Shown here one piece after another: positions 1-64,000 of a stretch of 64,000 nt of DNA. The translations under genes and the position numbers were made by a program. Source of the DNA: Paracoccaceae bacterium (lineage in GTDB: Bacteria > Pseudomonadota > Alphaproteobacteria > Rhodobacterales > Rhodobacteraceae). Under the pieces are notes generated by a model that ran no database searches, was not told where the DNA came from, and saw only the letters and a program-made list of their open reading frames with translations. The stretch is taken from NCBI GenBank assembly GCA_024639125.1, contig JAHEJA010000005.1, positions 1-64,000 of the forward strand, given 5' to 3'. Each line of letters opens with the position of its first letter. Within the stretch, counting starts at the first letter, position 1.

Positions 1-210
1 ATGCAGATAAATCATCCGACTTATGAAATGGTGCTTAGGATGGAATTTCCCAAAGACCGCCCTTGTATTGAAGCTTGGCCAGAGGGGCGCATTTCTGCCA
101 TGCCATTAAAACTGCCGGCAAGCGCATTCAAATTCCAAGATGGGGTCGCCGAATTGCGCATTATCCAGCCACAACTTGGGGGACAATATTTCATCCATTG
201 GCGCTGGTGA
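1..210 (+). CDS. Hypothetical small protein, possibly continuing upstream of the window
   Basis: An open frame of 69 codons begins with ATG at the first base of the window, so the true start may lie further upstream. Codon use looks like that of the neighbours. The product is short and soluble, has no transmembrane segment or recognisable motif, and ends in an aromatic tail (FIHWRW). I do not recognise a family. It points toward the small minus-strand genes ending near 454-616, and nothing around it suggests a role. Confidence 0.4.
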   Translation: MQINHPTYEMVLRMEFPKDRPCIEAWPEGRISAMPLKLPASAFKFQDGVAELRIIQPQLGGQYFIHWRW

Positions 211-453
211 CAGGTGTGGTTTTGGAACCCTGATTTGCAAGCCTGTCATTCAGGTCGGCAACCAAGCCGATGCAAATGAATACGCCAGTTGCGCGAGTCA
301 GTATTGGTAGGCTCGCCGAATTTGGGACACCATTTTGGCAACGGATGTGTCGATCCTGAAACCAGTCCGCGTTTATTCCGCTTGGTGTTTAAAACAATGA
401 TCTATTTTGAACATCCGATTGGCGCTGTGGCGTTCGAAAGGGATGTATGTGGT

Positions 454-834
454 TCATAACGCGATGACTGAAATATCAGTAAGCAATTGTTTGGCGCTAT
501 GTTGCAGCTTTTTGCTGTGGAATTCGTTAAGGTGATTTGGTCGTTTATCGCGAATAGTCTTTGCCGCGACCAATGTATTGGGCTTTAGGCGATCAATGTC
601 GTGAAACAGTGCCGCCTAAAAAGCAACTACAAGAGCAGGAAATTGGTCCTGCGCGCTGTCTTGGATGCGCATGTATGAATTCAGTGCTTTACAAATTTTG
701 CGCAGATGGTCCTGAGCCAGCGGATCGTTGTCCGTATTTTTGGTTAAGGCATCTTGATATTTCGCATAGGCTGCACCACAGCGATCCTTGGATGCTTTTA
801 CGGAAACGGCTTTTATGTTCACTTGATATGTCAT
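454..834 (-). pseudogene. Unrecognised small gene split by an in-frame TAG
   Basis: The ATG at 834 overlaps the TGA of the preceding small ORF (ATGA overlap), which suggests translational coupling. The frame runs 72 codons (MTYQVNIKAV...) to a TAG at 616-618. The same frame then stays open for 53 more codons, with protein-like composition (...FHDIDRLKPNTLVAAKTIRD...), until TGA at 454. An uninterrupted run of that length after a stop would arise by chance in roughly 8% of cases, so the evidence is suggestive only. It could be a 126-residue protein broken by a nonsense mutation, or a 72-residue protein followed by noise. The family is unknown; there is no signal peptide or membrane segment. 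Confidence 0.35.
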
Positions 835-1001
835 TGGCATTTCCCCAAAGGTTGTGCGGCCAGTGATGAATTTGGCTGCTCTGTTGCACATCCGAGCATC
901 TGCGAATCTTGTGCATCGGATGAAAAAATAGTCTCGTTACAGGGTTCATCGCTTAAGGTCGCGTAGTAAACGACCAAATTTTTAACGCGTTGTAGATCCA
1001 T
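831..1001 (-). CDS. Hypothetical 56-residue protein, first gene of a small coupled pair
   Basis: This short ORF starts at an ATG preceded by an AGAAGGGA ribosome binding site about 8 bases upstream. It ends in a TGA that overlaps the ATG of the next minus-strand ORF. The product begins MDLQRVKNLVVYYATLSDEP and contains three cysteines and no recognisable motif. The good ribosome binding site and the 4-base stop/start overlap are the only evidence that it is real. No function can be proposed. Confidence 0.4.
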   Translation of the reverse strand: MDLQRVKNLVVYYATLSDEPCNETIFSSDAQDSQMLGCATEQPNSSLAAQPLGKCQ

Positions 1002-1045
1002 TTTATTATTCCCTTCTACTGATGCTATATGTCTACATGCATCAA

Positions 1046-1063
1046 GGGAATATTCTTATTCCC
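1046..1063. other. Perfect 7-bp hairpin upstream of the small-gene pair and downstream of ptsP
   Basis: GGGAATA-TTCT-TATTCCC forms a 7-bp stem with a 4-base loop. It lies about 45 bases upstream of the start at 1001 and about 70 bases past the ptsP stop, both on the minus strand. It could be a weak ptsP terminator or an operator for the small genes. There is no clear U-run. Confidence 0.3.
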
Positions 1064-1129
1064 CAATAGGGGGGGCAGCTCGTGAATACAGATCGGCTTT
1101 GCCAATATTTTGAAAATAAATGTTTGAAA

Positions 1130-3367
1130 CTAATGCTTTAGGGCTTCAATGACTGCGTGACGCGTGGTTTCGTCACCATTTGAACGCGCAGAATCAATTG
1201 CAGATTTGATTTTGCTTAGGTCAGCATTCAGAAGCATGTTTTTCACAGGTCCAATAGATGCAGGGCGCATAGACAGCGTCGTGATTCCAATTGCGGCAAG
1301 CGCGGCTGCTTCGATCGGGCGACCCGCATCTTCGCCACAGAATGAAAGCTTGGTATTTGTGCGAACACATTTTTCTTTGATCAACTCTAAGAAGGTCATG
1401 AAACCACTGTTCAAGGTGTCATAGCGTTTGCGTACCAGTTCGTTTTCACGATCGGCAGCAAAGAAGAATTGTTTTAGATCGTTGCCACCAATGGACAGAA
1501 AATCCACTTTTTCAAAGAACTGTTCAGAGGCATAAGCAAGCGATGGCGTTTCTAGCATGGCACCGACTTCCAAGTCTTCTGGAACCACATGTCCGAGCCG
1601 AATTTCACGTGCCAAAGCTTTGTCGACTTCGGCCTTGGCGAAATCAAATTCGCTGGGTTGCGCGATAAAGGGAAACATGATGCTTAGGTTGCGGCCCCGT
1701 GCGGCCCGAATAAGCGCCTGTAACTGCATTCTAAGAACACCGGGTTTATCCAACCCCACACGGATTGCACGCCAACCAAGCGCCGGATTTGGTTCTTTGA
1801 CGTGCGGCATATAAGGAAGCACCTTGTCTGAACCAATATCTAAGGTTCGAAACACCACACGCTTGTCGCCAGCGGCATCCATAACACGCCCATAAAGTGC
1901 CGATAATTCCGATCGACCGGGCATTTGGTTGCGGACAAGGAATTGCAATTCGGTCCGGAAAAGCCCGACGCCTTCGGCCCCAGAATTTTCAAGACTTGGC
2001 AAATCAGCCATGAGGCCCGCATTCATGACCAATTCAATGCGCTGACCGTCTTTGGTGACTGTTTCAACACCGCGGATCGCGCCATAGCGCTCTTGCGCCT
2101 TTGCTTCCATCGCGATTTTGTCGTTAAAAGCATTTGCCACAGTTTCATCCGGGCGAAGATGAACAATACCTTGTTCGCCGTCGACCAGGATTGCATCGCC
2201 GTTCAGTGCTTCGGTTGTGATGTTGGCTGCGTGTATGACCAAAGGAATAGCCAAGGCGCGGGCGACGATTGTCGCATGACTGCCGACGGAGCCTTCTTCT
2301 AAGACGATCCCACGCAAAGAGCGTCCATAATCCAGCAATTCAGCAGGACCAATATTGCGTGCAATCAAAATCGGGTCGGCTGGCATTTCAGCGCCGGTTT
2401 CACGGCCTTGTCCAGTCAATATACGCAGCAAACGATTCGATAGATCATCAAGATCATTCAAACGGTCGCGCATATAAGCGTCGGACACTTGGGACAACCG
2501 CGCACGTGCCGAGGATTGTTCTTTTTCAACCGCAGCTTCCGCAGAGAGGCCATTCACAATATCGGTTTCAATTCTGCGCATCCAACCGCGAGAATTTGCA
2601 AACATACGATAGGCTTCCAGAACTTCGAGCTGTTCTTTGTCCCCGGATTTGACGTTTTCTAACATGTCGTCAACGCTGGAACGTAGTTGTTCAACAGCGG
2701 TATTAAGGCGTATTTTTTCGCTTTCGGGGTCTTCGGAAACAAGGTTGGTGACAACAACGCGGGGTTCGTGCAACCAGACATGACCGCGCGCGGCGCCTTC
2801 TTGGGCTGTGCCGCCGCGAAACATGGTTGGCTGTTGGTGCAACGCTTTAAGCGCAGCACCTTCGCCCACAAATGCGCCAAGCTCGGCCATTTCTGCAAGC
2901 ACCATTGCCACGACTTCTAAGGCATAGGTTTCATCAGACGAAAATTCACGAGCCACTTTGGACTGAATAACCAATACGCCCAGTTTTTCCCCAAGCCGTT
3001 GGATGGGAACACCCAAGAAAGAGGGGTAAATTTCTTCGCCTGTTTCTGCCATATACCGAAAACCGGGTTCGGACGGGGCATCGGCTGTGTTGATGATTTT
3101 GTTAAGGCGCGCCACGCGACCAACCAAGCCTTCCCCCAAGCGGAGGCGTGTTTGGTGAACCGAAGCCGCATTAAGCCCCTCAGTTGCACATAGTTCCAAG
3201 GTTTCAGAATCGCGGAACAGATAGACAGAACACACCTCACAGCCAAGCGAATCCGCTATGAGGTGCGTTATTTTATCAAGCCGCTCTTGGCCTGCGGCTT
3301 CTTCGGCCATTGTGTCACGAAGACGCCCTAAAAGTTTGCGGCTGTCGCTATCTGTTCTATCTGGCAT
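1130..3367 (-). CDS. ptsP: Phosphoenolpyruvate-protein phosphotransferase PtsP (nitrogen PTS enzyme I)
   Basis: Cytoplasmic enzyme I of the nitrogen-related phosphotransferase system. It takes phosphate from phosphoenolpyruvate and passes it to NPr and then EIIA-Ntr, linking nitrogen and carbon status to regulation. At 745 residues it has the length of the GAF-containing PtsP class. A GAF domain occupies about residues 20-165. The PEP-utilising core follows, with the phosphohistidine loop EGSVGSHATIVARA near residue 360. The TIM-barrel PEP-binding domain carries GVGLFRTE, SIGGNDL and the catalytic-cysteine motif FCGEDAGRP. It starts 14 bases after the lysC stop on the same strand, so the two are probably co-transcribed, an arrangement I know from other Rhodobacterales. 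The NPr and EIIA partners are not in the window. Confidence 0.95.
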   Translation of the reverse strand: MPDRTDSDSRKLLGRLRDTMAEEAAGQERLDKITHLIADSLGCEVCSVYLFRDSETLELCATEGLNAASVHQTRLRLGEGLVGRVARLNKIINTADAPSEPGFRYMAETGEEIYPSFLGVPIQRLGEKLGVLVIQSKVAREFSSDETYALEVVAMVLAEMAELGAFVGEGAALKALHQQPTMFRGGTAQEGAARGHVWLHEPRVVVTNLVSEDPESEKIRLNTAVEQLRSSVDDMLENVKSGDKEQLEVLEAYRMFANSRGWMRRIETDIVNGLSAEAAVEKEQSSARARLSQVSDAYMRDRLNDLDDLSNRLLRILTGQGRETGAEMPADPILIARNIGPAELLDYGRSLRGIVLEEGSVGSHATIVARALAIPLVIHAANITTEALNGDAILVDGEQGIVHLRPDETVANAFNDKIAMEAKAQERYGAIRGVETVTKDGQRIELVMNAGLMADLPSLENSGAEGVGLFRTELQFLVRNQMPGRSELSALYGRVMDAAGDKRVVFRTLDIGSDKVLPYMPHVKEPNPALGWRAIRVGLDKPGVLRMQLQALIRAARGRNLSIMFPFIAQPSEFDFAKAEVDKALAREIRLGHVVPEDLEVGAMLETPSLAYASEQFFEKVDFLSIGGNDLKQFFFAADRENELVRKRYDTLNSGFMTFLELIKEKCVRTNTKLSFCGEDAGRPIEAAALAAIGITTLSMRPASIGPVKNMLLNADLSKIKSAIDSARSNGDETTRHAVIEALKH

Positions 3368-3381
3368 GGGCGTGCTGCCCC

Positions 3382-4620
3382 TTATGATGCTTTCTCTAGT
3401 TCAAATGCATCATGCAATGCTTGAACGGCAAGTTCCATATATTTACGATCAATCAGCACAGAAATTTTGATTTCTGATGTGGCGATGACCTGAATATTGA
3501 TACCTTCGTTGGACAAGGTTTTAAACATTTTGGCTGCAACACCCGACTGGCTACGCATCCCAATTCCCACGGCCGAAACTTTGGCAACATTGGTGTCTGA
3601 AATCAATTCGGCGAAATTCAGACCACCTTCTGTTTTGGCCAATTCCAGCGCTTTTTCTGCACGGATTACTTGATCCGTGGGGCAAGAAAATGTCATGTCG
3701 GTACATCCGTCTTCGCCAATGTTCTGGATGATCATGTCAACATTTATGCCCGCATCAGAGAGCGGCCCAAAAATTGCGGCAGCAATACCAGGGCGATCTT
3801 CGACTGCGACAAGTGTCATTTTTGCTTCGTCGCGGGAATAGGCGACGCCTGAAACAACGTTGGATTCCATGATTTCCTCCTCGGCACAGACCAATGTGCC
3901 AGCTTCATCTGATGGTTCTTCAAAACTGGACAGAACACGTAGTTTGACTTTGTAACGCATTGCTAATTCGACGGACCGAGTTTGCAAAACTTTGGCACCG
4001 AGAGATGCCAGTTCTAACATTTCTTCAAAAGAAATCTTATCAAGCTTGCGAGCTTTGGATGCGATACGTGGATCGGTTGTATAAACACCGTCAACATCGG
4101 TATAAATATCGCACCGTTCCGCATCAAAAGCCGCTGCGAAGGCAACGGCTGTTGTGTCTGAACCGCCACGTCCAAGTGTGGTGATGCGCCCCTCGGGGGA
4201 AACACCCTGAAAGCCAGCAACCACTGCGACACGCATGCCTTCGGCAAATTTTGCCATGATGTTGTCTGATGGAATTTCTTCTATCCGGGCAGAAGAATGC
4301 GCTGAATTTGTTTTAACTGGAACTTGCCATCCCTGCCAACTGCGCGCCGGAATATCCATTTCCTGCAAGGTCAAAGACATCAACCCAGCGGTCACGTTTT
4401 CCCCAGACGAGACAACAGCATCATATTCACGCGCGTCATAAAGGGGCGAGGTTTCATTAACCCACCCAACCAGCTCGTTTGTTTTCCCAGACATTGCAGA
4501 GACAATAACAATCACGTCATAGCCTTTTGCGACTTCTAATCCTACGCGCTTGGCGGCACGTTTTATCCGATCCAAAGTGGCGACAGATGTGCCGCCGAAT
4601 TTCATCACAAGTACGGGCAT
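3382..4620 (-). CDS. lysC: Aspartate kinase
   Basis: Phosphorylates L-aspartate to 4-phospho-L-aspartate, the first step toward lysine, threonine, methionine and diaminopimelate. The amino-acid kinase domain begins VMKFGGTSVA and contains SGENVTAGL and TLGRGGSDTTAVA (residues about 1-230). Two ACT domains follow for allosteric feedback (for example VAVEDRPGIAAAIFGPL). The start at 4620 is preferred because AAGGGA lies six bases upstream; an in-frame ATG 18 bases further upstream has that ribosome binding site inside its own coding sequence. The length of 412 residues is normal for an alpha-beta type aspartokinase. It is probably first in an operon with ptsP. Confidence 0.96.
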   Translation of the reverse strand: MPVLVMKFGGTSVATLDRIKRAAKRVGLEVAKGYDVIVIVSAMSGKTNELVGWVNETSPLYDAREYDAVVSSGENVTAGLMSLTLQEMDIPARSWQGWQVPVKTNSAHSSARIEEIPSDNIMAKFAEGMRVAVVAGFQGVSPEGRITTLGRGGSDTTAVAFAAAFDAERCDIYTDVDGVYTTDPRIASKARKLDKISFEEMLELASLGAKVLQTRSVELAMRYKVKLRVLSSFEEPSDEAGTLVCAEEEIMESNVVSGVAYSRDEAKMTLVAVEDRPGIAAAIFGPLSDAGINVDMIIQNIGEDGCTDMTFSCPTDQVIRAEKALELAKTEGGLNFAELISDTNVAKVSAVGIGMRSQSGVAAKMFKTLSNEGINIQVIATSEIKISVLIDRKYMELAVQALHDAFELEKAS

Positions 4621-4724
4621 TTTGTTCCCTTTAGTCATATATTACAGGGGGTTTATGACTTTGCTGGCTCAAGCACAAGGTGCTATTCTTAAAATGAGCC
4701 GTGCTGTCGCACGTCACAGGTTTA

Positions 4725-4768
4725 GCAGAGGACCAAGTCGCCCCTTTGGGGCTTGGTTTGTCCTCTGC
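4725..4768. other. Long imperfect inverted repeat downstream of the DUF1178 gene
   Basis: GCAGAGGAC at 4725 pairs with GTCCTCTGC at 4760-4768. The inner arms (caag/cttg, cccc/gggg) also pair with small bulges, giving a stem of about 17 bp around TTT. There is no terminal U-run on either strand. It lies 8 bases past the DUF1178 stop and about 100 bases upstream of lysC, so it may protect or terminate the DUF1178 transcript. Confidence 0.45.
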
Positions 4769-4775
4769 AGATTGG

Positions 4776-5186
4776 TTAGTTTTTTTTGCGTTTGGGCATA
4801 AAAGGCAGGGGGATAATTGGGATGCCATCGTCGATTAGTTTTTTTGCATCTTCTAGTTTTGCTTCCCCATAGATTGAACGTTCTTTGGTGTCCCCAAGGT
4901 GCATTGATCTGGCCTCGGTTGCAAATTTTTTACCAACGTATTCAGATGTTTCTTCTACTTTTTTGCGAACGTCTTCAATGTGGTTTTCGTTTGAAGAGGT
5001 TAGTTTCCCTTTTGCGTTTTTTGAGGAAGTGACGCGTGGTGCCATGATTGCTTTATCGACATGAGTTGACCCACAAAACTCACAGGTGATCAGTTTTGCG
5101 GCTATGAGTTTGTCAAAAGCTGCTGCCGATTGAAACCAGCTGTTGAATGTATGATCGTTGTTACACTTTAGCGCATATTGGATCAT
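4776..5186 (-). CDS. DUF1178 family protein
   Basis: A 136-residue cytoplasmic protein of the DUF1178 family, common in alphaproteobacteria and of unknown function. The N-terminus MIQYALKC followed by HTFNSWF and then CEFCG is the family signature. The cysteines could bind a metal, although that is inference. The C-terminus is proline- and lysine-rich (PLPFMPKRKKN). The ATG at 5186 has AGAGG seven bases upstream, whereas a longer in-frame start would add 27 residues unlike the family. It is transcribed toward lysC, separated by a large inverted repeat. Confidence 0.85.
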   Translation of the reverse strand: MIQYALKCNNDHTFNSWFQSAAAFDKLIAAKLITCEFCGSTHVDKAIMAPRVTSSKNAKGKLTSSNENHIEDVRKKVEETSEYVGKKFATEARSMHLGDTKERSIYGEAKLEDAKKLIDDGIPIIPLPFMPKRKKN

Positions 5187-5267
5187 TGAAAGCCTCTTTT
5201 GTGATCCACGAGTAAGTAGTCGATAAATTTGTGGAATCAAGCGCCATTTATTTTGCGTGTTTATCAC

Positions 5268-5300
5268 GCCTCCGGCGGGAGTATTTTAGCAAAAAGAAAG
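5268..5300 (+). repeat. Short dispersed intergenic element, copy 1
   Basis: The element is gcctccggcgggagtatttt followed by agcaaaaagaaag. Related copies lie at 15441-15468, 47739-47770 and 62772-62800. From general knowledge of Roseobacter-group genomes, a 'cctccggcgggagtatttttggcc...agatgaag' sequence recurs in intergenic regions. The ccgcc/ggcgg half gives a small hairpin, and the AT half looks like a degenerate terminator tail. This copy lies between DUF1178 and the CMD gene. Confidence 0.55.
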
Positions 5301-5419
5301 CGATAGTCCACTTTGGTTTTCTTTTTGCATTAAATACTCATATCACTCCATCAGAAATACTTGAAACATTTCATGGGATGCGGTCAGGTTTCTATAGTTT
5401 TAACAATGGGAGACAATCA

Positions 5420-5803
5420 ATGAGTGTTTTTGACGAGGATCTATTTTTAGCGGGTATGGTGCAGCGCAAGGCGACGTTGGGGGCCGAATATGTTGAGAAC
5501 AATCTGGCGGCCGCTGATGATTTCACGCGTCCTTTCCAAGAGGCGATGACCGCTTGGTGTTGGGGGTTTGGCTGGGGAGACGATGTTATCGATGCTAAAA
5601 CGCGATCGATGATGAATTTGTCAATGATTGGTGCTTTGGGCAAAATGCATGAATGGGAGCTTCATTGTCGTGGTGCCGTGAATAACGGGGTCAGCAAAGA
5701 AGAGATCCGAGCGATCATTCATGTTATCGGGATTTACTGTGGCGTGCCTCAGGCTTTGGAGTGTTTTCGCGCGGCAAAAAGGGTCTTTGCGGACATTGAA
5801 TAG
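5420..5803 (+). CDS. Carboxymuconolactone decarboxylase family protein (PcaC-like)
   Basis: A 127-residue protein of the CMD/AhpD fold, closest by eye to 4-carboxymuconolactone decarboxylase PcaC of the beta-ketoadipate pathway. Supporting motifs are AWCWGFGWGDDVIDAKTRS, HEWELHCRGAVNNGVSKEE and IYCGVPQALECFRAAK. The AhpD-type CxxC redox pair is absent, which favours a decarboxylase or related role over peroxidase function. The ATG at 5420 follows GGGAGA; an open frame extends 63 codons upstream but does not look coding. No other pca genes are near, so the substrate remains uncertain. It is convergent with the TRAP operon and shares a terminator with it. Confidence 0.85.
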   Translation: MSVFDEDLFLAGMVQRKATLGAEYVENNLAAADDFTRPFQEAMTAWCWGFGWGDDVIDAKTRSMMNLSMIGALGKMHEWELHCRGAVNNGVSKEEIRAIIHVIGIYCGVPQALECFRAAKRVFADIE

Positions 5804-5817
5804 CCAATAGCAGGATT

Positions 5818-5850
5818 AAAAAAGGCCGCCTATTTGGCGGCCTTTTGTTT
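5818..5850. terminator. Bidirectional rho-independent terminator
   Basis: AGGCCGCC-TATTT-GGCGGCCT forms an 8-bp GC-rich stem. A-residues flank it on the left and TTTTGTTT on the right, so it can terminate both the CMD gene (plus) and the TRAP operon (minus). Confidence 0.85.
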
Positions 5851-5852
5851 GT

Positions 5853-8510
5853 TTAGAAGTTCAGCGACAGATCTTTGTGTACTGCGGTACAGGATGCTAG
5901 GTATAGAGCTTGCTCTTTACTTAGTTTTGACTGCACGCGCGATCCAATTGTCGTTTGAAGCGCGGTTTCATATGTTGCAACTTCTGCTCCGATTTGCTGA
6001 TTTACACTGGATCTCCAAATGAGTTGCTCTTCGTAAAGTTTTACTGCTTTATCAAAATCTGCCAACGCAGCTTCACGATCTAGGTTACGTTTACCCAAAG
6101 CCTTTTTGGCATCTCCAAGAGCTTTCTTGACATTATCCGCTCCAGCGATTTCACGGAAGGTCCGCTCCATTTCTTTGGCGGCGTCTTCTGCAATTGGGAA
6201 GTCTTGGGTTTCTAGCACTTGGCGAAGGGCTTTTAGGTCCGTCTCCATTGCTATGAAGCTATCGGATGCAGCAACAATTTGTTGCAGCTCTTGGATTGCT
6301 TCATAGGATTGATCACCTGCGCGACGGTACTCATTGCGTGCCTTGGTTTCCGCATCTGTGAGCGCCTTGAAGGTGTCATGTGCATCTTTCCATTCTAAAG
6401 GGATTTCCGATTGAAGTTCTGAAATTTGGCCTTCTAGGACCGCAATTTCAACTTCCAATTCCTCGCGGCGGTTATTCTGCGCTGGGTCAGTAATCCGTTT
6501 GAGAATAGTTGTAAGCTCTTCTTCTTGTTCCCTGATATGGCGGATTTTCTTTTCAAGTGAACGCACCTCTTTGAGCAAAGGACGATAGGCTGGTTCAGCT
6601 TGCGCCACCGCATCCACACGAATTGAAATATCACTTAGCTGAGCCAATGACATTTCTGCCTTGCTTGTTGATGATTTCAACAATTTACCAAAGTCCTTGG
6701 GAAGCCCGTCAAGATTGATGTTTTTAGCTGCTTCGATTGCGGCGATCGTTGCTCCGCCATCTTGGGCCACTTTTTCCATGACGAATTGATCCAAGCAGAA
6801 TTGAAGCTTTGGATTTCGTGGGGGTGGTGCAGAGTCCGACAAAAAGCTTGACCGGTTTGGCAAGTAGTTCACCAACTGTGGGTAGACCCCGACGATTGTC
6901 AGAGCGAGCAGTTGCAGTGAAATGAATGCAATCACACCCTTGTACATTTGAACTGTTTTTACAACCGCGGGGGCGACGCCGCGCAGATAGAACAAGGCAA
7001 AGCCAAAGGGCGGGGTAAGGAAGGACGTTTGAATGTTCAAACCAATCATGACGCCGAGCCAAACAGCTGTGATGTTTGCTTCTGGATCAGCAAGCAGAAT
7101 TGGCGCAACAATTGGAACCACCACAACCGCAATTTCGATGAAATCTAGGAAGAAGCCCAGAACGAAAATGACAGCCATAACGATAATGAATTGTGTCCAG
7201 AACCCGCCGGGCAATGTGATCAAGAATTCGCGTACCAATTCTTCGCCACCAAAGGCGCGGAATGCCGCGGTAAGCATGGCTGCACCCAAAAGGATGATAA
7301 AAACGAGCGCAGTCGTTTTTGCGGTTTCCATCATCACGCCGTCTAGTGTGCCTTCGATGCGCATTACGCGCAGACCGCTCCAGACAATACCTGAGACCAT
7401 GAGCGCTGTGCCAAAGACACCAATCCGCAATCCCATAAGATCAGACGCGGATTCGGCTGCTTTGATGTTCATGTTGAAATTGCTAAGTGCAAATCCAATG
7501 ATCACTAGGCCAGAAATTGTAAGTAAAGCAGGAACATAGGTAAGTCGATCTTTGTCTACCAAACGGTAGCCAGCCATCACCAAGGCACCGGCGGCACCGA
7601 TGGCTCCGGCTTGGTTCACGGTTGCAACGCCTGTGATGATCGATCCCAAAACCAAGAAAATCAAGGCAAGGGGTGGGATCAAAGTTAGCATAACTTGGCG
7701 TAAGAATTGTGAATCATACTTGCCTTCGTAAGGAACGGCAGGCGCAGCCGATGGTTTCAAGATCGCATAGACCAAGATGTAAACCATATAGATCCCAACC
7801 AATAGCAAGCCTGGAATGAATGCGCCAAGGAACATTTCCCCAGCAGAGGTGGAACCAACGTCAAACACGCTTGGCATCTGAAGTTCACCTGTCGCTTCTT
7901 TGTATAGGGCTTTACGCGCAGTTCCTGCTTGGTCTGTGGCTGATGCCAATTGGTCCGCAAGAATGATAAGAACAATGGACGGCGGAATGATCTGGCCGAG
8001 TGTCCCAGATGCAGCAATTGTTCCAGTGGCAAGTGATGGTGAATAGTTGTTGCGCAACATGGCGGGCAAGGAAATCATGCCCATGGCAACAACAGTGGCC
8101 CCAACAATACCTGTTGTCGCCGCCAGCAAAGCACCCACGAAAACAACAGAAATCCCAAGACCACCGGGGACTGGACCGAACAGTTGGGCCATTGTGACCA
8201 AGAGGTCTTCGGCAATTTTAGAGCGCTGAAGCATGATGCCCATAAAGATGAACAACGGGATCGCAATAAGCGTGTCCCGTTCGACTTCCCAATAAATACC
8301 TCGGAGGTTGATGACCCCCGCCGACATCCATTCAGAAGGTCCACCAGAGTGGAAGAAAGCATCAGTATCCCCAGAAAATAAATATCCTGAGATAGCCGCA
8401 AGTAAGATTGTGATGATTGCCGATCCCGGAAGGGCAAAGGCAACGGGGTATCCTGATCCCAGCGCAGTGGCCATGATCAGCATGAGAACGATTAAGAAAA
8501 AGAGTTCCAT
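5853..8510 (-). CDS. dctM: TRAP transporter large permease (DctM) with long C-terminal coiled-coil tail
   Basis: Large membrane subunit of a tripartite ATP-independent periplasmic transporter that takes up a substrate delivered by the neighbouring binding protein, driven by an ion gradient. Residues 1 to about 547 hold the DctM core. It begins in the membrane (FFLIVLMLIMATALGSGYPVAFALPG) and contains many hydrophobic helices plus FLDFIEIAVVVVPIVAP and the TPPFGFALFYLRG signature. A soluble segment of about 338 residues follows, highly charged and coiled-coil rich (for example LEKKIRHIREQEEELTTIL). Typical DctM proteins have 425-450 residues, so 885 is exceptional, although long versions occur in the mannitol/chloroaromatic TRAP group. 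A GAGGTCACCC ribosome binding site overlaps the dctQ end. Confidence 0.9.
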   Translation of the reverse strand: MELFFLIVLMLIMATALGSGYPVAFALPGSAIITILLAAISGYLFSGDTDAFFHSGGPSEWMSAGVINLRGIYWEVERDTLIAIPLFIFMGIMLQRSKIAEDLLVTMAQLFGPVPGGLGISVVFVGALLAATTGIVGATVVAMGMISLPAMLRNNYSPSLATGTIAASGTLGQIIPPSIVLIILADQLASATDQAGTARKALYKEATGELQMPSVFDVGSTSAGEMFLGAFIPGLLLVGIYMVYILVYAILKPSAAPAVPYEGKYDSQFLRQVMLTLIPPLALIFLVLGSIITGVATVNQAGAIGAAGALVMAGYRLVDKDRLTYVPALLTISGLVIIGFALSNFNMNIKAAESASDLMGLRIGVFGTALMVSGIVWSGLRVMRIEGTLDGVMMETAKTTALVFIILLGAAMLTAAFRAFGGEELVREFLITLPGGFWTQFIIVMAVIFVLGFFLDFIEIAVVVVPIVAPILLADPEANITAVWLGVMIGLNIQTSFLTPPFGFALFYLRGVAPAVVKTVQMYKGVIAFISLQLLALTIVGVYPQLVNYLPNRSSFLSDSAPPPRNPKLQFCLDQFVMEKVAQDGGATIAAIEAAKNINLDGLPKDFGKLLKSSTSKAEMSLAQLSDISIRVDAVAQAEPAYRPLLKEVRSLEKKIRHIREQEEELTTILKRITDPAQNNRREELEVEIAVLEGQISELQSEIPLEWKDAHDTFKALTDAETKARNEYRRAGDQSYEAIQELQQIVAASDSFIAMETDLKALRQVLETQDFPIAEDAAKEMERTFREIAGADNVKKALGDAKKALGKRNLDREAALADFDKAVKLYEEQLIWRSSVNQQIGAEVATYETALQTTIGSRVQSKLSKEQALYLASCTAVHKDLSLNF

Positions 8511-8518
8511 GGGTGACC

Positions 8519-9517
8519 TCAGTGAGAAACAGGAGCAACTTCGCGGCGACCGGGTTCATCCCGGAAATCTGCGATGGCTTCAAAGAAATAGCTGATGAAT
8601 TGGATGATCATTGTAATTGCAAATAGTCCGATAAACACGGCCATTTGATATTTTATGAACATGCCAGCGGATCCTGACTGCGAAATTTCAAACGATACAA
8701 CGGGGGCATTGATCATTGATTGGCGTCCAGACATTCCAACAAGAAGGATTGCCCAACATGTGACAGACCCAAGCATCAAAGACCCAACAGCATTTACAAA
8801 GCCTTTGGTCTTTTGCGTGAAGCCTGCATATAGAATGTCAACGCGCACGTGGCCTTCATCAAACAAGGTATAGGCCGAGGCAAACAGGAACAGTGCTGCA
8901 TACCAATAGCGCACCAAATCGCCCATGAACGCTTGTTCGTAAGAGAAAACAAACCGGGTTACCACGATTAAAAGCTCGGCGGCCACAATCAAAAGAGCCA
9001 GCCAGGTGAACCCAAGTGTGCGCGAAAATAGAGCAACGATGAACCCAAGCGCGACAAGGGGGATATGCACATAGGGTGCCACAAACGCGGCGCGACCGAA
9101 TTGGCGAGCAGCGTCATCTGACATGAACAAAGACAACATGTTTTCGACACGCATCAAAGCAATCCCCGCATCAGCGAGACCCACAAAAAACACGCTAAAG
9201 AACAGCGCGCGAATCAAGTAGCAATTGAATTTGTGGATGGTTGCGGCATCATATCGCAACGATGTTGTTTTCGATCTTTGGACGTATAAAAACGCAATGA
9301 GTAGACCAATAAAGTAAACCCCGACTGTCACACTTGAAAGCGTGCCGCCTTGGCCTGATATTATATCGGACACGTTTGGCATCCCATATCCAACATTCAG
9401 AAAATTGTTGATTATATATCCTGCCAAAATGGCAAGCATACCCCATCCAACAAAGCGTACAACTGGTGCAGGTGTACCTTTTTTTGGAACGGCATGAGCT
9501 GCATGTGCTTCAGCCAT
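8519..9517 (-). CDS. dctQ: TRAP transporter small permease (DctQ) with extra N-terminal helices
   Basis: Small membrane subunit that pairs with DctM. The DctQ signature ASAYTLFDEGHVRVDILYAG lies in the C-terminal half. By eye there are about eight transmembrane helices, roughly at residues 20-42, 60-84, 100-125, 150-170, 173-195, 205-230, 245-268 and 280-310. Classical DctQ has four helices and 160-220 residues, so the N-terminal half here is an extension. The start has AGGGGGAATAC immediately upstream. Only 8 bases separate it from dctM, and a terminator-like hairpin separates it from the binding-protein gene dctP. Confidence 0.88.
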   Translation of the reverse strand: MAEAHAAHAVPKKGTPAPVVRFVGWGMLAILAGYIINNFLNVGYGMPNVSDIISGQGGTLSSVTVGVYFIGLLIAFLYVQRSKTTSLRYDAATIHKFNCYLIRALFFSVFFVGLADAGIALMRVENMLSLFMSDDAARQFGRAAFVAPYVHIPLVALGFIVALFSRTLGFTWLALLIVAAELLIVVTRFVFSYEQAFMGDLVRYWYAALFLFASAYTLFDEGHVRVDILYAGFTQKTKGFVNAVGSLMLGSVTCWAILLVGMSGRQSMINAPVVSFEISQSGSAGMFIKYQMAVFIGLFAITMIIQFISYFFEAIADFRDEPGRREVAPVSH

Positions 9518-9580
9518 GTATTCCCCCTGAGTAACATAAATCCATGAGATTGGATCAAAAAAGGATGATGCGAATTATCA

Positions 9581-9612
9581 AAAAACGGGGCCCACAAAGG
9601 AGGCCCCGTTCT
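9581..9612 (-). terminator. Intra-operon terminator or attenuator between dctP and dctQ
   Basis: AACGGGGCC at 9584 pairs with GGCCCCGTT at 9602, with a 9-base loop. On the minus strand the stem is followed by a T-rich run (GTTTTTTGAT). It follows dctP directly, which suits partial termination giving more binding protein than permease. Confidence 0.8.
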
Positions 9613-9632
9613 TGTTTCCGACGTCTATGACC

Positions 9633-10721
9633 TTAGCCAAGACCCAAGATACGGTTACGTTGGTTGATAAACGTCCCTTCAAGGGATGCAATTGTACCAC
9701 CGATTTCACGTAGCTTCGCTTGGAATTGATCATCGATTTTTGCAGCCATAGCTGAGTGAGCGCGTGTCTCTTCAAAGACTTCTTCTGCGCCTTCGGCAAA
9801 GGCATCCCAGATTTCGTCACTGAATTCACGAACTTGTACACCTTGCTCGTTGATGAGCTTTTGCATGTACTCGCCGTTTTTCGCCATGCCTTCGCTGTGC
9901 GAGTTTGCGTGCTCTTCATAGGCCGCCGCTGTGATAACTTCGCGCTCCCAATCAGATAGGCTTCCCCACCAAGATGCGTTTAGACCTAGTGCAAGTCCGC
10001 CACCTGGTTCGTGCATGCCGCCAGTATAGTAGTACTTGGATGCTTCGTAGAACTTCATGAAGTAGTCGTTGTAAGGACCAACCCACTCAGTCGCTTCGAT
10101 CGCGCCAGACACGAGGTTTTCGTAAATCTGACCACCAGGAAGTGAAACAGCAGAGGCACCCATTTTTGTAAGAACCTGACCACCAAGGCCCGGCATACGC
10201 ATTTTTAGACCTTTAAAATCGTCTGGGCTTTCCATTTCTTTGTTGAACCAACCACCGGCTTGTGTGCCTGTTGAGCCAACTGGTAGCTTTTTCAAGCCGA
10301 ATTCGCCGGATAGTTCATCCCAAAGCTCTTGGCCGCCTGCGTATTTAACCCAAGCATCCCATTCTTGTGTGGACATGCCAAATGGGACGGATGTGAAATA
10401 CGCGAAACCTGGGTGCTTACCAGTCCAGTAGTAATCAGCACCAATGTACGCATTCGCGTTACCAGAGGATACTTCGTCAAATGAGTCAAACGCACCAACG
10501 CGCTCGCCTGCGGCAAAGTATTCAGTTTGGATCGCGCCATTTGACAAAACGTTTACACGCTCAGCGAAACGCTGTGCTGATGTTCCCAAGCCTGGAAAGT
10601 CACGTGGCCATGTGGACACGATTGTCATTGTGCGTGTGCCTTGCGCAACCGCTGGGGCCGCTAGTGTTGTTACACCAGCACCTGCAAGCGCAGCACCTTT
10701 TAAAAACTTACGTCGTTCCAT
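9633..10721 (-). CDS. dctP: TRAP transporter periplasmic substrate-binding protein (DctP)
   Basis: Periplasmic receptor of the TRAP system. The N-terminus MERRKFLKGAALAGAG ending near APAVAQG is a twin-arginine signal peptide (RRKFLK) with an AxA-type cleavage site around residue 26. The body matches the DctP family of the mannitol/chloroaromatic or alpha-keto-acid type: STWPRDFPGLGTSAQRFAERV, MRMPGLGGQVLTKMGASAVSLPGGQIY, EWVGPYNDY, and a C-terminal helical region. At 362 residues it has the family length. The ribosome binding site GAGGAG is clear. It is the first gene of the operon and is followed by an attenuating hairpin. The substrate cannot be read from sequence; an organic acid or polyol is likely from the family. 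Confidence 0.92.
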   Translation of the reverse strand: MERRKFLKGAALAGAGVTTLAAPAVAQGTRTMTIVSTWPRDFPGLGTSAQRFAERVNVLSNGAIQTEYFAAGERVGAFDSFDEVSSGNANAYIGADYYWTGKHPGFAYFTSVPFGMSTQEWDAWVKYAGGQELWDELSGEFGLKKLPVGSTGTQAGGWFNKEMESPDDFKGLKMRMPGLGGQVLTKMGASAVSLPGGQIYENLVSGAIEATEWVGPYNDYFMKFYEASKYYYTGGMHEPGGGLALGLNASWWGSLSDWEREVITAAAYEEHANSHSEGMAKNGEYMQKLINEQGVQVREFSDEIWDAFAEGAEEVFEETRAHSAMAAKIDDQFQAKLREIGGTIASLEGTFINQRNRILGLG

Positions 10722-10773
10722 GCAATAAACTCCTCACTGTTGCATTCTTTTGTACGCTTTTATGATTAAGCTT

Positions 10774-10792
10774 TGGTAAGGTTACCTTACCA
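10774..10792. promoter_or_regulatory. Perfect 19-bp palindrome upstream of the TRAP operon (candidate GntR-type operator)
   Basis: TGGTAAGGTTACCTTACCA is a perfect 9+1+9 inverted repeat about 53 bases upstream of the dctP start. The outer TGGT...ACCA matches the core of operators bound by FadR-subfamily GntR regulators. No GntR gene is adjacent, so the regulator would act from elsewhere. Related half-sites occur at 38170-38196 and 62663-62697. Confidence 0.6.
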
Positions 10793-10955
10793 GTCGTAAT
10801 CGCGCAACTTATAAAGAGAGCTTATGTCATCTAAATCATTTGGCAAGGTCTCTGCGCAATAAAACCACGGACAATAGGGGTTTACTGGCGGGAAATATCA
10901 ATATGCTTATTGAAAAAAGCAATGATATTGCGTTGGCACTTGATTTTTTATTGTC

Positions 10956-11711
10956 TTAGTCGAATGTTTGAACTTGGATATTACAAGACAAAAGATGCGC
11001 TTTTATAGCTTTTGCTAAGGATACTGCACCTGCGGTATCACCGTGAAGGCAAACAGTATCAATTTGGGTTTCGATGCGTTTTCCCGTGGCTGTAATGATC
11101 GCACTTTCTTTGATCATTTGGGAAATGCGCGGCCCGGCCAAGTCTGCGTCATGTATGACGGCCCCATCGATTTTTCGATCTACCAAAGTGGCATCGTCAT
11201 TATAAGCACGATCCGCAAAAATCTCTCCGACCCATGCGCATTTTAGCTCTTGAACTGCGTCCATTTGGGCAGTCGCAGAGAGCACCATAATGCGCGCGTT
11301 GGGTGCAACGGACAAAGCCGCCTCATAACACGCCAGCGCCATCTCTTTGTTTTCGGACGTCATATTCGACAAAGCGCCATGCAGTTTGATGTGCCTAACT
11401 TGGCTGCCGATGGCTGTTGCCATGGCTTGGGCCGCGCCGATTTGATACCGGATTTGGTTTTGTAACGTGTCCCAAGCAATCGGAAGCCGGCGGCGTCCAA
11501 ATCCCTGAAGATCGTCAAAGCCGGGATGCGCACCAATACCAACCCTGTTCGAGGCGGCCAGTTTCATCGTGCGCGCCATTACATCAGGGTCGCCCGCATG
11601 AAACCCACAGGCCACATTTGCCGACGTCACGATATCCAGTAGCGCGCTGTCATCGCCCATGGCCCATGGCCCAAACCCTTCGCCCATATCGGCATTTAGA
11701 TCGATCCGCAT
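10956..11711 (-). CDS. pxpA: 5-oxoprolinase subunit A (LamB/YcsF family)
   Basis: LamB/YcsF family protein, subunit A of the PxpABC ATP-dependent 5-oxoprolinase that converts 5-oxo-L-proline to glutamate in the cytoplasm. The diagnostic N-terminus DLNADMGEGFGPW and NVACGFHAGDP are present, with GIGAHPGFDDLQGFGRR and VCLHGDTAGAV further on. At 251 residues it has the family length. AAGGGA precedes the ATG. It starts 10 bases after a TetR regulator on the same strand, so the two are probably co-transcribed. The usual partners pxpB and pxpC are not beside it, so complex formation would need genes outside the window. Confidence 0.92.
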   Translation of the reverse strand: MRIDLNADMGEGFGPWAMGDDSALLDIVTSANVACGFHAGDPDVMARTMKLAASNRVGIGAHPGFDDLQGFGRRRLPIAWDTLQNQIRYQIGAAQAMATAIGSQVRHIKLHGALSNMTSENKEMALACYEAALSVAPNARIMVLSATAQMDAVQELKCAWVGEIFADRAYNDDATLVDRKIDGAVIHDADLAGPRISQMIKESAIITATGKRIETQIDTVCLHGDTAGAVSLAKAIKAHLLSCNIQVQTFD

Positions 11712-11721
11712 ATCGTTTCCC

Positions 11722-12339
11722 TTAGATTTTCAATTGTGTAACAGTGTTCAAGAACATTGAACTAAACCCAAGTCCAAAGGTCAGCCCATGTGTATCAGGT
11801 GGCAAGCTATTTTGCGCAAACGCACTTGGTTTAATGAAATTGGCAGCCCCCAAAGTGGCCACATGAAAGGCCCAGACCGTTTGAGACGCTTGGGTATCAT
11901 CCAAATTTAGGGTTTGAGCAAAAACTTGGGCTAGTTTTTCCAACCCTTGGGATTGGCTGCGTTTGAATTCCACAAAGGTTTCTATCGGTATATTGTGCTG
12001 GATGCGGTTTTGCGCGTCGCACATCAGCGGAACGAGCAAGGGATCGCGTTCTAGGCTGGCGCAATAGGCGCGGCAAAAATTGTCATAGGTATCACAGCCT
12101 GCAACATCTTGGGGCAGGGCATTCAACCAATTCCAAAACACGGAAAGATAAAGAGCAGCCATGATTTCTTCGCGCGTTTTAAAATAAAGATAAAGCGTCC
12201 CTTTGGCCACATTACACGCGCTGGCCAGTTTATTCATCGAAAGCGCGTCTAACCCATTGTCGCGTAGCAATTGGGTTGCTGTTTCCAAGATGTGTTCGCC
12301 CTTGGCGATCTTTTGTTCAGGGGAATCAGGTTTAAACAT
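11722..12339 (-). CDS. TetR/AcrR family transcriptional regulator
   Basis: A 205-residue one-component regulator. The N-terminal TetR helix-turn-helix spans about residues 15-60 (ILETATQLLRDNGLDALSMN, then NVAKGTLYLYFKTREEI). The C-terminal ligand-binding half is variable and cannot be assigned. AGGAGG lies just upstream of the start. It is divergent from the racemase/nitroreductase operon, and an imperfect palindrome in the shared promoter region is a plausible operator, so it may repress both itself with pxpA and the divergent operon. Confidence 0.9.
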   Translation of the reverse strand: MFKPDSPEQKIAKGEHILETATQLLRDNGLDALSMNKLASACNVAKGTLYLYFKTREEIMAALYLSVFWNWLNALPQDVAGCDTYDNFCRAYCASLERDPLLVPLMCDAQNRIQHNIPIETFVEFKRSQSQGLEKLAQVFAQTLNLDDTQASQTVWAFHVATLGAANFIKPSAFAQNSLPPDTHGLTFGLGFSSMFLNTVTQLKI

Positions 12340-12371
12340 ATGCGCCTCCTTCCGTCCAACCTAGCGTTAAA

Positions 12372-12386
12372 ATGAACGGCGGTCAT
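12372..12386. promoter_or_regulatory. Candidate TetR operator in the divergent promoter region
   Basis: ATGAACGGCGGTCAT is an imperfect palindrome (12 of 15 positions symmetric) about 33 bases upstream of the tetR start and 86 bases upstream of the racemase start. It resembles TGACCGNCGGTCA-like operators used by many TetR proteins. Confidence 0.4.
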
Positions 12387-12471
12387 CAATGATTACGCGG
12401 CGAAATTGTTTTTCGTGGTTGTTGTCTGGACCAAAGCAAGAGTAGCCTTTGTAAAAACAACGAGACAGGCC

Positions 12472-13569
12472 ATGCTAAACGGTATCCGCATTATTGAATT
12501 CGAAGCCCTCGGCCCAGCGCCATTTGCATCAATGATGCTGGCAGAGCTTGGGGCCGAAGTGATCACAATTCATCGCGCCAACGCCGCAACGACACCTGCT
12601 AAATCGGATGCCTCTTTGTTGGACACGGCAAAGAAATCGATCGTTCTGGATTTGAAATCAACGGCGGATGTGGCCCTTGCCAAAGCGCTTGTTCAGTCGT
12701 CGGATGCGTTGATCGAAGGCATGCGGCCCGGTGTTATGGAACGGCTTGGACTTGGTCCATCTGACATCCATGCGATCGCACCCAAGGTTATTTACGGGCG
12801 CATGACCGGGTGGGGTCAATCGGGACCACGTGCATTACAAGCGGGTCATGATTTAAATTATATCTCGCTGTCAGGTGCGGCATGGTATGCCTCTAATCCA
12901 ACTGAAGCACCTTTTACGCCACCGACTTTGGTTGGCGACATAGGCGGCGGGGCATTGTATTTGGTTATTGGTGTGCTTGCGGGTATTTTAAACGCGCGCG
13001 AAACGGGCAAAGGGTGCGTTGTTGATGCGGCAATCGTGGATGGATCTGCGCATATGATGAACCTGTTGATGTCGCTAAATGCGCTGGGCGGTTTGTCCGA
13101 AACCCGTGGGCAAAGCATGCTTGATGGCCCGCACTGGAGCCGCACATATGCGTGTGCTGATGGGAAATTTATGTCAGTTCAATGCCTTGAGCCCAAGTTT
13201 TATCAAGAATTCTTGACCTGTCTAAAGCTAGAGCATGACCCCAAATTTGCACAGCAGTTTAATGCCAAGGAATGGCCGGTTCTAACAGCACGGCTTGCGG
13301 GGGTATTTGCAACCGAATCGCAATCTTATTGGACGTCGGTCTTTGCGGGAACTGATGCCTGCGTTGCACCTGTGCTTTCGCCGCAGCAAGCGCAGTCTGA
13401 TCCACATATCGCAGACCGGCACATTTGGCATGACCAAGGTGGACATTTGCGTGCAGCGCTTGCGCCAAGGTTTTCAAATTGGACGCCGCATGGCGCCGGT
13501 GTTATCCCCGAAAAAGACGCGCATCGCGATGAAATTATCCAAGACTTGCACACAAAAGGGTTGCTGTGA
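12472..13569 (+). CDS. CaiB/BaiF CoA-transferase family protein, alpha-methylacyl-CoA racemase-like
   Basis: A family III CoA-transferase-fold protein whose motifs fit alpha-methylacyl-CoA racemase rather than a true transferase. Starting from MLNGIRIIEFEALGP, the catalytic pair of the mycobacterial enzyme is matched in position: His126 in AGHDLNYISLSG and Asp156 in VGDIGGGALY, with Glu240 in SVQCLEPKFY. The racemase signature GRMTGWGQSGP is also present. It would epimerise 2-methylacyl-CoA thioesters in branched-chain or sterol side-chain degradation. A longer in-frame start adds 22 unlikely residues, but the ribosome binding site for the chosen ATG is weak. The stop overlaps the nitroreductase start by one base, indicating an operon. 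Confidence 0.85.
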   Translation: MLNGIRIIEFEALGPAPFASMMLAELGAEVITIHRANAATTPAKSDASLLDTAKKSIVLDLKSTADVALAKALVQSSDALIEGMRPGVMERLGLGPSDIHAIAPKVIYGRMTGWGQSGPRALQAGHDLNYISLSGAAWYASNPTEAPFTPPTLVGDIGGGALYLVIGVLAGILNARETGKGCVVDAAIVDGSAHMMNLLMSLNALGGLSETRGQSMLDGPHWSRTYACADGKFMSVQCLEPKFYQEFLTCLKLEHDPKFAQQFNAKEWPVLTARLAGVFATESQSYWTSVFAGTDACVAPVLSPQQAQSDPHIADRHIWHDQGGHLRAALAPRFSNWTPHGAGVIPEKDAHRDEIIQDLHTKGLL

Positions 13570-14243
13570 TGGAACATAATGAAATGGACACGCTAGAGGC
13601 ATTGCTTGTGGCGCGGCATTCGTGCCGTGCGTTTTTGCCCGAACACATACCGCAGGCCACCATTGAACGCATTTTGAGCGCGGCACAGCGTGTTCCGTCC
13701 TGGTGTAATTCGCAACCTTGGAAAGTGACCATTGCCACCGGTGAGGTTGTCACCGAGCTGTCTGCGCGGTTGTTTGCTGCGCGAATGCAAGGGATGGAGG
13801 AACCCGATGTGGCCTTTCCTGAAACCTATAAAAATGAATATAAAGTCAGGCGATCCGTGTGTGGGTGGCAATTGTACAATGCAGTTGGCATCGCCAAAGG
13901 TGATCGCGAAGCATCAATGGCGCAAATGATGGAGAATTATAAATTCTTTGGCGCACCTCATGTTGCGATTATTCATTCGCCTTCGGAATTAGGGGCATAT
14001 GGTGCGCTTGATTGTGGTGCGTTTATAACGGGATTTACATTGGCCGCTCTGGCCATGGGCATAGCAACGATCCCGCAAGCAGCCATTGCTGGGCGTGGAC
14101 CTGTTGTGCGCGATTTCTTTGATATACCCAAAGATCGTGATATTTTATGTGCGATTTCTTTTGGGTATTCAAACACAGACCATCCCGCAAACCAGTTTAG
14201 AACAGAGCGTGCGGGACTATCCGAATTTGTGGACTGGGCTTAG
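13569..14243 (+). CDS. Nitroreductase family protein
   Basis: A 224-residue FMN-dependent oxidoreductase of the nitroreductase fold. LLVARHSCRAFLPEHIP is the N-terminal FMN-phosphate-binding motif (usually RRSxRxF). VPSWCNSQPWKVTIATG and a C-terminal GYSNTDHPANQFRTER complete the fold. The physiological substrate cannot be inferred. The ATG overlaps the racemase stop by one base, and an alternative GTG lies 3 bases upstream. Its 3' end overlaps the convergent RidA gene by four bases. Confidence 0.9.
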   Translation: MEHNEMDTLEALLVARHSCRAFLPEHIPQATIERILSAAQRVPSWCNSQPWKVTIATGEVVTELSARLFAARMQGMEEPDVAFPETYKNEYKVRRSVCGWQLYNAVGIAKGDREASMAQMMENYKFFGAPHVAIIHSPSELGAYGALDCGAFITGFTLAALAMGIATIPQAAIAGRGPVVRDFFDIPKDRDILCAISFGYSNTDHPANQFRTERAGLSEFVDWA

Positions 14244-14590
14244 GCTTTGGCCGCAATCACAATAATTTCCACCAAGTGATCCGGCGTCGCAAGCGCAGAT
14301 TCGCCCGTTGCACGCGCAGGGGCACAGCCTTCTGGAACCCAAGCGTCCCAAACAGCATTCATTTCCGCAAAGCCCGCCATGTCCTTGAGCCAGATTGTCG
14401 TGCTTAGGATTTTGGTTTTGTCCGAACCGCATTGTTCAAGAAGTGCGTCAACCTTGTCCAAGCAGCTTTGTGTTTGCGCGCTCACCGAGGTGCCCGGTTC
14501 ACCGACTTGACCCGCAAGATAAATGGTGTCGCCATGCACAACCGCTTGGCTCATGCGCTGACCTGTTGCAATCCGTGTAATCGAAGACAT
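14240..14590 (-). CDS. RidA family protein
   Basis: A small trimeric YjgF/YER057c/UK114-fold protein of 116 residues. RidA enzymes hydrolyse reactive enamine/imine intermediates released by PLP enzymes. The arginine used for catalysis in active members is present in CAPARATGESALA, and AGQVGEPG and KILSTTIWLKDM match the fold. The start at 14590 has AAAGGAAA eight bases upstream, whereas a longer frame adds 14 odd residues. The exact Rid subgroup cannot be set by eye. It is convergent with the nitroreductase, overlapping by four bases. Confidence 0.9.
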   Translation of the reverse strand: MSSITRIATGQRMSQAVVHGDTIYLAGQVGEPGTSVSAQTQSCLDKVDALLEQCGSDKTKILSTTIWLKDMAGFAEMNAVWDAWVPEGCAPARATGESALATPDHLVEIIVIAAKA

Positions 14591-14655
14591 AGTGATATTT
14601 CCTTTTGATTTGCTGTGATGTCTAAAGCGCACCGCAGTGTGTTTGACAATAGAAA

Positions 14656-15351
14656 TTAGTTAAATGTGATCGGCTTTAGGACATCGGGTTCAATCACGTT
14701 CACATCCGGAAGGGCGTCGATAAGAACCTGAGCATTTTGTTCTAGCAAGGGAAACGTGCGGTAATGGCAGGGGATCACAGTTTTGAAATTGAAAAAGCGT
14801 TTCGCGGCATAGGCTGCGCGCTTCATATCCATTGTAAAGTGTCCACCGGCTGCAAGAATCCCGATGTCTGGAGCATGAAGATCGTTAAAGATTTCCATAT
14901 CCGCCATCACATCTGTGTCTCCGGATAGGTAAATGGTGCGATTTTCGCCTGAAATCATAAAGCCGCATTCAGATCCCCCGTGCAGCAGCTGATCATCTGC
15001 GCCAATGGTGCTAGAGTGAACAGCGTGCACCATTGTCACATGCACACCATTCAAATCCACTGTTCCGCCTTTGTTAAAGCCGATTCCAGTGATTCCTTGG
15101 GTTCGTTCCCATAGGCCCACCAAGTCATATTGGCCCACAATCGGTATATTTTGGGATTTTGCCAATTCAACAGCGTCGCTTGCATGATCGCCATGGGCGT
15201 GGGTGATCAAAATATGCGTCGCGCCGTGGATTGCCGCGTCTCGATCGGATGTTTTGAGCATTGGGTTGCCCGTCAGCCAAGGGTCCACCAAAAGGGTTTG
15301 CCCTGCGATTTCAATTCGAAACGAGGCGTGTCCGAGCCAAATAATATTCAT
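14656..15351 (-). CDS. Metallo-beta-lactamase-fold metal-dependent hydrolase (UPF0173 type)
   Basis: A 231-residue cytoplasmic hydrolase of the UPF0173/UlaG-like branch. The N-terminus MNIIWLGHASFRIE and LLVDPWLTGNP are typical, and THAHGDHASD supplies the HxHxDH metal site. YLSGDTDVM and the C-terminal IPCHYRTFPLL supply further ligands. The biological substrate of this family is unknown. AAGGACTGCATC precedes the ATG. It lies 65 bases upstream of ridA on the same strand. Confidence 0.9.
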   Translation of the reverse strand: MNIIWLGHASFRIEIAGQTLLVDPWLTGNPMLKTSDRDAAIHGATHILITHAHGDHASDAVELAKSQNIPIVGQYDLVGLWERTQGITGIGFNKGGTVDLNGVHVTMVHAVHSSTIGADDQLLHGGSECGFMISGENRTIYLSGDTDVMADMEIFNDLHAPDIGILAAGGHFTMDMKRAAYAAKRFFNFKTVIPCHYRTFPLLEQNAQVLIDALPDVNVIEPDVLKPITFN

Positions 15352-15440
15352 GATGCAGTCCTTTTGTTTGCTGGCAGCTTAGCTTTTTTGATCTGCTGCG
15401 CGAGAAGTTTTTTACGTTCGGTGGCTTGGTAAGACAGTGT

Positions 15441-15468
15441 TTGTGAGTATTTTTAGCAAAAAGAAAGA
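15441..15468 (+). repeat. Short dispersed intergenic element, copy 2 (degenerate)
   Basis: ttgtgagtatttttagcaaa followed by aagaaaga keeps the AT-rich half of the 5268 element, but the cctccggcggg half is lost. It lies between the UPF0173 gene and gatC, with no gene end facing it. Confidence 0.4.
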
Positions 15469-15565
15469 CAATAGATGTGGTTTTGCTTGAGTTTTATGTG
15501 CAATTGCTTGCAGCCACATGCGCTGGGCGTTAAAGGCATATCCAAGATGACAAACGGAGGCTCCC

Positions 15566-15853
15566 ATGTCGATTGATACCGCGATCGCAGCCAAAGTGGC
15601 CAAATTGGCCCGTATTAAAGTGGATGCAGAAGATCTTCCTGCTTTGGCGCAAGAATTTAACAATATTCTTGGGTTTATTGAGCAGTTGAATGAAGTGGAT
15701 GTTGACGGGGTTGAACCGATGACATCCGTAACGCCGCAAACATTGAAGCGTCGCGCAGATGTTGTCAGCGACGGGGATCAGCAGGCTAAGGTTTTGGCGA
15801 ATGCACCCGATGCGCGAGAAGGCTTTTTTGCAGTTCCAAAGGTGGTTGAATAA
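15566..15853 (+). CDS. gatC: Aspartyl/glutamyl-tRNA amidotransferase subunit C
   Basis: Small 95-residue subunit that holds GatA and GatB together in the amidotransferase converting Glu-tRNA(Gln) and Asp-tRNA(Asn) to the correct amide forms. The N-terminus [20 protein letters not shown], the [22 protein letters not shown] core and the [18 protein letters not shown] tail are diagnostic. A GGAGG ribosome binding site precedes the ATG. The stop overlaps the gatA start (TAATG). gatB is not in the window. Confidence 0.96.
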
Positions 15854-17334
15854 TGTCTGATATGAACACTTGGACCATTGCGGATGCGCGTGACAAATTG
15901 CGTGCAAAAGAAGTGACTGCTGTTGAGTTGAGCGAAAGCTGTTTGGCGGCAATTGAAGGCGCGAATGCTTTGGGAGCATTTGTTCACAAGACGCCTGAGT
16001 TGGCTTTGGCGCAGGCTAAAGAAGCCGATGCGCGATTGGCTGCGGGCGATGCGCCTGATATGTGTGGCATCCCTTTGGGGATCAAGGATTTGTTCTGTAC
16101 CAAAGGTGTTGCGAGCCAAGCGGCAAGCCGCATTTTGGAGGGGTTCAAGCCGGAATACGAAAGCACGGTTTCACAGAATTTACGTGATTCTGGTGCGATC
16201 ATGTTGGGCAAGCTTAACATGGACGAATTTGCCATGGGCAGTTCGAATGAAACCTCTGTTTACGGAAACGCCGTGAACCCTTGGAAAGTTGATGATCGTC
16301 AATTGACGCCTGGTGGGTCCTCTGGTGGATCTGCGTCTGCGGTTGCAGCCGATCTTTGTTTGGCGGCTACGGGCACGGATACAGGTGGATCTATTCGTCA
16401 GCCTGCGGCCTTTACGGGCATTGTGGGGATCAAGCCGACGTATGGTCGGTGTTCGCGTTGGGGTGTCGTTGCTTTTGCGTCTTCTTTGGATCAAGCTGGA
16501 CCTATGACCAAATCGGTGCGTGATGCGGCGATTATGCTTGAGACAATGTGTTCTTATGATGCGAAAGACAGCACAAGCGTTGATATTCCTGTGCCGAATT
16601 TTGAAGCGGCTTTGACGGGCGATATCCGTGGAAAGAAAATCGGTATTCCGAAAGAATATCGTATGGACGGAATGCCCTCTGAAATCCAAAAGCTTTGGGA
16701 TCAGGGGACTGCTATGCTTAGGGATGCAGGCGCGGAAATCGTTGACATAACCTTGCCGCATACAAAATATGCATTGCCTGCCTATTACGTGATTGCGCCC
16801 GCGGAAGCATCGTCTAACCTTGCGCGTTATGATGGCGTTCGGTTTGGTCGTCGCGCGGCTTTGGCGGCGGGCGACGGCATCACAGAGATGTACGAAAAGA
16901 CACGCGCCGAAGGGTTTGGACCAGAGGTTCAGCGCCGGATTATGATCGGCACATATGTATTGTCTGCTGGGTTCTATGATGCCTACTATAATCGCGCGCG
17001 CCGTGTCCGTGCATTGATCAAAAAGGATTTTGACGATGTATTTGCAGCCGGTATTGATGCGATTTTGACACCAGCAACGCCCTCTGCTGCTTTTGGGTTG
17101 GGGGAAATGACCGATGCGGATCCGGTGCAAATGTATCTAAACGATGTATTTACCGTGACTGTGAATTTGGCTGGATTGCCAGGTATTTCGGTACCTGCTG
17201 GTTTGGATGGCTCTGGCTTGCCCTTGGGGCTTCAGTTGATTGGGCGTCCGTTCGAAGAGGGCGATTTGCTGAATACCGCTTATGCATTGGAACAGGCCTG
17301 TGGGTTTGTGGAAAAACCGAATAAATGGTGGTAA
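15853..17334 (+). CDS. gatA: Aspartyl/glutamyl-tRNA amidotransferase subunit A
   Basis: Amidase-signature subunit that hydrolyses glutamine and channels ammonia to the mischarged tRNA. The catalytic lysine is Lys78 in [14 protein letters not shown]. The cis-serine and nucleophile loop is [15 protein letters not shown] plus [15 protein letters not shown] (about residues 150-180). The C-terminal [11 protein letters not shown] and [12 protein letters not shown] complete the signature. The 493-residue length is normal. The start overlaps the gatC stop. A long antisense frame across this gene is a codon-bias shadow. Confidence 0.97.
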
Positions 17335-17366
17335 GTCTGTCGTTTGGGGCGAAGGGGAATATGGGA

Positions 17367-17960
17367 ATGCGTTATATTGTTTTGACAGTTATGGGGTTGG
17401 CTTTGGCTGCCTGCGAACCGAGTATCCCAAATAGTGGATACACAGGGGCAGGGGATCAGGATCAAATCCTACGTGATGCGGCGCTTGAGGGATTGCCGGC
17501 GCAAAGTGATGTGTCTACGGCGCCTCTGGATGCGACGGGTCAAGCAATCACTGCAAACCCGAATAATCCGGGTCTATCGGACGAAAACAATTTTAATGCG
17601 GTCGCAGAGCGTCAAACAATCGAAAGCGATGCAGAACGCCTAGAGCGTAATCGTCAGCTATATCAAGTGATTGAACCGACCGCTGTGCCGATGCGTTCGG
17701 AAACAAATCGTCCTAACATCGTTCAATATGCGATTGAGACATCTAACCCTGTTGGTGTCCAACTTTATACGCGTAGCTTTTTGAACACTGACGCGCGCAC
17801 GGCGCGTAACTGTGGGAAATATGCGTCCTCTAGTGAAGCACAAGAAGCGTTCTTGGCCAAGGGCGGTCCAAAACGTGACCCCCAAGGTTTGGACCCAGAT
17901 GGGGACGGGTTCGCATGTTATTGGGATCCAACGTCATTCCGGTCTGCGGTTAACCGCTAA
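17367..17960 (+). CDS. Lipoprotein with a C-terminal Excalibur-like calcium-binding motif
   Basis: A 197-residue predicted lipoprotein. MRYIVLTVMGLALAAC gives a signal peptide with a lipobox (LAAC), so the mature protein starts at a lipidated cysteine near residue 16. The middle is low-complexity and charged. The C-terminus has NCGKYASSSEAQEAFLAKGG then DPQGLDPDGDGFACYW, which matches the Excalibur pattern (DxDxDGxxC with paired cysteines). Of two nearby ATGs, the second (17367) has AAGGGGA at a proper distance. It follows gatA by 32 bases and precedes an amidase by 9 bases, hinting at an envelope role. Confidence 0.75.
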   Translation: MRYIVLTVMGLALAACEPSIPNSGYTGAGDQDQILRDAALEGLPAQSDVSTAPLDATGQAITANPNNPGLSDENNFNAVAERQTIESDAERLERNRQLYQVIEPTAVPMRSETNRPNIVQYAIETSNPVGVQLYTRSFLNTDARTARNCGKYASSSEAQEAFLAKGGPKRDPQGLDPDGDGFACYWDPTSFRSAVNR

Positions 17961-17969
17961 GGTGACTTG

Positions 17970-18659
17970 ATGCGTCAGTGCCCGTCCCCAAATTTTGGCG
18001 ATCGTAAGGGCACTGAGGCGCCGTCTTATATCATTTTACACTACACTGCGATGGACACCGCTCAGGCCGCGATAGAGCGTCTGTGCGCGCCAGAACACGA
18101 GGTATCGGCACATTATGTGGTTGATGCGTTTGGGCAGGTTACGCAGCTAGTCGATGACCGCCAGCGGGCTTGGCACGCGGGACGATCCTATTGGCGTGGG
18201 GAAACAGATTTGAATTCGCATTCGATTGGCATTGAATTGGCGAACACTGGGTTTCAACCATATGCAATGTTGCAAATTGACTCACTGATCAAGCTTTTGC
18301 ACGCGGTGATGTCGAGGTGGCGCATTCCGCCGCAAAATGTCTTGGGGCATTCCGACATTTCGCTTGGTCGCAAAACCGATCCAGGTGCGCGATTCCCCTG
18401 GACGCAACTGGCGCGTGCGGGCTGTGCCATCCACAGCAGTGCGGAACCGGCCAGTTCAACGTTGCCCGTGTCTTGGGATGAGTTTCTGACGCAAGCGAAA
18501 CGATTTGGATATGATGTGAGCCAGCCAGAGGATGTCTTGGCGGCTCTTCGGATGCGCTTTCATCCTTGGATTGCGGGACCATTGAGCGCAAAGGATTGTG
18601 CTGTGATGGCGGATCTTGGGGATCGCTTTGGCATTGACCTTTCTTTGGGAACTGCGTAA
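17970..18659 (+). CDS. N-acetylmuramoyl-L-alanine amidase (AmiD/AmpD type)
   Basis: A 229-residue amidase_2-fold enzyme that cleaves the amide between N-acetylmuramic acid and L-alanine in peptidoglycan or its recycled fragments. YIILHYTAMD and VLGHSDISLGRKTDPGARFPW carry the zinc histidines and the KxDPG motif. HSIGIELANTG is the central signature. The C-terminal 75 residues resemble the helical peptidoglycan-binding part of AmiD. No signal peptide is visible, so it may act in the cytoplasm on recycled muropeptides, or be exported by a route I cannot see. AAGGTGA precedes the ATG. The rnpB promoter probably lies inside its last codons. Confidence 0.88.
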   Translation: MRQCPSPNFGDRKGTEAPSYIILHYTAMDTAQAAIERLCAPEHEVSAHYVVDAFGQVTQLVDDRQRAWHAGRSYWRGETDLNSHSIGIELANTGFQPYAMLQIDSLIKLLHAVMSRWRIPPQNVLGHSDISLGRKTDPGARFPWTQLARAGCAIHSSAEPASSTLPVSWDEFLTQAKRFGYDVSQPEDVLAALRMRFHPWIAGPLSAKDCAVMADLGDRFGIDLSLGTA

Positions 18660-18662
18660 CCG
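18634..18662 (+). promoter_or_regulatory. Probable rnpB promoter inside the amidase 3' end
   Basis: TTGACC at 18634-18639, then a 17-base spacer, then TAACCG at 18657-18662 places transcription start at about 18669, which is where the RNase P RNA P1 helix begins. The -35 is strong and the -10 is poor. Confidence 0.45.
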
Positions 18663-18667
18663 AGACC

Positions 18668-19062
18668 CTGCGCGGATCGCTGGATGGCCGCGGGCCTTGT
18701 GTCCGAGGAAAGTCCGGACTCCACAAAGTAATGGTGCCGGGTAACGCCCGGACGGGGAAACCCGATGGACAGCGCCACAGAAAATAAACCGCCTATGCAT
18801 GCATAGGTAAGGGTGAAACGGTGGGGTAAGAGCCCACCGGGGGCATGGTAACATGGCTCGCATGGCAAGCCCCACCAGGAGCAATGCCGAATAGGAATGT
18901 CGCGCGGGGTTGATCGGGCAACCGATATCACCGCAGGGTTACTTTGGCCCAGACGTTCGGGTTGGCAGCTAGAGGAAGGCAGGTAACTGTTTTCCAAGAG
19001 GAATGGTCATCCAGAGGGCATCTGCCCTTGGACAGAATCCGGCTTATAGGTGGTCCGCGCAT
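18668..19062 (+). ncRNA. rnpB: RNase P RNA (bacterial type A)
   Basis: Catalytic RNA of ribonuclease P, which matures tRNA 5' ends. The conserved core GAGGAAAGTCCGGACTCCAC near 18706 identifies it, as do GGTAACGCCCGG, GGTAAGGGTGAAACGGTGGG (CR-II/III region), ACAGAATCCGGCTTATAGG near the 3' end, and TTGATCGGGCAACCGATA. The terminal P1 helix pairs TGCGCGGA at 18669 with TCCGCGCA at 19054-19061, which sets both ends. The length of about 395 nt is normal for alphaproteobacteria. It sits between the amidase gene and rpmG. Confidence 0.97.
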
Positions 19063-19112
19063 ATTATTTGATCTAATACGATCAAAAACACGCGAATTTA
19101 AAACAAGAGCTG

Positions 19113-19140
19113 TTGACTCGGGCGTGGGGTTAGGTAAAAG
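19113..19140 (+). promoter_or_regulatory. Possible rpmG promoter
   Basis: TTGACT at 19113-19118 is followed after about 17 bases by a weak -10-like GTAAAAG. It lies 56 bases upstream of the rpmG start and beyond the rnpB 3' end. Confidence 0.35.
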
Positions 19141-19195
19141 GCAGGCTCAATCGGAATTCACGGGCCCGCTTTGTGCCCGGCGCAGGAGATGTAAA

Positions 19196-19363
19196 ATGGC
19201 GAAGCCAACCACAATCAAGATCCGCCTGAACTCGACCGCGGGCACCGGTCACTTTTATGTGACAAAGAAAAACGCACGCACCATGACTGAAAAGATGGTT
19301 GTGCGTAAGTATGACCCAGTCGTACGCAAGCACGTCGAGTACAAAGAAGGCAAAATCAAATAA
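19196..19363 (+). CDS. rpmG: 50S ribosomal protein L33
   Basis: A 55-residue ribosomal protein of the large subunit. [20 protein letters not shown], then [10 protein letters not shown] and [18 protein letters not shown], is a full-length L33 of the cysteine-free (zinc-independent) type usual in alphaproteobacteria. AGGAGATGTAAA precedes the ATG. An upstream extension of the same frame runs into rnpB and is not coding. A rho-independent terminator follows. Confidence 0.96.
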
Positions 19364-19389
19364 GATTTGACCCTATTTGGTATTTGAAA

Positions 19390-19417
19390 GAGCCGCACAG
19401 TGTGCGGCTTTTTTTAT
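19390..19417 (+). terminator. Rho-independent terminator after rpmG
   Basis: AGCCGCA-CAGTG-TGCGGCT followed by a run of eight T. It lies 28 bases past the rpmG stop. Confidence 0.9.
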
Positions 19418-19514
19418 GGGGTGCTGGTCTCTTTAATTTACCCTTTTTTGAAAGATGACTTTCGTTTAGGTTTGAATTTGTTACAGATACAAATATCGCC
19501 TTTTTGGAAGTGAC

Positions 19515-21056
19515 ATGACCATATTTGCAAATAAACCCGTTTTCACATTGGACCAAGTGGCTGACCAGCTTACGACAGAGGGATGGTCCTATTATGGTGA
19601 CACCCCCAGACGGTTTGATGTTGTGACTGGCGGCTCTTTGACTGTCAATATTTCTGACCTAAACGGCGCTGGTAAAAAATTTGCGCGGGCAGCTCTTGAT
19701 GCGTGGTCATCCGCAACCGGACTAGAGTTCAAATTTCGCCAAGGGCATGCCGATATTTATTTTTCAGACGATGGAAAAGATACTGCATATGCGGATTCCT
19801 ATGTCAGCTATGACGGGTTTATCTATTATTCAGAGGTAAACATTTCCCAAGATTGGATTGCCCAAGATTGGTTTTGGGAAAATGGCTCTCGAAAAGTGGA
19901 TTATGCCAGTTACAGCATGCAGACCTACATTCATGAGATCGGGCATGCGCTTGGCCTTGCACATGCTGGAAATTATGATGCAAGCGATGTGGATGCGTCT
20001 GGCAGCGATTTTGCAACAGAAGCCCTGTTCCAAAATGACAGTTGGCAAACGACTGTCATGTCATATTTCTCAAATTTCGAAAATACTTACCTTGATGCGG
20101 ATTTCGCTTATGTTTTGACGCCAATGCCGGCTGATTTGGTTGCGATACATTCCCTGTATGGCACGCCAGTATCGGCCAATTCAGGGGATACGGTCTATGG
20201 CTATGATCAAAACCTTGGCGGGTATTGGGACACTTTGGATTATTCATCTGACCTTATCTCGATGACGATCTTTGACACGGATGGCATGGATACATTGGAT
20301 CTAAGCAAGTCGCTTTGGGATCAATACATCGACTTAACGCCCGGTGCGATATCAGACGCGGGCGGTTTGACGGGCAATGTTATTATCGCTCAGGATACCA
20401 TCATTGAATCCGCGGTGGGTGGCTATGGTCATGACATAATCACAGGAAATTCTGCAGACAATGTAATTACTGGTGGACAGGGCAATGATGCCTTGTTCGG
20501 CGGCGAAGGTGCGGACATCCTAATTGATGCACTGGGAAGCAATCTGCTTGATGGAGAGGGCGGTGATGATGTGATTGCCGCAACTGCTGGGGGGAATACC
20601 ATTCTGGGTGGTCAAGGCGCGGATATCCTAATCGGAGGGCGCGCGCGTGATGATATGTCTGGTGGTCAAGGCGACGACATATTGATTGGTGACGGCAAAG
20701 CCATTTACTTTGGGGCCGCAGATCGGCTTGAGGGCGGCGAAGGCAACGACCTTTTGATGGGTGGGAAGGGGGCGGATGTATTTGTCTTTTCGCCCAATTC
20801 TGGCGTCGATGTCATCGTGAGCGTTGCGACCGAGGGACTTGATCTTCAGACATCGGAATTTATTTACGCGGGCGCCGATTTTGAAATTGGTCGCGATATC
20901 GTTGAATTGGACGGATATCGCGGACTAAGCGCGGCAGTCATTAACGCTAACATAACCCAAACTGACGACGGGGCTATGTTTACCTATCAAGGTAGCCAAA
21001 TACTATTCTGGGATATTTCAGCCAGTGAATTAACTGCGGATAGCTTTATCTTTTGA
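19515..21056 (+). CDS. Serralysin-like M10 metalloprotease with RTX repeats
   Basis: A secreted zinc metalloprotease of 513 residues. HEIGHALGLAH near residues 139-149 is the HExxHxxGxxH site, and VMSYF about 40 residues later is the Met-turn. From about residue 310 there are glycine-aspartate nonapeptides (GGQGNDALFGGEGAD, GGQGDDILIGDG, GGEGNDLLMGGKGAD) that bind calcium. The hydrophobic C-terminus (DSFIF) fits a type I secretion signal. There is no Sec signal, as expected for this export route. No type I secretion genes or protease inhibitor gene lie in the window. It is monocistronic, with a terminator on each side. Confidence 0.92.
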   Translation: MTIFANKPVFTLDQVADQLTTEGWSYYGDTPRRFDVVTGGSLTVNISDLNGAGKKFARAALDAWSSATGLEFKFRQGHADIYFSDDGKDTAYADSYVSYDGFIYYSEVNISQDWIAQDWFWENGSRKVDYASYSMQTYIHEIGHALGLAHAGNYDASDVDASGSDFATEALFQNDSWQTTVMSYFSNFENTYLDADFAYVLTPMPADLVAIHSLYGTPVSANSGDTVYGYDQNLGGYWDTLDYSSDLISMTIFDTDGMDTLDLSKSLWDQYIDLTPGAISDAGGLTGNVIIAQDTIIESAVGGYGHDIITGNSADNVITGGQGNDALFGGEGADILIDALGSNLLDGEGGDDVIAATAGGNTILGGQGADILIGGRARDDMSGGQGDDILIGDGKAIYFGAADRLEGGEGNDLLMGGKGADVFVFSPNSGVDVIVSVATEGLDLQTSEFIYAGADFEIGRDIVELDGYRGLSAAVINANITQTDDGAMFTYQGSQILFWDISASELTADSFIF

Positions 21057-21060
21057 AACA

Positions 21061-21086
21061 AAAAGGGCCGCCGAAGCGACCCTTTG
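21061..21086. terminator. Bidirectional terminator between the protease and BI-1 genes
   Basis: AAAGGG pairs with CCCTTT, and inner CGC pairs with GCG around a CGAA loop, with one mismatch. A-residues lie on the left. It stands between convergent genes. Confidence 0.6.
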
Positions 21087-21108
21087 AACTGTGATGTCTT
21101 GCTGTGTT

Positions 21109-21885
21109 TTATTCTTGGTTGCCCAAGAACATGAGCAAGAATTGGAACATGTTCAAGAAATCTAGGTACAGGTTCAATGCACCGTGGATTGCTGATTTTT
21201 CCAACCATTCTTGGTCGCCGTGATGTGCATGCGCTAAGTAGTTAGTTTTGATGTTCTGCGTATCATAAGCGGTTAGGCCTGCAAAAATCAAAACGCCCAA
21301 GACGGAAATCGCGAACATGATCGCGGGTGATCCCAAAAAGATGTTTACGATTGATGCGACCAAGATACCGATCACACCCATGATCAAGAATGAACCCCAA
21401 CCAGAAATGTCGCGCTTTGTTGTATAGCCATATAGCGAAAGACCAGCAAAAGCGACGGCCGTTACGAGGAACGTCTGAACAATCGAGAATGTCGTGTAGA
21501 ACACAAAGATTGAGCTAAGCGAAACGCCGATCAATGTCGCAAACGCGAAAAAGAAAAGCTGAGCCGCTTGTGCCGAAGCGCGCTGCATCACGGCGCCAAA
21601 AGCAAAGATCATTGCCAATGGGGCGAACATGATCACCCAACGCAAAGCAGATGTGTAAATTGCGGCCCCTAAGCCAGTCAGCATTGTGCCGTTTTTCATT
21701 TGCCCAACTGCAAGAGCAGGATCCGTCGTGACCGCTAGGCCAGCAATTGCCCATGCAGCCAAAGCCGTAATCAACATGCCCACGGACATTGTTCCGTAGA
21801 CTTTGTTCATGTGGGCGCGAAGCCCTTGATCGATCTGTTCCGCGCGCGTGCCAGCAGCAGAGCGCAGTGTGTCGAATTGTGCCAT
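21109..21885 (-). CDS. Bax inhibitor-1/YccA family membrane protein
   Basis: A 258-residue integral membrane protein of the BI-1 (TMBIM) family, with seven predicted helices after a short soluble N-terminus (MAQFDTLRSAAGTRAEQIDQ). Family motifs include VYGTMSVGMLITALAAWA, GLTAYDTQNIK near the last loop, and GALNLYLDFLNMFQFLLMFLG at the C-terminus. Bacterial members can act as pH-sensitive calcium leak channels; the role here is inferred from family only. A GGAGG site precedes the ATG. It is convergent with the serralysin gene. Confidence 0.93.
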   Translation of the reverse strand: MAQFDTLRSAAGTRAEQIDQGLRAHMNKVYGTMSVGMLITALAAWAIAGLAVTTDPALAVGQMKNGTMLTGLGAAIYTSALRWVIMFAPLAMIFAFGAVMQRASAQAAQLFFFAFATLIGVSLSSIFVFYTTFSIVQTFLVTAVAFAGLSLYGYTTKRDISGWGSFLIMGVIGILVASIVNIFLGSPAIMFAISVLGVLIFAGLTAYDTQNIKTNYLAHAHHGDQEWLEKSAIHGALNLYLDFLNMFQFLLMFLGNQE

Positions 21886-21995
21886 TTATGCCTCCAAGTT
21901 TGTGCACAACTGGATATCCAAGTTGTCACGTCCAATATTGGGTGAGCTTATCCAAGTTTCAAGGATTTGTCGCCAAAAAATTCGTTTACTTTTAT

Positions 21996-22970
21996 CTAAG
22001 TTTCATCGTGATTGATTTTGATCACAACTTTACCGGTCGATTTACGGCTGCTTAGGATTTCTAGTCCCAGAGCGGCCTCCTTTAGGGGGAATGTATGGCT
22101 GATATGGGGGCGAATTTTGCCTTGTGCATACCACGCCATCAAACAATCAAGGCTCTCTGTCACGATGTGTGGCTTGAACCCTAGATAACCGCCCCAATAG
22201 AACCCTTGGACGGTGATGTTTTTGACCAAAAGATGGTTTGCCGCGATTTGCGGCACATCGCCAGAGGCAAAGCCAATTACAATTATCCGAGCCTCTGGAT
22301 TACAGGCGCGAAAGGCATCTTTGAACTGTGATCCGCCCACAGGGTCATAGACAACATCGGCCCCGCCATAGTCTTTGATCTTGGCCCGGATGTCGTCTGT
22401 TTCCGCATCAATCAAATGATCCGCGCCGCGTGCCTTGGCAACAGCCAGCTTGTCCGCCCCCCGTGCTACCGCGATCACGGTCGCGCCCATCAGTTTCCCA
22501 ATTTCAACTGCGGTCAAGCCAACGCCACCCGCGGCCCCAAGAACCACAAGTGTTTCACCAGATTTCAGACCTGCTTTATAGTCTAGGGCGACGTGACTGG
22601 TGCCATAAGCAATCTGAAAGGCTGCGGCGTCGTCAAAGGGCATGCTATCGGGAATTTGAACGCAGCGGGACACATCAAAGCAACCGTATTCAGCAAGCCC
22701 GCCATGACCGCCAAAAACTGCAACTTTGCTGCCTAGTTTTGGCCCCTCCGTGTTCGGCCCGACGGCGTCTACAATACCTGCAACCTCCATTCCCAAGGTG
22801 AACGGAGCAGGGGGAGTATCCTGATAGGTGCCTTTTTGCATCAAAATATCTGCAAAATTCAAACCACAGGCGTGAATTTTTACGCGAATTTCCCCTGTTT
22901 TTGGAATAGGTGCATCAATTTGCCTGATTTCGGCTGATGCGCCTTCTTTTGGAATGTGAAAAGCTATCAT
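21996..22970 (-). CDS. NADPH:quinone oxidoreductase-like MDR family protein
   Basis: A 324-residue zinc-free medium-chain dehydrogenase/reductase. The N-terminal GroES-like half has KIHACGLNFADILMQKGTYQ, the quinone reductase signature. The Rossmann half has VVLGAAGGVGLTAVEIGKLMGA for NADPH binding and DVVYDPVGGSQFKDA. The zinc-binding cysteines of alcohol dehydrogenases are missing. The ATG at 22970 has a perfect AGGAGG about eight bases upstream; a longer frame adds 21 unlikely residues. The substrate is unknown. It is divergent from the XRE regulator downstream. Confidence 0.9.
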   Translation of the reverse strand: MIAFHIPKEGASAEIRQIDAPIPKTGEIRVKIHACGLNFADILMQKGTYQDTPPAPFTLGMEVAGIVDAVGPNTEGPKLGSKVAVFGGHGGLAEYGCFDVSRCVQIPDSMPFDDAAAFQIAYGTSHVALDYKAGLKSGETLVVLGAAGGVGLTAVEIGKLMGATVIAVARGADKLAVAKARGADHLIDAETDDIRAKIKDYGGADVVYDPVGGSQFKDAFRACNPEARIIVIGFASGDVPQIAANHLLVKNITVQGFYWGGYLGFKPHIVTESLDCLMAWYAQGKIRPHISHTFPLKEAALGLEILSSRKSTGKVVIKINHDET

Positions 22971-23243
22971 TATCAGTGACCTCCTAGGATTGGTCGCTAA
23001 TCTATGGGCGTAGGCGAAGGGTGTCAAATTCAACCATACCTAGTACGAATGGATCGGAAATCCCGTGTTTTTCGTGTAAAACAACCCTTTTTAGACTGTG
23101 ATTAGCATTTTTTAATGCCTTGCGTGGTAACTTTCTTATGGTACATTCGTCGTAATGCTGTAGGGATGCGCAGCGATAAAGAAACCGGACAAAGATAGAT
23201 ATCTTGTGGCCTTTGCCGTTGGCACAGTAAAAAGGAACCTAAA

Positions 23244-23615
23244 ATGACGCACCCAGTCGATGTTCATGTTGGGAAACGCATTCGCCATCGCCGTTGGTTG
23301 GTTGGCATGACACAACAACAATTGGCGGAAAAAGTTGGAATTAAATTCCAGCAAATCCAAAAATATGAAACTGGCGCCAATCGCGTTAGTGCGTCCCGCT
23401 TGTGGGATATCGCGTCTTCATTAGAAGTTCAAATCAGCTTTTTCTTCGATGGTATTGAAACCGACGAAAACGCAACAAGCGTGAATGACTCGGTTCCTGC
23501 GGATTTGATGGGCGATAAAGAAGCCCTTGAATTGGTGCGCTCTTACTATGCGATCCCCGAAAACCAACGCCGCCGCCTGTTTGATTTGGCGCGCGTGCTG
23601 AGCGACGTTGCTTGA
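23244..23615 (+). CDS. XRE-family helix-turn-helix transcriptional regulator
   Basis: A 123-residue regulator. The Cro/CI helix-turn-helix spans about residues 9-64 (VGKRIRHRRWLVGMTQQQLA, KVGIKFQQIQKYETGANRVS). The C-terminus (KEALELVRSYYAIPENQRRR) is short and helical. The protein resembles a compact XRE family seen throughout Rhodobacterales, whose targets I do not know. AAGGAACCTAAA precedes the ATG. The 270-base gap to the divergent quinone reductase gene would hold both promoters. Confidence 0.9.
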   Translation: MTHPVDVHVGKRIRHRRWLVGMTQQQLAEKVGIKFQQIQKYETGANRVSASRLWDIASSLEVQISFFFDGIETDENATSVNDSVPADLMGDKEALELVRSYYAIPENQRRRLFDLARVLSDVA

Positions 23616-23662
23616 TTTTTATCTGACTTTGCATTAGCGCCCCTATCAACCAAGGGGGCGCA

Positions 23663-24493
23663 ATGACATTCACCAAAGCACAACTTCCCAAAACTTTACT
23701 GACAGAATGCGATGACATAATCGCCACCGCCCATGCTATGGCGGATGCCGCGCGTGCAGTGATTTTGCCGTATTTTAGAGCAACGCATCTTGGGACTGAA
23801 AACAAAGACCAGTCAGGGTTTGATCCGGTAACACTTGCAGACCGCGAGGCCGAAAAAGCGATGCGCGCGATTTTGGCGACACGACGGCCGCATGATGCAA
23901 TCTTTGGCGAAGAGTTCGGGAAAACCGCGGGAACAAGTGGGTTGACTTGGGTGCTTGACCCCATAGACGGAACGCGGGGATTTATTTCTGGCACGCCGAC
24001 ATGGGGCGTTTTGATCTCTGCTATGGTTGCGGATGGGCCCGTGTTCGGTATCGTTGATCAGCCATATATCCAGGAACGCTTTGTCGGTGGCTTGGGGCAT
24101 AGTTTTGTCAATGGGCCGATGGGTATGCGCAGTTTGGGCACGTCCCAAGTTGCCACACTTGATCAAGCAATCATTATGACAACATTCCCTGAAGTCGGCA
24201 CAGACCAAGAGGCCAAAGGCTTTCATTCGATTGCCTCCCAAGCCAAGCTGGTGCGTTACGGCATGGATTGCTATGCCTATGCGTTGCTTGCCAGCGGACA
24301 GGTTGATTTGGTGATCGAAGCTGGCCTGAATGCCTATGACATCCAAGGCCCGCTTGCTGTGATCGAAGCCGCTGGTGGATCGGTGACCAATTGGTCTGGT
24401 GGTCCTGCGTTTGACGGGGGCCAAGTGATTGCCGCCGCAAACCCAAAGCTATTTGCGCAAGTTTTGCCATTGCTAACGCCTTTTGCAAACTGA
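23663..24493 (+). CDS. hisN: Inositol-monophosphatase-family protein, probable histidinol-phosphatase HisN
   Basis: A 276-residue Mg-dependent phosphatase. GEEFGKT is the first metal-binding motif, and WVLDPIDGTRGFISG is the IMP signature (DPIDGTxxF). The C-terminal YDIQGPLAVIEAAGG supplies the third acidic ligand. The DPIDGTRGFISG form with TPTWG is characteristic of HisN-type histidinol-phosphatases, which complete histidine synthesis in actinobacteria and many alphaproteobacteria. Specificity within the family is still an inference. It stands 8 bases upstream of the 8-oxoguanine deaminase gene on the same strand. Confidence 0.82.
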   Translation: MTFTKAQLPKTLLTECDDIIATAHAMADAARAVILPYFRATHLGTENKDQSGFDPVTLADREAEKAMRAILATRRPHDAIFGEEFGKTAGTSGLTWVLDPIDGTRGFISGTPTWGVLISAMVADGPVFGIVDQPYIQERFVGGLGHSFVNGPMGMRSLGTSQVATLDQAIIMTTFPEVGTDQEAKGFHSIASQAKLVRYGMDCYAYALLASGQVDLVIEAGLNAYDIQGPLAVIEAAGGSVTNWSGGPAFDGGQVIAAANPKLFAQVLPLLTPFAN

Positions 24494-24501
24494 GGTAGGT
24501 C

Positions 24502-25839
24502 ATGTCACAGATTTTGATTAAAAACGCTGATACCATTTTGACAATGGATGACGATCGTCGCGAATTGACAGGAGCAGATATTCGGCTCAAGGACGGCGTG
24601 ATTACGGCGATTGGGACCCTGGAGCCGCAGGATGAGGATGTACTTGTATCCGCCAAAGGCTGTGTTGTGACACCTGGTTTGGTGAATACGCATCATCACT
24701 TATATCAGTCGCTGACGCGTGCGGTGCCCGGTGGCCAAGATGCGCTTTTGTTTGGCTGGCTTCAAACGCTTTATCCGATTTGGGCGAAATTTGGCCCCGA
24801 AGAAATGCGTGTGTCTGCGATGGTTGGCTTGGCTGAATTGGCCTTGTCGGGCTGCTCTATGAGCTCGGATCATTTGTACCTTTATCCAAACGGGTCGCGA
24901 TTGGACGACACTGTCGAGGCGGCTCAGGAAATAGGTTTGCGTTTTTTCCCAACGCGCGGCGCAATGAGCATCGGGGAAAGCGATGGTGGCTTGCCGCCTG
25001 ATCATCTTGTTGAACAAGAAAGTGCCATCCTAGAAGACTGTATTCGTGTCGTGGACAAATTTCATGATGCCTCTGAAAGTTCGATGGTGCGCGTGGGGAT
25101 CGCGCCGTGTTCGCCGTTTTCGGTCAGCCGCGATTTGATGCGGGATGCGGCTGTGTTGGCGCGGGATAAACGTGTGTTTCTTCATACACATTTGGCCGAA
25201 AATGAAGAAGATATTGCATATTCATTAGAAAAATTTGGCTGTCGTCCGGGGCAATATGCCGAAGATTTGGGCTGGACTGGGGACGATGTGTGGCATGCGC
25301 ATTGTGTGAAATTGGACGGCAAGGAAATTGATCTCTTTGCGCGCAGCGGAACAGGCGTTGCACATTGTCCGTGTTCTAATTGTCGCTTGGGTTCTGGTAT
25401 TGCGCCGGTGCGGGGGATGCGGGATGCCGGTGTCAAAGTTGGCTTGGGCGTTGATGGGTCTGCCAGCAACGACGCGGGCAATTTGATGTCTGAAGTGCGT
25501 CAAACCATGTTGTTGCAGCGTGTCTCGCTTGGGGCGGATGCCATGAGCGCCCGAGAAGCGTTGGAAATCGGAACGCGCGGTGGGGCCGATGTTTTGGGAC
25601 GCCCTGAATGTGGTCGTCTTGCGGTCGGGAAACGCGCAGATGTCGCGATTTGGGACGTCAGCGGCATTGAAAGCGCCGGAAGCTGGGATCCAGCAGCTTT
25701 GGTGCTTGCTGGGCCGCAAAAGGTGCGTTCACTGTTTGTCGAAGGTCGCCAGATCGTGCGCGATTGGCAGCTGGTCACCCAAGATATTCAGCAATTGATC
25801 GCGCATCAAAATAGATTGGCACGCCGGCTTATTGGGTAA
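24502..25839 (+). CDS. 8-oxoguanine deaminase
   Basis: An amidohydrolase of 445 residues in the cytosine/8-oxoguanine deaminase group (related to atzB). It would deaminate 8-oxoguanine to urate, clearing oxidised purine bases. Metal and catalytic motifs are visible: VNTHHHLYQSLTRAVPGGQD (HxH plus substrate loop), FLHTHLAENEED, VWHAHCVKLDGKE and GLGVDGSASNDAG. The long DALLFGWLQTLYPIWAKF segment matches characterised 8-oxoguanine deaminases. GAGGTAGGTC precedes the ATG. Its last 11 bases overlap the convergent guanine deaminase gene, which fits a shared purine-catabolic role. Confidence 0.85.
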   Translation: MSQILIKNADTILTMDDDRRELTGADIRLKDGVITAIGTLEPQDEDVLVSAKGCVVTPGLVNTHHHLYQSLTRAVPGGQDALLFGWLQTLYPIWAKFGPEEMRVSAMVGLAELALSGCSMSSDHLYLYPNGSRLDDTVEAAQEIGLRFFPTRGAMSIGESDGGLPPDHLVEQESAILEDCIRVVDKFHDASESSMVRVGIAPCSPFSVSRDLMRDAAVLARDKRVFLHTHLAENEEDIAYSLEKFGCRPGQYAEDLGWTGDDVWHAHCVKLDGKEIDLFARSGTGVAHCPCSNCRLGSGIAPVRGMRDAGVKVGLGVDGSASNDAGNLMSEVRQTMLLQRVSLGADAMSAREALEIGTRGGADVLGRPECGRLAVGKRADVAIWDVSGIESAGSWDPAALVLAGPQKVRSLFVEGRQIVRDWQLVTQDIQQLIAHQNRLARRLIG

Positions 25840-27145
25840 CCGAGCGCCCTGCGATCCAGACATCATGGATCGCACGGTCATCCCCCATCATGATTGTTGG
25901 GAATATGGCTTCCCATAGATCATTCGCGCGCATGGAGCGTTGTTTGATCTCGGGTGTGGACCCTAAATCAAGCACGACTAAATCTGCAAAATGGCCCTCG
26001 CGAATATTCCCAATCTCATGCTCTAGATGAAGCGTTTGGGCCGAACCGACTGTTGCCAGCCACAGCAGTTGTGCGGCATGCAAAGGGGTGTGGTTCAGTT
26101 GGCCAATTTCATAAGCAGCGGCCATTGTGCGCAGCATTGAAAAGCTAGAGCCGCCACCTGTATCTGTGGCTAGTCCAATCCTGTGACCAGCCTGAGCTAG
26201 CGCCGCAGTTTGGAACAGCCCAGAGCCGATAAACATGTTGGACGTTGGACAATGGACAAGCCCTGCGCCTGTTTCTTTCAAGCGATCTTTTTCGCGCGGC
26301 TCAAGGTGAATGGCATGCCCGTACAGACCGCGTTCGCCAAGCAATCCAAACTGTTCATAGGTGTCCAAATAATCCCGCGCATCTGGGAACAACTCTTTGA
26401 CCCAAGCGATTTCATCGATTTGTTCGCTTAGGTGGGTTTGCATCAAACACGTGGGGTTCGCGTCCCACAGAGCGCCCATAGCCTCTAGTTGCTCTGGCGT
26501 GGATGTTGGCGAAAATCGCGGGGTGATCGCATAGTGTAGCCGATCCTGTTTGTGCCATTTCCCAAGCAAGGCGGCGCTGTCATCATATGCTGACTGCGCG
26601 GTATCGCGTAACCCCTCTGGTGCGTTTCGATCCATACATGTTTTGCCCGCAACGACGCACATATTGCGCGCCTGCGCTTCGGTAAAAAAGGCGTCCACGC
26701 TTTGAGGATGAATGGTGCAGTAGCTTGCAACCGTTGTGGTGCCATGAGCTGTGATGAAATCCAGATATGCTTTGGAAATGTCTTGTGCATAACCAAGCTC
26801 GCCAAAGCGCATTTCTTCGGGGAATGTGTAGCTATTGAGCCAATCAATCAGGCGCTTGCCCCAGGACGCTATGATGCCTGTTTGTGGATAATGGACATGG
26901 GCATCCACAAATCCAGCCATCACAATTTTATCTCCGTAATCCACCACATGCGCTTGTGGGTAAAGCGCGCTTAAATCGCTGAATTGCCCGATCTTTGCAA
27001 TCTTGTCGCCCCTCAGCAAAATTGCGCCTGTTGACTCTAAAATAACGGCATCTTCAATGGGGTTTTCAAAAGGATTAGCTTTAAACCTTAGTATATGTCC
27101 CTTAATGAGAGTGGGTAGAGGCGGTTGATTCATATTCATATCCAT
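25829..27145 (-). CDS. guaD: Guanine deaminase
   Basis: Converts guanine to xanthine and ammonia. The 438-residue amidohydrolase shows GFVDAHVHYPQTGIIASWGK, TFPEEMRF, MQTHLSEQIDEIAWV, YGHAIHLEPREKDR and LATDTGGGSSFSMLRTM, which are the specific guanine deaminase motifs. Zinc is bound by HVH, the later histidines and the Asp of ATDTGG. The start is uncertain because MDMNMN offers several ATGs with no strong ribosome binding site. Opposite in direction to, and overlapping the end of, the 8-oxoguanine deaminase gene. Xanthine dehydrogenase is not in the window. Confidence 0.94.
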   Translation of the reverse strand: MDMNMNQPPLPTLIKGHILRFKANPFENPIEDAVILESTGAILLRGDKIAKIGQFSDLSALYPQAHVVDYGDKIVMAGFVDAHVHYPQTGIIASWGKRLIDWLNSYTFPEEMRFGELGYAQDISKAYLDFITAHGTTTVASYCTIHPQSVDAFFTEAQARNMCVVAGKTCMDRNAPEGLRDTAQSAYDDSAALLGKWHKQDRLHYAITPRFSPTSTPEQLEAMGALWDANPTCLMQTHLSEQIDEIAWVKELFPDARDYLDTYEQFGLLGERGLYGHAIHLEPREKDRLKETGAGLVHCPTSNMFIGSGLFQTAALAQAGHRIGLATDTGGGSSFSMLRTMAAAYEIGQLNHTPLHAAQLLWLATVGSAQTLHLEHEIGNIREGHFADLVVLDLGSTPEIKQRSMRANDLWEAIFPTIMMGDDRAIHDVWIAGRSVTQ

Positions 27146-27247
27146 CAGGATGAAGGTGACTTTGCCGATATATGCAAGCGACGTGATCGGAATGGTTTAA
27201 TAAGACCTATCCGATGTTTCAGACCAAAGTAAATGCTAGGAGCGAAC

Positions 27248-28636
27248 ATGACAGAAGAGATCCACGTGCAAGAACACGAACTTGACCACGAAGATGCCTA
27301 TGTTTTGGATCGTAGCACAGTTCATAGCATTTTCGATGCTGTCGAAGAAGGGGATCGCGAAACTCTAATCACATTGATGGAGCCGTTGCATGCGGCCGAT
27401 ATCGCCGACCTTTTGGAACAGGCCAGCTCTTTTGATCGTCGCGCACTTGTTCAGTTGTATGACCGCGAGATTGATGGCGAAATTCTATCCGAGCTTGATG
27501 AAAGTATCCGCGAAGAAGTTATCCAAACGCTGACGCCAGAAACGCTTGCCGATGCGGTTCGTGAACTGGAAACAGATGACGTTGTCGACCTTTTGGAAGA
27601 CTTGGACGCACAGGAACAAGAAGCCATTCTTGGTGCTTTGGATGATACGGATCGTGTTGCCGTCGAGCAATCCATGTCTTATCCAGAATATTCCGCTGGT
27701 CGTCTTATGCAGCGCGAATTTGTGATGGCACCGGAACATTGGACCGTTGGTCAGGCGATTGATCATTTGCGCAACGAAGAAGACCTGCCAGAGCAATTCT
27801 ATCATGTGATCCTTGTCGATCCCCGCCTTCATCCGGTTGGGAATGTGACCTTGGGCAAATTGATGTCGTCAAAACGCAACGTGAAACTAAGCGATATCGT
27901 CGAAGATATGTTTCAGGTCATCCCTGCAACACAAGAAGAAGGCGATGTTGCCTATGCGTTTAACCAATACCATTTGATTTCCGCGCCCGTTGTGGACGAA
28001 GAAAACCGCTTGATCGGTATGATCACCATTGACGATGCGATGGCGGTTTTGGATGAAGAACACGAAGAAGACATTTTGCGCCTTGCGGGTGTTGGTGAAA
28101 GCAGCCTGTCTGACACGGTTCTGGAAACAACCCGTCAGCGTCTGCCTTGGTTGGCGGTGAATTTGGTCACCGCTATTCTGGCATCCTTCGTTATTGCCCA
28201 GTTCGAGGCAACAATTGCAGAATTTGTGGCTTTGGCTGTATTGATGCCGATCGTGGCGTCAATGGGCGGCAATGCAGGCACCCAAAGTTTGACGGTTGCC
28301 GTGCGCTCCATAGCCACCAAGGATTTGACCGGGTCCAACATATGGCGCGTTATCCGACGCGAAGCCTTGGTTGGAGCAATCAACGGTTTGATTTTTGCTA
28401 TTGTAATGGGCATTATTGGTATTATTTGGTTTGGTTCGCCGGCCTTGGGCTATGTCATCGCTGCGGCAATGATTATTAACCTTGTTGTTGCTGGTTTTGC
28501 CGGAACTGCAATTCCCGTTGTTTTGGAACGGTTCGGAGTTGACCCTGCGTTGGCTTCTGGTGCTTTTGTGACCACAGTGACGGATGTCGTCGGATTTTTT
28601 GCCTTCTTGGGCCTTGCTGGGATAGTATTGTTGTAA
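27248..28636 (+). CDS. mgtE: Magnesium transporter MgtE
   Basis: A 462-residue Mg2+ channel/transporter. The acidic N-terminal domain is built of helical repeats (IADLLEQASSFDRRALVQLY). The CBS pair follows (about residues 140-270; SAGRLMQREFVMAPEHWTVG, MITIDDAMAVLDEEHEEDI). The C-terminal five-helix pore has MPIVASMGGNAGTQSL and a final DVVGFFAFLGLA. The Asn/Asp-rich N-terminus senses cytosolic magnesium. The ATG at 27248 follows CTAGGAGC, while an earlier in-frame ATG includes that site in its coding sequence. The stop overlaps the folate cyclo-ligase start (TAATG). Confidence 0.95.
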   Translation: MTEEIHVQEHELDHEDAYVLDRSTVHSIFDAVEEGDRETLITLMEPLHAADIADLLEQASSFDRRALVQLYDREIDGEILSELDESIREEVIQTLTPETLADAVRELETDDVVDLLEDLDAQEQEAILGALDDTDRVAVEQSMSYPEYSAGRLMQREFVMAPEHWTVGQAIDHLRNEEDLPEQFYHVILVDPRLHPVGNVTLGKLMSSKRNVKLSDIVEDMFQVIPATQEEGDVAYAFNQYHLISAPVVDEENRLIGMITIDDAMAVLDEEHEEDILRLAGVGESSLSDTVLETTRQRLPWLAVNLVTAILASFVIAQFEATIAEFVALAVLMPIVASMGGNAGTQSLTVAVRSIATKDLTGSNIWRVIRREALVGAINGLIFAIVMGIIGIIWFGSPALGYVIAAAMIINLVVAGFAGTAIPVVLERFGVDPALASGAFVTTVTDVVGFFAFLGLAGIVLL

Positions 28637-29196
28637 TGACCCTAGACGAACAAAAAGCCGCCGCCCGAAAAACAGCGTTCGCCGCCCGAAAATTGGCCTT
28701 TGATGCCTCTGTCGGGGCTGACGGCGGTCTTTTGTCGTCGGTCTTGGCAGGATATCGCGGTGTTGCCATGTCGGGTTACATGCCCATTAGATCCGAAATC
28801 AATCCATTGGATGCAATGGCCGAGGCTTCGGCGCATGGGGTCGTTGGGGTGCCTGTCATCCAAGCGGCGGGCAAACCTTTGTTGTTTTCGCGTTGGGAAC
28901 CAGATTGCGACCTGAAAGAGGGGCCATTCGGGGCCAGTATCCCTGAGCAGGATGATTTCTTTGAACCGGAATTGGTGATCGTGCCTTTGGTGGCTTTTGA
29001 TCGTCATGGTGGACGGCTTGGCTATGGTGGTGGATTTTATGATCGCACGTTGGAATTGCTGCGCTCCAAGCGGCCAACTTTGGCGATTGGCTTTGCGTTT
29101 TCTGCACAAGAGATGACAAATTTGCCGCTAGAGTCTACGGATCAACCCCTAGATATGATCGTCACCGAAGCCGAAGTAATCGAGATCCGGCGTTAG
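28636..29196 (+). CDS. 5-formyltetrahydrofolate cyclo-ligase
   Basis: A 186-residue ATP-dependent enzyme (MTHFS/YgfA family) that converts 5-formyl-THF to 5,10-methenyl-THF. The C-terminal GGRLGYGGGFYDRTLELLR is the family signature, and VAMSGYMPIRSEINPL and VPLVAFDRHG support it. It is translationally coupled to mgtE by a TAATG overlap and is followed after 42 bases by the YmdB-like gene. Confidence 0.92.
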   Translation: MTLDEQKAAARKTAFAARKLAFDASVGADGGLLSSVLAGYRGVAMSGYMPIRSEINPLDAMAEASAHGVVGVPVIQAAGKPLLFSRWEPDCDLKEGPFGASIPEQDDFFEPELVIVPLVAFDRHGGRLGYGGGFYDRTLELLRSKRPTLAIGFAFSAQEMTNLPLESTDQPLDMIVTEAEVIEIRR

Positions 29197-29238
29197 AGGG
29201 GTTGCCCTTTTGATCCAACCATCTTAGGTCTGACGCCC

Positions 29239-30051
29239 ATGAAAATATTGTTCCTAGGCGATGTTATGGGGCGTGCTGGCCGGCATGCGATTTGTGAAAA
29301 CCTTGCTCGGCTGCGTACCGAGTGGAAGTTGGATTTTGTCGTTGCAAACGGTGAAAACGCATCAAGTGGCATGGGCCTAAGCGGGGATCACGCAAAAACA
29401 TTGCTTGATGCAGGTGCGGATTGCTTGACGCTTGGGGATCATGCCTTTGATCAAAAGGACATGTTGCAATACATTGAAAACGAACCGCGTATCATTCGGC
29501 CTTTGAACTTTGCTAAAAATGCACCGGGGCGCGGCGCACGTGTGTTTTCTGATGCACGCGGTCGAAAAATCCTTGTTACCCAAGTGTTGGGACAAGTGTT
29601 CATGAAACGCGCATTTGATGATCCGTTTTCAGCGATAGACCAAGTGTTGCGCACCCACGCATTGGGCGGGGGCGTCCAAGCAGCGTTAGTCGATATCCAT
29701 TGCGAGGCAACATCAGAAAAGATGGGCATGGGGCATTACTGTGATGGCCGCGCGAGCGTTGTTGTGGGCACACATACCCATGTTCCAACTGCGGACGCGA
29801 TGATTTTGCCCAATGGCACGGCGTATCAAACCGATGCGGGCATGTGTGGGGATTACAATTCTGTTATCGGGATGGAAAAAGCCGAACCCATGCGCCGCTT
29901 TGTAACGGGCATGCCCAAAGCCCGGTTTTCGCCTGCAGTCGGCGAAGCGACCCTAAGCGGTTTGTATGTGGAAACCGATGATCGCACGGGGAAAGCGACC
30001 AAGGTTGCAATGGTGCGCCAAGGCGGATTGCTGCAATCGTCGGCGCCATAA
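29239..30051 (+). CDS. YmdB family metallophosphoesterase (TIGR00282)
   Basis: A 270-residue calcineurin-like phosphoesterase. The metal-binding motifs are FLGDVMGRAGR, ANGENASSGMGL, LGDHAFDQKD, HCEATSEKMGM and GTHTHVPTADAMILPNG. YmdB of Bacillus hydrolyses cyclic nucleotides in vitro and affects biofilm and sporulation decisions; the role in alphaproteobacteria is not known to me. The ribosome binding site is weak (TAGGTCTGACGCCC). It is probably in an operon with mgtE and the cyclo-ligase. Confidence 0.92.
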   Translation: MKILFLGDVMGRAGRHAICENLARLRTEWKLDFVVANGENASSGMGLSGDHAKTLLDAGADCLTLGDHAFDQKDMLQYIENEPRIIRPLNFAKNAPGRGARVFSDARGRKILVTQVLGQVFMKRAFDDPFSAIDQVLRTHALGGGVQAALVDIHCEATSEKMGMGHYCDGRASVVVGTHTHVPTADAMILPNGTAYQTDAGMCGDYNSVIGMEKAEPMRRFVTGMPKARFSPAVGEATLSGLYVETDDRTGKATKVAMVRQGGLLQSSAP

Positions 30052-30148
30052 TCTGTGTTATGTGATAAAGTGTTTCAACGCTATAGTTCCACTTGCGCAG
30101 ATCTCAACTTGGCGTAGAGTGACGTGAACCTATTCAGAATTGATTGAA

Positions 30149-31930
30149 ATGATCGACGCATTAAATTTTATTCCAAACGCACCTGCTATTGTGGCTTTGT
30201 TGGTGGTTGGTGCCATGTTCGCGCTCTTTATGAAAGAAATGTTCCCGACCGAGGTCGTCGCGATCACTGGCGTGTCGGTGATGCTGATCACGGGGATATT
30301 GCCCTATGACGATGCCGTTAGCGTATTGTCTAATCCGGCGCCTTGGACGATTGCTGCTATGTTTATCATCATGGGTGCCTTGGTGCGAACCGGTGCTTTG
30401 GATGCCTTTACGGTTCTGGCGGACAAGCAAGCCCAGACAAACCCGGCGGCGGCGGTTGTCATGCTAATGGCCTTTGTCATCATAGCCTCGGCATTTGTGT
30501 CAAATACGCCCGTTGTGGTTGTCATGATCCCTGTTTTTGTACAGCTGTCCAAGACGTTGAACGTCTCTGCCAGCAAGCTACTGATGCCATTGTCTTATGC
30601 CGCTATTCTAGGTGGTACGCTGACCTTGATCGGGACGTCTACGAACCTTCTTGTGGATGGTGTCGCGCGGGATCAGGGATTAGAACCGTTCACTATTTTC
30701 GAAGTGACGCCGCTTGGGATTGCCTTGGTGCTCTGGGGGATGGTTTACCTTAGGTTTATTGGGCCGTTGGTCTTGCCTGATCGGGAAAGCATGGCCAATC
30801 TTTTGTCTGATAAATCCAAGATGAAATTTTTCACCGAAGCAGTGATTCCACCGGACTCGAACCTTATCGGACGCGAAGTCACGGGTGTTCAGCTCTTCAA
30901 GCGCGAAGGTGTGCGGTTGATTGACGTTGTCCGTGGCGATTCGTCGTTGCGGCGGAACCTTCAGGGGGTCGAGCTACAGGTAGGGGATCGTGTTGTCTTG
31001 CGGACGCAAATGACCGAATTATTAAGCTTGCAACGCGATAAAAGCCTTAAACGCGTTGATCAAATTTCAGCCGTGGAAACCACAACAGTCGAAGTGTTGA
31101 TTACCCCCGGGTGCAAAATGGTGGGGCGTCGGTTAGGCGATTTACGGCTTCGGCGTCGGTTCGGTGTGTATCCTTTGGCGGTGCATCGCAAGAACCAAAA
31201 CATCGGGCGTCAGTTGGATCAACTAGATGTGCGCGTTGGCGACACTCTCTTGCTTGAAGGTGCCCCAGAAGACATTCAACGCCTTGCGGCTGAAATGGGG
31301 CTTGTGGATGTATCACGGCCCTCTGCGCGGGCGTTTCGACGGAGCCACGCGCCAATTGCGATTGCCGCGATGGTTGCTATTGTTGCGCTTGCTGCGCTTG
31401 GCGTGGCCCCGATCTTTTTGCTAAGTATTGTGGCCGTGGCTGTTGTTTTATTCACACGCTGTATTGATGCAGAAGAAGCCTTTTCTTTTGTTGATGGCCG
31501 TCTTTTGGCGTTGATCTTTTCGATGCTTGCGATTGGTGCGGCCTTGCAATCGTCTGGTGCTGTTGCACTGATCGCAAACGCTATTGCACCGTTCCTTGGG
31601 AATATGCCCGTATTTTTGGTGATTTGGATTGTCTATTTGTTGACGTCCGTATTGACCGAATTGGTGTCGAACAATGCTGTTGCCGTCGTCATGACGCCTA
31701 TCGCCATTGGTATCGCCCAAGTTTTGGGCGTCGATCCTCGTGCGCTTGTCGTGGCGGTTATGGTCGCGGCTTCGGCGTCTTTTGCGACCCCTATCGGATA
31801 TCAAACCAATATGTTGGTTTATGGTCCGGGCGGGTATAAATTTACGGACTTCATGAAGGTGGGTATTCCCTTGAACCTAAGTGTGGGAATATTGGCCTCT
31901 GCTTTGATCCCGTTGATTTGGCCTTTGTGA
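30149..31930 (+). CDS. SLC13-family permease with two TrkA-C domains
   Basis: An integral membrane protein of about 593 residues in the divalent anion/Na+ symporter superfamily. The N-terminal membrane half (about residues 5-200) contains SNTPVVVVMIPVF and LGGTLTLIGTSTNLLVDG, a permease hallmark. Two soluble TrkA-C/RCK-C domains follow (about residues 210-390; REVTGVQLFKREGVRLIDVV, VGRRLGDLRLRRRFGVYPLA). The second membrane half ends with SNNAVAVVMTPIAIG and TPIGYQTNMLVYGPGGYKF. The anion is unknown; sulfate is a common guess. The start may be the ATG used here or a TTG 9 bases upstream, and neither has a good ribosome binding site. Confidence 0.9.
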   Translation: MIDALNFIPNAPAIVALLVVGAMFALFMKEMFPTEVVAITGVSVMLITGILPYDDAVSVLSNPAPWTIAAMFIIMGALVRTGALDAFTVLADKQAQTNPAAAVVMLMAFVIIASAFVSNTPVVVVMIPVFVQLSKTLNVSASKLLMPLSYAAILGGTLTLIGTSTNLLVDGVARDQGLEPFTIFEVTPLGIALVLWGMVYLRFIGPLVLPDRESMANLLSDKSKMKFFTEAVIPPDSNLIGREVTGVQLFKREGVRLIDVVRGDSSLRRNLQGVELQVGDRVVLRTQMTELLSLQRDKSLKRVDQISAVETTTVEVLITPGCKMVGRRLGDLRLRRRFGVYPLAVHRKNQNIGRQLDQLDVRVGDTLLLEGAPEDIQRLAAEMGLVDVSRPSARAFRRSHAPIAIAAMVAIVALAALGVAPIFLLSIVAVAVVLFTRCIDAEEAFSFVDGRLLALIFSMLAIGAALQSSGAVALIANAIAPFLGNMPVFLVIWIVYLLTSVLTELVSNNAVAVVMTPIAIGIAQVLGVDPRALVVAVMVAASASFATPIGYQTNMLVYGPGGYKFTDFMKVGIPLNLSVGILASALIPLIWPL

Positions 31931-31995
31931 TCTTCAAATTCCCGAATTGATGGTAAAAATATCCTGCTTTGGCCTGCGAAAGCTGGTTTGCAGTC

Positions 31996-32024
31996 TTGCC
32001 GAGGTATCTACGCCTATCTTATAG
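31996..32024 (+). promoter_or_regulatory. Probable sigma70-type promoter of yebC
   Basis: TTGCCG, a 17-base spacer, then TTATAG, ending 32 bases upstream of the yebC start. The -10 region overlaps a small inverted repeat (ACGCCT...AGGCGT). Confidence 0.5.
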
Positions 32025-32056
32025 AGGCGTGAACCTAAAGCATATCGGAGGGTACT

Positions 32057-32797
32057 ATGGCAGGTCACTCAAAATGGGCAAACATTCAGCACCGCAAGGG
32101 ACGCCAAGATGCGGCGCGCTCAAAGCTGTTTTCCAAGCTCTCCAAAGAGATCACTGTTGCCGCAAAAATGGGCGATCCTGATCCAGAAAAAAACCCACGT
32201 TTGCGCATGGCTGTTAAAGAAGCCAAATCAAGCTCTGTGCCAAAAGACGTGATTGAACGCGCGATCAAGAAATCTTCTGCGGGCGATGGCGATGAATACG
32301 AAGAAATTCGTTACGAAGGCTATGGGCCGGATGGGGTCGCCGTGATCGTCGAAGCAATGACAGACAACCGCAATCGCACAGCTTCCAATGTACGTTCAAC
32401 GTTTTCCAAGAATGGCGGGAACTTGGGGGAAACCGGGTCTGTTGGATTTATGTTCGAACGCAAAGGTGAAATCACCTATCCTGCCGATATTGGTGATGCA
32501 GATACTGTAATGATGGCTGCAATCGAAGCCGGCGCCGAAGATGTGGAAAGCGCAGAAGAGGGGCATATCATTTGGTGTATGGATACTGATCTAAACGATG
32601 TATCGCGCGCCTTGGAAGCCGAACTAGGCGAGTCACTGTCAACGAAATTAATTTGGAAGCCAGTGACCACAACCGAGCTTGATCTTGAAGGTATGCAAAA
32701 ACTGATGAAGCTTATTGATGCGTTAGAAGATGATGACGATGTTCAGCGCGTCACATCAAACTTCGAAGCTTCTGACGAAGTCATGGATCAACTTTGA
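32057..32797 (+). CDS. yebC: YebC/PmpR/TACO1 family protein
   Basis: A 246-residue protein beginning [20 protein letters not shown], the invariant YebC start. [40 protein letters not shown] and [19 protein letters not shown] follow. The family has been described both as DNA-binding regulators and, like TACO1, as translation factors that relieve ribosome stalling. It is often found near ruvC; that neighbour is absent here. GGAGGGTACT precedes the ATG, and a hairpin terminator follows, so it is probably monocistronic. Confidence 0.96.
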
Positions 32798-32820
32798 TTC
32801 GCGTTCTGTCGCATGAACCC

Positions 32821-32850
32821 TGCGCCGTGCGGTTGTACGGCGCATAATTA
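32821..32850 (+). terminator. Hairpin terminator after yebC
   Basis: TGCGCCGT-GCGGTTGT-ACGGCGCA forms an 8-bp perfect stem, followed by an AT-rich tail (TAATTATTAA) rather than a pure T-run. It is 23 bases past the yebC stop. Confidence 0.7.
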
Positions 32851-33156
32851 TTAATTTAGCTATCATAATTATATTTTAGACAGCTTGAGCTATATTTATC
32901 AATGTAATGTAAATATGAGACACGGTAATTGACGTGCGTTATGGGTTTTTACTTTAGTATGTATAGCGTTGAATTCTGAAGTTTAGATATTTTTCGTTCA
33001 TTATTTCAGGGACTTGTGGATTTTTTGCGTTGTTTTTAGAATGAGGGATGTCCTACACGCATTGATATTTTTACGCGCTCGCAATATTTCATATCAAATT
33101 AAAGCCAAGTTTGTTATCATAAAGACACAAATAGAAACATTAAAAGCGAGTATGTT
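32851..33156. other. AT-rich intergenic region with no gene
   Basis: About 306 bases of markedly AT-rich sequence between the yebC terminator and the winged-helix gene. I see no ORF with a credible ribosome binding site, no tRNA and no strong hairpin. It probably holds the promoter of the winged-helix gene and may bind regulators. Confidence 0.5.
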
Positions 33157-33480
33157 ATGCCCCTTCAACGATATTTAAACGTGTCCCAACTTCGTGAATT
33201 GATGATTGGTATGGAATACGATCTAGGTTTGGGGCATCTGAGCCAAAATGAAAAAGATGTCTTTTATGCTGTGATTTCGGTCATTGATGCCAATCGTGGC
33301 CGTGATGGGGTCGCCAAATCAGAAGAAATCAAAGCACATATTTTGGTCGCGGACATGACGCAACCAACCTTTCACAGAAGCCTCAAGACATTGATCGATT
33401 TGGGTCTTATTGATCGTGCGCCAAACACCAAAGCCGGTTCTTATATCAGCCCAAATAAAGAAATGAATGCACTAGCTTAA
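33157..33480 (+). CDS. Small winged-helix-like DNA-binding protein
   Basis: A 107-residue protein I cannot place in a named family. The order of predicted segments resembles a MarR-like winged helix: LSQNEKDVFYAVISVIDANR (helix), SEEIKAHILVADMTQPTFHR (helix-turn-helix with recognition helix), SLKTLIDLGLIDRAPNTKAG and a short beta wing ending YISPNKEM. 'Phe-His-Arg-Ser-Leu-Lys-Thr-Leu' resembles the recognition helix region of such proteins. It has no sensor domain and stands alone after a long AT-rich leader. A DNA-binding role is inference from the pattern. Confidence 0.65.
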   Translation: MPLQRYLNVSQLRELMIGMEYDLGLGHLSQNEKDVFYAVISVIDANRGRDGVAKSEEIKAHILVADMTQPTFHRSLKTLIDLGLIDRAPNTKAGSYISPNKEMNALA

Positions 33481-33535
33481 CTATTCCCGCGATACATATT
33501 AAGCCTAAGGTGAATAACACTATTTGGGTTTTGAC

Positions 33536-34135
33536 ATGTCTCTTTCTTTGCTGTCGGGTTTTTCACTTGGCTTATCCCTTATTTTGGCTATTGGATCGCA
33601 AAATGCATTTGTTTTGCGTATGGGAATTGCCAAAACGCATGTTTTATCAATTTGTCTAATTTGTGCTATTTCTGACGCGACATTGATCGCATTGGGCGTT
33701 GGCGGCTTTGGAGCGTTCGTTCAATCTTCTCCGTTTCTTCTGGTCACAATGCGTTTTGCCGGTGCTGCGTTTCTTATTTATTATGGTTTCAAAAGTGCGC
33801 TTTCTGCTCTGCGTGCGCAGAGCAGCATGACCATATCTGGTGACCCTGTGTCACTTCGATCTGCGATGATGACGTGCTTGGCTTTGACATGGTTAAATCC
33901 CCACGTTTACTTGGATACGGTTGTGTTACTTGGATCCATCAGCGCGCAATCTGCATCACCGTTTTGGTTTGCGGTGGGGGCAATTTGCGCAAGCTTTACG
34001 TTTTTCTTTTCCTTGGGATTTGGGGCGCGGGTGCTCACGCCGTTTTTTCAAAAACCGTCGGCTTGGCGCATATTGGACAGTATCATCGCATTGACAATGT
34101 GGGCGATTGCGGCCAGCCTCATTTTCTGGAAATAG
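33536..34135 (+). CDS. LysE/ArgO family amino-acid exporter
   Basis: A 199-residue inner-membrane exporter. LSGFSLGLSLILAIGSQNAF is the LysE/ArgO start with the GSQNAFVLRMG motif, and LALTWLNPHVYLDTVVLLGS is the second signature, both specific to the arginine/lysine exporter branch. About six transmembrane helices are visible. The start at 33536 is chosen from homology; its ribosome binding site is weak. It precedes an EamA transporter by 24 bases on the same strand. Confidence 0.92.
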   Translation: MSLSLLSGFSLGLSLILAIGSQNAFVLRMGIAKTHVLSICLICAISDATLIALGVGGFGAFVQSSPFLLVTMRFAGAAFLIYYGFKSALSALRAQSSMTISGDPVSLRSAMMTCLALTWLNPHVYLDTVVLLGSISAQSASPFWFAVGAICASFTFFFSLGFGARVLTPFFQKPSAWRILDSIIALTMWAIAASLIFWK

Positions 34136-34159
34136 AAATCCGCAACCCACGAGGCGGGC

Positions 34160-35065
34160 ATGAGCAAAACAATACAGTCATCCCCAGTCATGGGTGTGTT
34201 TTGGATGGTTGTGACGGGTATATTGTTCGTGCTGGTAACAGTGCTTGTGAAATATCTAGGTCCACGTATCCCGGCCGCTGAATCCGCGTTTTTGCGCTAT
34301 GCTTTGGGGCTGGTGCTTTTGATTCCTATGATAAAACCCGTTATGGCGACATCGTTTGATCGGTCATTGATCAAATTATTTACCATCCGCGGCGTTGCGC
34401 ATTCATTCGGTGTGGCGCTTTGGTTTTATGCCATGGCGCGTATTCCAATCGCGGATGTCACGGCGATGAACTATATGTCCCCGGTTTATGTCACCTTGGG
34501 AGCCGCGTTGTTTTTGGGGGAAAAGCTTGCCTTGCGTCGGTTTGTGGCAGTTTTGGTCGCCATGATCGGGGCTTTGATCATATTGCGTCCAGGGTTTCGT
34601 GAAATCCAAGCGGGGCATCTTGCCATGGTTTTTGCCGCTATATTTTTCGCCTGCTCCTATTTGATCGCCAAACGAACAAGCGGGTTGGTTCGTCCAGCGG
34701 TGGTCGTGGTCATGCTATCAATCTCTGTGACGATTGGCTTGGCGCCTCTTGCGGCGATGGATTGGGTGCGCCCAACTGGGCATGAGGTATTTGTTCTGTT
34801 TGTGGTCGCATGCGTCGCCACACTTGGGCATTACACAATGACACTTGCCTTTGCTGCGGCGCCCGTCACGGTCACACAACCGGTAACATTTCTTCAGCTG
34901 GTTTGGGCTGTGTCGGTTGGCGTGATCCTTTTTGGGGAACCCATAGATCCTTGGGTGATTTTGGGCGGAGGGGTCATTATGACGGCGATTTCCTTTATTA
35001 CATGGCGTGAAGCTTATCTTTCGCGCAAGCACCGCACACCGCATGTCACGGCGACCAAGGTTTAG
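34160..35065 (+). CDS. EamA (DMT superfamily) transporter
   Basis: A 301-residue inner-membrane protein with about ten helices and two EamA repeats (about residues 10-140 and 155-285). Motifs such as AESAFLRYALGLVLLIP, MARIPIADVTAMNYMSPVYV and AAPVTVTQPVTFLQLVWAV are typical. Family members export amino acids or other metabolites; no substrate can be assigned. GAGGCGGGC precedes the ATG. It is probably co-transcribed with the LysE gene upstream. Confidence 0.92.
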   Translation: MSKTIQSSPVMGVFWMVVTGILFVLVTVLVKYLGPRIPAAESAFLRYALGLVLLIPMIKPVMATSFDRSLIKLFTIRGVAHSFGVALWFYAMARIPIADVTAMNYMSPVYVTLGAALFLGEKLALRRFVAVLVAMIGALIILRPGFREIQAGHLAMVFAAIFFACSYLIAKRTSGLVRPAVVVVMLSISVTIGLAPLAAMDWVRPTGHEVFVLFVVACVATLGHYTMTLAFAAAPVTVTQPVTFLQLVWAVSVGVILFGEPIDPWVILGGGVIMTAISFITWREAYLSRKHRTPHVTATKV

Positions 35066-35162
35066 AGCCCAACCGCCAAAAGTTATTGAATGACGCTTTC
35101 ATTTTCCTATGCTAGGTCTTTCCCTACCTAAGGACGTCAATAAATAGGGAGGGAAAATAACT

Positions 35163-36347
35163 ATGATGACATCCATTATTTCTTTTGGGGTGCTGCTTGC
35201 CTTTGTGCTCGTGATCTATTGCACCATTAAGTGGTGGAATTTGCGGCTAACTGGAACGGACCCTGTGTCTTTGCTGGTTTTTTGCTCAATCCTTTTCACG
35301 TCTGGATTAGACGTTGGTTTGATCATGTTCCCACTTGCCTGGGACTTTCCGCTTTATGCAGATATCGCTGCTGAACCAGCCTATGGGTTCACCAACCCGC
35401 TTGCGATTGAATTCGGCTATTGGGGCTTTTTGATCTGGGCGTTCTATTTCCTAACTGGATTTTACTTTTGCGTGATTGAACCGCGCATTAAGTTCTTTGA
35501 AATCCCGTTGGTGAAACTGGTGAATAACCTTGTTATCATTGGCACATGTGCATTTACGGGTGCTTTGTTCCTGATCTATTTGCCATATTACATTCCAATG
35601 GTTGGAGACGGTGAAACCGTTATTCCGGCGTTTTATGTTTTGACCTTTTTGGTCATTGCTGCGGCGGCTTATTCATCGACGGACATTAAATTTGTGAAAA
35701 TTTTGTCTGTTGCGTCTACTGGTTTGTTCTTTGGCCTTATCGCACTTGCGTGGATTATGGCGGGCATGGGTGTCGGTGACTTTATGGCATCTGCTTCTAA
35801 TTTGACTGGGTACTTTGGCAATTTGCACAAGTTTGTTTTGCCCATGTCTGATTACCATGAATTCTTTTTGTTCTGGTGGTTTGCATGGTCTATCATGATC
35901 GGCCAATTCACAGCGCGTTTTATTGGCGGTCTGAAGACGTGGCAATATTTGTTGGCGCTTCTGGTTATCCCGTCTATTCCGATGGCGCTTTGGTTTGCTG
36001 TGATTTACCACTACTATACAGCTGGCATTGGCACCGAAGGCATTATGAATTGGGCTATGGTTGTTGTCGGTGTGATCTTTGTTATCAACTCGTTTGACTC
36101 TTTGATCCGCCTATACACTGACAATATGGGTCTGACCGTGGCGAAGCTGGGCAAAGTGCCGTATCTCGTTGGGAACGTCGTTGCCTTGTTCGTGTTGACC
36201 TATCTGTTTCAGTCTCAGTGGCTTCAGATTTCATGGGTCGGAACAGTTGTGATTGCGCTTTATGTCGGTTGTATTGCCTTTATCTTGCTGAAGCATCGCA
36301 AAGAGGTCATGGCAATCAATTCCATGCCCGAAGGCCAGCGCGTTTAA
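35163..36347 (+). CDS. Polytopic membrane protein, divergent short BCCT-like transporter beside betA
   Basis: A 394-residue protein with about ten to eleven transmembrane helices. By eye it resembles a reduced betaine-choline-carnitine transporter. DYHEFFLFWWFAWSIMIGQF followed by TARFIGG corresponds to the Trp-rich WW-AW---G-F-AR-S-G segment of BCCT helix 8 and the following loop. FTSGLDVGLIMFPLA sits where BCCT proteins have the Gly-rich GMGIGLVFWG segment. The protein is shorter than the 500-670 residues of known BCCT proteins and lacks long terminal extensions. The strong ribosome binding site GGGAGGG and the next gene, choline dehydrogenase, support a choline or betaine role. Both homology and substrate are inference. 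Confidence 0.6.
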   Translation: MMTSIISFGVLLAFVLVIYCTIKWWNLRLTGTDPVSLLVFCSILFTSGLDVGLIMFPLAWDFPLYADIAAEPAYGFTNPLAIEFGYWGFLIWAFYFLTGFYFCVIEPRIKFFEIPLVKLVNNLVIIGTCAFTGALFLIYLPYYIPMVGDGETVIPAFYVLTFLVIAAAAYSSTDIKFVKILSVASTGLFFGLIALAWIMAGMGVGDFMASASNLTGYFGNLHKFVLPMSDYHEFFLFWWFAWSIMIGQFTARFIGGLKTWQYLLALLVIPSIPMALWFAVIYHYYTAGIGTEGIMNWAMVVVGVIFVINSFDSLIRLYTDNMGLTVAKLGKVPYLVGNVVALFVLTYLFQSQWLQISWVGTVVIALYVGCIAFILLKHRKEVMAINSMPEGQRV

Positions 36348-36370
36348 TCGGGATTTAAACCCAAAAACCA

Positions 36371-36408
36371 ACCTCCGCGCATCTTAATGGTGCGCGGGGG
36401 TTTTGTTT
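36371..36408 (+). terminator. Rho-independent terminator after the BCCT-like gene
   Basis: CCTCCGCGCA pairs with TGCGCGGGGG (one G-T wobble) around a 9-base loop, followed by TTTTGTTT. It makes betA a separate or attenuated transcription unit. Confidence 0.85.
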
Positions 36409-36491
36409 AACAATGACTGTTTACGTAGGGTTTCTAGTTGATTTACCGAAAAAGCTGATTTCAATTGGCGAAACACGGAGGAGCGGATAAA

Positions 36492-38150
36492 ATGCAAGCT
36501 GAATATGTGATTGTTGGTGCTGGAAGTGCGGGCTGCGCAATGGCCTATCGTTTGGCAAAAGCTGGCAAATCCGTTCTGGTGCTAGAGTTCGGTGGATCTG
36601 ATGCTGGCCCCTTTATTCAGATGCCTGGTGCGCTAAGCTATCCAATGAATATGGCGCGATATGATTGGGGTTATCATTCTGATCCGGAACCCCACTTAGG
36701 GGGGCGGCGATTGGCCTGTCCACGGGGCAAGGTTATTGGTGGCTCATCAAGCATTAATGGCATGGTCTACGTGCGCGGACATGCCAAGGATTTTGATACA
36801 TGGGCGGATATGGGCGCGACGGGATGGTCCTTTGCGGATGTGCTTCCCTATTATAAACGCATGGAAAATTGGGATGACGCGGGGCATGGGGGGGATCCAA
36901 CATGGCGCGGCAATGATGGGCCTTTGCATGTGACCCGTGGAAAACGGACCAATCCATTGGTCAAAGCCTTTGTCGAAGCCGGTCGCCAAGCAGGATATGA
37001 AACCAGCCAAGATTATAACGGACAAAAGCAAGAAGGCTTTGGTCCGATGGAGCAAACCACCTACAAAGGCCAAAGATGGAGTGCTGCAAATGCGTATCTT
37101 AAGCCTGCAAAAAAGACGGGCAATTGCCGTGTCGTTCGTGGTCTTGCGCTGCGCATTGTGATTGAAGACGGCAAAGCCACCGGTGTTGAATACGAAGCCC
37201 AAGGAAAACGCCACATCCTTGGTGCAACACAAGAGGTGATTATTGCCGCATCTGCGATCAATTCGCCCAAACTCTTGATGTTGTCGGGCATTGGACCTGC
37301 GCAACATTTAGCGGAACATGGGATCAAAGTTGTGGCCGATCGTCCGGGTGTTGGTCAAAACCTTCAGGATCATCTAGAGCTTTATATTCAAATGGCAGCC
37401 AGCCAGCCTGTGAGTTTGTATAAATATTGGAACCTGATCGGCAAAGCCTATGTAGGTGCGCGCTGGTTGTTGAATAAATCGGGGCCGGGGGCGTCTAACC
37501 AATTTGAAAGTGCGGCGTTTATTCGCTCTGATGCGGGTGTTTCTTATCCTGATATTCAATACCATTTCTTGCCTATAGCCGTGCGTTATGACGGCAAGGC
37601 CGCGTCCGAAGGGCATGGGTTTCAAGCCCATGTCGGCCCAATGAGAAGCCCGTCTCGTGGGGCTGTGACGCTGCGATCTGCGGATCCCAAGCAAGATCCG
37701 AAAATATTGTTTAATTACATGGCTCATGAAAAAGATTGGACCGATTTTCGCAGATGCATTCGCCTAACCCGCGAGATATTCGCGCAGGATGCATTCAAAC
37801 CCTATGTGAAATCCGAAATTCAGCCGGGCGCGGATGTGCAATCGGACGCAGCTTTGAACGACTTCATCAAAGAGCATGTAGAAAGCGCGTATCACCCCTG
37901 TGGAACTTGCAAAATGGGCGCGGCCAGTGATCCGATGGCAGTGGTTGACCCCCAAGGGCGGGTAATCGGAGTGCAAGGATTGCGGGTTGCTGATAGCAGT
38001 ATTTTTCCGCAGATCACCAATGGCAATCTAAATGGTCCTTCGATCATGGTCGGCGAAAAAATGAGCGATCATGTTTTGGGCAACACGCCTTTGCCAGCGT
38101 CAAACCAAGCTCCTTGGAACCACCCAGACTGGGAAACATCCCAGCGTTGA
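36492..38150 (+). CDS. betA: GMC oxidoreductase, probable choline dehydrogenase
   Basis: A 552-residue FAD enzyme that oxidises choline to betaine aldehyde, and further to glycine betaine in some cases. The N-terminus [20 protein letters not shown] is the FAD-binding GxGxx[20 protein letters not shown] is GMC signature 1, and [17 protein letters not shown] is signature 2. The C-terminal [16 protein letters not shown] and [20 protein letters not shown] match BetA closely, including the active-site His and Asn. The ATG at 36492 follows GGAGGAG. betB and betI are not adjacent. The BCCT-like gene upstream would supply substrate. Confidence 0.88.
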
Positions 38151-38169
38151 TTGCGAGAAAAGGGCAGAG

Positions 38170-38183
38170 TGGTAATATTACCA
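38170..38183. promoter_or_regulatory. TGGT-N6-ACCA palindrome, candidate GntR-type operator
   Basis: TGGTAATATTACCA is perfectly symmetric. It lies 20 bases past the betA stop and about 300 bases upstream of the next plus-strand gene. It shares the TGGTAA half-site with 10774-10792 and 62663-62697. Confidence 0.45.
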
Positions 38184-38340
38184 AAGTTATGGTAAGGTGT
38201 TCTTATTCGCTTTTTACTATGAAAGCGATGCTCTAAGCGGCAACACGCCAACGCCTGTGATGTCCAAGAACGTAAGGGGTTTGTGTGGATTCGCGGTCCC
38301 TTTCGGGATAATTTACTGACTTTAGAAAAATGCATACATC

Positions 38341-38358
38341 ATAGTGTATGTACACTAT
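38341..38358. promoter_or_regulatory. Palindrome ATAGTGTA-TG-TACACTAT
   Basis: Eight-base perfect arms with a 2-base centre, 126 bases upstream of the small gene start. The binding protein is unknown. Confidence 0.4.
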
Positions 38359-38483
38359 TTCATAGGTCATGTCTTATATGACTTTGATCTTGTTTTTATC
38401 CTTTTGCAAACCTTCAACTAATTGATCCATGTCAACTAGAGCAATAGATACTGGGATAGGATGTAATTGGAACAGGAGTAAAT

Positions 38484-38696
38484 ATGATGACAACTCATGA
38501 AATATATGCGCTTTCACCTGCCTTGATTTCTGATGATGACAACGCAAAGCATTTTTCGAACTTGAAGGCCATGTATTCACACTTTGACCAAGTTCGTGGT
38601 GCATCTGATCATTCTGATCACAGATCGGATGAACAATTGGATCAGGTTTGTAATTTGCTTCGTCGGCAACTTAACCGACTGGAACGCATGAACTAG
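38484..38696 (+). CDS. Hypothetical 70-residue protein
   Basis: A small soluble protein beginning MMTTHEIYALSPALISDDDN and ending LLRRQLNRLERMN. It is predicted largely helical, with a histidine/aspartate-rich middle (SDHSDHRSDEQLD). AGGAG lies six bases before the ATG, a stronger start than the antisense frame over the same bases. Its stop overlaps the end of the convergent pccR gene by 4 bases. I do not recognise a family. Confidence 0.6.
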   Translation: MMTTHEIYALSPALISDDDNAKHFSNLKAMYSHFDQVRGASDHSDHRSDEQLDQVCNLLRRQLNRLERMN

Positions 38697-40093
38697 CTCA
38701 CGCGATACGGTAGCTTTTCCCGTTGGAATGGGTCGACGCTAAGTTGACGTTCCAACGGTGGTACAGAGCGTTGGTGACACTCACGTCGTTCACACAAGCG
38801 ACACGAAATCCCAATCGGCTCATAGGCTTCTGGATTGTTGATATCCATTGTATCGGTATATACCAATTCATTCGCATGACGAATTTCACACCCCAAAGCG
38901 ATTGCAAAACGCGGAGTGGGTGCGCCAAACGACCCCCCAGATTTAGAAACCTCACAAGCAAGTGAAATATAGCGAACCCCATCGGGTGTTTCGGCCAATT
39001 GTCGCAAAAACCGACCCGGCGTTTCAAAGGCTTGGTGAACATTCCACAGCGGACACGCCCCGCCAAATCGTGCAAATTGTAGCCGCGTGGCAGAATGGCG
39101 TTTTGTTATTGTGCCAGCTTGGTCAACGCGAACGAAAAAGAATGGCACACCTTTGGCTTCTGGACGTTGCATCGTGGACAAGCGATGCGCCACTTGTTCC
39201 AGTGATACACCGAATATACGGGTCAACCGTTCCAGATCATGACGTTCTTCGCGCGCTGTATCCAAAAACTGTGCATAGGGCATCATTGCGGCGCCAGCAT
39301 AGTAGTTTGCCAAACCAATTTTTGCGATATCACGGGCCTGTGGGCTATGAAACCGTGCAAAGTCCAAGGTTGCTTCGAATAGCTTGTCTTGGGTCATGAG
39401 CGCAAGTTGTAGTAATAATTGAAACGTCTGCGTCGGCGCTGCAGCTTGATTAGATAATGTCAGGGTGTTGGTGCTTGCGTCAAACCGTCTGATATCTGTC
39501 GTATCGATGAACCGTATATGGACCCCAAGTGTTTCCAGCATTGTGATCGTTTTTGCACGCACCCAGTCCGGGCTATTGCGTCCTTTTGAAAATTGCTCGG
39601 CTGCGCGATCCACGGCATCGATGTAGTTGTCGCAATAGTGGAAAAAATCGCGCACTTCTTCCCAAGGCGAGGCTTGCAATTTGGCGCTGCTGTTCCCCAA
39701 AGCTTCGTCCAAGGTCGCAAGCCGTTCTTGGGTTTGTCGATAGGCTCGGTGAAGTTCCAGAAATGCCCGCGCAAACATCGGAACATTGGTGGCTGCAAGC
39801 CTAAGATCAGAAACAGGTGGCACGGTTTCGGCAAAAATAGGATCGGCAAGGGCTTCTTTTATGTCGCTCAGAATCCGTTCGTTGTCACCCGATGCAAGTT
39901 CGGTCACGTCAAACCCGAATTCCTGTGCCAATGCTAACACAACTGCACCGGAAATCGGGCGGTTGTTGTTTTCCATTTGATTTAGATAGGGCAGAGAGAC
40001 ACCCAGCTTGGCGGAAAATTCTTTTTGGGTTATGGCCAAGCGTTGTCGAATTTCTTTCAGCTTGGCACCAGCGAAAATCTTTTTGACCGACAT
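38693..40093 (-). CDS. pccR: Short-chain fatty acyl-CoA regulator PccR (ScfR family, XRE-type)
   Basis: A 466-residue transcriptional regulator. An N-terminal XRE helix-turn-helix (about residues 10-65; LKEIRQRLAITQKEFSAKLG, NRPISG) is followed by an IrrE/M78-like middle region and a C-terminal short-chain acyl-CoA regulator domain with cysteines (CRLCERRECHQRSVPP). This layout is that of the ScfR family. In Rhodobacter sphaeroides PccR controls propionyl-CoA carboxylase genes in response to propionyl-CoA (established knowledge). Its position beside pccB/pccA and the TTTGCAAATTTGC repeats in the promoter support the assignment. It starts one base after the MFS efflux gene stop, so both share a transcript and probably autoregulation. 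Confidence 0.9.
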   Translation of the reverse strand: MSVKKIFAGAKLKEIRQRLAITQKEFSAKLGVSLPYLNQMENNNRPISGAVVLALAQEFGFDVTELASGDNERILSDIKEALADPIFAETVPPVSDLRLAATNVPMFARAFLELHRAYRQTQERLATLDEALGNSSAKLQASPWEEVRDFFHYCDNYIDAVDRAAEQFSKGRNSPDWVRAKTITMLETLGVHIRFIDTTDIRRFDASTNTLTLSNQAAAPTQTFQLLLQLALMTQDKLFEATLDFARFHSPQARDIAKIGLANYYAGAAMMPYAQFLDTAREERHDLERLTRIFGVSLEQVAHRLSTMQRPEAKGVPFFFVRVDQAGTITKRHSATRLQFARFGGACPLWNVHQAFETPGRFLRQLAETPDGVRYISLACEVSKSGGSFGAPTPRFAIALGCEIRHANELVYTDTMDINNPEAYEPIGISCRLCERRECHQRSVPPLERQLSVDPFQREKLPYRVS

Positions 40094-40094
40094 G

Positions 40095-41333
40095 TTAGTG
40101 TCCCGTCGTAGGGCTGTCTAAAGTGGCGACTTTTTTATTACGCTTGATGACGAGGATAATACAGAAAACGCCCAATATAACCGACCCCCACATTAGCCAG
40201 AGTAATGGAATTTCTGATGCTTGACCGTCCAACGTAACGCCAGCCAGAGCCGACAAAGCCGCGCCGCCACCAATCATTATTGAACTGCCAAGACCCGAAG
40301 CTGTCCCAGCAAGCTTGGGTCGCACTGACAACATTCCAGCGGTGGCATTCGGAATGGTCAAGCCATTGCCTAGACCTACGATTGTCATTGATCCAAAAAA
40401 GCTTAGGGCGCTGCCGTAACCCAGATACGAAATGACAAGCGAAAGGCTTAGACCCAGCAGCGTGGTAACCAACCCCCAAGAAATCATGCGGTCAATGCCA
40501 AAGCGAACAGAAAAGCGTCCCGATATAAAGTTACCAACAAAGTACCCTAATGCGGGCGCGCCAAAATAGATGCCAAGTGTTTCTGGCGTTAGGTGAAAGA
40601 CAACCGATCCAACGAAGGATCCACCGCCCAGATAGGCAAAAAACGCCCCCGATCCCAAGGCCGACGCCATGCAATAACCCCAAAATCGTGGTGAGGTCAG
40701 CAATTCGGGATAGTCGCCCACTTGCTTGCGCATTGACCCACCCGTATCCGGAGCGGTTTCGCCCAAATCCAAATAACTGAGCACTAACAACATTAGTCCC
40801 AAAATCGCGGTTAAATAAAAGCTCGCCTGCCAATTGATATATTTGTCTAAGAAGCCGCCGATAGCAGGACTAAGCATTGGGACAACCGACATGCCCATGG
40901 TGACATAGGCCAATTTGGATCCAGCTTTGTTGGTTTCCGTTGTATCGCGGATAATTGCGCGGGATAAAACCATTGAACAAGCCGCGGTTGCTTGCAGCGC
41001 CCGCAATGCCAAAAAGGTATGCACTGTTGTTGCAAAAGGGGCCAATATGCTGGCAATGATGAAAATAGCCAGCGACCATAGCACCACAGGCCGGCGTCCA
41101 ATAGCGTCGGAAATGGGGCCTGAAAAAATTTGAATGATCGCGCTTGCGCCCAAGTAAACGCCAACCGATAGCCCCATGATCGCTGGCGTGCTGTTGTAAT
41201 GCACGGCCATCTTGGGAAGGCTTGGTAAAAAGATGTTCATCGCCAGAGCCGAAATACTGGCCAAAAGAATAAGCGTGACGATATGTGGTTGCGTGTGCCG
41301 GTCAAATAGGCGAGAGGGGCGTAAGGGTGTCAT
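40095..41333 (-). CDS. MFS multidrug efflux transporter, Bcr/CflA family
   Basis: A 412-residue inner-membrane protein with 12 predicted helices. SALAMNIFLPSLPKMAVHYN, SGPISDAIGRRPVVLWSLAI (the MFS loop 2-3 motif DxxGRRP) and RALQATAACSMVLSRAIIRD are typical of the Bcr/CflA subfamily. It would export drugs or small metabolites. The ATG at 41333 is the homology-based start, though AGGAG is 13 bases away; a GTG 36 bases upstream is an alternative. It lies between pccR and pccB and appears to be the first gene of the pccR transcript, so it may respond to propionyl-CoA. Confidence 0.88.
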   Translation of the reverse strand: MTPLRPSRLFDRHTQPHIVTLILLASISALAMNIFLPSLPKMAVHYNSTPAIMGLSVGVYLGASAIIQIFSGPISDAIGRRPVVLWSLAIFIIASILAPFATTVHTFLALRALQATAACSMVLSRAIIRDTTETNKAGSKLAYVTMGMSVVPMLSPAIGGFLDKYINWQASFYLTAILGLMLLVLSYLDLGETAPDTGGSMRKQVGDYPELLTSPRFWGYCMASALGSGAFFAYLGGGSFVGSVVFHLTPETLGIYFGAPALGYFVGNFISGRFSVRFGIDRMISWGLVTTLLGLSLSLVISYLGYGSALSFFGSMTIVGLGNGLTIPNATAGMLSVRPKLAGTASGLGSSIMIGGGAALSALAGVTLDGQASEIPLLWLMWGSVILGVFCIILVIKRNKKVATLDSPTTGH

Positions 41334-41384
41334 GCTAAATTGAATACTCCTTTCTGGGTAAAGGTCCACTAAATTTTGCTAATA

Positions 41385-41436
41385 TTTGCAAATTTGCAGT
41401 TTGTTATTTGCAGAAATTTGCAAATTTGCGAAATTT
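41385..41436. promoter_or_regulatory. Repeated TTTGCAAATTTGC elements in the pccB / efflux divergent promoter (PccR boxes)
   Basis: TTTGCAAATTTGCA occupies 41385-41398, and a second cluster at 41407-41436 contains TTTGCAGAAATTTGCAAATT followed by TGCGAAATTT. PccR of R. sphaeroides is known to recognise TTTGCAA-type repeats. A TATAAA -10-like element for pccB lies at 41461-41466, just downstream. The whole cluster stands between two divergent transcripts and probably controls both. Confidence 0.75.
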
Positions 41437-41493
41437 GGCTTTCAGCGTGTCGTCCAAACGTATAAAAAGCCCCAAAGTTTCAAGAGGGACATT

Positions 41494-43026
41494 ATGAAAG
41501 ACATACTTCAAGAACTAGAGGAACGTCGCGCCAATGCACGCCTTGGTGGTGGACAAAAGCGCATTGATGCACAACATTCCAAAGGCAAATTGACCGCCCG
41601 CGAGCGTATCGAGCTTTTGCTGGATGAAGACAGCTTTGAAGAATTTGACATGTTCGTTGTGCATCGCTGTACAGATTTCGGAATGGAAAACCAGCGCCCT
41701 GCAGGGGACGGTGTCGTCACCGGATGGGGAACGATCAACGGTCGCATGGTCTATGTTTTTTCTCAGGACTTTACTGTTTTTGGTGGGTCTCTTTCCGAAA
41801 CGCATGCGCAGAAAATTTGTAAAATCATGGATATGGCGATCCAAAACGGGGCGCCTGTGATCGGGATCAACGATTCCGGTGGTGCGCGTATCCAGGAGGG
41901 TGTTGCTTCGCTTGCGGGGTATGCCGAAGTGTTCCAGCGCAACATTATGGCGTCTGGCGTTGTGCCTCAGATTTCTGTGATCATGGGGCCATGTGCCGGT
42001 GGTGCGGTGTATTCGCCTGCGATCACGGACTTTATCTTTATGGTCAAAGACAGCTCATATATGTTCGTAACGGGCCCTGATGTTGTTAAAACCGTCACCA
42101 ACGAAGTTGTCACTGCCGAAGAATTGGGCGGCGCGTCCACACACACCAAAAAATCATCGGTTGCGGATGGGGCGTTTGAAAACGATGTCGAAGCCTTGGC
42201 CGAAGTGCGTCGCTTGGTCGACTTTTTGCCGTTGAACAACCGCGAAAAAGCACCTGTGCGTCCGTTCTTTGATGAACCAGGTCGCATCGAACAGTCATTG
42301 GATACGTTGATCCCTGACAATGCGAATACGCCCTATGACATGAAGGAATTGATCCACAAGGTTGCGGACGAAGGTGATTTTTACGAGATCCAAGAAGATT
42401 TTGCCAAAAACATCATCACCGGATTTATCCGCCTAGAAGGTCAGACAGTTGGCGTTGTTGCAAACCAACCAATGGTATTGGCTGGATGTTTGGATATCGA
42501 CAGTTCCCGAAAAGCGGCGCGGTTTGTGCGGTTCTGTGATGCCTTTGAAATTCCGATTTTGACCTTGGTTGATGTTCCGGGTTTCTTGCCGGGCACGTCT
42601 CAGGAATATGGCGGCGTCATCAAACACGGTGCCAAATTGCTCTTTGCTTATGGGGAAGCAACGGTTCCCAAAGTGACCGTTATTACCCGCAAAGCTTATG
42701 GTGGTGCGTACGATGTTATGTCCTCTAAACACCTTCGTGGTGATTTCAACTATGCATGGCCAACGGCGGAAATCGCGGTGATGGGTGCCAAGGGCGCAAC
42801 TGAAATTATCCACCGCGCTGATCTTGGCGATGCAGAGAAAATCGCGCAACATACCCAAGATTACGAGGATCGGTTTGCCAACCCATTTGTAGCGGCGGAA
42901 AAAGGCTTTATTGACGAGGTTATTCAACCGCGTAGCACACGTCGCCGTGTGTCGCGTGCCTTTGCGTCTCTTCGTAATAAAAAGCAAGAAAACCCTTGGA
43001 AAAAGCACGATAACATCCCGCTCTAG
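41494..43026 (+). CDS. pccB: Propionyl-CoA carboxylase beta subunit
   Basis: Carboxyltransferase subunit (510 residues) that moves the carboxyl group from biotin to propionyl-CoA, giving (S)-methylmalonyl-CoA. [77 protein letters not shown] and [20 protein letters not shown] are characteristic. The start at 41494 follows AGAGGGA; the open frame 36 codons upstream covers the promoter repeats. It is the first gene of the propionyl-CoA operon, directly behind the PccR boxes. Confidence 0.97.
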
Positions 43027-43053
43027 GGGGTGCACCACAAGGCATTAAGACTT

Positions 43054-43074
43054 GGTGCGGGGTTGATCCGCACC
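43054..43074 (+). other. Intra-operon hairpin between pccB and the small unknown gene
   Basis: GGTGCGG-GGTTGAT-CCGCACC forms a perfect 7-bp stem without a following T-run. It probably stabilises or processes the mRNA rather than terminating it. Confidence 0.5.
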
Positions 43075-43105
43075 GCGCGATTTATTCGCATCAGGAGAGA
43101 ACACA

Positions 43106-43474
43106 ATGGCATTGCCATATATGACCAAGCACCGCGGTTTTCCTGGGCGTGTACCCGGGACCGATTTTCACTTTGTTGTGCGTCGTGCCAATCCCAAAGG
43201 GGCAACCCCCCTCAAGGCATTGCAGCGATTTCGGGACCGTAAGCCAGCTGACAAACGTGCTGACACGGCTTTTGTGCGCGCCTTGATGGAGCATTTCTGG
43301 GATCAACCCTTCGAGCGGGGCAACTTGGATGCAGGGCGCCTGAGCTGGTTGTTTGGTCGTGAAGTCAAGCCACATGATCCTGATACTTTCAATCCAGCAG
43401 ACTACGAAGCACTTTTGGTGTTGGATCTGCATTTGATCAAGGCCAATTTCCCAGACGCCTTTGATCCCGAATAA
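43106..43474 (+). CDS. Hypothetical protein encoded between pccB and pccA
   Basis: A 122-residue basic, soluble protein beginning MALPYMTKHRGFPGRVPGTD and containing PKGATPLKALQRFRDRKPAD and AGRLSWLFGREVKPHDPDTF. There is no signal peptide and no known catalytic motif. AGGAGAG precedes the ATG, and pccA starts 15 bases after its stop. The tight operon position suggests a link with propionyl-CoA carboxylation, for example assembly, biotinylation or regulation of the enzyme, but this is inference. I recall similar unnamed genes between pccB and pccA in related bacteria. Confidence 0.75.
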   Translation: MALPYMTKHRGFPGRVPGTDFHFVVRRANPKGATPLKALQRFRDRKPADKRADTAFVRALMEHFWDQPFERGNLDAGRLSWLFGREVKPHDPDTFNPADYEALLVLDLHLIKANFPDAFDPE

Positions 43475-43489
43475 GAGAGGAACAGACAA

Positions 43490-45490
43490 ATGTTCGATAA
43501 AATTTTGATTGCAAATCGGGGCGAAATCGCTTGCCGCGTTATCAAAACAGCCCGCAAAATGGGTATCAAAACCGTCGCGATCTATTCAGATGCGGACAAA
43601 AATGCATTGCACGTGTCCATGGCTGACGAAGCCGTCCACATTGGCCCCCCGCCTGCGAACCAATCTTATATCGTTATTGACAAAGTCATGGATGCGATAC
43701 GCCAATCTGGCGCACAAGCTGTTCATCCAGGCTATGGGTTTCTATCCGAAAACCCGAAATTTGCCGAAGCTTTGGCAGCAGAAGGCGTTGCTTTTGTCGG
43801 ACCACCTGTTGGTGCCATTGAAAAAATGGGTGACAAGATCACGTCGAAAAAAATCGCCCAAGAGGCCGGTGTTAACACTGTTCCGGGTTACATGGGTTTG
43901 ATCGAAGACGCAGAAGACGCGGTTAAGATTTCAAACCAAGTTGGCTATCCCGTTATGATCAAAGCCTCTGCTGGTGGCGGCGGCAAGGGTATGCGCATTG
44001 CATGGAATGACGACGAAGCACGCGAAGGGTTTCAATCGTCCAAGAACGAGGCTGCCAATAGTTTTGGCGATGACCGTATCTTTATCGAGAAATTTGTAAC
44101 CCAACCGCGCCACATCGAAATTCAGGTTTTGGCAGACGCGCATGGCAACTGTATCTATCTGAACGAACGCGAATGTTCGATCCAACGTCGCAACCAAAAA
44201 GTGGTCGAAGAAGCGCCAAGCCCGTTCTTGGATGAGGCCACTCGCAAGGCAATGGGCGAACAATCTTGTGCGCTTGCCAAGGCCGTTGGATATGCTTCTG
44301 CGGGGACAGTGGAATTTATCGTTGATGGGGATCGGAATTTCTATTTCTTGGAAATGAACACCCGACTTCAGGTGGAACATCCCGTCACAGAATTGATCAC
44401 GGGGATTGATTTGGTTGAGCAAATGATCCGTGTGGCCAATGGTGAACCTTTGTCGATCACGCAGGATGATGTGAAAATCAACGGTTGGGCGATTGAAAAC
44501 CGTCTTTATGCCGAAGATCCATATCGTGGATTTTTGCCCTCAATTGGTCGTTTGACACGCTATCGCCCACCAGCCGAAGTTGCTTTGGATAGTCACGTGG
44601 TTCGGAATGACACGGGTGTGTTCGAAGGCGGCGAAATCAGCATGTATTATGACCCTATGATCGCCAAGCTTTGCACATGGGCGCCGACCCGTTTGCAAGC
44701 AATCGAAGAAATGCGCATCGCGCTTGACAGCTTCGAAGTCGAAGGCATTGGGCATAACTTGCCATTCTTGTCCGCCGTGATGGACCATCCAAAATTCGTA
44801 TCCGGTGATATGACCACGGCGTTTATTGCCGAAGAATATCCAGAAGGCTTCGAAGGCGTGACCCTTGCGGATGCGGATCTTCGTCGCATTGCAGCATCCT
44901 GTGCCGCTATGAACCGCGTTGCTGAAATTCGCCGCACTCAGGTTTCTGGTCGTATGGACAATCACGAGCGCCGCGTTGGGGATGATTGGGTTGTCACGCT
45001 TCAGGGCATGTCTTTTGCGGTCAAAGTTGCCGCTGATACGACTGGATCAACGGTGACATTTGATGATGGTCAGGCCTTGCGCGTTGCTGGAAATTGGACA
45101 CCGGGCGACATGCTTGCCAATATGAGCGTCGACTCTGCTCCTTTGGTTATGAAGGTTGGCAAAGTGTCGGGCGGGTTCCGTATTCGCAGCCGGGGTGCTG
45201 ATCTAAAGGTTCATGTGCGTACGCCGCGTCAAGCTGAGCTTGCGCAGTTGATGCCCGAGAAAATGCCGCCAGATACGTCCAAAATGTTGCTCTGCCCAAT
45301 GCCGGGATTGATCGTCAAAATCGACGTTGAAGTGGGGCAAGAGGTTCAAGATGGTCAAGCGCTTTGCACAGTGGAAGCTATGAAAATGGAAAACATCCTG
45401 CGTGCAGAACGCAAAGGTGTTGTGGCCAAGATCAATGCCGCTCCGGGGGATAGCCTTGCTGTTGACGAAGTCATCCTTGAATTCGAATAA
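43490..45490 (+). CDS. pccA: Propionyl-CoA carboxylase alpha subunit (biotin carboxylase and carrier)
   Basis: A 666-residue ATP-dependent subunit. The biotin carboxylase domain begins FDKILIANRGEIACRVIKTA and has KASAGGGGKGMRIAW for ATP, HIEIQVLADAHGNCIYLNER and FLEMNTRLQVEHPVTELITG. The middle is the BT domain, and the C-terminal biotin carrier has EAMKMEN with the modified lysine at 632. GAGAGGAA precedes the ATG. It works with PccB as an (alpha-beta)6 complex in the cytosol. Confidence 0.97.
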   Translation: MFDKILIANRGEIACRVIKTARKMGIKTVAIYSDADKNALHVSMADEAVHIGPPPANQSYIVIDKVMDAIRQSGAQAVHPGYGFLSENPKFAEALAAEGVAFVGPPVGAIEKMGDKITSKKIAQEAGVNTVPGYMGLIEDAEDAVKISNQVGYPVMIKASAGGGGKGMRIAWNDDEAREGFQSSKNEAANSFGDDRIFIEKFVTQPRHIEIQVLADAHGNCIYLNERECSIQRRNQKVVEEAPSPFLDEATRKAMGEQSCALAKAVGYASAGTVEFIVDGDRNFYFLEMNTRLQVEHPVTELITGIDLVEQMIRVANGEPLSITQDDVKINGWAIENRLYAEDPYRGFLPSIGRLTRYRPPAEVALDSHVVRNDTGVFEGGEISMYYDPMIAKLCTWAPTRLQAIEEMRIALDSFEVEGIGHNLPFLSAVMDHPKFVSGDMTTAFIAEEYPEGFEGVTLADADLRRIAASCAAMNRVAEIRRTQVSGRMDNHERRVGDDWVVTLQGMSFAVKVAADTTGSTVTFDDGQALRVAGNWTPGDMLANMSVDSAPLVMKVGKVSGGFRIRSRGADLKVHVRTPRQAELAQLMPEKMPPDTSKMLLCPMPGLIVKIDVEVGQEVQDGQALCTVEAMKMENILRAERKGVVAKINAAPGDSLAVDEVILEFE

Positions 45491-45502
45491 ACTGACGACT
45501 GT

Positions 45503-45531
45503 GACGCGCCGAGCCACTGCTGCGGCGCGTC
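45503..45531 (+). other. Intra-operon hairpin between pccA and the mutase gene
   Basis: GACGCGCCG and CGGCGCGTC form a perfect 9-bp stem with an 11-base loop, without a T-run. It lies 12 bases after the pccA stop and 20 bases before the mutase start. Confidence 0.55.
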
Positions 45532-45550
45532 CTCCAATTAGGAGAGAGAA

Positions 45551-47680
45551 ATGTCTCAAGACAAAAATACATGGCGTCAAATCGCTGAAAAAGAATTGCG
45601 CGGTCGTCCTGTTGACGATCTGACGTGGAAAACATTAGAAGGAATTGATGTTCAGCCGGTCTATACATCCGAGGACACATCAAACCTTGATCATATGGGA
45701 ACTTTGCCCGGGCACGAACCTTTTACACGTGGTGTTAAAGCGACAATGTACGCAGGCCGTCCTTGGACGATCCGTCAATATGCAGGGTTTTCGACCGCAG
45801 AAGAATCCAATGCGTTTTATCGCAAAGCGCTTGCTGCCGGTCAGCAAGGTGTATCGGTTGCTTTCGACCTTGCAACCCACCGCGGTTATGACAGTGATCA
45901 TGAGCGCGTTGTTGGCGATGTTGGCAAAGCCGGTGTTGCGATTGATAGCGTTGAAGATATGAAAATCCTGTTTGACGGGATCCCCTTGGACAAAGTGTCT
46001 GTGTCCATGACCATGAACGGTGCGGTTATTCCGGTTTTGGCGAATTTCATCGTCACGGGCGAAGAACAAGGCCACGATCGCGCGCTGTTGTCGGGAACCA
46101 TTCAGAACGATATCCTAAAAGAATTCATGGTGCGGAATACCTATATTTACCCACCCGAACCCTCGATGCGGATCATTGCGGATATTATCGAATACACGTC
46201 AAATGAAATGCCTAAATTCAATTCCATTTCGATCTCTGGCTATCACATGCAAGAGGCCGGTGCGAACTTGGTTCAAGAGCTTGCCTATACATTGGCCGAC
46301 GGCAAAGAATATGTCCAAACGGCGATGGCACGTGGTATGGATATTGATAAATTCGCAGGGCGCTTGTCGTTCTTTTTTGCGATCGGGATGAATTTCTTTA
46401 TGGAAGCCGCAAAACTGCGTGCTGCCCGATTGTTGTGGCATCGCATCATGGATGAATTGGGCGCAAAAGACCCACGTTCCAAGATGTTGCGCACGCATTG
46501 CCAAACCTCGGGCGTGTCTTTGCAAGAGCAAGATCCATACAATAACGTGATCCGCACGGCTTATGAGGCGATGTCTGCCGTGCTGGGTGGCACGCAATCT
46601 TTGCACACGAACGCGCTGGACGAAGCAATTGCTTTGCCCACTGATTTTTCGGCGCGGATTGCACGTAACACGCAGTTGATTTTGCAAGAAGAAACAGGTG
46701 TGACCAATGTTGTGGACCCTCTCGCTGGGTCATATTATGTTGAGAAATTGACAGCTGATCTTGCTGATGCCGCATGGGCTTTGATCCAAGAAGTGGACGA
46801 AATGGGTGGCATGACCAAAGCCGTCGCGTCAGGCATGCCAAAGCTTCGGATCGAAGAAACCGCAGCACAACGCCAAGCCAATATCGATCGTGGCACGCAA
46901 GTCATTGTCGGTGTAAACAAATATCGTCTGGAAAAAGAAGACGATATCGACATCTTGGATATTGATAACCAAGCTGTTCGTGTGTCTCAGGTCGCGCGTT
47001 TGGAAAAACTACGCGCCGAGCGTGACGATGCGGCGTGTGAGGCTGCCTTGGCTGAAGTGACACGGCGCGCCAACGAAGGGGGTAACCTTTTGGAAGCGGC
47101 AGTAGAAGCCGCACGTGCACGGGCCTCAGTTGGAGAAATCTCTATGGCTATGGAAAACGAATTCGGTCGTCACCGCGCAGAAGTCAAAACATTAGCAGGT
47201 GTCTATGGCGCAGCTTATGAAGGCGACGAAGGTTTTGCAGCAATCCAAAAAGACGTGGAAACATTCGCCGAAGAAGAAGGCCGCCGCCCACGGATGCTGG
47301 TTGTTAAAATGGGGCAAGACGGACACGATCGGGGTGCCAAAGTCATTGCAACAGCTTTTGCTGATATTGGGTTTGACGTGGATGTTGGTCCCTTGTTCCA
47401 AACCCCAGAAGAAGCGGCACAGGACGCGATTGACAACGATGTACATGTGATTGGCATTTCGTCCCAAGCGGCGGGTCACAAGACGCTTGCTCCTGAACTT
47501 ATTCGTGTTTTGAATGAACGCGATGCAGGCGATATCTTGGTCATATGTGGCGGAGTTATCCCGCAGCAAGATTACGACTTTTTGAAAAACGCAGGTGTTA
47601 AAGCGATTTTCGGTCCGGGAACCAATATTCCGAAAGCGGCCAAAGATATCTTGGAATTGATCCGCGCTGCGCGATCTTGA
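45551..47680 (+). CDS. Methylmalonyl-CoA mutase
   Basis: A 709-residue adenosylcobalamin enzyme that rearranges (R)-methylmalonyl-CoA to succinyl-CoA, completing propionyl-CoA assimilation. The TIM barrel has [36 protein letters not shown] and [20 protein letters not shown]. The C-terminal B12-binding domain has [20 protein letters not shown] with the lower-ligand His in DxHxxG, and [14 protein letters not shown]. It is a single-chain homodimeric type. AGGAGAGAGAA precedes the ATG. No epimerase is adjacent; the next genes belong to other functions. Confidence 0.97.
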
Positions 47681-47688
47681 AATGAAAA

Positions 47689-47729
47689 GGGGGGCTTTGC
47701 CCCCCATGTTGGGGCGGCTTCGCCCCAAC
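47689..47729 (+). terminator. Tandem hairpin terminator region after the mutase gene
   Basis: GGGGGGC-TTT-GCCCCCC at 47689-47705 and GTTGGGGCG-GCTT-CGCCCCAAC at 47708-47729 are two strong adjacent stems. A T-run appears only about 25 bases later within the dispersed element. They separate the pcc operon from convergent nhaA. Confidence 0.65.
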
Positions 47730-47738
47730 GTCCCCCCA

Positions 47739-47770
47739 GCCTCTGGCGGGATATTTTTAAAAAGAAGAAG
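47739..47770 (+). repeat. Short dispersed intergenic element, copy 3
   Basis: gcctctggcgggatattttt followed by aaaaagaagaag. It lies between convergent genes, 4 bases from the nhaA stop. Confidence 0.55.
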
Positions 47771-47773
47771 ACT

Positions 47774-48946
47774 TTAGGCTTCTACTGGTGATAGTTTGCG
47801 CGCTCTTGCTAGAGCGGCATATCCAAGAACCGCAGAGATAATTGACCCGCTTAGGACCCCAAGCCGTGTTTGGTTCATCAACTCAGCATCTGCAAAGCTT
47901 AGCCCACCGATAAACAGAGACATAGTAAAGCCGATCCCTGCAAGGCAAGAGATGCCATAGATATGCAGCCAAGTGGCGTCTTGGGGCATGCGGGCCACGT
48001 TGAATTTGACTAATAGGTAGGTCATTCCAAAGACCCCGATTTGTTTACCCAAGATTAGGCCAAGAGCGATACCAAGCGGCAGAGGCGCGATTATGTCAGC
48101 CATCGACAGGCCATTGAGCACGACACCTGCGTTTGCGAAGGCAAAGATTGGAACAATCAGATACAGCACATAGGGCGTTAGAGCATGTTCCAGGCTATGC
48201 AGCGGAGATTTGCCCCATTTGTCCTTTAGGGGAATAAAGAACGCTGTGATGACCCCAGCCAATGTTGCGTGTACGCCGGATTTTAGAACCAGAACCCACA
48301 TTATGATCCCCAAAAGGATCATTGGCGCCATGCGGTGTTGGCCTTTGATATTCATCCATGCAAGGCCAGCAAGTGGGAGCAGCGCCAAGAAGAGATAGTC
48401 GATTTTGAGCGAGCTTGTGTAAAAAATCGCGATGATGATAATGGCACCTAAGTCATCAAGAATTGCGAGTGTGAGCAAGAACACTTTGAGTGAGGAGGGC
48501 AGCCCCTTGCCGACCAATGCCAAAACACCAAGCGCAAATGCGATGTCTGTTGCTGCTGGGATGGCCCAACCGCCAACAGTTGCAGCATTTCCAAAGTTAA
48601 AGGCAAGAAATAGAAGGGCTGGCATGGCCATTCCGCCGACAGCGGCCATTCCGGGAAGAACGATGTCTGACGGATTTTTAAGTTTGCCTTCGGTGATTTC
48701 ACGTTTGAGTTCTAGCCCAACGAGGAAAAAGAAAACCGCCATCAGGCCATCATTGATCCAGAGGATCAAAGGCTTGGCAAGTCCTTCGCCGTTTAGGGTC
48801 ACCGATAGTTTTGCACCAAGAAATGCGTCATAGAGTGAAAATAGCCCGGAATTTGCCACCACCATTGCGGCAACTGCTGAGAGCATCAATAGGATGCCTC
48901 CGCTTGCTTCGTGTTTAAAGAAATTTTCCAAAGATCGTATCAGCAT
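47774..48946 (-). CDS. nhaA: Na+/H+ antiporter NhaA
   Basis: A 390-residue inner-membrane antiporter with about 12 helices. LTLAILDDLGAIIIIAIFYT contains the two transport aspartates of helix 5 (Asp163/164 of E. coli). GLELKREITEGKLKNP and IPAATDIAFALGVLALVGK are signatures. It expels Na+ in exchange for H+, which fits a marine lifestyle. AGGTGGTTTT precedes the ATG. It is convergent with the mutase gene. Confidence 0.95.
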   Translation of the reverse strand: MLIRSLENFFKHEASGGILLMLSAVAAMVVANSGLFSLYDAFLGAKLSVTLNGEGLAKPLILWINDGLMAVFFFLVGLELKREITEGKLKNPSDIVLPGMAAVGGMAMPALLFLAFNFGNAATVGGWAIPAATDIAFALGVLALVGKGLPSSLKVFLLTLAILDDLGAIIIIAIFYTSSLKIDYLFLALLPLAGLAWMNIKGQHRMAPMILLGIIMWVLVLKSGVHATLAGVITAFFIPLKDKWGKSPLHSLEHALTPYVLYLIVPIFAFANAGVVLNGLSMADIIAPLPLGIALGLILGKQIGVFGMTYLLVKFNVARMPQDATWLHIYGISCLAGIGFTMSLFIGGLSFADAELMNQTRLGVLSGSIISAVLGYAALARARKLSPVEA

Positions 48947-49133
48947 AAAACCACCTATTTCTGTCAGCTATTGGGTACATGGTCTTTTTATCAGAAATTC
49001 CAAGGGTTAGTAGTTTTAAAAGTACAAAGGACTTGAACGTTTTTGGATTAAATTTTGCCATTTCGAATATTTTTCTTAAAATCATAGGCCATCGCGTCGG
49101 TATTATAAGTAAGATTGTCCCATAGGAGTACGA

Positions 49134-49751
49134 ATGCTAGCACTTGATCACATCGCAATTTCCGCTGAAACATTGGTTCAGGGGCGCGAATTTTTAGAAG
49201 ACATGCTTGGTGTTGAACTGAGTAACGGTGGCAAGCACGCAAAATTTGGCACGCACAATATGTTACTTGGCGCGGGGGATATTTATCTAGAAGTTATCGC
49301 TATTGATCCGGATGCGCCGCCGATTGAGGATGCGCGCTGGTTTGACTTGGATAATTTCAAAGGCTCCCCAAGGATTACCAATTGGATTTGTTCTACTGAA
49401 AAACCAAACCGTGTTGTGGGCAAATGTTTGCCCGGGACAGGTGATATGGTCGAAGTAAATCGCGGGGATTTGACGTGGGATATTACTGTGTCCAAAGCAG
49501 GGACATTACCGTTCGGAGGCTTTGCTCCGGCGATTATTGATTGGAAGGGCGCAGGCAGCCCAGCGATGCGATTGCCAGATGTCGGTGTTCGATTAAAGTC
49601 GTTTCAAGTTCGCTCGCCGCATGCAATTACCTTGCGTTCTTTTACGTCACGCTTATTTTCAGACCCAAGAGTCGAAATTTTAGGGGCGGAGACTGCGTCA
49701 TACGAACTGATATTGGAAACCCCGACGGGGCTCAAAACGATCACATCCTAA
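49134..49751 (+). CDS. VOC family protein (glyoxalase-like domain)
   Basis: A 205-residue protein of the vicinal-oxygen-chelate superfamily. MLALDHIAISAETLVQGREF followed by LEDMLGVEL is the N-terminal beta-alpha-beta module with the metal histidine, and IYLEVIAIDPDAPP is the second ligand region (Glu). WICSTEKPNRVV and the C-terminal half resemble the 'glyoxalase-like domain' group rather than methylmalonyl-CoA epimerase. The substrate is unknown. A clear AGGAGTACGA precedes the ATG. The stop codon overlaps the probable start of the GNAT gene. Confidence 0.85.
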   Translation: MLALDHIAISAETLVQGREFLEDMLGVELSNGGKHAKFGTHNMLLGAGDIYLEVIAIDPDAPPIEDARWFDLDNFKGSPRITNWICSTEKPNRVVGKCLPGTGDMVEVNRGDLTWDITVSKAGTLPFGGFAPAIIDWKGAGSPAMRLPDVGVRLKSFQVRSPHAITLRSFTSRLFSDPRVEILGAETASYELILETPTGLKTITS

Positions 49752-50236
49752 TTCGCGCGGCGCAGGCTGATGATGCCAGTGCGATTGCACAGATTTGGAA
49801 CACGATTATCATCGATACGTCCGTGACGTTTACCAACGAATTGAAAACCCAAGCTGGCTTGAGTGTGGATATTTCTGCAAAAAACAGCAATGATTGGGAC
49901 GCGTTCTTGGTTGTTGAAAGTCATGGCATCGTTTCTGGCTTTGCCACGTTTGGTCAGTTTCGGGCAGGACCGGGATATGCAAAGACCGTCGAGCATTCTG
50001 TGATTTTGGCACCAAATGCGCAGGGTTCTGGCGTTGGGCGTCGCTTGATGGGCGCGCTTTTTGATCAGGCGCGGCAGTGTGGTGCGCATTCTATGTTTGC
50101 CGGTGTAAGCGGGGAAAACCCTGCTGGCGTGGCGTTTCATGCGGCACTTGGGTTTGACGTCATTGCGACCCTACCGGAGGTGGGTTTCAAATTTAATCGT
50201 TGGATGGATTTAATCTTGATGCAAAAGATGTTGTAA
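49745..50236 (+). CDS. GNAT family N-acetyltransferase with a non-canonical start codon
   Basis: An acetyltransferase domain of about 163 residues starting at LIRAAQADDASAIAQIWN. AKTVEHSVILAPNAQGSGVGRRLM is the acetyl-CoA-binding motif A (V..Q.xGxG), and AGVSGENPAGVAFHAALGF and GFKFNRWMDLILMQK finish the fold. It resembles the phosphinothricin/methionine sulfoximine acetyltransferase (MnaT/Pat) group. No ATG, GTG or TTG occurs in frame near the domain start. The nearest candidates are ATC at 49745 and ATT at 49751, the latter overlapping the VOC stop as TAATT. An upstream in-frame TTG lies 204 bases earlier inside the VOC gene and would add odd sequence. Confidence 0.75.
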   Translation: MLIRAAQADDASAIAQIWNTIIIDTSVTFTNELKTQAGLSVDISAKNSNDWDAFLVVESHGIVSGFATFGQFRAGPGYAKTVEHSVILAPNAQGSGVGRRLMGALFDQARQCGAHSMFAGVSGENPAGVAFHAALGFDVIATLPEVGFKFNRWMDLILMQKML

Positions 50237-50272
50237 GGGTTAGGATTTTGGGAAAATAAGTTAGGATAATTT

Positions 50273-50953
50273 ATGTCAATTTGGCTGCGCATATCAGAGG
50301 CAATTTCGGCCTTGGCCAAAGGTGAAGGGCTTTCGGCGGTATTTGATCGTTTGTCATCGCCACCTGAAAAAACAGTTGCCTTTACGATTGCAGTCATTGC
50401 CTTGGGGGCAAAAATGGCAAAGGCTGATGGTCAAGTTACCAAAGACGAAGTTGTTGCCTTTCGCCAAGTTTTCTACATTCCCGCGTCCGAAGAAGCTGGT
50501 GCCGCGCGGGTATTCAATATGGCGCGTCAGGATGTCTCTGGCTTTGATCACTATGCGCGTCGCATTGCGAAAATGTTTGGCTCTGGCAGTGAAATTTTGT
50601 CTGATTTGTTAGAAGGGTTGTTTCATATTGCAATGGCGGATGGGTTTTATCACCCAAATGAAAACAAATTCTTACAAGACGTAGCCCATATCTTTGGGAT
50701 GAGCGATGCGCAATTTGCGAGGTTTCGGTCACGTCATGTTCCGGACGCAAATCCAGATCCCTTTGCGGTTTTGGGGATTGAGGAAACAAATGACATGGCG
50801 CTCGTCAAGACAAGCTGGCGGCAATTGGTGCGTGAATGTCATCCGGATATAATGATGGCCCGTGGCGTTCCCGAAGAAGCGGTAAAGTTGGCAGAAAAGC
50901 GATTAATCCAGATCAACCGTGCTTATGATGAAATCTTGGGTAAGCACGGATAG
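50273..50953 (+). CDS. DjlA-like protein: TerB domain plus C-terminal J domain
   Basis: A 226-residue protein. Residues about 30-145 form a TerB-like helical domain (GAKMAKADGQVTKDEVVAF, HIAMADGFYHPNENKFL), including a paired DG-x-x-x-x-E metal-like pattern. Residues about 158-225 form a J domain (DPFAVLGIEETNDM, RECHPDI with the HPD tripeptide). The layout matches DjlA without its N-terminal membrane anchor, although residues 1-25 are only mildly hydrophobic. It would recruit DnaK. AGGATAATTT precedes the ATG, and the next gene begins right at its stop. Confidence 0.85.
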   Translation: MSIWLRISEAISALAKGEGLSAVFDRLSSPPEKTVAFTIAVIALGAKMAKADGQVTKDEVVAFRQVFYIPASEEAGAARVFNMARQDVSGFDHYARRIAKMFGSGSEILSDLLEGLFHIAMADGFYHPNENKFLQDVAHIFGMSDAQFARFRSRHVPDANPDPFAVLGIEETNDMALVKTSWRQLVRECHPDIMMARGVPEEAVKLAEKRLIQINRAYDEILGKHG

Positions 50954-51967
50954 ATGCGCATAGCGACCTATAATGTCGAATGGTTTAATGCGCTGTTTGA
51001 TGCGCAGGATCGGCTGGTTGTTGATGGAACATGGTCGGGGCGTCACAATGTCACCAAGCAAGATCAAATTGCGGCCTTGGGGACCGTTTTTCATACAATA
51101 GACGCCGATGCGATTTTGATAGTCGAAGCCCCAGACCATAGCAAACATCGCAGCACTGTGCAGGCATTAGAAAATTTCGCCGGACATTTTGAACTAAGAA
51201 CGCGATCAGCGGTCATTGGGTTTGCAAACGACACGCAACAGGAAATAGCATTATTGTTCGATCCCGATGTTGTTTCTGCGGAACATGCTCCGTTACAGTC
51301 TGAGCAAGCACCGCGATTTGACAGTGAAACAACTATTGATCTGGATCAAGATGCGCATCCTGATCCAATTGTGTTTTCCAAACCTCCGTTGGAATTGGTG
51401 ATTTCACCTAAAATGGGCACAGAATTCCGCATGATCGGTGCGCATTTAAAAAGCAAAGCCCCCTATGGCGCGCGTTCAAAAGACGAAGAAATACGAATAT
51501 CGATTGAAAACCGTCGCAAGCAATTGGCGCAGGCAATTTGGATGCGCGGGCGTGCAGATCAAATTCTTGAAAATGGTGATGATTTGATCGTTTTGGGTGA
51601 TTTAAACGATGGACCGGGCTTGGATGAGTTTGAAAACTTGTTTGGGCGTTCATCTGTCGAAGTCGTCATGGGGCAAGGGCATCGGTCGTTGTTTGACCCG
51701 CATGCCGTTAAAACGGTGCAAACGCCCTTTGCAGAACGTCCAAGTACAGCGCGATTTTTTCAACCCAAGGAGGATCGCTACCTTGAGGCTTTGTTGGACT
51801 ATGTTATGATTTCAGAGCGACTAGTGGCAAAAAGCCCGACTTGGACAATATGGCATCCCTTTGATCATCCCAAGGCTTGGAACACTCCCGAGGTTCAGCG
51901 CGCTTTGCTAACCGCTTCGGATCATTTTCCAGTGGTGTTGGATATCGATTTTGAAAACCATACGTGA
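50954..51967 (+). CDS. Endonuclease/exonuclease/phosphatase (EEP) family protein
   Basis: A 337-residue DNase I-like fold enzyme. MRIATYNVEWFN gives the metal-binding Asn, ADAILIVEAPDHSKH the Glu, MIGAHLKSKAPYG the His, VLGDLNDGPGLDEF the catalytic Asp-x-Asn, and TASDHFPVVLDID the final Asp-His. No signal peptide is visible. Substrate could be nucleic acid or a phosphoester and cannot be inferred. It begins immediately after the DjlA-like stop (TAGATG), so the two are translationally coupled. Confidence 0.85.
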   Translation: MRIATYNVEWFNALFDAQDRLVVDGTWSGRHNVTKQDQIAALGTVFHTIDADAILIVEAPDHSKHRSTVQALENFAGHFELRTRSAVIGFANDTQQEIALLFDPDVVSAEHAPLQSEQAPRFDSETTIDLDQDAHPDPIVFSKPPLELVISPKMGTEFRMIGAHLKSKAPYGARSKDEEIRISIENRRKQLAQAIWMRGRADQILENGDDLIVLGDLNDGPGLDEFENLFGRSSVEVVMGQGHRSLFDPHAVKTVQTPFAERPSTARFFQPKEDRYLEALLDYVMISERLVAKSPTWTIWHPFDHPKAWNTPEVQRALLTASDHFPVVLDIDFENHT

Positions 51968-52135
51968 TTCTTTTAGTTAATTTGCAATCAAGGGTTGTGC
52001 ATTTGTTTCCATTTAGGAAACTGTGTTCGCAATATATCCTGCATTGTTCACGTATTTGCTAAGGGTTTGTATCAAATTTGACTCTGTCTATTTGGGGGTG
52101 TTATATTATCCGAAAGGATATTTTGGAGTGATATT

Positions 52136-53149
52136 ATGATTGCAGTAGCAGTACTTTTGCCAATTTTATTAGGCTGGGGCGTATTAGAGCTGACTGGTGT
52201 ATTTGATGACGGCACAAATCCGAATGGTGATGACGACCCTATTGTCGATGATGTTAATGAAATTAATGCTTTTGGGCAGGATAACGATATTTTAGGAACC
52301 AAGGGCAATGATCTGATCCACACTGGTGCAGGCGATGATACCGTCAGCAGCGGCATGGGATCGGACACTATCAATGGCGGCATTGGCAATGATTTTCTGA
52401 ATGGTGGCGTTGGTCAGGACCTTATTGAAGGCGGCTTTGGCAAAGATACCATTAGCGGGGCTTCTTTTGCGGACACGCTTGGTGGTGGTGGTCAATCAGA
52501 CTTTATTACAGGTGGAGATGGCGACGATCGCATTTTTGGCAACGACGGGAATGACTCGTTGGATGGAAACCGCGATAATGACATCATTTATGGTGGCGGC
52601 GGTGCCGACATAGTCGCCGGTGGTAAAGGCGATGACATTTTGGATGGGTCCAACCCGTTTGACACGTATATCACGAACCCCGAAACAGGCGCGCCTTTGG
52701 ATGTATCTGTTGAGTTCATGAATGCATTGGCTGCTGCGGAAGCGGATAATGCAGACAATCCCGATATCACGCTTGATGAACTGCTCGCATCCCCGCGCTT
52801 TGATGGTATCGAGCCATTGAAAGATGCTCAGCTTGACGGGGCGGATACTCTTTATGGCGGCGAAGGCAATGATACACTTTATGTGGGCGGTTTGGATGTT
52901 GCCAAAGGTGGATTAGGGGATGACATCTTTATCTTTGACGAACTTGCAAACGGCGAAGCTGGAACAGTTGTTGACTTCAAAGTTGGAGATACCGTTCAAA
53001 TTACTGTTCCAGAAGGTTCAGCTGATCCAGTTGTCGAAATTCGTATTGATGGCGACGATGCGCTGCTGGTCGCGGACGATAATGTGGTCGGCACGTTTAC
53101 GGGCGCAGCAAGTGTTTTGACATTGGAAATGGTTGCTCTGTTAAAGTAA
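52136..53149 (+). CDS. RTX-repeat calcium-binding protein with N-terminal membrane segment
   Basis: A 337-residue acidic protein. Residues 1-22 (MIAVAVLLPILLGWGVLELT) are a hydrophobic anchor or signal-anchor. Residues about 60-175 contain seven or more GGxGxDxhx nonapeptides (GAGDDTVSSGMGSD, GDGDDRIFGNDGND), which bind calcium. A second short RTX patch with GGEGNDTLYVGG is at about 240. The C-terminus forms a beta-rich domain (VVDFKVGDTVQITVPEGSAD). A protein with both an anchor and RTX repeats is common in Roseobacters, but its function is unknown to me. GGAGTGATATT precedes the ATG. Confidence 0.88.
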   Translation: MIAVAVLLPILLGWGVLELTGVFDDGTNPNGDDDPIVDDVNEINAFGQDNDILGTKGNDLIHTGAGDDTVSSGMGSDTINGGIGNDFLNGGVGQDLIEGGFGKDTISGASFADTLGGGGQSDFITGGDGDDRIFGNDGNDSLDGNRDNDIIYGGGGADIVAGGKGDDILDGSNPFDTYITNPETGAPLDVSVEFMNALAAAEADNADNPDITLDELLASPRFDGIEPLKDAQLDGADTLYGGEGNDTLYVGGLDVAKGGLGDDIFIFDELANGEAGTVVDFKVGDTVQITVPEGSADPVVEIRIDGDDALLVADDNVVGTFTGAASVLTLEMVALLK

Positions 53150-53173
53150 CACGCCTGTTGTGAAAAATGTTTC

Positions 53174-53208
53174 AAAAGCCACCCTTGGACTAAAGGGTGG
53201 CTTTTTTA
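53174..53208. terminator. Terminator shared by the RTX gene and the convergent ppx gene
   Basis: AAGCCACCCTT-GGACTA-AAGGGTGGCTT followed by TTTT. The T-run reaches the ppx stop codon at 53206. Confidence 0.9.
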
Positions 53209-54741
53209 GTCTATGATTTCAACTTTGCTGCGTTTGGCAGCGATGAGCGTTGCCAAGGATTGGAAACGCGCTTCAGCGACCTCACCGAATAGGTCTTCTG
53301 AGTGTTCGCGTAACTGCAACTTAAGCACGCGGCGTGTAGGGTCCCAGTGCAAAGATGCATTTTTGTCCCAGAGCATCGCCCCAAGCCGCATTGCGCTGCC
53401 TAAAACGGTCGCTCGACGTAGGGTGCGTTCGGTCAAAAGCTTGCTTACGTCTTCAAATTTTTTGCCACCGCGTTGATCCCGATAACGATGCATCAACGAT
53501 AGCCCAAGGAAAACCCGTTCTTGATGGTTTAACCCACCAAGGTTCGATCGCGTGACATTGTCAAAACAGGTTTCCGCACGATAATCGGGATGTGCGCGCC
53601 AGCTTACGTCATGCAAATGACAGGCGGCCCGCACCAATCGTAAAAACTTGTAGTCGGCATTGGGAAAGAGGGGGCTAACAAAGTAAAATAAATTCTTACC
53701 AAACCCGGGAATCCGCGCATCCTTGAATTCGGAAAACTTGCTGGCTTCGATCAAAGGATCCCGATCGCGTAGCTTTTGCGGCATTTGTTCATATAACATG
53801 CCTTCTCTAATGCCATAGCTGGAAATCGCAATCTCTTCGGGTTTAAAGGTTTTGATCAATCGCTTTAGAACTTCTGTTGCAAGCGGCAAAAGCCGCATAC
53901 GCGCCGACGAAATACCACAGGATTTCCGTAACTCTTCGTGATCGATCTCGGCTAGGTAAGCGATGGTGTCACGAATGTCTTTTGGCGTCATTTCATATTC
54001 ATGCAAAACCAAAAGCGGATAATTGCGTCGATGCATATCCACCCGCGCAAAGGCCCGCCATGATCCGCCAACCAAATAGATACGGTCATGATCAGTACCC
54101 ATTTCATCGGCTAGTTTTTGAATTGTTTCCTTAATAAAGGCCCGTCGACCAGATACGCCGCCTTTTACATCCTCTAGTTTCAGCGGTCCCAAATCCGACG
54201 TCACGCGCTTGCCGATGGTGCGCGCATTGATATGTGCAAGCTCCATTGAGGATCCGCCAATATCGCACATTAAACCGCTGGCTTCCGGCCACCCCAAAAG
54301 AACACCCTGCGCGGAAAGCCGTGCTTCTTCTATGCCGTCAATAATGTAAATTTTGACGCCTGTGGCCTGGAGCACTTCTTCGCAAAATTCAGCGCCGTCT
54401 TCTGAATCCCGCACCGCAGCAGTTGCCACAGCGGTCAAATCACTAATACCCATCGCAGTTGCCAATTTGCGAAAGCGGATCATCGAAGCCAAGGCGCGTT
54501 TTCGGCCTTCGGGATGAAGCCGGCCTGTATTCATCGAGCCGGTTCCTAAGCCACACATTACCTTTTCGTTATAGAAATAGGCAGGGGATCGGGCCGCGCC
54601 ATCAAAGACCACCAAACGTACCGAGTTAGATCCAATATCAACAACAGCAACTTTGCTGAGGTGCCGAACAGAAGGATCATCAAATAATGGTTTGGCAAAG
54701 GGGTCCCAATGGGCTGGCTTGTCTGGGGGCGTCAGGGACAA
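53206..54741 (-). CDS. Ppx/GppA family phosphatase (exopolyphosphatase)
   Basis: A 511-residue enzyme of the ASKHA fold that degrades polyphosphate or guanosine pentaphosphate. VAVVDIGSNSVRLVVFDG is the N-terminal phosphate loop, GLMCDIGGSSMELAHIN the second, and AISSYGIREGMLYEQMP the third. The C-terminal 200 residues form an HD-like helical region (AACHLHDVSWRAHPDYRAE). The start is TTG, chosen because AAAGGA lies six bases upstream and the frame begins right after it; no ATG lies before the domain. It follows hdaA by 57 bases; a polyphosphate kinase gene often found between these two is missing here. Confidence 0.9.
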   Translation of the reverse strand: MSLTPPDKPAHWDPFAKPLFDDPSVRHLSKVAVVDIGSNSVRLVVFDGAARSPAYFYNEKVMCGLGTGSMNTGRLHPEGRKRALASMIRFRKLATAMGISDLTAVATAAVRDSEDGAEFCEEVLQATGVKIYIIDGIEEARLSAQGVLLGWPEASGLMCDIGGSSMELAHINARTIGKRVTSDLGPLKLEDVKGGVSGRRAFIKETIQKLADEMGTDHDRIYLVGGSWRAFARVDMHRRNYPLLVLHEYEMTPKDIRDTIAYLAEIDHEELRKSCGISSARMRLLPLATEVLKRLIKTFKPEEIAISSYGIREGMLYEQMPQKLRDRDPLIEASKFSEFKDARIPGFGKNLFYFVSPLFPNADYKFLRLVRAACHLHDVSWRAHPDYRAETCFDNVTRSNLGGLNHQERVFLGLSLMHRYRDQRGGKKFEDVSKLLTERTLRRATVLGSAMRLGAMLWDKNASLHWDPTRRVLKLQLREHSEDLFGEVAEARFQSLATLIAAKRSKVEIID

Positions 54742-54798
54742 AACTGATCCTTTCAGAGGCGAGTTCGTTTGAACCTTAGAACTCTCTTGTCACAAAGG

Positions 54799-55476
54799 TC
54801 AATCCGAGTCGACGCTAGAAAGCGTTTGAGCAACAAAGCTGCGTGTCAAAGCCCGCTTTTCGGATAGGCCGCGTTGATCCAAAAGTGCAACAGTTGATTG
54901 CGCAACTGCAAAGCTGCGCTCTAGTCGTGTCACAAGATACTGAAGCACGTCAGGCGTTGGGAACATTTGCCTATCTGCAAATAACTTGGCCAACAGAGCG
55001 AAAAACAAACTGTCGTCCGGATATTCTAGCGCGGCATTACGTGTCCCTAGCAGCCGCGATTCTAGATCCTTTAGCTGGATGCCCCAATGTTGTACTGCAT
55101 TGCGGCCCGTGAATAAAATTTCACTGCCATTCGCCAAGGCCATATTGTGCAGATGAAACAAGGTGGTTTCTTGCTCCGCATCGCCTGCAACGCAATGCAC
55201 GTCTTCTACGACAATTTTTTGTGCGGCCAGTTCGGGAATAGCGTCTCGCAACACAGCCGCCGCTTTTATCAAAGTTGCACCCGATTGTTCCGCCCACACA
55301 TAGGCCAAATGCGTTTTCCCCGACCCCTTGGGGCCGGTTAATGTGTGTTTGCGCGATGGCCAGTTTTCCCAATCCTCGATCATTGCCAAGGCCAGTGCAT
55401 TGCTGTTCGAGATGAAAAAATCACCGCGTCCCAGTGCGGTTCGAATAGGCAGATCAAAAGTAAGCTGTTCGGCCAT
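54799..55476 (-). CDS. hdaA: DnaA-inactivating protein HdaA
   Basis: A 225-residue AAA+ protein that, with the sliding clamp, stimulates ATP hydrolysis by DnaA and blocks re-initiation. MAEQLTFDLP carries the N-terminal clamp-binding motif (QLxxxLP). TLTGPKGSGKTHLAYVWAE is Walker A, KIVVEDVHCVAG is Walker B, and FTGRNAVQHW, LESRLLGT and FAVAQSTVALLDQRGLSEKR resemble the sensor regions. The ATG at 55476 overlaps the AI-2E permease stop (TTAATGG), whereas a longer frame would include the permease 3' end. Gene order AI-2E permease-hdaA is usual in alphaproteobacteria. Confidence 0.92.
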   Translation of the reverse strand: MAEQLTFDLPIRTALGRGDFFISNSNALALAMIEDWENWPSRKHTLTGPKGSGKTHLAYVWAEQSGATLIKAAAVLRDAIPELAAQKIVVEDVHCVAGDAEQETTLFHLHNMALANGSEILFTGRNAVQHWGIQLKDLESRLLGTRNAALEYPDDSLFFALLAKLFADRQMFPTPDVLQYLVTRLERSFAVAQSTVALLDQRGLSEKRALTRSFVAQTLSSVDSD

Positions 55477-56543
55477 TAATCCGGCTTTCGGCCTATGATG
55501 CCTTGATACAGGCGGCTTTCTAAATATTGGGCCGAGGCAAAGCGTGCCAAAACGCCAATTGACGCGGCTACAGGGACCGCAATCAACATGCCGATAAACC
55601 CAAAAATTGTGCCAAATACCGACAGGGCCAACAAGAGCCAAACAGGGTGAAGCCCGACAGACCCGCCAACCAGTTTAGGCGTCAGATAATTGCCTTCGAT
55701 AATTTGACCAAGAAAAAAGATGCCAGCAACCAACCCAAGGCTTACCCAGTCGCCCCAAAATTGAAACAAACCAAGCCCAATAGCCAAGGCGCCACCCACC
55801 AATGATCCGACATAGGGAATAAATGTGATCAAGCCTGCGACTGCCCCAACAACAAGGCCAAAGTCCAATCCGACAAGCATCAATGCCGTCGCATAGTAGC
55901 CGCCTAACATTAAACACACAGACCCCATGCCGCGCACAAATGCAGAGAGAGTTTGATCTATTTCACCAGCCAATCGCCGGATAACAGGTGCATGATCAAG
56001 CGGAATAAGGGTGTTGACCTTGGCGATCATATTGTCCCAATCCAACAAAAGATATACGGCAACCACCGGCGTCACGACAAGAAAGCTAACGATGCCTAGC
56101 AGCGACGCCGCCGAAGACAAAACCGTTCCCAACAAAGCCCCGCCGCGTTCTTGGATTGTTAAGCCAATTGACGTCAACGCTGAACGCACAACCGAGGTTT
56201 CATCCTGAAGCGATGGGAAACGGTCCGATAAAAACAGCTGCAAGTCGCGAAATAGCTTGGGTGCAACGTCAAATAAGTTCATGGATTGTTGGATCAACGA
56301 CGGCAGCAAAAGAAGCGCCATGATGACAAAAATCAACAAGGCGACGATTGCAATGATCGCTGTTGCCACAACCCGCGAAAGCCCCATCGTTTCCAACCGA
56401 TCTGCCACGGGATCCAAGAAATATGCAATGGCTCCACCAACGACAAATGGCAAAAGCACATGCCCCAAATACCATAGCAAAGCTGTCGCGATTAACAGGA
56501 CAATGCCCCAGTATTTCATCTGTTCCCGAACTGTTAATGCCAT
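55476..56543 (-). CDS. AI-2E/PerM family transporter
   Basis: A 355-residue membrane protein of the AI-2E family (PerM, UPF0118). It has about eight predicted helices. FVVGGAIAYFLDPVADRLE and GLITFIPYVGSLVGGALAIG are family signatures, and the C-terminal IVQ...EGNYLTPKLVGGSVGLHPVWLLLALSVFG is diagnostic. Some homologues export autoinducer-2 or act as Na+/H+ antiporters; the role here is unclear. GAGGGACGGCTT precedes the ATG. It is first in the hdaA-ppx transcription unit. Confidence 0.92.
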   Translation of the reverse strand: MALTVREQMKYWGIVLLIATALLWYLGHVLLPFVVGGAIAYFLDPVADRLETMGLSRVVATAIIAIVALLIFVIMALLLLPSLIQQSMNLFDVAPKLFRDLQLFLSDRFPSLQDETSVVRSALTSIGLTIQERGGALLGTVLSSAASLLGIVSFLVVTPVVAVYLLLDWDNMIAKVNTLIPLDHAPVIRRLAGEIDQTLSAFVRGMGSVCLMLGGYYATALMLVGLDFGLVVGAVAGLITFIPYVGSLVGGALAIGLGLFQFWGDWVSLGLVAGIFFLGQIIEGNYLTPKLVGGSVGLHPVWLLLALSVFGTIFGFIGMLIAVPVAASIGVLARFASAQYLESRLYQGIIGRKPD

Positions 56544-56685
56544 AAGCCGTCCCTCTTGACCGTCTGTCTTTACACATCGGTCATCGTGCCCTCTGTTTCA
56601 AGGGTAAATCTCTTAGGATTGGCTTGTGTCTATGCTTTTCACTCGCTAAACCAATCATGAACTTGACATGAAAGAGGTCCGCCTA

Positions 56686-58023
56686 ATGCGCCTGTCCCGC
56701 TATTTTGTACCCGTATTAAAAGAAAACCCAACAGAAGCCCAAATCGTTAGCCACCGCCTTATGTTGCGTGCTGGTATGATCAAGCAAGCCAGTGCAGGTA
56801 TTTATTCATGGCTTCCGCTGGGGTTCAAAATGTTGCGCAAATTGGAAAACATTGTGCACGAAGAACAGGTCCGCGCAGGTCATATTCCGATGCTGATGCC
56901 GACGTTGCAATCGGCGGATCTTTGGCGTGAAAGTGGCCGCTACGATGGGTATGGCGAAGAAATGCTTCGCATGAAAGATCGCCATGGTCGTGACATGCTA
57001 TTTTCGCCAACCGCTGAGGAAATGTTTACAGATGTGTTCCGCTCGCACGTAAATAGCTACAAAGACTTGCCTTTGACGCTTTATCAAATTCAGTGGAAAT
57101 TCCGCGATGAAATCCGTCCACGTTTCGGGGTGATGCGCGGGCGTGAATTCCTTATGAAAGACGGGTATAACTTTGATCTGACCAAAGAAGATGCGCTTCA
57201 TGCCTATAATCGTCATTTGGTTAGCTATTTGCGGACCTATGAACGCATGGGGCTGCAAGCCATTCCAATGCGTGCAGACAGTGGACCAATCGGTGGCGAC
57301 TATACGCATGAATTCTTGGTTTTGGCCGAAACCGGTGAATCCGAAGTGTTCTATGATAGCAAAGTGACGGACATTAAGTTGGGCAAACGTGACATCAACT
57401 ATGACGATGTGGCGCAGTGTCAGGGCGTCATGGAAGAATTCACATCGCTTTATGCACGCACGGATGAAACCCATGAAGCCGCTGCATTTGACCAAGTTCC
57501 AGAAGACCGCCGCCGTATTGCGCGCGGTATCGAAGTGGGGCAGATTTTCTATTTTGGTACGCAGTATTCGGAACCTTTGGGCGCGACTGTTGTCAACGAA
57601 AGCGGCGAACGCACGCCAGTTCACATGGGCAGCCACGGTATTGGCGTCAGCCGGTTGTTGGGCGCATTGATCGAAGCAAACCATGACGAAAACGGGATCA
57701 TTTGGCCCGAAGGCGTCACCCCATTCCATTGCGGTATTATCAACTTGAAACAGGGGGATGAAGAAGCAGACGCCGCCTGTCAGGCGCTATACGATAGCTT
57801 GACGGCTTTGGGGCTTGATCCGCTTTATGATGATCGCAATGAACGTGCGGGTGGCAAATTTGCCACGATGGATTTGCTTGGCTTGCCTTGGCGCATCACA
57901 GTCGGGCCGCGTGGTTTGAAAAATGGCGTCGTCGAAGTCACGTCGCGCCGGACCGGTGACAGCGAAGAGATGACCCCAACGCAAGCTGTTGAAAAGATCG
58001 CACAGATCTACGCAAATCTGTAA
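56686..58023 (+). CDS. proS: Prolyl-tRNA synthetase (short, editing-domain-free type)
   Basis: A 445-residue class II synthetase that charges tRNA(Pro). [20 protein letters not shown] and [20 protein letters not shown] form the N-terminus. Motif 2 is [20 protein letters not shown] plus KDGYNFDL, and motif 3 is [17 protein letters not shown]. The C-terminal anticodon-binding domain begins at about residue 350 ([20 protein letters not shown]). It lacks the roughly 180-residue editing insertion of E. coli ProS, as usual in alphaproteobacteria. The ATG at 56686 is preceded by GAGG; a longer frame adds six residues that include the ribosome binding site. Confidence 0.96.
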
Positions 58024-58034
58024 AAATTATCTGA

Positions 58035-58073
58035 GCCGCCCTGCTTGGATGTGGGGCGGCGCGTTTCAGTTTT
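58035..58073 (+). terminator. Terminator-like hairpin after proS
   Basis: GCCGCCC at 58035 pairs with GGGCGGC at 58054-58060 around a 12-base loop, with TTTTT beginning 8 bases later. Confidence 0.6.
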
Positions 58074-58156
58074 TAAAAAATGCCCAGCACGAACGTCAGC
58101 AGCTTGGTACGGGCATATATGTGATGGCCGCCGTTTCGCGCCCATCGTTCAAAACC

Positions 58157-58534
58157 CTAAGCTTTTTTATGATCATACTGTTCCAGAATGTCGAGCGACA
58201 CGATGGATAGAACTTTTTTATGGGTTGCTGCCAAATTAACCAAAGGCGCACAGCCTTCGTCATGCGCTTGAAGAAAACGACCAGCACAAAGACACCACCA
58301 ATCCCCGGGCTTAAGCCCTTGGAACATTGCTTGGGGGTTTGGGGTTGTCAGATCATTCCCAAGATATTTTGAAAACGCCAAAAATTCGGCAGTCATTTGG
58401 GCGCAAACCGTGTGTGACCCGGTGTCTTGTTCGCAGGTGTTACAGGAGCCATCCCGAAAAAATCCCGTGATAGGGGAATACGAACATGGTTCGATGGGCT
58501 GGCCATAAATATTAACAGGAGAGTCTTTTTGCAT
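58157..58534 (-). CDS. DUF2237 family protein
   Basis: A 125-residue soluble protein. NIYGQPIEPCSYSPITGFFR and CNTCEQDTGSHTVCAQMTAE, followed by GNDLTTPNPQAMFQGLKPGD, WWCLCAGRFLQAHDEGCAPL and ATHKKVLSIVSLDIL, are DUF2237 motifs. Conserved cysteines and histidines hint at metal binding, but the function is unknown. GAGG lies 6 bases before the ATG. It is convergent with proS and followed on its upstream side by a 193-base AT-rich stretch in which I see no gene. Confidence 0.88.
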   Translation of the reverse strand: MQKDSPVNIYGQPIEPCSYSPITGFFRDGSCNTCEQDTGSHTVCAQMTAEFLAFSKYLGNDLTTPNPQAMFQGLKPGDWWCLCAGRFLQAHDEGCAPLVNLAATHKKVLSIVSLDILEQYDHKKA

Positions 58535-58730
58535 CAAAGCCTCGGAAAATGATAAATTAATTTACTATTTGGATTAGTAAGGACTTACGAAAAAACAAAA
58601 CAAAACAACATATATCCATAGGGGTAGTAAATGGTGATTTTGCTACCTTTTGGTTAAGTTCACGGTTGAAAATGAGGGGAATAATTCAATAAGTTTGTCT
58701 AAATTTATGATAATTTAAGTTTAATAATAA

Positions 58731-59411
58731 CTACGTAAACTTATCCAGTAATTTTTGAAGCGGTGATTTCGCGCTATCTTCTGAAGGATCTGGCTTGGAA
58801 ATCACCGTATCATTCTTGGGCTGGGTTGATTTTTTGGGGGTGGCTGGTTTCACACGCAGTGCGACAGCATTCATAAATCCTGCGCTGTCCCCTTGAGCAA
58901 GTTTTTCAGCACCATCCCCAATGCCGCGAATGAGATCATCCAACCAAACCTGTTCAGATTTGGCAAAATCGTTCAAAACATAACTCGCCACTTTATCCTT
59001 GTGACCGGGGTGTCCGATCCCTAGCCGGACACGGTCATAGTGTTCGCCAATGTGCTGGTGAATCGAGCGCAGCCCATTGTGGCCGGCGTGACCACCGCCA
59101 GATTTCACACGACATTTTCCGGGAACAAGATCCAATTCATCGTGGAAAACCACAACATCATTTGGGGTCAATTTGAAAAATCGCATTGCTTCGCCAACCG
59201 ATTGACCCGATAGGTTCATGAATGTTTGCGGTTTAACAAGCACAACTTTTTCACGGCCCAACATGCCTTCGCTTATCTGTGCTTGGAATTTGGCTTTCCA
59301 AGGCCCAAACCCGTGATCAGAAGCAATCTGATCTAGGGCCATGAACCCAATGTTGTGACGGTTTTGGGCATATTTTGCACCAGGATTGCCAAGGCCTACA
59401 AAGATTTGCAT
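58731..59411 (-). CDS. pth: Peptidyl-tRNA hydrolase
   Basis: A 226-residue enzyme that rescues tRNA from stalled peptidyl-tRNA. MQIFVGLGNPGAKYAQNRHN gives the conserved Asn9 and catalytic His19. VVVFHDELDLVPGKCRVKSG and GHAGHNGLRSIHQHIG complete the active site. The core ends near residue 185; a 40-residue lysine/serine/proline-rich tail (PATPKKSTQPKND...) follows, longer than in E. coli. The ATG at 59411 is chosen by homology, and a longer frame would add 26 residues including the rplY terminator side. It is downstream of rplY with an attenuator between them. Confidence 0.95.
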   Translation of the reverse strand: MQIFVGLGNPGAKYAQNRHNIGFMALDQIASDHGFGPWKAKFQAQISEGMLGREKVVLVKPQTFMNLSGQSVGEAMRFFKLTPNDVVVFHDELDLVPGKCRVKSGGGHAGHNGLRSIHQHIGEHYDRVRLGIGHPGHKDKVASYVLNDFAKSEQVWLDDLIRGIGDGAEKLAQGDSAGFMNAVALRVKPATPKKSTQPKNDTVISKPDPSEDSAKSPLQKLLDKFT

Positions 59412-59473
59412 GTCGGAATACTCTTTTGTTTTTGAAACTCTAAACGCAAAAGGCGCGCTGTTCAAATGACATA

Positions 59474-59505
59474 AAAAAAGCGGAGACAATGCTCCGCTTT
59501 TTCAA
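59474..59505 (-). terminator. Terminator or attenuator between rplY and pth
   Basis: AAGCGGAG-ACAATG-CTCCGCTT with A and T runs on both sides. On the minus strand it follows the rplY stop by about 20 bases. Confidence 0.8.
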
Positions 59506-59520
59506 TCTATGCGCTGAGGA

Positions 59521-60153
59521 TTATTCCTCTGCGGCATCCTCTGCCTCTGCTTCGTCGCCATCTTCGTTATCAGAAGACGCCAAGCCAGCTGGTGCTGAAA
59601 TGTTCGCGATCACGAAATCACGATCGATTGTTGGACGCGCACCTGAAGGAAGGTCAACGCTGGAAATTGTCACAACGTCACCGATGTTCAAACCAGTTAG
59701 ATCAACAGTGATCTTTTCAGGAATGTCACCCGCAGTTACAACCAATTCTACTTCTGGACGTACAACAGTCAACATGCCGCCACGCTTGATACCTGGCGCT
59801 GCTTCTTCGTTGATGAACTCAACTGGGATAAACAGGTTGATTTTTGATGTACGACGAAGACGCATTAGGTCCAAATGTGTTGGAAGGTCTTTGACAACAT
59901 CGCGCTGAACGTCACGGCAGATAACGCGAACGTCTTCTTGGCCTTCAACTTTCAAGTTGAACAATGTTGAAAGGAAACGACCTTGCTTCAAACGCTTTAG
60001 CAAAACGTTAAAAGGGATTTGAATAGCAAGTGGGTCTTGACCACCGCCGTAAACAACACCTGGTACCATTCCGTCGCGACGTGCTTGACGAGCGGCGCCC
60101 TTGCCTGTCCCCGTACGTGCGATTGCTTCAAGATCTGGAATCTCGTTAGCCAT
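59521..60153 (-). CDS. rplY: 50S ribosomal protein L25/general stress protein Ctc
   Basis: A 210-residue two-domain L25 (CTC/TL5 type) that binds 5S r[23 protein letters not shown] and [18 protein letters not shown] form the L25 domain, followed by the C-terminal TL5 beta domain (residues about 100-190). The tail is extremely acidic ([18 protein letters not shown]). GGAGAA precedes the ATG at 60153; the longer frame upstream is not ribosomal. It pairs with pth downstream, a common bacterial arrangement. Confidence 0.95.
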
Positions 60154-60353
60154 TTTAATTCTCCAATAAATAAGGGTGGGGCTCCTCCAAGGCTGTAGCC
60201 CCACGTGAAGCCGCGCGTATAGACCAGATTCCGCTGAAATGAAAGCCCAAAAATAGCTATAAAATATCCGTTTTAGAGCTATTGATAAGATTGAATTTAA
60301 GGGCATGAGATAAGTTATCTTGTCTCGAATGAAAAACTCTATATTCAGATATT

Positions 60354-61490
60354 ATGAAAATTGTAACCGAACTTGTCGCTTCTAAACCTGTCGCGCCCGC
60401 ATTTGTTTTATTGGGTGTGTTCTGGGGGGCTTTCGCCGCCTACGTGCCTGAAATAAAGCAAATCATTCAAGCCAGTGATGCGGCTTTTGGCACTGCGATG
60501 CTGATTGCGGCGATCGGTGCTGTCATGGCGATGTGGCTTGCGCCCAAGATCGACACGCTTCTTCCGCGTTATGCCATTGTTGTGTTAATGCTCCTGGGCT
60601 GCGGTCTATATTTCATACCGACACATGCAACCTCTCTCTTAGTATTCACTTTGGGAATGCTGTTCATGTCGTCCATATCCGGCACACTTGATGTGGTGAT
60701 GAACGCGCGGCTTAGTCAAATTGAAACCGAAAAATCAATGTCACTTATGGGGCTGAACCATGCTGTATTTTCGTTTGGTTATGCGTTTGCGGCCCTGATC
60801 GCAGGGATGTGCCGCGGTCAAGGCGTTAGCTTTGGGCAGTTTGCCATCGGCGTGATGTGTTTGGCGCTTGTGTTGACGCTTTTGGCGGGGCCATCAAACA
60901 GTGTGGAAGATGACGCAGAACCAGAAGTCAAAGATGTGAAAGTTACCTTTAAACTTGTTCTGATACCCGGCGTGATCATTATGATTGCCTTTATGACAGA
61001 GCAAGCAACCGAAGCATGGTCCGCCTTGCATATTGAACGCGTATTAGAGGTGTCGGCGGAACTTAGCGCCTTGGGTCCAGCAATTTTAGGCATAACAATG
61101 GGGCTAGGCCGCTTGGCTGGGCATTATGGTATGAAATCACGCTCTGAGCGCGGTGTTGTTGCCGCTGGTGCGCTGGTCACAGCTTTTGGTGCATTGCTGG
61201 CGGCATGGTCAAATGCGTCGATTGGTGTATACGCGGGCTTTGCGCTTCTTGGTGCTGGTGTTTCTGTGATGGTGCCGATGATCTTTTCTTATGTGTCGAA
61301 ATCCACGCCCAAGCGGTTGCGGACACAGGTGATTTCTCGCGTATCGGTCATCGGCTACGCTGGGTTTTTCCTAGGGCCACCCATGATGGGACTTCTGTCG
61401 GAAATTGGAACGCTGACATTATCATTTAGCGTGATTGGTGTTTTATTACTGTCTGTTCCGATCCTGCTATTGGTGGAGCGGCGCACTTAG
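60354..61490 (+). CDS. MFS transporter
   Basis: A 378-residue inner-membrane protein with 12 predicted helices. LLGVFWGAFAAYVPEIKQII, MSSISGTLDVVMNARLSQIE, MGLNHAVFSFGYAFAALIAG and LGRLAGHYGMKSRSERGVVA resemble the YbjJ-like MFS branch. No substrate can be named. The ribosome binding site of the ATG is weak (TCAGATATT). Its end overlaps the convergent lldD gene by four bases. Confidence 0.88.
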   Translation: MKIVTELVASKPVAPAFVLLGVFWGAFAAYVPEIKQIIQASDAAFGTAMLIAAIGAVMAMWLAPKIDTLLPRYAIVVLMLLGCGLYFIPTHATSLLVFTLGMLFMSSISGTLDVVMNARLSQIETEKSMSLMGLNHAVFSFGYAFAALIAGMCRGQGVSFGQFAIGVMCLALVLTLLAGPSNSVEDDAEPEVKDVKVTFKLVLIPGVIIMIAFMTEQATEAWSALHIERVLEVSAELSALGPAILGITMGLGRLAGHYGMKSRSERGVVAAGALVTAFGALLAAWSNASIGVYAGFALLGAGVSVMVPMIFSYVSKSTPKRLRTQVISRVSVIGYAGFFLGPPMMGLLSEIGTLTLSFSVIGVLLLSVPILLLVERRT

Positions 61491-62650
61491 CGCCACTCGT
61501 AGCCAAAATTTTCAGGAAGTAAAACGGTGTCGCGGCTGATGTCGCTAATGTGCCGGTGTCCGCAAAGGGCCATCGAAATATCCATTTCTTTTTGGATCAC
61601 GGTTAGGGCATCGGTGACACCTTGTTCGCCCTTGGCACCCAAGCCATAGACAAAAGCCCGCCCGATGTAGGTGCCTTTTGCACCAAGAGCCAAAGCCTTG
61701 ATCACGTCCTGACCAGAGCGAATACCGCTGTCTAGGTGAACTTCGATTTTATCGCCAACAGCGTCCATTATTGAGGGCAGGGCTTTGATCGAGCTTATGG
61801 CGCCATCCAACTGGCGACCGCCGTGGTTTGATACAATGATTGCATCCGCACCAACAGATAAAGCCATTTTTGCGTCTTCGGCATCCAATATCCCCTTGAG
61901 GATAACTTTTCCGCCCCATTCGTCTTTGATCCGTTTGATTTTATCCCAATCAAGCGAAGGATCGAATTGTTCGGCGGTCCAGCTCATAAGGCTACTTGGG
62001 TCCGAGATATTATCGACGTGACCCACGATATTGCCAAAAGACCTGCGCTTGGTGCCGAGCATTTCAAGCCCCCACGCCCATTTCGTGGCCAAGTTTGCCA
62101 TGGTTTTCAGGGTAAGTTTGGGCGGCGCAGAAAGCCCGTTTTTCAAATCTTTGTGCCGTTGACCCAGAATTTGAAGATCAAGTGTGATGACCAAAGCGGA
62201 TACATTGGCGGCCTTGGCACGTGCAATCAAACGCGAAACGTAATCCGTGTCGCGCATCGTGTAGAGTTGAAACCAAAATGGCTGAGTGGTGTTTTCCGCA
62301 ACGTCTTCGATCGAGCAAATCGACATCGTCGAGAGCGTGAAAGGCACCCCAAATTTTTCTGCGGCTTTGGCGGCTTTGATTTCGCCATCGGCAGATTGCA
62401 TGCCGGTCAACCCCACGGGGGCAAGCGCCACAGGCATGGCGACCTTTTGACCGATCATTTCGCCAGCGGTTGTTCGCCCTGACATATCCACTGCAACCCT
62501 TTGGCGCAGGCGGATTTGATCGAAATCGGACACATTTTCGCGAAAGGTTTGTTCTGTCCAGCTTCCGGATTCTGCGTAGTCATAGAACATCTTGGGCACG
62601 CGACGTTTGTAGATACGTTTTAGATCGTCAATATTGGTGATCACGGCCAT
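61487..62650 (-). CDS. lldD: L-lactate dehydrogenase (FMN-dependent alpha-hydroxy-acid dehydrogenase)
   Basis: A 387-residue FMN enzyme that oxidises L-lactate to pyruvate and feeds electrons into the respiratory chain. RRVPKMFYDYAESGSWTEQT, VALAPVGLTGMQSADGEIKA, LVITLDLQILGQRHKDLKNG and DAIIVSNHGGRQLDGAISSI are the family signatures, with the catalytic His in SNHGGRQ. It could also act on another 2-hydroxy acid. AAAGGATACC precedes the ATG. A TTGGTAAT...ATTTACCAA element sits just upstream, fitting GntR/LldR-type control. Confidence 0.92.
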   Translation of the reverse strand: MAVITNIDDLKRIYKRRVPKMFYDYAESGSWTEQTFRENVSDFDQIRLRQRVAVDMSGRTTAGEMIGQKVAMPVALAPVGLTGMQSADGEIKAAKAAEKFGVPFTLSTMSICSIEDVAENTTQPFWFQLYTMRDTDYVSRLIARAKAANVSALVITLDLQILGQRHKDLKNGLSAPPKLTLKTMANLATKWAWGLEMLGTKRRSFGNIVGHVDNISDPSSLMSWTAEQFDPSLDWDKIKRIKDEWGGKVILKGILDAEDAKMALSVGADAIIVSNHGGRQLDGAISSIKALPSIMDAVGDKIEVHLDSGIRSGQDVIKALALGAKGTYIGRAFVYGLGAKGEQGVTDALTVIQKEMDISMALCGHRHISDISRDTVLLPENFGYEWR

Positions 62651-62662
62651 GGCGGTATCCTT

Positions 62663-62697
62663 TTGGTAATAACTGGTTAGGTTTATTTACCAATATT
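62663..62697. promoter_or_regulatory. Candidate GntR/LldR-type operator upstream of lldD
   Basis: TTGGTAAT at 62663-62670 and ATTTACCAATATTG ending at 62697 form a spaced inverted repeat, with another TGGTTAGG between them. It is 13 bases upstream of the lldD start. The TGGT...ACCA arms match FCD-family GntR operators. Confidence 0.5.
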
Positions 62698-62771
62698 GAT
62701 AATATTGCAAATTATTTCTGGCAGGAAAGGGGGCGCAACATGCAAAACTCACGCCCCTTGGTAAATGGAGC

Positions 62772-62800
62772 GTGCGTGAGTATTTATTCAAAGATGAAGC
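62772..62800 (+). repeat. Short dispersed intergenic element, copy 4
   Basis: cgtgcgtgagtatttattca followed by aagatgaag; the right half retains the 'agatgaag' ending typical of the family. It lies 4 bases from the trpA stop, as copy 3 does for nhaA. Confidence 0.5.
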
Positions 62801-62803
62801 CTA

Positions 62804-63595
62804 TTAAGCGCGGTGTGCGCCGTCAGCTAGGGATTTAACAAAGGCAAGAACCTCGGTTACGGATTTGCCGTTTTCCAAAAGGGATACGATTGCCGATCCA
62901 ACAACAGTGCCATCCGCGACGGAGGCAATTGCCTCTGCGGTTTCTGGTGTCTTGATGCCGAAGCCAACAATGATTGGAAGATCTGTTTGTGATTTGATCC
63001 GTGCGACTTCGGGGGCAACATCGCTGGCTTGTGCTTCGGCTGCGCCGGTAATGCCAGTGATCGAAACATAATAGACAAAGCCGGATGTGTTTTCCAAAAC
63101 CTTGGGAAGTCGCTTTTCATCGGTTGTCGGGGTTGCAAGGCGAATGAAATTAAGCCCGGCTTTTTGCGCCGGAATGCAAAGTTCATCGTCTTCTTCCGGG
63201 GGAAGGTCGACGACGATCATGCCATCAATCCCAGCCTCTTTGGCGTCCTGAAGGAATTGGTCCACTCCGCGATTATAGATGGGGTTGTAGTAGCCCATAA
63301 GAACAATCGGAGTTGTGTCATCGGTCGTGCGAAAATCGCGCGCCAGTTGCAAGGTTTTTTCCAAAGTCATGCCGGCTTCGAGGGCGCGTTGACCTGCGAG
63401 CTGAATGGTTGAGCCATCTGCCATTGGATCGGTGAAAGGAAGGCCAAGTTCAATGATGTCTACGCCTGCCGCAGGAAGTCCTTTGACAACTTCGAGGGAG
63501 GTTTCGTAGTTTGGATCACCTGCCATGACATAGGTGACAAAGGCTTTTTTGTTGGCGGCCTTGAGTTTGGCGAAAGTGTCGTCAATGCGTGTCAT
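62804..63595 (-). CDS. trpA: Tryptophan synthase alpha subunit
   Basis: A 263-residue TIM-barrel subunit that cleaves indole-3-glycerol phosphate to indole and glyceraldehyde 3-phosphate. [20 protein letters not shown] contains the catalytic Glu and Asp. [50 protein letters not shown] and [18 protein letters not shown] are conserved. AGGGAACTCTGAC precedes the ATG. trpB is not in the window. Confidence 0.97.
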
Positions 63596-63672
63596 GTCAG
63601 AGTTCCCTAGTTAGCGTTGTGACCATGTGCCCAATCTTGGAGAGAAAATCAATGGGAGCATGGGGTGTAAAT

Positions 63673-63999
63673 TCAAGAATTTAAGCGAATTGTTAAGACG
63701 CCGATTAAGGTTGTGCAAATTGCAATTACTTTTAACCAAGTGAGGCGTTCTTGCATAAAGACAACACCTATGATGAGCGCAAATACCATGCTGGTTTCAC
63801 GAAGCGCTGTTACGATAGCAATCGGGGCTTGGGAAAAAGCCCACATAACCAAAGAATACGCGCCAAAAGAGGCAAACCCACCGCCCCAGAAAATCAGCTT
63901 GTTCTTGATTGGTAGAGTAAGTGGATTGACGTGACCGATGGTGTGAACATAAAGCCCCATCAGAGCGGCGTTTATCAAAGCCAGCCAGCAATAAAACAC
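63673..63999 (-). CDS. EamA (DMT) transporter, C-terminal part cut by the window end
   Basis: The visible 108 residues form the second EamA repeat, with about four helices (LINAALMGLYVHTIGHV, LIFWGGGFASFGAYSLVMWA, RETSMVFALIIGVVFMQERL, VIAICTTLIGVLTIRL). The frame is open to the right edge, so the true start lies beyond the window. SQAPIAIVTALRETSMVFA is typical of the family. No substrate can be assigned. It lies 77 bases upstream of trpA in the same direction. Confidence 0.85.
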   Translation of the reverse strand: MFYCWLALINAALMGLYVHTIGHVNPLTLPIKNKLIFWGGGFASFGAYSLVMWAFSQAPIAIVTALRETSMVFALIIGVVFMQERLTWLKVIAICTTLIGVLTIRLNS

Positions 64000-64000
64000 A

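Follow-up and report, generated by a model that had tools for sequence, protein, structure and literature searches.

A conserved MFS transporter gene beside the propionyl-CoA carboxylase gene pccB and a predicted two-box PccR operator

The stretch of DNA analysed here, hereafter the window, comprises 64,000 nucleotides of contig JAHEJA010000005.1 from a Paracoccaceae bacterium (class Alphaproteobacteria, GTDB family Rhodobacteraceae; assembly GCA_024639125.1, 79 contigs). It contains a gene for the beta subunit of propionyl-CoA carboxylase (pccB) that diverges, across a gap of 160 bp, from an MFS transporter gene which is in turn followed by the gene of an ScfR-family regulator (pccR):

38693–40093, minus strand: pccR, ScfR-family regulator of 466 aa (PF09856 ScfRs, 228.5 bits, plus HTH_3)
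40091–40097, minus strand: MFS-pccR junction; MFS stop TAA at 40095–40097, pccR ATG at 40091–40093, 1 bp between
40095–41333, minus strand: MFS gene of the Bcr/CflA type, 412 aa from the ATG; a GTG at 41369 is a same-frame alternative start
41341–41368, minus strand: predicted MFS promoter of the leaderless type; TGGACC (41368–41363), 16 bp, TATTCA (41346–41341)
41385–41400, no strand assigned: putative operator box B, nearer the MFS gene; TTTGCAAATTTGC plus flank
41417–41432, no strand assigned: putative operator box A; TTTGCAAATTTGCGAA, 69 bp to the pccB ATG
41440–41468, plus strand: predicted pccB promoter; -35 at 41440–41445, -10 at 41463–41468
41494–43026, plus strand: pccB, propionyl-CoA carboxylase beta subunit (PF01039 carboxyl transferase, 666.8 bits)
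43490–45490, plus strand: pccA candidate, a 666-aa ORF in the same direction as pccB

The original prediction had placed an MFS gene between PccR boxes and pccR, and this arrangement is confirmed, with the operator spanning 41385–41432 on one side of the gene and pccR following after 1 bp on the other. For comparison we named 80 loci, the best 80 of 587 PccR relatives; the window pccB is 87–97% identical to the copies found in them, and homologs of the pccA candidate are present in many. A 122-aa ORF between pccB and the pccA candidate (43106–43474) had no Pfam match at 0.001. The window PccR scores above the cut-off for both the ScfRs C-terminal domain (PF09856) and the N-terminal HTH_3 domain, and it matches Mycobacterium tuberculosis PrpR (6cyy) with 266.5 bits. 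Its residues Cys402, Cys431, Cys434 and Cys439 are invariant in 11 homologs and are presumably 4Fe-4S ligands, by analogy with PrpR. From the synteny with pccB, we infer that the window pccR is the ortholog of R. sphaeroides PccR.

Within the whole 2.75-Mb assembly, exact TTTGCAAATTTGC occurs only at 41385 and 41417. The 160-bp gap holds five TTTGCAAA octamers at up to one mismatch, two of them exact, and these counts were reached by 1 and 12, respectively, of 5000 dinucleotide shuffles of the gap; the densest 60-bp cluster in the window likewise has five octamers at up to one mismatch, against two or three in 60 shuffles of the window. Carter and Alber reportedly describe a TTTGCAAA-X4-TTTGCAAA motif and are said to use the numbering RSP_2186/RSP_2189; the X4 spacing between TTTGCAAA octamers is absent from the window gap. 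At up to one mismatch, TTTGCAAATTTGC has 25 matches in the window genome versus 3 for the pattern read backwards, which indicates that the palindromic core is common beyond the pccB-MFS locus. One further exact TTTGCAAA in the window (24482–24489, 12 bp before a 445-aa ORF at 24502–25839) may be a chance occurrence, as there are 8 exact octamers in the window with 5.7 expected.

We surveyed 295 genomes of the family, in which PccR was found in 240 (threshold 1e-130), the MFS protein in 268 (1e-60; 27 without a match) and PccB in 276 (1e-200). Distances between the MFS and PccB matches, measured between alignment ends, were available for the 86 genomes that occur in both lists of about the best 150 places each. 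Among these matches, 71 of the 86 genomes have the two genes divergent at no more than 450 bp and 12 further ones at 0.48–3.4 kb; the other three have them placed otherwise, two of these on different contigs. The original prediction had named a synteny survey as a check, and the layout of pccB, operator and MFS gene proved to be real and family-wide; the locus is more widely conserved than a prediction made from a single sequence could know.

On its other flank, the MFS gene precedes pccR in the same orientation in 72 of the 80 named loci, while two of the other eight (L082, L098) begin at a contig edge. The six named loci that have enough flank and no MFS gene beside pccR come from genomes that keep the MFS gene divergent from pccB at 167–318 bp, and in all six of these genomes with a relocated pccR an exact octamer lies 68–71 bp from pccB. 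The MFS match of one relocated case (G536, locus L170) starts only at residue 98 or 101, and this copy may be broken at its start. Additional genes were observed within some loci. Between the operator and the MFS gene, genes of the RTX/M10-C type (calcium-binding repeats) point in the MFS direction at L054:5168–6607, L071:4069–5436 and L105:2942–6131, and ORFs of similar size occupy this position in L059 and L068. Between the MFS gene and pccR, an antisense gene for a LysR-type regulator is found at L048:6697–7545, with antisense ORFs of similar size in L056, L071 and L080.

No PccR match at 1e-130 was obtained in 55 of the 295 genomes, and the 15 of these with a listed MFS place (16 regions) were examined. 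Genome G146 was dropped from this set, as it has PccR fragments and an exact octamer in the gap. Among the remaining 14 genomes, 10 have no PccR match at 1e-20 and 4 have matches of 27–38% identity only. The arrangement did not depend on PccR: the divergent pccB-MFS pair is kept in 12 of these 14 genomes, with separations of 584 and 756 bp in two, and the transporter follows pccB, not pccR. One genome with no PccR match at 1e-20 (G248) also has a second MFS copy, 61% identical, at L119:6004–7203, with no pccB in the stretch fetched.

The boxes are distributed differently. An exact octamer is present in 58 of 60 pccB-MFS gaps with PccR, the other two having one-mismatch octamers, and in 1 of 12 without PccR (Fisher p about 3e-10, a value that ignores shared ancestry). 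The single exception, G191 (L124:7065), keeps one exact octamer with no PccR match at 1e-20, and a one-mismatch octamer remains in G248. The boxes thus go with PccR and the MFS gene goes with pccB. The original prediction had taken the boxes for PccR sites, and they behave as such sites should; on these grounds PccR would be expected to bind the window boxes, and the survey yields a likely layout of the PccR operator.

This layout was resolved with a box-aligned consensus of 49 gaps, window included, that had been chosen for a distance of 66–76 bp to pccB. It contains two conserved units, TTtGCA.aTTTGCAaTTtgC and TTTGCAAATTTGCcgAA, 32 bp apart, with box B as strongly conserved as box A, and a -35-like CTT followed by a -10-like TA (offset 46 from box A) precedes pccB. 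The best-scoring pccB -35 lies 23 or 24 bp from box A in 35 of the 49 gaps; the window's own pccB promoter hexamers are weak compared with the consensus and were not among the promoter candidates listed for the window. An exact octamer stands 68–74 bp from pccB in 49 of 59 gaps, window included. To compare the two sides, one and the same exact box was measured per gap, with no selection on the distance to pccB. The distance to pccB falls inside one 7-bp interval in 48 of 58 gaps, the distance to the MFS ATG in 28 of 58 (middle half 98–108 bp) and the distance to the MFS -35 in 21 of 45 (range 54–130 bp, middle half 63–73 bp). By its position, the operator is tied best to pccB and appears to have a looser but non-random spacing to the MFS gene, in whose control it may also take part. 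We read the gap as probably holding one two-box PccR operator that would serve mainly the pccB promoter, with box A some 50 bp upstream of the predicted pccB start site, where a bound activator would be expected.

The MFS gene seems to have a promoter of its own. A TTGACA-like hexamer (mostly TGGACA) and, 16–18 bp away, a hexamer starting with TA that ends 2–8 nt before the ATG were found in 69 of 88 MFS genes; 200 single-base shuffles gave 3.8 on average and never more than 10, for a pattern that was defined post hoc on the same sequences. It is present in 57 of 71 genes from genomes with PccR and in 11 of 15 from genomes without, as well as in the window. This geometry is that of a leaderless type of transcript, so that transcription would start at or next to the MFS ATG. 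The window copy (TGGACC-16-TATTCA) is a weak match, and an AAGGAG stands 13 nt before its MFS ATG; both make a leaderless start less sure in the window. An unconstrained search for the best promoter on the MFS strand placed it at no consistent distance from the operator.

Two other uses of the sequence upstream of the MFS gene were considered. A conserved TGTCCAT element had suggested the GTG at 41369 as a general MFS start; this was rejected, since the element is often out of frame and lies mostly 36–37 nt before the ATG, where it can be read as a -35 (TGGACA) paired with a -10 that ends about 6 nt upstream of the ATG. A leader peptide encoded from the element was also dropped, because the predicted peptides are not alike and several of them lack a stop.

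The originally claimed control of the exporter gene by PccR has to be judged against these results. In the full form of this claim, PccR would bind the shared boxes to control the MFS-pccR transcript directly; propionyl-CoA would co-induce transporter and carboxylase, and the regulator would act on its own gene through the same cluster. The centre of box B in the window lies about 60 bp upstream of the MFS ATG, a usual distance for an activator; the equal conservation of the two boxes, the clustering of the operator-MFS distance and the lack of a box directly at the window pccR also fit such control. Against it stand the tighter spacing of the operator to pccB, the persistence of both the MFS promoter pattern and the pccB linkage in genomes that lack PccR and the boxes, and the RTX-type genes that separate operator and MFS gene in some species. 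We consider direct control of this kind unlikely. As a conserved feature the claim is weakened at the family level, with 48 versus 28 of the 58 distances in one interval and the MFS promoter pattern kept in 11 of 15 genes without PccR, whereas a role of the operator at the MFS promoter is possible in the window genome. The reading preferred here is that the MFS gene would be driven by its own promoter, as a conserved partner of the pccB locus with or without PccR.

Autoregulation of pccR, also part of the original prediction, is strongly suggested in the relatives, though by another route. An exact octamer lies within 120 bp upstream of pccR in 79 of the 80 named loci (the best 80 of 587 relatives), the last one (L117) having a one-mismatch octamer only, compared with 41 of 3916 stretches of 120 bp drawn at random from these loci. 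In the consensus built from 62 such sequences, from which the octamer-less window was left out, CTTGc and TA flank the box at promoter spacing, so a bound protein would cover the core pccR promoter. The usual layout would accordingly place pccR downstream of the MFS gene with its own promoter and a PccR box between -35 and -10, which points to negative autoregulation through a separate box right before pccR and not through the pccB-MFS cluster.

The window departs from this layout. No octamer at up to one mismatch occurs within 400 bp before its pccR, and neither a box nor a good promoter was seen directly before the gene. The MFS-pccR spacing is 1 bp versus at least 40 bp in the 72 named relatives with the MFS gene upstream, a junction that rests on one genome fragmented into 79 contigs, and the MFS protein extends 14 residues beyond R398, where the relatives have 12 at most and a median of 7. 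These features are most simply explained by a deletion that brought pccR up against the MFS gene. With its own box lost, the window pccR seems to depend on the MFS transcript: the lineage would have lost the promoter stretch of pccR, lengthened the MFS frame slightly and made pccR the second gene of an MFS-pccR operon, so that the supply of PccR and any feedback would run through the MFS promoter, whose predicted -35 is 16 bp from box B. The window would then be an example of an autoregulated regulator gene that has given up its own promoter for a place in a transporter operon. The whole of this explanation, i.e., an operator serving pccB, a separate MFS promoter and an MFS-pccR operon in the window lineage, is in our judgement fairly probable.

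The MFS protein scores 207.7 bits on TIGR00710 efflux_Bcr_CflA (cut-off 200.9), also matches MFS_1, and has an AlphaFold model with a pLDDT of 92.3, a confident MFS fold whose best Foldseek match is the drug pump MdfA (4zow, TM 0.82/0.86). In a second structure search VMAT, SV2, MdfA, OxlT and MCT1 scored alike, so the structure searches show an MFS fold only and nothing about the cargo. The family score and the MdfA match would suit an ordinary multidrug efflux pump that has stayed beside pccB through shared descent and is functionally unrelated to propionate, as would its absence from 27 of 295 genomes while pccB was found in 276. This explanation is somewhat unlikely, given that the pccB-MFS pair persists where pccR is lost or relocated and is found in nearly all genomes examined, and that the residue aligned with MdfA Asp34 is Asn in 86 of 88 homologs versus Asp in 13 of 21 paralogs. 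The Asn (Asn33 of the MFS protein) occurs in 5 of the 21 paralogs as well and is not unique to the pccB-linked group, and Arg111 is invariant in homologs and paralogs alike; the Asn nevertheless hints at a difference from the cation-drug/proton antiporters.

Close homologs of the MFS protein are confined to one family in the samples searched: 14 of 240 genomes of the class reached 1e-75 in the search outside the family, of which 3 are family members and the others at most 42% identical. In a tree with the 21 paralogs, the 97 proteins labelled as the linked group, which include L119, L128 and L129 that were not seen beside pccB, enclose one paralog, with a node support of 0.40, and we do not claim monophyly. 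The protein might also work as an importer, bringing in propionate, methylmalonate or another carboxylate as input to the pathway. The related NCBIfam models include named importers (PunC, FslD), and a catabolic operon adjoins the gene; in contrast, efflux pumps account for the family name and for several of the near structures, and we regard import as quite unlikely.

Propionyl-CoA is toxic on accumulation. The cargo is most likely a small acid or another compound tied to propionyl-CoA metabolism. According to the accessible text of PMC12632250 (2025), pcc mutants of C. sphaeroides are only compromised on acetate, and their propionyl-CoA is possibly hydrolysed and secreted as the free acid, a release for which that text names no exporter. 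Among possible cargoes, propionate or a related acid should thus be tested first, and its export by the MFS protein is a reasonable idea. A stronger version would make the transporter a dedicated safety valve for propionyl-CoA that exports the free acid, propionate or a related one, released from CoA esters as they build up, and that is the missing exporter of the C. sphaeroides pcc mutants, with the regulator of the window lineage wired into the exporter transcript such that the PccR level follows exporter transcription; we hold this to be rather unlikely in its entirety. A transporter that stands beside propionyl-CoA carboxylase throughout the family, even where the known regulator is absent, is nonetheless a specific exporter candidate that is cheap to test, and a propionate-linked transporter is worth testing, not proven. 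No paper on a pccB-linked MFS gene was found in the literature searched, which excluded the founding PccR paper.

Several known systems resemble parts of the locus. In Rhodobacter (Cereibacter) sphaeroides, PccR controls pccB (Carter and Alber 2015, as cited in PMC10370305, PMC6765138 and PMC12632250), and the accessible parts of these citing accounts make no mention of an MFS gene; the window shares the ScfR regulator tied to pccB and differs in that its pccR has no box of its own. The PrpR site of M. tuberculosis, as given in the available text of PMC6765138, likewise has a perfect TTTGCAAA beside TTTGCgAA, but its octamers are 1 bp apart, whereas those of the window abut and the unit is present twice, 32 bp apart. 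The RamB operator of Paracoccus denitrificans consists, in the accessible portion of PMC10370305, of two near-identical boxes with an 18-bp spacer, close to the 19 bp between the 13-bp units of the window, and serves the glyoxylate cycle, unlike the window operator. The transporter resembles MdfA and EmrD (Bcr/CflA, TIGR00710) in its family score over the cut-off and its MFS fold, with Asn at the position of MdfA Asp34 in nearly all of its homologs and Thr in EmrD. Finally, the acuR-acuI-dddL operon of R. sphaeroides is leaderless, its -35 and -10 positioned for a transcript start at the ATG (PMC3017554, accessible part), a promoter geometry like that predicted for the MFS gene; its first gene encodes the regulator that represses the operon, whereas the first gene in the window encodes the transporter.
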